A DNA stretch of 20,268 nucleotides from Cochliopodium minus (Eukaryota > Discosea > Himatismenida > Cochliopodiidae): contig JAMYWO010000514.1 of NCBI GenBank assembly GCA_024220525.1, forward strand, positions 1-20,268, read 5' to 3'. This document shows positions 1 through 20,268 of this stretch, in pieces (within the stretch, counting starts at the first letter, position 1; every line of letters starts with the position of its first letter). Position numbers and translations under genes: made by a program. The notes below the pieces were generated by a model, which saw only the letters and a program-made list of their open reading frames with translations, did not search any database and had not been told where the DNA came from.

Positions 1-88
1 GGGATGGTGAAAGGATGTATTGAGTGATGTAAAAAGGGTATGTAAAAAAGTAATATTTTATGTGAAAAACCATCACCATACAACATAC

Positions 89-175
89 CCTGATACCAAC
101 ACTGCGCCTTCCTATCGGTCCCACCCTCTCTAAGTTAAATTGAATGGATTCACTTGCATTTGATTTTGGAATCAT
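89..175 (-). CDS. First coding exon of a leftward gene (partial, unknown product)
   Basis: Read leftward, an ATG at 175 opens 29 codons without a stop and ends exactly at a GTATGT splice donor (intron begins at 88). The encoded start is MIPKSNASESIQFNLE followed by RVGPIGRRSVGIR. The rest of the gene lies beyond the left edge, because the intron is still open at position 1. The region is visibly richer in G+C than the flanking spacer, as exons are here. I do not recognise the product; 29 residues are too few to assign a family. Alternative: a chance open stretch, but the ATG, the frame and the strong donor agree. Confidence 0.5.
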
Positions 176-282
176 ACCAATTCTTTAATTTTTTTTAATA
201 ATTTATATTTAAACTCTCGCATAAAATTAAAAAAAAAAAAATAGCTATAATTGATTTTTGAATTGATAATAGTGTTGTGGAT
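176..282. promoter_or_regulatory. Short divergent intergenic region
   Basis: 107 bp separate the ATG of the leftward gene (175) from the ATG of the Rax2-like gene (283). It is almost pure A+T with a run of 11 or more A near 230-241. If both starts are right, this must hold both 5' leaders and both core promoters. No specific element is recognised. Confidence 0.35.
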
Positions 283-3200
283 ATGAATCGATGGATTACA
301 TTTTCAATTTTTTTACAAATGGTTCTATCATTTTCATTATATAATCAAGGAATATTAATTCATGAAGACAATAACAATCTAAATAATGGATTTGGGGTGT
401 ATAATGACCACAAAAATGTGAATAAAATGAAATTTGGAAGTATAACATCAGGATATCCAAAGAAGTTATCAAAGATAAATGGGATAATAGGAACGATAAT
501 TGAGAATAAAGAATATATACTCACATATGGAGAAGTATCATTGATAAATGATACTTCATTTACAAATAATCTCATCATATTTTCAAATGATACGTGGGAT
601 ACTCTAGATAAAGGAATAATTTCACAATCATTTGATTCAATAACGATGATCTCCTCAACAAGAATGATAATCACTGGAAAGATATCAAATATAGGTCAAG
701 TACAAGCAAATGATTGTATGATGTGTGATTTATTAACATCGAGTTGTAATGTACTGAATGATCAAGTTCAAGTAGGATTGCCACTCTATTCATCAATATT
801 GAGCACCTCATTTGATAATGAAAGCACAATATATCTATTATATACGAAAGAAACTCTCGGAGAGAAATATGTTTCTCTATCAAGCTGGAATGATTCTTCG
901 AGTAAAAAAAATTTACTCATATCTATAAACTTGAACTAATATTATAAACTTCTTATTGAATATCCCTCAAGAAAATATATTATATTTTTACCTTTTTTAA
1001 ATAAAAGGAGGATAAATATAAATATAAACAAATAATAAACTCTTATCAACTTCTTCTTTTAATCTTTGAGGCATCTCATTGAATATATAAAAAATATTTA
1101 TATTTTTTTCAATATTTGATAGGAACTTGGAGAAATTATTTCGAAATAGAAAGTGATTGTGATTATGGCTTCTTTGTATTGGCATGGAAAGATAATGAGA
1201 TTCTATTATACGGAGAAAATGTGACCTTGGCGCCATCCACCCAATGCAACCTATCCTCCGAGCACTTACATCTCTTCTGGTGGGACAGCAAGAAGAAATG
1301 TTTCGAGGAAGATGAGCAGGCAGGGAAGATGATGGGATCGATCCAAACAGGAACAAGATCCAAGAAAACAACCTCAAATCCAAACATGCTCACCTCCTAT
1401 CTCATCACCCAGATGAATGGCATCTTTCAATATACAAGGGATACCCTAAATAAAACCAGCATCATCGTTAATGTGACGGGGAATATTTTTGATTACGTGG
1501 ATCATTCCCGATTCCCCTTTGGCTACACTTTGGCCAGTGATGAGATTGGCTTCGTCTATTTGAGCGATCACAGCCGTGGCGATGTTTATTGGATGGATGA
1601 GCGAGTTTTGGCCGCTTGGAATAAGTATTCCTTCAAAATCTGTCCAAGTGTTCCCCTCACTAATTTAAACAACTTTGTTGTTTTAAATGGTAAAAATATT
1701 TACAAAAATTATTGACAATTTTTTCTATAGAAATTTAATTTAATTATTTTATTTCTGAAAATCAATAATTATTATTTGTTTACTGTTTTATTTCCAAAAG
1801 AATAAACATTCATTTCAATTATTTTTAAATTATTTTTATTTTCTTTTCATTTTATTTTATTCATGTTTTTTTAAAAAAAAGAGAATATTTATTTTGCATG
1901 TCCTGGCGTTGGATACCTCACCGACAACATAACCATAAACAGTATCAACTCCCAAACAAAAACAGAACAAGAAAAACTCACTGCAACTCCTCACCTCACA
2001 AACTTTTCTTTCGTTAAAAACACTTACCAATTTGCTTCCATCGACAAAATCTGTAGCTGCGAAGAAGGCAAGTTTTTAGTTCATGGTGATTTTTATTACA
2101 TCAATGACATTGCTTTTAATGGTGTTGCTTTTTTTAACGGTTATTTTTTTTAAAATTTTTTTTTATTTTTCCTTCATTTTATTTTATTTTTTAATTTTAT
2201 TTGTTATTTTGGTCATTTTATTATTTTGGATATTTTTTTTATTTTCAATAATTTATTGTGTTTGAATAAATATATTCCACATATAAATATGTGATGTATA
2301 GACAGTGTTTTAATTATCAGTTCAAAATTTACATCAATTTGTATTAAGACATTTTTCATTATTATTTTTTATTTTTTCATTTTATTTTAAAATTATGTTT
2401 AAATTTGATTTTCATCTTTATTTGATTATTATTTTAAAATTTGATCATTGTTTTTATTATTTTTAAATTTTTTATTTTATTTTATTTTATTTTTTTATTT
2501 TAAATTTTTTATCTTTATTTTTTTTTAATTTTTCATTTTTATTTTTAATTTCTTGAAAAATAACAGGTTCGAAATGGGAGAAGGTTTTTGATGATGAAGT
2601 AATCAACTTTGATTGTCTTTACAGCTCATCCACAGAAGAAATGTTCTTCAGCACTAACAACGAAACCCACGTCATGATAGCAAAGAAGAGTTGTTATTCC
2701 AAACAACCAGAAGGTTGGAAAAAGACTTACTTCAAAACTAATGAAGCTCTCATTGGAATGTCTATTGATCAAATTACAAGTAAAAAATATTATTTCCTTT
2801 TCATTTATTTATTTTAATATTTAATATTTGATATTTATTTATTTTTATTTTTATTTATTAACTTATTTATTTTAATATTTAATTTTTGGTATTTATTTAT
2901 TTTTATTTTTTATTTTTTATTTTTTTATTTATTATTCTTTTTTAATTATTTTTTAATTTTCATTCAATTTTTTTTTTTAATAAGTTTTAATTTTTTTATT
3001 GTTCATTATTTATTTTTTATTAGTTTATTATTTTTATTTTTTTCTTCGAAAGATTTAATTATTTTTTTTTAATTTTTTATTTCAAATAAAAATTTCATTT
3101 TTAATTTATTAATTTAATTTTTTTAGATATAGGGTATGTGGGGATAGTAAGAGACAGCCAAAAAGTTTATTCGTTCGACTTATCTTTGGACACAGCTCCC

Positions 3201-4205
3201 AACCTCATTTTCGAGAACGCCAACGTCACTTTTGTCAACTCAATCATCGTCTACAACAACTTTATCTTTTTGGGAGGTCTCTTTGAGGCTCAAATCCTCA
3301 ATTTTACTCAAAAATCTTTCATTGCCTACAGAATAGACTCTCAATCTTTAAATAATGGTACAAAAAAAAACATAATTTACATTTTTATTCATTTTTTATT
3401 TATTTATTTTCATTTCTATTTGATTTATTTTTTTAAAATTTTTTATTTTAAAAAATTTTTTTATTTTTTTTAATATGTTTATTTTTGTTATTTTTTTTAA
3501 TTATTTCTATTTTTTACTAATTTTAATTATTTTTCAGTAATTTTTTGAATTATTTTAATTTTTTTAAATTTTTGAAAATGATTTTAATTTTTTTTTTTTT
3601 TTGAAGGAACATACATCCCAATAACAGGAGTGACATCACCAGCATTCCCATTCATCCAAACGTTCTTCATCAACAAAGGAATCCTCTACGCAGGCGGCTA
3701 CTTCACAGAGATGTCCAACCAACCCCTCACCAACCTCGCCGCCTTCAACCTCACCTCGCTCAGCTGGCACACCGAAGTGAACAAGAAGTTCTCCAAGTTC
3801 ACGCAGTCCCCAAATGAATATGTCGTCGACATCAAAGTTACCAACAACAACAACAACATCTTTGTTTTGTCAAAGAAAATCAAAAAGAACAGCATTTTGT
3901 ATGTCCAGATGGATTCTGGCAGCTTTTATCTTTTAAACGAGAACTGTGATGCTCTCGAATTGATTGATTATCTCAACCCCCTTTTCTTTTATTTTTTCGT
4001 TTCTTTGATTGTTTTCGTTGTTTTTTCTGTTGCTTTTTCTGTTGGCATTTTTTGTTTGGTTCGAAGATGCAAGTCTCCCAAACACACTTACATCCAGCTT
4101 CCTCATTTCGAGTCCAAGAAGAAGATCGACGAGAACAATGTTAACTCTCCCAGTCTTTGTTTGTTGGATGAAGATGTGGATGTAAATCACTACAACAACA
4201 ACTGA
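283..4205 (+). CDS. Rax2-like single-pass membrane protein (beta-propeller-type ectodomain)
   Basis: Six exons join in frame: 283-901, 1123-1689, 1882-2139, 2567-2779, 3127-3357 and 3607-4205, giving 828 residues. The ATG at 283 is preferred because it begins a signal peptide (MNRWITFSIFLQMVLSFSLY). The long extracellular part is rich in Asn-x-Ser/Thr sites and has short repeats of the type seen in Rax2 and delta-60 propellers: HGDFYYINDIAFNGVAFFNG (about 462-482), FIFLGGLFEAQILNF, and ILYAGGYFTEMS with NLAAFNLTSLSW (about 655-683). A transmembrane helix lies near 754-781, followed by RR-C and a tail of about 47 residues. In fungi Rax2 marks cortical sites for polarity; here a similar adhesive or polarity role is only inferred. 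Introns are 192-427 nt and T-rich. Exon 1 uses A/T-ending codons, while the 3' exons favour C-ending ones. Splicing is well supported; the family name is moderately sure. Confidence 0.7.
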
Positions 4206-4507
4206 TTTTTAATTGTTTATATAATTTTATTAAATTTTAAATTAATTTTATTTTAATTTTATTTTAATTTTATATAAAATTTTTTTGTGATTTATCTTTT
4301 TAGGACTGTTTATTCAAAATTTCTCAACTATCAAAAAATCCAACTTGTATTCAAACTGTTCATTCCTTTTTTGAGAAAATTATAAGATTAACATCCAAAG
4401 CTTTTTAATTAAAAAAAATATGAAAATAATATAAACAGAAAAAAAAAAATAAAGTTTTAAAAATTTAAAAATTGAAAAACAAAATTATTTGAACAACTAA
4501 ATATCGA
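4206..4507. other. Intergenic, no gene seen
   Basis: A+T-rich 3' flank of the Rax2-like gene and leader of the next gene. T runs and ATTTTA tracts just after 4205 would suit 3'-end formation. No coding exon is supported. Confidence 0.5.
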
Positions 4508-4956
4508 ATGAAGCAAAAGAGTACTGAAGTACATATCAGATTGGATAAGAAGTTTTTGAAGTTTGATGCTAAGATTCAAGGATATAATCTTTTGGATGCA
4601 ATTGCAAAGGAAATTTATGGAAAAAACATATCAGATTGCCTTGTAATATTGAATTTCGAAAAGAATAATTGGATATTAATTTTTTTTTTTTGACCATTTA
4701 AAATATAATTAGGGTCATTCTCAACAAATTGCAAAGAAGGTAGCCAATAATTACAAAATAAAACTTTATAATTATTGATTTTCTATTTATGAATAATAAG
4801 AGAGTGGAGGGAAAGGTATATATCATCCATATGTTGTCCGAAAATGTTTTGAACGATCAACATAATTCATTACCTTGTACATGTGGAAAGTACATCTCGA
4901 ATATCATCAGTCATTGTAAACAAAACAATGTAAATATTAGAACTGAAACCGATTGA
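4508..4956 (+). CDS. Small three-exon protein of unknown function
   Basis: Proposed exons are 4508-4642, 4713-4739 (only 27 nt) and 4801-4956; introns of 70 and 61 nt are both phase 0, giving 105 residues. The first exon encodes MKQKSTEVHIRLDKKFLKFD and continues to NISDCL; the second encodes GHSQQIAKK; the third begins RVEGKVYIIHMLSENV, contains PCTCGKYISNIISHCKQ and ends at TGA 4954-4956. The C-x-C and a later H-C pair could bind metal, but no known zinc module is recognised. If the second intron is not removed, the protein would end early as GHSQQIAKK plus VANNYKIKLYNY. The cysteine-bearing third exon has such clean coding composition that I prefer the spliced form. Function unknown. Confidence 0.5.
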
Positions 4957-5029
4957 ATGATGGATTTTCTCAATTTTTTTTTTTTTTTCAATTATTAAAA
5001 ATATTAAAATTTCTTTTTCATTCTTTTTT

Positions 5030-5205
5030 TCAACATTTTATATCAGCTTCTTGTATTTCTTTGATACTATCTTCAAGAGAAATTTTCTTTGACTCCCTAT
5101 TTATTATAAACATTGAATCATCATATAAATCTTCTTTTACATTTTCTTTTTCGAATTCTTTGATTTTTTGTTTCAAATAACATTCGTTTAGCAGTCGACT
5201 TTTAA
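5030..5205 (-). CDS. Possible 3' exon of a short charged protein (gene incomplete)
   Basis: Leftward reading from about 5205 to a TGA at 5030-5032 gives about 55 residues rich in Lys and Glu: KSRLLNECYLKQKIKEFEKE, then NVKEDLYDDSMFIINRES, then KKISLEDSIKEIQEADIKC. The opposite frame is Phe/Ser-rich, typical of a shadow, so the leftward strand is the likelier sense. An acceptor (TTTAAAAG) lies at about 5206, but no upstream exon joins cleanly: a leftward stretch with a GTAAGA donor near 5299 is one base out of phase, and the alternative donor after ATGATTAT joins in phase but leaves a two-codon first exon. Either a small helical gene whose start I cannot place, or a fragment. Confidence 0.35.
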
Positions 5206-5231
5206 ATTTTTTTTTGTTTTTTTTTTACAGT

Positions 5232-5519
5232 AAAATTAAAAATTTGAAAGCAAGACTTTTTCGTCAAAATCTTTATTTTAAAAATATAGATTCTTACTAT
5301 AATTTTCAAAGATTCTTTTTGAAATGAACTATCATTTTTGGAGAACATAATCATTGAAACCTTTCCAAATTTAAAGAAAAGAAAATGGAATTTTATTTGA
5401 ATTTTTAAAAACAGTTTTCCTTTCTCCGGTTTTTCTCCGCATTATATTTTATTTTTATTTCCAAAAAAGAAGTGAATGAATTGGAGTTAAATGAAACAAG
5501 AGAACAAGCAGAAGAATAG
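5232..5519 (+). pseudogene. Rightward coding-like fragments, frame-broken
   Basis: Just after an excellent acceptor (T run then ACAG at 5230) the rightward strand reads KIKNLKARLFRQNLYFKNID, then SYYNFQRFFLK, to a TGA at 5325-5327. In the next frame, beginning at once (5323), it reads NELSFLENIIIETFPNL then KKRKWNFI to TGA at 5398-5400. A third scrap, KKEVNELELNETREQAEE, ends at TAG 5517-5519. I find no donor that would join the first two, so they look like one frame interrupted by a small indel at the T5/A3 run near 5316-5324. Leucine spacing hints at a repeat protein but is not diagnostic. It could equally be chance. Confidence 0.22.
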
Positions 5520-5609
5520 AATTTCATTTTAGATTTTGGTTTTGATTTTAATTACATAAATAAACTATATATTACAAAAAAATTTTGATTTTTTGATTTG
5601 GAAATTGGA

Positions 5610-6243
5610 TTAATTGAAAAGGAAATCCAAATGCTCTTTAGTGAGCTCGAATTCATCAGAAAAAATGCAATTATCGTCCTCTTCTTCTTTAGTATCAGTG
5701 TCAATATCTTTATGAATTTTAGGAGATGAAACTGAATGATTAGTTGAACCAGGTTCACTTAAATATATCTTCTCAGAGTAGTCAATAGGAATTTTTAAAT
5801 CCAATAGATATTTGAAACTTCCCTTCAATACTTGTCCTAATTTAAGAAATGGTGTACTTTTGTTTGGATTGAGATGTACTTTGTATTCCTCATCAATCAA
5901 TCTCAAGATTTCTTTTTGTTCTAATATAACTTTATCCTTTGGGCAATTTCTCTTCAAATTTTGGAATCTCTTTCTGAAATCATATTTTTTGTCTCGATTG
6001 ATATCTCCCAAGAAGTTTCCAATATCATAGCAAGATAAATACTTTTTGCTGTTTTTATGATAAAAAAAATTTGGTTAGTTTAATGGAAAATTCAAAAGCA
6101 AAATTATTTGATTTAATTGAATTTTAGTTTTATTACCTGTTAATGATGAACAAAGGAAGTTTGGCTCCATTTTCTTGTCTTCTAGTTTTCTTTCTTGATG
6201 TTTTATCGCAAGTTCTTACAATACTTTTGTTAGTTTTTGGCAT
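5610..6243 (-). CDS. Uncharacterised basic protein with acidic C-terminus, two exons
   Basis: Exon 1 is 6137-6243 (ATG at 6243) and exon 2 is 5610-6048 (stop 5610-5612); the 88-nt intron has a GTAATA donor and an AACAG acceptor and splits an AGC codon. The product is 181 residues. The N-terminus is strongly basic (MPKTNKSIVRTCDKTSRKKT, then RRQENGAKLP), resembling a nuclear localisation or nucleic-acid-binding tail. Residues about 29-95 form a mixed domain (LPLFIINSKKYLSCYDIGNF; FRKRFQNLKRNCPKDK). The C-terminus carries an acidic stretch, TDTKEEEDDNC, before FELTKEHLDFLFN. I do not recognise the fold. It may be nuclear, but that rests only on charge. The gene ends just left of 5610 in an A+T-rich spacer and has no close neighbour on its 5' side. 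Confidence 0.65.
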
Positions 6244-7776
6244 TTTTTTTTTTTAAATGTTTGTTTTGTTTGTTTGTTGTTTTCTTTTCGAATGTAGTTT
6301 TTTGATTTAAGAATTTTTATTGTTGGTAAGTTGGTTTTTATCTTTTATTCTTGTTGTTTAAAAATATTTCGAATTTATTTGTTTTTTTTTTTTATTTTTT
6401 ATTTTATTTTTTTGAATTATTTATCTAATTTAATAGAGGAGGGACTTTTTCAAATTGGAAATATTTGCGCTTAATCTATTATATAAGAAGGGATATGTTT
6501 GAAAGAATGGGAACATTTTGATATTTTTAATTCCTAAGAGGATTTTGCATTTAAATTACTTCCTCATTGATATAGATTTATAAACTGTCGGCAAAAAAAC
6601 GCGCAAAGAGGAAAATGTGAGGAATATAAAAATTATACACCCAAAAAGTTCCTCTTTAAAAAATTTGAATGTCAACCTGATAATTTGAAAGAATATTTAA
6701 AAATAGAAAATTCCGACAGTAAAATTTAAAATAAAATTATCTTAAATTTTTCAAATCATTACAAATATTATCAAAATTTAAAGTTCATAGGAAGTTATTG
6801 TGTATATAGGCCTCTAATTCGGGTAATGTTAATTTATCTTTTCCATCTAGTCAATTGATTCACAGAAGGAATTCAGAGAAGTAATTTTAAGAGAAAAAAA
6901 AAATAATATCCTCTACAATAAAATAATAATAAAAAATTATAAAAAAAAAAAAAGATTTATATGAATATTGGAATGCGAGTTATTCAATCATCTATAAAAA
7001 CGATCAAAGAAATAACAAATTTAAAAATAACAATCTATTAGCTAATATCATTTATTTTTTGATGGTTATTTGAAAATATTTTATATGAAAATATTTACTG
7101 TTATTAGATGTATATTAAAGTTTCCTTTACAACTTATTTTCGAGAACTAACCACTATAATTATTTATATATAAATTTTTGAAATAAAAAATAAAATATCA
7201 ATTCTATAACAAAAATAAAGTCAATTGATTTGAATAAAAAGATGTTTTACCATAAAGAGTCCCCAGTAATGTAAAATTTAACGTTATTTCCAAATATTTT
7301 CATTATTCCGCAAAATAAATTTATTCTTTTCTCCTTTTTCTGAAGTAATCAGCTATCATTTGAGAACTAATGTTGTTTTTTTAATTTATAAAGCAAAAAT
7401 AAAATTAAAATATTTTTACTTTTACTTTTGCTTATTGAGATTGTAATATGAGATAAATTTGCATCATAGTAATTTGTAATTTGGATCTAAAAATATTTTT
7501 CATCTTGGTGGAATTAGTAATGCGATTGATTTTAATGATATAGGTTCGGTTTGACCAATATAATTTTTTTTGATTTTATTCTATTATACTTTCCAAATGA
7601 TATCCAAATTATTTTTTGATACATTCTACTAATTCTATCTCCTATTTCATTTCTTGATCTTTATTTTTTTTTTATTATTTTGGAATATTTTTACTTTATT
7701 TTTTTATTTAAGTAAACGGAAATTTAAATTAAAATATTTTTTTATTTTTGCTTTATATTCATAAATCAATTCCTAT
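6244..7776. other. 1.5-kb intergenic region without a supported gene
   Basis: Scanned on both strands. It is A+T-rich with only short open stretches, for example a 26-codon frame from ATG 6961 and a stretch near 7500-7545 reading HLGGISNAIDFNDIGSV. None has both splice borders and a continuing partner. A less A+T-rich island near 6430-6720 includes the nested inverted repeat listed separately. The right end carries the 3' flank of the ATPase gene. Confidence 0.5.
6584..6720. repeat. Nested inverted repeats, possible small element or structured RNA
   Basis: The ends ACTGTCGG (6584-6591) and CCGACAGT (6713-6720) are perfect 8-bp inverted copies. Inside, AAAGAGGAA (6605-6613) and TTCCTCTTT (6649-6657) form a second, 9-bp perfect pair with a 35-nt loop. 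The motifs contain G+C, unlike the surrounding DNA. It has no coding capacity. It could be the remnant of a MITE-like element (no clear target-site duplication), a folded non-coding RNA, or coincidence. Confidence 0.3.
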
Positions 7777-10135
7777 TTAATTATTAAATTTATTATCATA
7801 GTACTCTTCTATTTCTTTCAAAGATGGAAACAAAATGTTTTTGGTATATAGATTATCTTGCAACAATTCATCATACCAACCAACCTTGGAAGGATCCATC
7901 CACATAATCCTCCAAAACAATAGATGAATTTTTTTGTAAGGGAAAAAAACACGAGAACCAACATAAGAATGTTGTAAAATAAGATTCTTTTCCACGAAAG
8001 TGTGCATAAACTCCAAAACATCGAATTTTTCGAAAGGTTTGTACTTCGAGTCCTCCACAGTTTTTTCTTTGACAATGTGAGACAACTTTACAATGTCGGA
8101 TAAGTCTACAGATTGTTTGTTGGGATCTTTTGAAATGCAAACCATAAGAAGAGCAAAGGCCATTTTCTCTTTAACATCAATGTCGAGCTCGAAAAAGTTG
8201 AAGAGATCTTTAGAAACAAAGAAAAGCTGATCAAAAACAATTTTCTCAACTTTTTTTTCGAGAATCTCTTTGTTTTCATCAATGGAATCTATTTCCTTCA
8301 TTTGTTCAAGTAGAGTATCAATAGGTAATTTGTTGTATTCATCTATAAACATAGAAATGAGATCAAGATCACTTCCTACTAATTTTACCAGAATTTCTCC
8401 AACAAAAACATCCAATTTTTGAATCATTTCCTTCTTTTTTTCGTAGTCAACTTTGTTTTTATTCAGAGTTACAACAATCTCTTCAGGTTCATAGTTGAGT
8501 AAATTATTCTTATGATATCTTCGGTCAGGTATCAAATTTTTCAAAAAAGATTTTTTGAGTTCCTCGTCAGAAGCGTCCTCAAAGCTCATCAACCTCAATC
8601 TAGAACCTATTTTTTTTATTTTTTTTTAAATTAAAGAGAAATGATACAAAAAAAAAAAAAATAAAAAATAATTTAATTTACCAGAAAATCTGTTAAAAAC
8701 ATCAAATTTGGAATTGTCTGCACTCTTTAGTTATTTATCAAGATAAAAGTTTAAAAAATTATAATCAATTTTTATTATTTTTTTATAATTTTTTTTTATT
8801 TTTTTTTTTATTACACAAGTCAAAATAATTTGTAAATCTCCACTTGATACATATGAAACGATTTCCATGAAGAAAGAAGATAAATCAAGAGGAAGATTAT
8901 ACTCGCCCTTTTTTTCGTTGTAATTTTCCTCTTTGATGAACCTATCGATGTCCTCGCAAAACAAAATGAGTTTTTCTTTTTTGGAGATCAATTTTTCTAT
9001 GACTTCTATAAACACATCCATAACGAATCTTACATCATCTTGTTTTTGTTTGTCAAAAATGCCCATTTTGTCTCCCAAAAACGAGTAAAAAGATCCCACT
9101 CCTTTTTTTTTTTTTTGAAATGTTTTTTTTTTTTTTTCAGATTAATTTTTTTTTGTTATTTTTTTTGAATGAAAAAAATGATTGCCTTTTTCTCCACCTT
9201 TTGCAATCAAATGGACAACATTTTTTCTATTTTTTAGAACTTCCCATCTTTTTTTTTTAAAAAAAAAGGAATTAAAATCTTAATTTATTTTTAAAAATTT
9301 TTATATTTTATATTTTGACATAAAAAAAAACTTTTATTTTTCACTTTAAACAATTATTTACAGAGCAGTTGATTTTCCACTTCCTTTAAGTAAAATTAAA
9401 AAAAGAATTTTTTTTTAAACAAGCAAAAATAAAAATAAAAAAAGATTACCATTAGAGCCATAGTAAATATTGAAGATAGAATGTTTAGTTATCAAATCGT
9501 TTTCTAGGTCCTTCATTTGTTTTCTGTACAACACGTGCAATTTGTTGAGGTGAGGATGGAACGGCTTGTTGATCTTCTTCATCATTTTGCTGGCGTAGAA
9601 ATGGGGCTGGGAACTTTTCCATTTGTTGTAACCAAAAACAGCTGGTATGACTGCTCCTCCGAGTGTACCTATAAAAAATTTTTTTTTTTTTTAATTTTTT
9701 TATTTTAAAAAAAAAGCATTTTTGAATGGATAATGGATACCTATTCCTACCATTGCATTTGCTAATCAAAAAAAAAAAATATTTAATGACATATATTTGA
9801 TAATTAACTTACATTTTTTTCATTTGTTACTTACAATTTAATCCCGTTTTGATGAATTCTCCTACTGATGAAAATATCTCATACATTTCTTCTTCTGTTA
9901 TTTTTATATCTGCTCCTATTTCTTTCATAATCTTGGAGGGTAATGATTGCTCTGATTTATCTTGCTTTATCTTTATTGTTTCTCTGAAATATCTTTTATT
10001 TGTTTTTATCTTTTCTTATTTGTTAGGATATTTAGGAATATTTTGAATGGAATTGATGAATACGATGTTCTTTGTTACAATTGGTGTAAATTTTGAAAAA
10101 TTTTTGATTATTTTGAAGGGAAATTTGATTTTCAT
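7777..10135 (-). CDS. Membrane-anchored AAA+/archaeal-ATPase-type P-loop ATPase, probably mitochondrial
   Basis: Nine exons, read leftward: 10135 to about 10079 or 10064; about 9970-9835; 9761-9741; 9668-9450; 9383-9362; 9247-9198; 9101-8815; 8724-8682; 8606-7777. About 555 residues. The N-terminus MKIKFPFKIIKNFSKFTPIV is basic, amphipathic and acid-free, as in mitochondrial presequences. A Gly-rich membrane segment (MVGIGTLGGAVIPAVFGYNKW without its first residue) spans about 66-86. Walker A is YYGSNGSGKSTAL (about 139-151), Walker B is KLILFCEDIDRF (about 212-223), and a sensor-1-like strand LQIILTC sits near 265. After it come FDVFNRFSGSRLRLMSFED and SDEELKKSFLKNLI, the pattern that follows the core in Arch_ATPase/STAND-type proteins, then a helical C-terminal region of about 250 residues. 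Substrate unknown. The exact exon 1-2 junction is uncertain, and one donor is atypical (GTGGAG at 9197). Confidence 0.68.
9362..9383 (-). other. 22-nt microexon encoding the Walker A core
   Basis: Flanked by an AAAG acceptor and a GTAAAT donor. It contributes two bases, six codons and two bases: the residues SGKSTA plus the split codons for the preceding Gly and the following Leu. Phases match the exons on both sides. Skipping it would remove the P-loop and shift the frame. Confidence 0.7.
9741..9761 (-). other. 21-nt microexon in the membrane segment of the ATPase gene
   Basis: Bounded by GATTAG and GTATCC. It reads NAMVGI with split Ser and Gly codons at its ends and joins the upstream KTGLN to the downstream GTLGGAVIPAVF, completing a hydrophobic Gly-rich helix. 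Because 21 is a multiple of three, skipping would keep the frame but shorten the helix. Confidence 0.6.
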
Positions 10136-10386
10136 TTTTTATTTTAATAAATATATATTTCTTTAAAATTTCTATCAAGAACTTATTAATCAATGGGGAT
10201 TACTTTTATAAATTATTTCTAAAGATCTATTTGTTTATCAAAAAATAAATTTTTAAATAATTTCCAATTACTTTTGGACTTTCCACCATTTCACTCGAAT
10301 TGCAATAGAATTGAATTAACTTTCTAATTTTTGTTGGATCATTCACGAAGGACCAATTAGAGAAAAAATTATTAAAAAAAAAAAAA
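10136..10386. promoter_or_regulatory. Divergent promoter region between the ATPase and F-box-like genes
   Basis: 251 bp between two start codons facing away from each other, containing A+T-rich DNA, a poly-A run just before the rightward ATG (10373-10387), and two CCAAT pentamers (10264 and 10353). Nothing more specific can be claimed. Confidence 0.3.
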
Positions 10387-11243
10387 ATGTTCAAATTATT
10401 TGGAAGAAATAAATCAAAAGAAACAAAGGAAAACAAAAAGATAGAAGAAATTATGGTTGTTGATGAGGTATGTAAAAATAAATATAAAATTATTTTAAAG
10501 TCTCTTATTGAAATAATCAACATAGTTATTGCAATTATTTCAAAACTCAATCGTATATGAGAAAGACTATGGATATAAATTGGATCTAGATAACAAGCTT
10601 TTGGATAAAAAAACAGAAACAACATTTGAAAAAATGTTCAAATTCATTGAAGGTAAAAAAAATAATTAAAGAAAAATTCAAATATTTGGCGGATGCTTTT
10701 TCTTCAAAAATAAAAAAAAGATTCACAAGATACAAACAAAAAGATAACTTGGTTATCTATTGATGGAAATTGTATCAGGGGTGAAGATGCAATATTTTTT
10801 GAGAGTTACATGAAACAAAATTCAGACATCATCTTCATAAGCTTTGACACAGACAATTATGTATTAAATGAAAAAATAAATCAATATGTAAAAACATTTT
10901 TAAAATTCATTTCTTTAAATTTATTTTGCACAACCAACTAATTTTTCAAAGGTTTTTGAAAATAGGAAAAATCCTCAAAAAGCAATAGAAAGAACCAGTT
11001 CATACAAAAGTTTTTGGACACCTTGGTAAAATTTTTTTTTTTTTTTTATTTTTTTTAATTTTTTATTTTTTTTACTATTATTATTTTTTTTTTAGGAATC
11101 ATCACAAATTTCCCCTCCACATGAGATCACGCATTCAATGTTTCGTATTTTGCCTCAAAGTACAACAAAAAACTACTAAAATTAAAGTTCCAAAGTTTGT
11201 TTTATTTGAAATGTTCAAATACATTTCTTGGAGATTGTGTTAA
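10387..11243 (+). CDS. Uncharacterised protein with C-terminal F-box/SOCS-like motif
   Basis: Five exons with matched phases: 10387-10467, 10526-10652, 10721-10887, 10952-11025 and 11096-11243; introns are 58, 68, 64 and 70 nt. The product is 198 residues. The start MFKLFGRNKSKETKENKK is basic. The middle contains LLQLFQNSIVYEKDYGY and KKITWLSIDGNCIRGEDAIF, with SDIIFISFDTDNY, an alternating strand-like pattern. The C-terminus SFWTPWNHHKFPLHMRSRI, then QCFVFCLKVQQKTTKIK and VPKFVLFEMFKYISWRLC, has the W-x-x-x-x-H-x-x-F-P-x-x-x-R spacing followed by a 'P-x-x-x-L/F-x-x-(I/M)-F' helix that I associate with F-box- or SOCS-box-like C-terminal modules in protist and animal proteins. That suggests a ubiquitin-ligase adaptor, as inference only. 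It faces the ATPase gene head to head and is convergent with the Churchill gene 80 bp away. Confidence 0.65.
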
Positions 11244-11322
11244 AAAAAGAAAATTAATTTTTTTTCTTTTGTTTAAATAATTTAATTTCTTCAATTTAAA
11301 ATTAAAATAGTATTTCCTTTTT

Positions 11323-11967
11323 TCAATCTTCTTCTTCAAAAACTTTTTCGTCATCACCTTCTCCACACTTTTTTTTGAAAATTATTATTTTTATTATTTT
11401 TTTTTAAAGTTTTTAGTTTTTTTTTACCAATTCACTGAATTTTTTTTTTAAAATTTTCAATAACCTCTGAAGAAAAAAAAAACCATACCAATTCATTCTG
11501 TATCTTTGGGAAGTATCACTCACTTTGAATGAATATTCATGTTCCTTTTTAATTTGTTATTAATACCCTTTATGAAGAATATAATTTTGATAAAATTTTT
11601 TTATACAGAGATTATATGCTCACAATTGGAACATTGATGTGTAAATTTTATATCTTCATTTCCTTCATCATCTTCTTTCTACACATTCGCAAAGAGAGAA
11701 CCAATTATATTTACAGTTTAAAAAAATTTATAAAAATGGATATTTATTTTACTTTGATAGGATCTGTATTTTTGGGCATGGAATAGGTATTGCATTTGAA
11801 ACATCCCTTAAAATTCATCATATAGGCTATTATTATTATTATATTGAAGGAAATAGATTGTTTGACTAAATAAATTGTAGGAATAATATGAATGATTTGA
11901 AACCTCCACTCGATAATGCAGTGGTCCCTCTTTCAGGAGATTCCTCTTTCAAACAATCTTTGCACAT
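11323..11967 (-). CDS. CHURC1: Churchill-family zinc-binding protein
   Basis: Six exons, read leftward: 11967-11904, 11826-11753, 11678-11607, 11544-11489, 11434-11428 (7 nt) and 11367-11323, giving 105 residues (vertebrate Churchill is about 112). The start MCKDCLKEESPERGTT matches the conserved Cys-x-x-Cys N-terminus; then GAYMMNFKGCFKC, THQCSNCEHIISEHEYSF and YRMNCELCGEGDDEKVFEEE follow the family in order. Candidate zinc ligands are Cys2, 5, 30, 33, 62, 65, 89 and 92 with His60, 67 and 72. Churchill is a small multi-zinc protein first described as a regulator in vertebrate embryos; its role in protists is unknown. The 7-nt exon is needed to make the last Cys-x-x-Cys. Introns are 54-74 nt, apart from one of 62 nt and one of 77 nt. 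The family call is strong. Confidence 0.9.
11428..11434 (-). other. 7-nt microexon in the Churchill gene
   Basis: Sense sequence TGAATTG between an ATTCAG acceptor and a GTAAAA donor. Joined to the TG left by the preceding exon it gives TGT-GAA-TTG, followed by TGT-GGA, so the protein reads MNCELCGE, matching the conserved Cys-x-x-Cys-Gly of the family. Reading straight through gives MNWYGFFFLQ and loses the first cysteine; skipping the exon shifts the frame. Confidence 0.75.
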
Positions 11968-12108
11968 TTTTTTTTTTATTTTTTTTTTGTGTGAAATTTA
12001 TAAATTGTTTTTTAATGTGCAAAAAAAAAATAACAAAGAAAAATTTTTTTTTTTAATCTTTCATAATTTTAAATTTTTTTTCAATTTTTTAATTATTTTT
12101 TTTATTTT

Positions 12109-15100
12109 TTAATTTTTGTTGTCATCTTTTGTGATGGTGGAGGACCAAGAGTTGCTAGATGATTCCTGATTGACAGAAATGGTGGAACCCAAAGAAGAGT
12201 TGGAACCAATGAGATTGAGAACCTTGTTGGCAACGAAAGAAATCTCTCCAGAAGTGTTAGAACTAAAAAAAAATAAAAAAAATAAAATAAAAAATAAAAA
12301 ATAAAAAAATAAAAAAATAAAAAATAAAAAACCTGAAGCTGGTCAAAGTTTTAGAATCCAAAGACAAAGTGAACTTGGAGTTTGGAGAAACACCTTTGAT
12401 GGAACCTTCAATCAAAGTTTTTTTGTTGTCAGAGTTTTGGATGTAAGTGATGATCCCTCTCACATTTCCTTCCACAAAGGAGGACTCTGCGTGTTGAGTG
12501 GTTTTAGTTGGGACAGGTGTTTGTGTCACAGATGACTCTAATTTTTTATTTTTATAAAAAAAAATTAATTTAATTGATTAATTAAAGGATAAAACAAATA
12601 AAAATTAATTTGATTAATTAAAGGATAAAACATTTAAATTTTTTTATTTAATAAAATAATTTAGATGATAAATTTTAAAAGTAAAAAATATTGAAAAAGA
12701 AAATTATTTTTAATTCAAAAATGTTCAGATACAACTATATAAAAATAAATAAAAAATAAATAAAAAATAAAGAAAATAAACCAAAAATGTTAAAAATAAA
12801 TCAAATTAAAATTAACAAACTAAACCAAAATAATAAAAACAAAATTGAATCAAAATAAAATTAAAAAATGACACTAAAAAAATTAAATAAAAAAGAATAA
12901 ATGTTTTTAACTGGGTTTAGGAGTGCTTTCGGAAGTAGTTGGGGGAGAAGTTTTGGCTTCAGCAGAAGAGGAAGAAGAGCTGCTGCCCATATTCTTTTCG
13001 ATGCTTTGAAGTACACTCAAGAGTTTTTGAGCAAGCTCTTTGTTCTGGAAACGGACGAAGAAACTTTGGAGGTTGCTGCTTTCCGACTCGGAGTCCACTA
13101 CGAGAAAAGTTACTGCTTTTTCTGTGATGATTCGTGAAGACATTCCTTTGTATATCAGTGCGTTTAGTCTCACCATTCTTGTTTGGTCTGTTCTAAATAC
13201 TGAAAAAGAGAGGAATGTTTTTTTTTTAATTGAATATATAATCCCAAAAAAATATTTGAAAAAAAAATAAAAAATAAAAATAAAAAAATATTCTAATAAT
13301 CAAATAAAAAATTTTGATGAAAAACAAATAAATAAATAAAATAAAATAAAAAGAAAAAAGAAAAAAAATTAATAAACAAATAAAAGTTATGAACAAAATT
13401 AAAAATTAAATTCGAAATAAAAATAATAAAAATTTTTATGAAAAAAAAATAAATAAATAAATAAAAATTAAAGCAGAAAACATTATTTAATAATTACCAA
13501 ATCTGTTGGATCCATCCTTGGACTTGTTGATAGTCAATCTACCAACACCCCTTTCCTTCCAAGACTTGTTCTCGCCCTCACCAACCAAAACGAAGAGTTT
13601 GGATCTTTCCGCGAAGAGTTTCTCCTCATCCTCCTCCCCTGTCTTGATCTGCTCCTCTGTCATTTGTACCAACTTGAGGTTAGGGGCAGGAGTTGTGTTT
13701 TCTGGTTTGAACGCTTCAGGATCTTCTTCGTCGTCATTTTCTTTGTTTTTGTTATTAGTGTCACTCTTGTTTTCTTGTTTTCATTTTTTTTTTTTTATAA
13801 AAAATTAAAATTTAAAATTGAATTTAAAAATAAAATAATCTGAAAAAATTGAATTATCTCTAAATAATCAAGAGAATTTTGTGAAGAAATAAGAAAAAAT
13901 TTAAAAGCAATTGAAAATCTTTAAAAAATTTTTGAAGATAAAAATTAAAAAAAAAAGTAAATAATATGAATTTTTATTTTATTTAAAAGACTAATAAATA
14001 AATCAATAAATTAGTAAAAATTTAGGTTAAAAGATTAAAATTATAAAGGTACCAAAACTGAAGCCACTATCTTGATTTTTGGAAATTTCCCCAAAGGTCT
14101 TGGATTCAGTGTTGTTAGTGTTGGAGAAGAGACTGTTACTATTTTCGAAAGAGGACTTTGTGTCGAAAAAACTGCTTGAGTTTCCACCAAAAGAGTTTTC
14201 GGAAGGGTTCCATTTGAAATCAAAACCTTATAAATTTAAACAATAAAAAAATTAAATTTTTGGAAGTTTAAAAAATAAAAAATTTATTGAAGGAAAAAAT
14301 AAAATTTGAAAAAAATTAGAAGGATATTATGTAAAAGGATTAAAATATAAAGAAACATAAAAAAAGAGACAATTAAAAACAAATTAAATACATTAAAATC
14401 AAATGGAAAAAAAAAAAACAAAAAAACAAATTAGAAGGAAAACAAAGTGAATGGATTAAAATTTTTTCAAAAAATAAATGAGACAACTAAAAATTAATTA
14501 TAAAAAAAATAATAATAAAAAGAAACATTCTTGTTTTACCACCTGTAGTATTTTCAGTTGTAGAAGGAGTGAAACCAAAGTCGAAGCTTGGTTTCTGTTG
14601 ATTATCAAATCCAAAATCAAATTTGGGAGGATCTTGTTTCTCAGAGGAGGTGTTGGTGGTTGAGGTAGGTGTTGGTCCTCCAAAATTGAATTCTAATTTT
14701 GGCTTTTCTGTTGCGCTTTCATTTTCTGTTGTTTCTTGTTGTGTTGTTTTTCCTTTTCCTTTTCTTGTTGAGACGAATCTATATTCAAAAAAAAAATAAA
14801 AAATCAAAAAAAATAATTTTCTTTTTGGGTGAAATAGAATAAGAGAATTTTGATTGATATCAATCATTAACTCTATTTATCAAATTTATTTCCATTATAT
14901 TTTATAAAATCAATCATTTGGTTGATTGGCTCAATGTCAATAGATAATCACTTGATTATATCCAAAGGAATATTAAATTATGGAGATATCATTCAATAGA
15001 ATCTTAATATTTGGTTTTTTTTTTTGTAAATTGGTCTGTATAATTTGATAAAAGTTTATTTTGCTTGATTATCTTACCTTCTTTTTGATAATGTTTCATT

Positions 15101-15371
15101 AGAAGCTTTTTGAAATTCTTTATCCATCTGATAGTATTAAATAAGGGAGTAAAAAAAAGATTATTCAAATATAATAAAGGATTATAAAAGTAAATAATAA
15201 TTTGTATATACATCTTCATCTCCAACTGTATCATCAACTTCATCGAATTGAGTTAATTGTCTCACATTCCCTCTTTTCTTATTTGCTTTTTTTGTAAAAA
15301 AGAAAAAAATGAGAAATGGGTGATAATTTTTAGAGAGGAATTTTTAATTTACATCCTTCATTGTTTTCCAT
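12109..15371 (-). CDS. Nup50/Nup2-type FG-nucleoporin with Ran-binding domain and SOD-like tail
   Basis: Nine exons, leftward: 15371-15353, 15285-15212, 15127-15078, 14778-14540, 14226-14053, 13773-13498, 13199-12912, 12537-12333 and 12262-12109; 492 residues with every phase matched. The N-terminus (MENNEGSNKKRGNVRQ, KEFQKASNETLSKRRF) is basic, as in the importin-binding start of Nup50/Nup2. Residues about 70-185 carry FG repeats (FNFGG, KFDFGFDNQQ, SFDFGFTPS, SFGGNSSSF, SGFSFE). After an acidic linker comes a RanBD1 domain, about 222-350: TGEEDEEKLFAERSKLF, SWKERGVGRL, RTDQTRMVRLNALIYKG and FFVRFQNKELAQKLLSVL. It would act at the nuclear pore basket in Ran-dependent import. A low-complexity linker leads to an SOD-like region (about 395-475): GNVRGIITYIQ, LIEGSIKGVSP, LNLIGSNSSLGSTISVNQ, without copper or zinc histidines. 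If the 374-nt seventh intron were retained, the protein would stop at TPKPS, just after the RanBD linker. Confidence 0.82.
12561..12632. repeat. Imperfect tandem repeat in nucleoporin intron 7
   Basis: Two copies, 12561-12596 and 12601-12632, share AAAATTAATT, then TGATTAATTAAAGGATAAAACA; the first has a 4-bp insertion (TAAT region). A local intron duplication with no apparent function. Confidence 0.6.
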
Positions 15372-15549
15372 AATATTTTTATATATTGATTTTCAAAAAA
15401 ATGCACGATCTATTCTTCCTTATTGGGTCTATCTTTTTTTATATTTTAATATATTTTTGAACTGCCCTTTATTATAAACTGAAAAAAAAAATATATTCAA
15501 AAAAAAAAAAAGGAATTCCTGAAATACTATGATACTATGATCAATTAGA

Positions 15550-16221
15550 TTAATTTTTAATCAAACTGGAAATAAAATTAATAGTATTAGATAGCTTTTT
15601 ATCATTGGAACATTCGTAATCGGGAGGTGGAAAATAGATGCAAATGAACCTGATACTTCTCTCAGATCCCTCTTTGATGATTTTGACATGATCTATTTCG
15701 AGATAATCGTTTTTATCATGATGACACAATTTCAGTTGCAAAATGATCACATGATCGTGATTCACGTACATCCAATCTTTGATAACTTCATCCAATGATG
15801 GCAAGATTCTGTCTGATTCGTTAAGAAGATAAAACGCTTTTCCCACCACAATCTCAGGCAAATTTTCAATGAAATTACACTCAAAGCAAGAGAAAGCCTT
15901 CTCAATATCTTGTCTTAATTCAAAGTTAACTTTGTTATGATCAATCAGTGAAATTGATTTTTGATGGGTGAAGACAACACTTTCGCTTGATTCAATACTC
16001 TTATTTCTAATTTTCTCGAGAAACTTCCCAAATTGACCCTTTGATTTTTTCTCACCAAATTTGACATTATTTTTCCTTTTATCTCCACATTTATCACTCT
16101 TTTTTTCTTTTCTTTTTTCTGTTTTTTCTTTCAAAAGTTCTTCTTTGAGATAATTCAATTTTTCATAATCCTTACATTCTTTGATAAGTTCAATTAATTG
16201 ATTTTTAATATCTTCAATCAT
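15550..16221 (-). CDS. Intronless lysine-rich protein of unknown function
   Basis: A single open frame of 223 residues from ATG 16221 to TAA 15550-15552. Residues 1-45 (IKNQLIELIKECKDYEKLNY, LKEELLKEKTEKRKEKK) are charged and helical, probably coiled coil. A basic Lys-rich linker runs to about 75. The C-terminal half (about 85-223) looks globular: VVFTHQKSISLIDHNKVNFE, KAFSCFECNF, KAFYLLNESDRILPSLDEVI, DHVIILQLKLCHHDKNDY and RFICIYFPPPDYECS. Several Cys and His residues are present but not in a recognisable zinc spacing. It diverges from the GTPase gene across a 220-bp spacer, so the two may share control; both are intronless, unlike the other genes here. No family recognised. Confidence 0.65.
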   Translation of the reverse strand: MIEDIKNQLIELIKECKDYEKLNYLKEELLKEKTEKRKEKKSDKCGDKRKNNVKFGEKKSKGQFGKFLEKIRNKSIESSESVVFTHQKSISLIDHNKVNFELRQDIEKAFSCFECNFIENLPEIVVGKAFYLLNESDRILPSLDEVIKDWMYVNHDHVIILQLKLCHHDKNDYLEIDHVKIIKEGSERSIRFICIYFPPPDYECSNDKKLSNTINFISSLIKN

Positions 16222-16441
16222 TTTTTTTTTTTTATTTTTGAAAATAAATCTTTAAATCATTTTTTATTTTTTTGATAAAATCATTTATGTTTTCATTTTT
16301 TATGTTTTTTTTAATTTATTAAATTTGTGAAATTCATTTATTTATTAAATTCATATATGTTTTCATTAAAAAATTAATAAATATAAATTTTTTTTTTTTT
16401 GAATAAATTAAAAAAAAAAAGTAAAATAAGACTAAAATAGA
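16222..16441. promoter_or_regulatory. Divergent promoter region with 17-bp direct repeats
   Basis: 220 bp between two start codons facing away from each other. It contains two near-identical 17-mers, TCATTTATGTTTTCATT (16281-16297) and TCATATATGTTTTCATT (16351-16367), 70 bp apart with one mismatch. In a repeat-prone A+T-rich spacer this may be chance, but the ATGTTTTCAT core is less monotonous than its surroundings and could be a shared factor site. Confidence 0.35.
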
Positions 16442-17575
16442 ATGAATATTGATTACGAAATTACTCCCAAAATTGATATCGACAAATGTTCCCCTTGTGA
16501 AAGTATCAAAGTCAAATTGTATGTGCTAAAAAAATCAAAGGGACAAATTGAAGGGTGCTACATCATCGCAAAAGATGATAAGGGACATTTTGAGGAAACT
16601 AAAGAATTCATCCCTTCAGAAAAAATGAACACTACAAAAAATTGCAACAATTTTGTTGAGATTGAGCTCAAACCAAGAGATAGTTCCACAATCAGAACAT
16701 TACCAAGAATTGTCACATTTACTCTTTACAAGTTTAAAACAATCTCGGAAGCAAAATTATATTTCGATTTCAGCATGTTTTGTGGAGAGTTCTTTGAAAC
16801 AAAACCAAAGAATTTCATGGTTTTTGGACCTGTGGGTAACGGGAAATCTTCTTTGATTAATGGTTTTCAACAGATGTTGGACAAAAAAAACGAGAAAGAA
16901 CAAAGCAGAATTGTGGCTTCAAGTCAGGAACATTGTTCTACTGTTTTCAAAATCAACTTTTTAAAAGACAAAACTAACGAAATGAGAACTAACATTGGAG
17001 TTTGGGACTCATGGGGATTGGATATTGGGAACTACACTGAGGATCTTTTTCAAAAATTTTTGGGTGGTTATTTCGGCAACAACACCCAAAAAGAAAATGA
17101 TTCTTTTTTGTTAGAAAAAGTAAGAAATGAGGAACCAAACATGAAGAACAAACAACAGTGTGCCATTTTAGTCGTTTCACAGGATAAAATCGCAATGAAA
17201 ATGAAGAAAAACATCTTAGATAGCAAGTTAGAAAGACTTTTGGAATGTGCAAAACAGTGCAACAACATCACTCACTTTATAGTTGTTGTTTCCAAGATGG
17301 ATCTGTTCGAACCTAGATTGAAAGAAGATCCAATGTTCATGAACAAGAACATCCAAGCTTTGTTGGAATACACCACCAAGATTTTTGATACATCAAGAGA
17401 GAATGTTTTTCCTCTTGTTGACACCAGTTTAGTCACTAATGAAAAATCTATCAAGTTCAATGCTTTAAAGTTGTACTACAACATTTTGAAAGGTGCATTG
17501 AACAATTCTTTGTCTGTCGAAAAAGATGAAGAATGGGGAAGCGAATGGGAAAAACAATACAATCTTAAATTTTAA
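16442..17575 (+). CDS. IFI44 / immune-associated-type GTPase with N-terminal beta domain
   Basis: An intronless 377-residue frame. The first 120 residues alternate polar and hydrophobic in strand-like fashion (SIKVKLYVLKKSKGQIEGCY; RIVTFTLYKFKTISEAKLYF), suggesting a C2- or arrestin-like beta-sandwich. A GTPase domain follows: P-loop GPVGNGKSSLINGF (129-142, GxxxxGKS), a Thr in HCSTVFKI (164-171) as a switch I candidate, G3 as VWDSWGLD (188-194, DxxG), and G4 as VVSKMDLF (282-289, S-K-x-D form of N/TKxD). This order and the 'GNGKSS' P-loop recall IFI44 and the wider immune-associated/Toc-like GTPases. In animals IFI44 is interferon-induced; no such role can be assumed here. Ile240-region ILVVS precedes a Lys/Met-rich helix that may be an insertion. 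The family call is moderate; GTP binding is well supported. Confidence 0.75.
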   Translation: MNIDYEITPKIDIDKCSPCESIKVKLYVLKKSKGQIEGCYIIAKDDKGHFEETKEFIPSEKMNTTKNCNNFVEIELKPRDSSTIRTLPRIVTFTLYKFKTISEAKLYFDFSMFCGEFFETKPKNFMVFGPVGNGKSSLINGFQQMLDKKNEKEQSRIVASSQEHCSTVFKINFLKDKTNEMRTNIGVWDSWGLDIGNYTEDLFQKFLGGYFGNNTQKENDSFLLEKVRNEEPNMKNKQQCAILVVSQDKIAMKMKKNILDSKLERLLECAKQCNNITHFIVVVSKMDLFEPRLKEDPMFMNKNIQALLEYTTKIFDTSRENVFPLVDTSLVTNEKSIKFNALKLYYNILKGALNNSLSVEKDEEWGSEWEKQYNLKF

Positions 17576-17660
17576 TGTTTAAATGAATGAAATGTTTCAA
17601 TAAAAATTGTTTTCATTTATTGAATTTTTTTTTTTTTTTTTTTTTTCAATAATTTTTTCT

Positions 17661-19272
17661 TTATTTTTTATCTTTCGTGACATATTTGTCCAAAGTGTTC
17701 ATAGCAGTTTGTTGAACTTTTTTCACGGTAGCAAAGAAGAGTTTTCCTTTGATAATAATGATCAAGTCCTTGATTTGAACACCTTTTAAATTAAATAAAA
17801 AATAAACGAAAAATAAAAAAACTAAACGAAAATAATAAATAAAAAAAAAAATTATAAAAATAAAAAAACTAGTAATACAAAAAAAATAAAAAAATTGAAA
17901 CAAAAAACAAATAATGAAAATAATAAAAACAAATAATGAAAACAAAAACTAGTTAAACAATATTAAAAATAAAATAAACAAAAATAAAATCATAATCAAA
18001 AAAAAAAAAAAATAAGAAATTAACAAAATCATAACAAACAGAAAATAAAATGAATGAAATTCATAAATAAAAAATTGTAAATAAAATTTAAAAATTTAAA
18101 TATTAAATAAAAATTGAATAATAAAAAAAAAAAAAAAATTTTAAAATAAAAATAAAAATAAATAAAAATTAAAAAAAATAACAAATTAAAGGTTTTTCTA
18201 AAATTTAATTTACCAATGATGTTGGATGTGTTGACTTTTTTAACTAAGTTTGTAATTTTGCTTTCAAGGAGATTGGCAGATTCAGAGTTTTTTTTCAAAT
18301 CGGAGACTTTGCCTGTCAAAATGTAAGTGAGGAGAAAGGAGCGGTAAACTCCGATGAATTCTTTCTTGTTTATTTTCGTTTTGTTTTTCTCCAACACCCC
18401 TAATATTTTGGGGATTGTTTCTGATATACTCTCCAATATTTCTTTTGGTTTCTTAAAAGAAAAAAAAAATTTTTAAAAGAATAATTATTAAATATTTTTT
18501 GCACGAGAAAAATAATTTAAAAAAATTTATTTTATAAATTAAAAATCAAAAAAATTTATAAATTAAAAATTGTTGAATAAGTTGTTTATTATTGAAAAAA
18601 AAAATTCAAAAAATAATTTAAAAAATATTTTTTGTAATACAAAAAGAGAAAAATGATTAAAATTTTTTTATTGAGAAAAATAAATAAATCTATTATTATT
18701 TTACAATTAAAATTTTAAAAACAAAAATTCAAATATTAAAGTTTAATAATAAATCAATTTATTATTTGTAAATTTATAAATTAAAAATAGTTGAATAAGT
18801 TGTTTATTATTGAAAAATAAAAGGGGAAATAAAAGTTAGATTAAATATGTGAATAAAAATAAATAAATTAATATTAAAATAAATTAATATTAAAATATAT
18901 TAATATTAAAATATAATAAAATAAAAATAATAAAAGTTACAATGAAATAAAAAAGAAAATATTTTTATTGAAAATAAAAAGAAAAATTGATAAAATAAAA
19001 TTAAAAAAAATAATTTTATTTACATTAATGTTTATGGAAAAGATTTCGAGGGGAACAACGTCTTTATTGTTTATGGAGTGGAAGAGGCACAAAGAGAAGA
19101 AGATTCTGAAGTTGTAGGCTCTTTCTGTGGAGGATGGGAACTTGGAAGCTAACAACAAAAGACACTCTTGGTTGTTTGTCACCTGTTATTAATAAAAATC
19201 ATAAATTTAAATTAAAAATAAAATAAAATTAAAAATAAAAAAAATAAAAAAAATGAAATAAAAATAAAAATA

Positions 19273-19303
<31 letters not shown>

Positions 19304-20268
19304 ATAAAATAAAAAATAAAAATAAAAGAAAATAAAAGAAAATAAAAACAAAAAATGAAATTAAAAAATCTAAAGAATAAAAATAAAATAAAAAAAAATA
19401 AATAAAAAATAGAAAAATTCTAAAATAAATTCTAAAAACTTTCAAATTAAAATCTAAATAAAATTAAAAAATAAAAAATAAAAATAAAATAAAAAATTAT
19501 AAAATAAAAAAATCAAAAAAATCTCAAAATTAAAAAATAATACTAATAAAAAATAAAAATAAAAAATAAAATAAAACTAGAAAAAATAATTTGAATAGAA
19601 AAATTCTAAAAAATAAAAAAATTTTTTTTTTACTGAACCAGATGCAATCTTTTTATACAACTTTTCTTTTGTTGTTTTATTGTTGAATTTTTTTTCTTCG
19701 AACCAATAGAGACAGGTGGTAAGAAAGTTTTTTATTTCTTGCAAACAGAGTTGAAGTTCACGAGCTATCAACATTCTGCATCCTGTCAATTTTAATTTTT
19801 TTTATTAAATTTTGATTTTTTTTTTTTATTATTTTTTTTTTTATTATTTTATTTTTTATTTTTTTTTTTTATTATTTTTTTTTTTATTTTTTATTTTTTA
19901 TTTTATTTTTTATTTTTTATTTTCTTATTTTTATTACCTAATTGAATAAAGTTTATGATGTTTTCTTCATTGAATTTTAATGGATTCCATTGTACGAGAA
20001 GATTGTAGAGGTTGAGCAAAAGGGAAAAGTTGGTGTAGGGAAACCCACTTTCTTTAAAAGTTTCGAGGGGTGTCTCTTTGACTTCTTTGTTTTTTATTTT
20101 GTCTTCTTCTGACTCTTCTTCAGAGTTTTTTTTTTTAAAAAAAGAAAATAATGTGAATTATTACTTGCTTTATTATTTTATTTATTTTATTATTTTATTT
20201 ATTTTATTTATTTTATTCATTTTATTTATTTTATTTATTTTATTTATTTTATTTATTTTATTTATTTT
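17661..20268 (-). CDS. C-terminal exons of an alpha-helical protein (partial, runs off the window)
   Basis: Five exons read leftward: about 20117 (open to 20157) to 19938; 19782-19634; 19182-19024; 18451-18214; 17782-17661 (TAA 17661-17663). All four internal junctions are in phase. The visible product is about 220-235 residues: an acidic start (EEESEEDKIKNKEVKE), then helices such as NFSLLLNLYNLLVQWNPLKF, LIARELQLCLQEIKNFLTTC, ECLLLLASKFPSSTERAYNF, EILESISETIPKILGVLEKN and GVYRSFLLTYILTGKVSDL, ending KYVTKDKK. The pattern suits a HEAT/ARM-like or PCI-type solenoid; a weak resemblance to eIF3 subunit M in the first half does not continue, so I leave it unnamed. Introns are 155-572 nt, T-rich on the sense strand and full of simple repeats. 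Exon codons favour C at the third position. Confidence 0.65.
18552..18817. repeat. 48-bp direct repeat within one intron
   Basis: 18552-18599 and 18770-18817 are identical at 47 of 48 positions (T versus A at 18571/18789); both include GTTGAATAAGTTGTTTATTA with a single difference just upstream. The copies are offset by 218 bp inside the 572-nt intron of the terminal gene. This is a recent local duplication or the remains of a small dispersed repeat. Confidence 0.7.
18865..18912. repeat. Three tandem 16-bp units
   Basis: AAATTAATATTAAAAT at 18865-18880 and 18881-18896, and ATATTAATATTAAAAT at 18897-18912. Intronic minisatellite in the terminal gene. Confidence 0.75.
19259..19300. repeat. Hexanucleotide microsatellite (TAAAAA)7
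   Basis: Seven perfect 6-bp units in the intron 19183-19633 of the terminal gene; on the sense strand the unit is TTTTTA. Confidence 0.8.
20170..20268. repeat. 9-bp tandem repeat at the window end
   Basis: About ten units of TTTTATTTA with minor variants (one TTTTATTCA near 20212-20220), continuing to the last base of the window. It probably lies in an intron of the leftward terminal gene, though here the A/T bias is opposite to that of the other introns of that gene. Confidence 0.75.

Follow-up and report, generated by a model that had tools for sequence, protein, structure and literature searches.

Nucleoporins of the Nup50/Nup2 kind share an N-terminal NUP50 motif, FG-type motifs, and a Ran-binding domain in the same order, and to our knowledge their known members stop at the Ran-binding domain. 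Nup358/RanBP2 is a further nucleoporin, in which Ran-binding domains are followed by a C-terminal folded domain of enzyme type, a cyclophilin. The release of import cargo is sped up by Nup50 and Nup2 (PMC13242641). Nup50 is recorded for many species in a eukaryote-wide survey of nuclear-pore genes, and a word search of the main text of this survey gives no occurrence of “superoxide” (PMC2951903). Among the papers listed for such terms in the open-licence PMC literature (in one case 6 of 15), none reports a fusion between Nup50, a nucleoporin, or a Ran-binding protein and a superoxide dismutase (SOD).

The copper chaperone CCS has an N-terminal copper-binding domain and a C-terminal CxC motif. 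Its SOD-like domain uses the SOD fold for binding, not for catalysis, and an engineered SOD1 barrel in which loops IV and VII are missing has also been described (both PMC9136931). As modeled, the gene analyzed here shows the common architecture of Nup50 and Nup2, and differs from both in having ∼120 more residues with SOD homology beyond the Ran-binding domain.

Gene model and nucleoporin domains

The gene lies on the minus strand of the window, by which we mean the whole 20,268-nucleotide stretch of DNA analyzed (positions 1–20268 of contig C489); genome searches covered the 44.65-Mb assembly of 598 contigs. Genes of the window possess many AT-rich introns, from which we take the DNA to be that of a eukaryote. 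Our model of the nucleoporin gene comprises nine exons (15371–12109), which are connected by GT..AG joins throughout, have consistent phases, and give a product of 492 residues. Strand names (β1–7) and residue roles given for the tail are those of SOD. The parts of the gene, in window coordinates, are as follows.

15353–15371, minus strand: exon 1, 19 bases with the start codon (MENNEG); placed from frame and GT..AG only, the least certain exon
15212–15285, minus strand: exon 2, basic NUP50 N-terminal motif NKKRGNVRQLTQFDEVDD; gene model and Pfam NUP50 match (residues 9–70)
15078–15127, minus strand: exon 3, rest of the NUP50 motif; gene model and Pfam
14540–14778, minus strand: exon 4, FG-type motifs FNFGG, FDFGF, and FDFGF; gene model
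14053–14226, minus strand: exon 5, FG-type linker; gene model
13498–13773, minus strand: exon 6, acidic linker and Ran-binding domain, first half (WKERGVGRLTI); gene model, Pfam, and genome search
12912–13199, minus strand: exon 7, Ran-binding domain, second half, with the Ser/Thr/Pro linker; gene model, Pfam, and genome search
12538–12911, minus strand: intron 7 (GTTAAA..TTAG), the disputed junction; gene model and start-exon enumeration
12333–12537, minus strand: exon 8, linker and SOD-like domain, first half (β1–4 equivalents); SOD profiles
12263–12332, minus strand: intron 8, 70 bases, 84% T, GT..AG; gene model
12109–12262, minus strand: exon 9, SOD-like domain, second half (β5–7 equivalents, Greek-key loop LNLIGSNSSLGS), with the stop codon; SOD profiles

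A 36-base tandem repeat (2.2 copies, window 12554–12632) is located within intron 7 close to its acceptor.

In the spliced product, Pfam recognizes the NUP50 family (PF08911) at residues 9–70 (27.2 bits, cut-off 22.5, E 6e-6) and the Ran_BP1 family (PF00638) at residues 228–342 (74.4 bits, cut-off 23.2, E 1e-20). The translation between these two domains reads FNFGG, FDFGF (twice), and SFGG. When compared with the PDB, residues 1–373 matched Ran-binding proteins, with Nup358/RanBP2 at the top (27 sequences with an E of 1 or less). The order of NUP50 motif, FG motifs, and Ran-binding domain in the predicted product is that of a Nup50/Nup2-type nucleoporin. The product would also resemble Nup358/RanBP2 in the succession of Ran-binding and folded enzyme-type domains, but the enzyme fold is another one, and Nup358/RanBP2 is far larger and has several Ran-binding domains. 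An exon-by-exon search of the genome, which can miss genes, detected no other Ran-binding exons, its two matches being the nucleoporin gene itself. The corresponding search with the NUP50 family gave no match anywhere in the genome and, as it missed the nucleoporin gene as well, is uninformative.

Two neighboring features lie on the plus strand. Positions 16442–17572 hold a single ATG-started open frame of 377 codons that is GTPase-like, with the P-loop GPVGNGKSS and weak, below-cut-off Pfam matches. Positions 262–4205 hold open frames of which the first contains MNRWITFSIFLQMVLSFS and the last a membrane segment and an acidic tail; a scan of three frames over this region gave no above-cut-off Pfam match, and the frames could belong to one multi-exon membrane-anchored protein.

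The SOD-like tail

The tail consists of the last 119 residues (374–492), encoded by exons 8 and 9. The first-pass annotation had placed a SOD-like stretch at about residues 395–475, based on three motifs; all three are found in the tail (GNVRGIITYIQ, LIEGSIKG, and LNLIGSNSSLGSTISV), the coordinates given for the exons are correct, and the profile match spans residues 397–475 of 492. For this match we constructed a profile from viral SODs (51 SOD loci from viral contigs, of which 26 were translated and 25 distinct sequences kept) together with human SOD1, the letters of which were compared with the PDB. The tail scored 19.7 bits (p 3.2e-8) with the full-length profile and 26.4 bits (p 2.7e-10) with a trimmed version from which the loop IV columns and everything after strand 7 had been removed. 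None of 20000 composition shuffles of the tail reached the SOD score with either profile, the best shuffles giving 13.8 bits (full) and 12.2 bits (trimmed), and the reversed tail and shuffles of its composition scored far lower with the viral-type profiles. An independent profile of 76 prokaryote (bacterial) SODs gave a weaker match of 9.5 bits (p 4.7e-5), which 3 of 20000 shuffles equaled. Profile comparison (85% probability, P 5.9e-6) aligned tail residues 24–101 collinearly with SOD 12–118. As in Cu/Zn SOD, β2–β3, β6–β7, and the Greek-key loop follow one another collinearly, with a looser correspondence in between.

Each exon was also scored alone. Exon 8 aligned with SOD positions 9–37 (p 7.4e-7; 0 of 20000 shuffles, 2 of 20000 with the prokaryote profile), and its 54 residues as read are 47% identical to a viral SOD within the alignment. 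Exon 9 aligned more weakly with SOD positions 90–117 (p 2.8e-4; 8 of 20000 shuffles, 87 of 20000 with the prokaryote profile). A match of both exons to their own half of SOD, in order, is unlikely by chance, and these results also support the splice between exons 8 and 9. The listing from 2303 natural open frames that were scored, which covers 8 bits to 12 bits above the tail, contains SOD exons of the genome's SOD gene (loci L001/L057) and exon 8 of the tail, in overlapping loci, and no other frames.

A phmmer search of the PDB with the last 104 residues (E up to 10) returned 96 sequences, and SODs, mostly variants of human SOD1, made up 54 of the best 60. The top matches have marginal E values and are a tandem SOD1 (0.0018) and three SOD1 chains of 110 residues that carry short linkers instead of the loops (0.005); the best match outside the SODs is a CD4 chain (E 0.016), and ATP synthase delta also occurs among the weak matches. 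Judged by length and alignment, the three chains (PDB codes 4bcz, 4bd4, and 7cjv) appear to be loop-deleted laboratory constructs. They share with the tail its approximate size and the missing loops, but they are engineered, whereas the tail looks natural and fused to a nucleoporin. Curated families responded differently from our own profiles: Pfam Sod_Cu (PF00080) did not report the tail at E 10, no Pfam, NCBIfam, or PHROGs family takes it above cut-off, and the sole NCBIfam match is to another family, CsxC (E 0.016, 15.3 bits versus a cut-off of 135). Sequence comparison shows the predicted tail to be a homologue of cytosolic-type Cu/Zn SOD.

Cu/Zn SOD binds its metals through six histidines and one aspartate; its zinc loop IV contains a disulfide and its electrostatic loop VII an arginine. 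The tail differs from Cu/Zn SOD in that its matched region lacks histidine, cysteine is absent throughout, and the zinc loop is missing according to profile comparison; nor does Pfam report it. The HxH motif of SOD β4 aligns to FTLSL, with a slight shift between two alignment methods and no histidine in either; the β7 histidine is replaced by asparagine, and the position of the aspartate ligand falls into a gapped stretch. The only histidine of the tail, His-389, precedes the SOD match, so that all six histidine ligands are lost, as had been claimed at first pass. The same annotation described the active-site loops as absent, which is borne out for loop IV; the full SOD model has no match past about residue 476, which means that loop VII and the final strand have been lost or can no longer be recognized. 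Because of the loss of ligands and loops, it is very unlikely that the predicted tail has dismutase activity.

AlphaFold models were computed for two substitutes of the spliced tail, and in both alignments the region after β3 is misplaced. The tail read with intron 8 retained was predicted with low confidence (pLDDT 52) and contains three strands, near the β1 position and at the β2 and β3 positions; exon 8 alone, also of low confidence (pLDDT 58.5), contains two strands at the β2 and β3 positions. Neither model amounts to a fold, and the two speak neither for nor against an eight-stranded barrel.

Junction between exons 7 and 8 and alternative readings

Whether the tail belongs to the nucleoporin depends on intron 7. 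Spliced at A|GTTAAA (12912/12537), exon 7 continues in phase into exon 8; unspliced, it ends in TPKPS* at a TAA (12909–12907) that lies inside the presumed donor. The composition of the linker is alike on either side of the junction in the gene model. Codon usage of the tail frame is positive in exon 8 (0.39 bits per codon) and exon 9 (0.56), whereas the other two sense frames are negative and contain 4 and 7 stops; of six reverse-strand frames, three score slightly above zero (0.14 to 0.23), below the tail frame. Among dinucleotide shuffles, 114 of 5000 were equally open over the length of the tail. The open frame of exon 8, taken upstream to its stop, contains no ATG, in agreement with the initial observation that none precedes the SOD-like part in its exon. 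The enumeration of start exons (a single ATG exon within 12906–12538 with a GT donor, acceptor 12538, an intron of at least 40 bases, right phase, and open frame) extends this result to a single upstream exon: the one ATG in this interval yields 0 single-exon candidates that splice in phase to 12537. The first-pass preference for fusion over a separate gene is upheld insofar as a single-exon start is missing, whereas the splice 12912/12537 is a prediction and exon 7 may instead stop at the TAA. Weighing these points, we consider it likely, from the genomic sequence, that exons 7 and 8 are spliced and the tail is fused to the nucleoporin.

An unlikely alternative is that the nucleoporin ends at TPKPS* and that the SOD-like exons lie in its 3′ flank, either as a decayed remnant or as a small transcript of their own. 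The in-frame stop right at the presumed donor speaks for such an ending, as do the donors themselves, which are GTT in introns 7 and 8, the two tail introns, and GTA in introns 1–6; a GTT donor is found in one of the nine introns of the genome's SOD gene L001, as spliced in this analysis. The 3′ flanks of other window genes are up to as T-rich as intron 7, which is a further point in its favor, and among the window genes base composition after stops fails to tell intron from 3′ flank. A separate transcript is opposed by the start-exon enumeration for single-exon starts, and a decayed fragment by the two exons, whose frame is still open, codon-biased, and consistent in phase. Still less probable, in our judgment, is a real fusion in which the tail is a Ser/Thr-rich β or disordered extension that came to look like SOD by convergence. 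The tail does contain 26 serines and 14 threonines among its 119 residues, is recognized by no curated family, and draws CD4 and ATP synthase delta into its weak PDB list, but each exon matches its half of SOD independently and collinearly, shuffles and the reversed tail stay far below the tail with viral-type profiles, and the identity of exon 8 to the viral SOD is not what convergence would lead one to expect.

A third reading accepts both fusion and homology and differs in function: the tail could be a decoy or docking site for CCS or SOD, as proposed for inert SOD homologues of poxviruses, an idea to which we attach very little weight. Such homologues exist in poxviruses, and a title cited in PMC7823800 describes them as decoys that bind the copper chaperone; SOD1 is moreover bound by domain 2 of CCS (PMC9136931). 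Against a decoy, a single Cu/Zn-SOD gene was detected in the genome, and its product looks secreted. The interface of the SOD dimer is formed largely by loop IV and the C-terminal strand, and the tail has neither loop IV nor the last strand, and thus lacks much of the surface on which such docking would rely.

Origin and possible role of the tail

The sole Cu/Zn-SOD gene detected in the genome is L001 (L001:176–2467, contig C53; Pfam Sod_Cu 198.5 bits). As spliced here, it has a signal-like start, two SOD domains in tandem, and a membrane segment at the C terminus. In the second of these SOD domains the HxH copper motif is gone (SINTF), but other residues of the ligand regions are kept. We rejected this gene as the source of the tail, which matches its domains with p 0.01 and 0.02 versus 6e-8 for the best cytosolic-type viral SOD and 7e-6 for human SOD. 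Human SOD1 matched the L001 gene alone in an exon-by-exon search of the genome, and the tail found no paralogue there at E up to 10, its two matches being the tail itself; searches of this kind can miss genes. Relatives of the tail were not confirmed among 26 pattern matches in viral and 134 in prokaryote contigs. The ancestor of the tail may have been a cytosolic SOD, or else a CCS, now otherwise lost. Fe/Mn superoxide dismutase genes are present on contigs C206 and C125 (L058–L060), so the organism has another means of superoxide removal.

Our preferred reading, which we regard as somewhat better than an even bet on the sequence data, is a Nup50/Nup2-type nucleoporin of the nuclear basket that carries a degenerate Cu/Zn-SOD-like barrel as a non-enzymatic binding or spacer module. 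The gene would encode, in this order, an importin-α-type N-terminal motif, an FG linker, a Ran-binding domain, a Ser/Thr/Pro linker, and a SOD-like β barrel, which becomes part of the nucleoporin if splicing joins exons 7 and 8. The barrel presumably still folds, without dismutase activity, and would be a passive folded module at the C terminus of a transport factor, most likely a protein-binding platform or an end cap. Since the tail lacks loop IV and the final strand, SOD-type dimers are not expected, and the tail is more likely to be monomeric or to have another partner than to form a dimer of the SOD or CCS type. The use of a SOD fold for binding would be shared with CCS, but the nucleoporin has no CCS copper-binding domain in the Pfam report, and the tail shows no cysteine and no sign of the SOD dimer interface.

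We regard the finding as a new domain architecture in which known parts are combined. A more far-reaching proposal, which we put forward tentatively and hold to be somewhat doubtful, is that one eukaryotic lineage has fused a natural loop-free and metal-free SOD barrel, of the kind engineers build, to the C terminus of a nucleoporin as a new binding module of nuclear transport. If true, the finding would add a new architecture to Nup50/Nup2 and a further enzyme fold recruited as the end domain of a nucleoporin, comparable with the cyclophilin of RanBP2. It would also provide a natural case of a SOD barrel without metal chemistry and so bear on the stability of the barrel without metals and loops, which is a central question of SOD1 misfolding.
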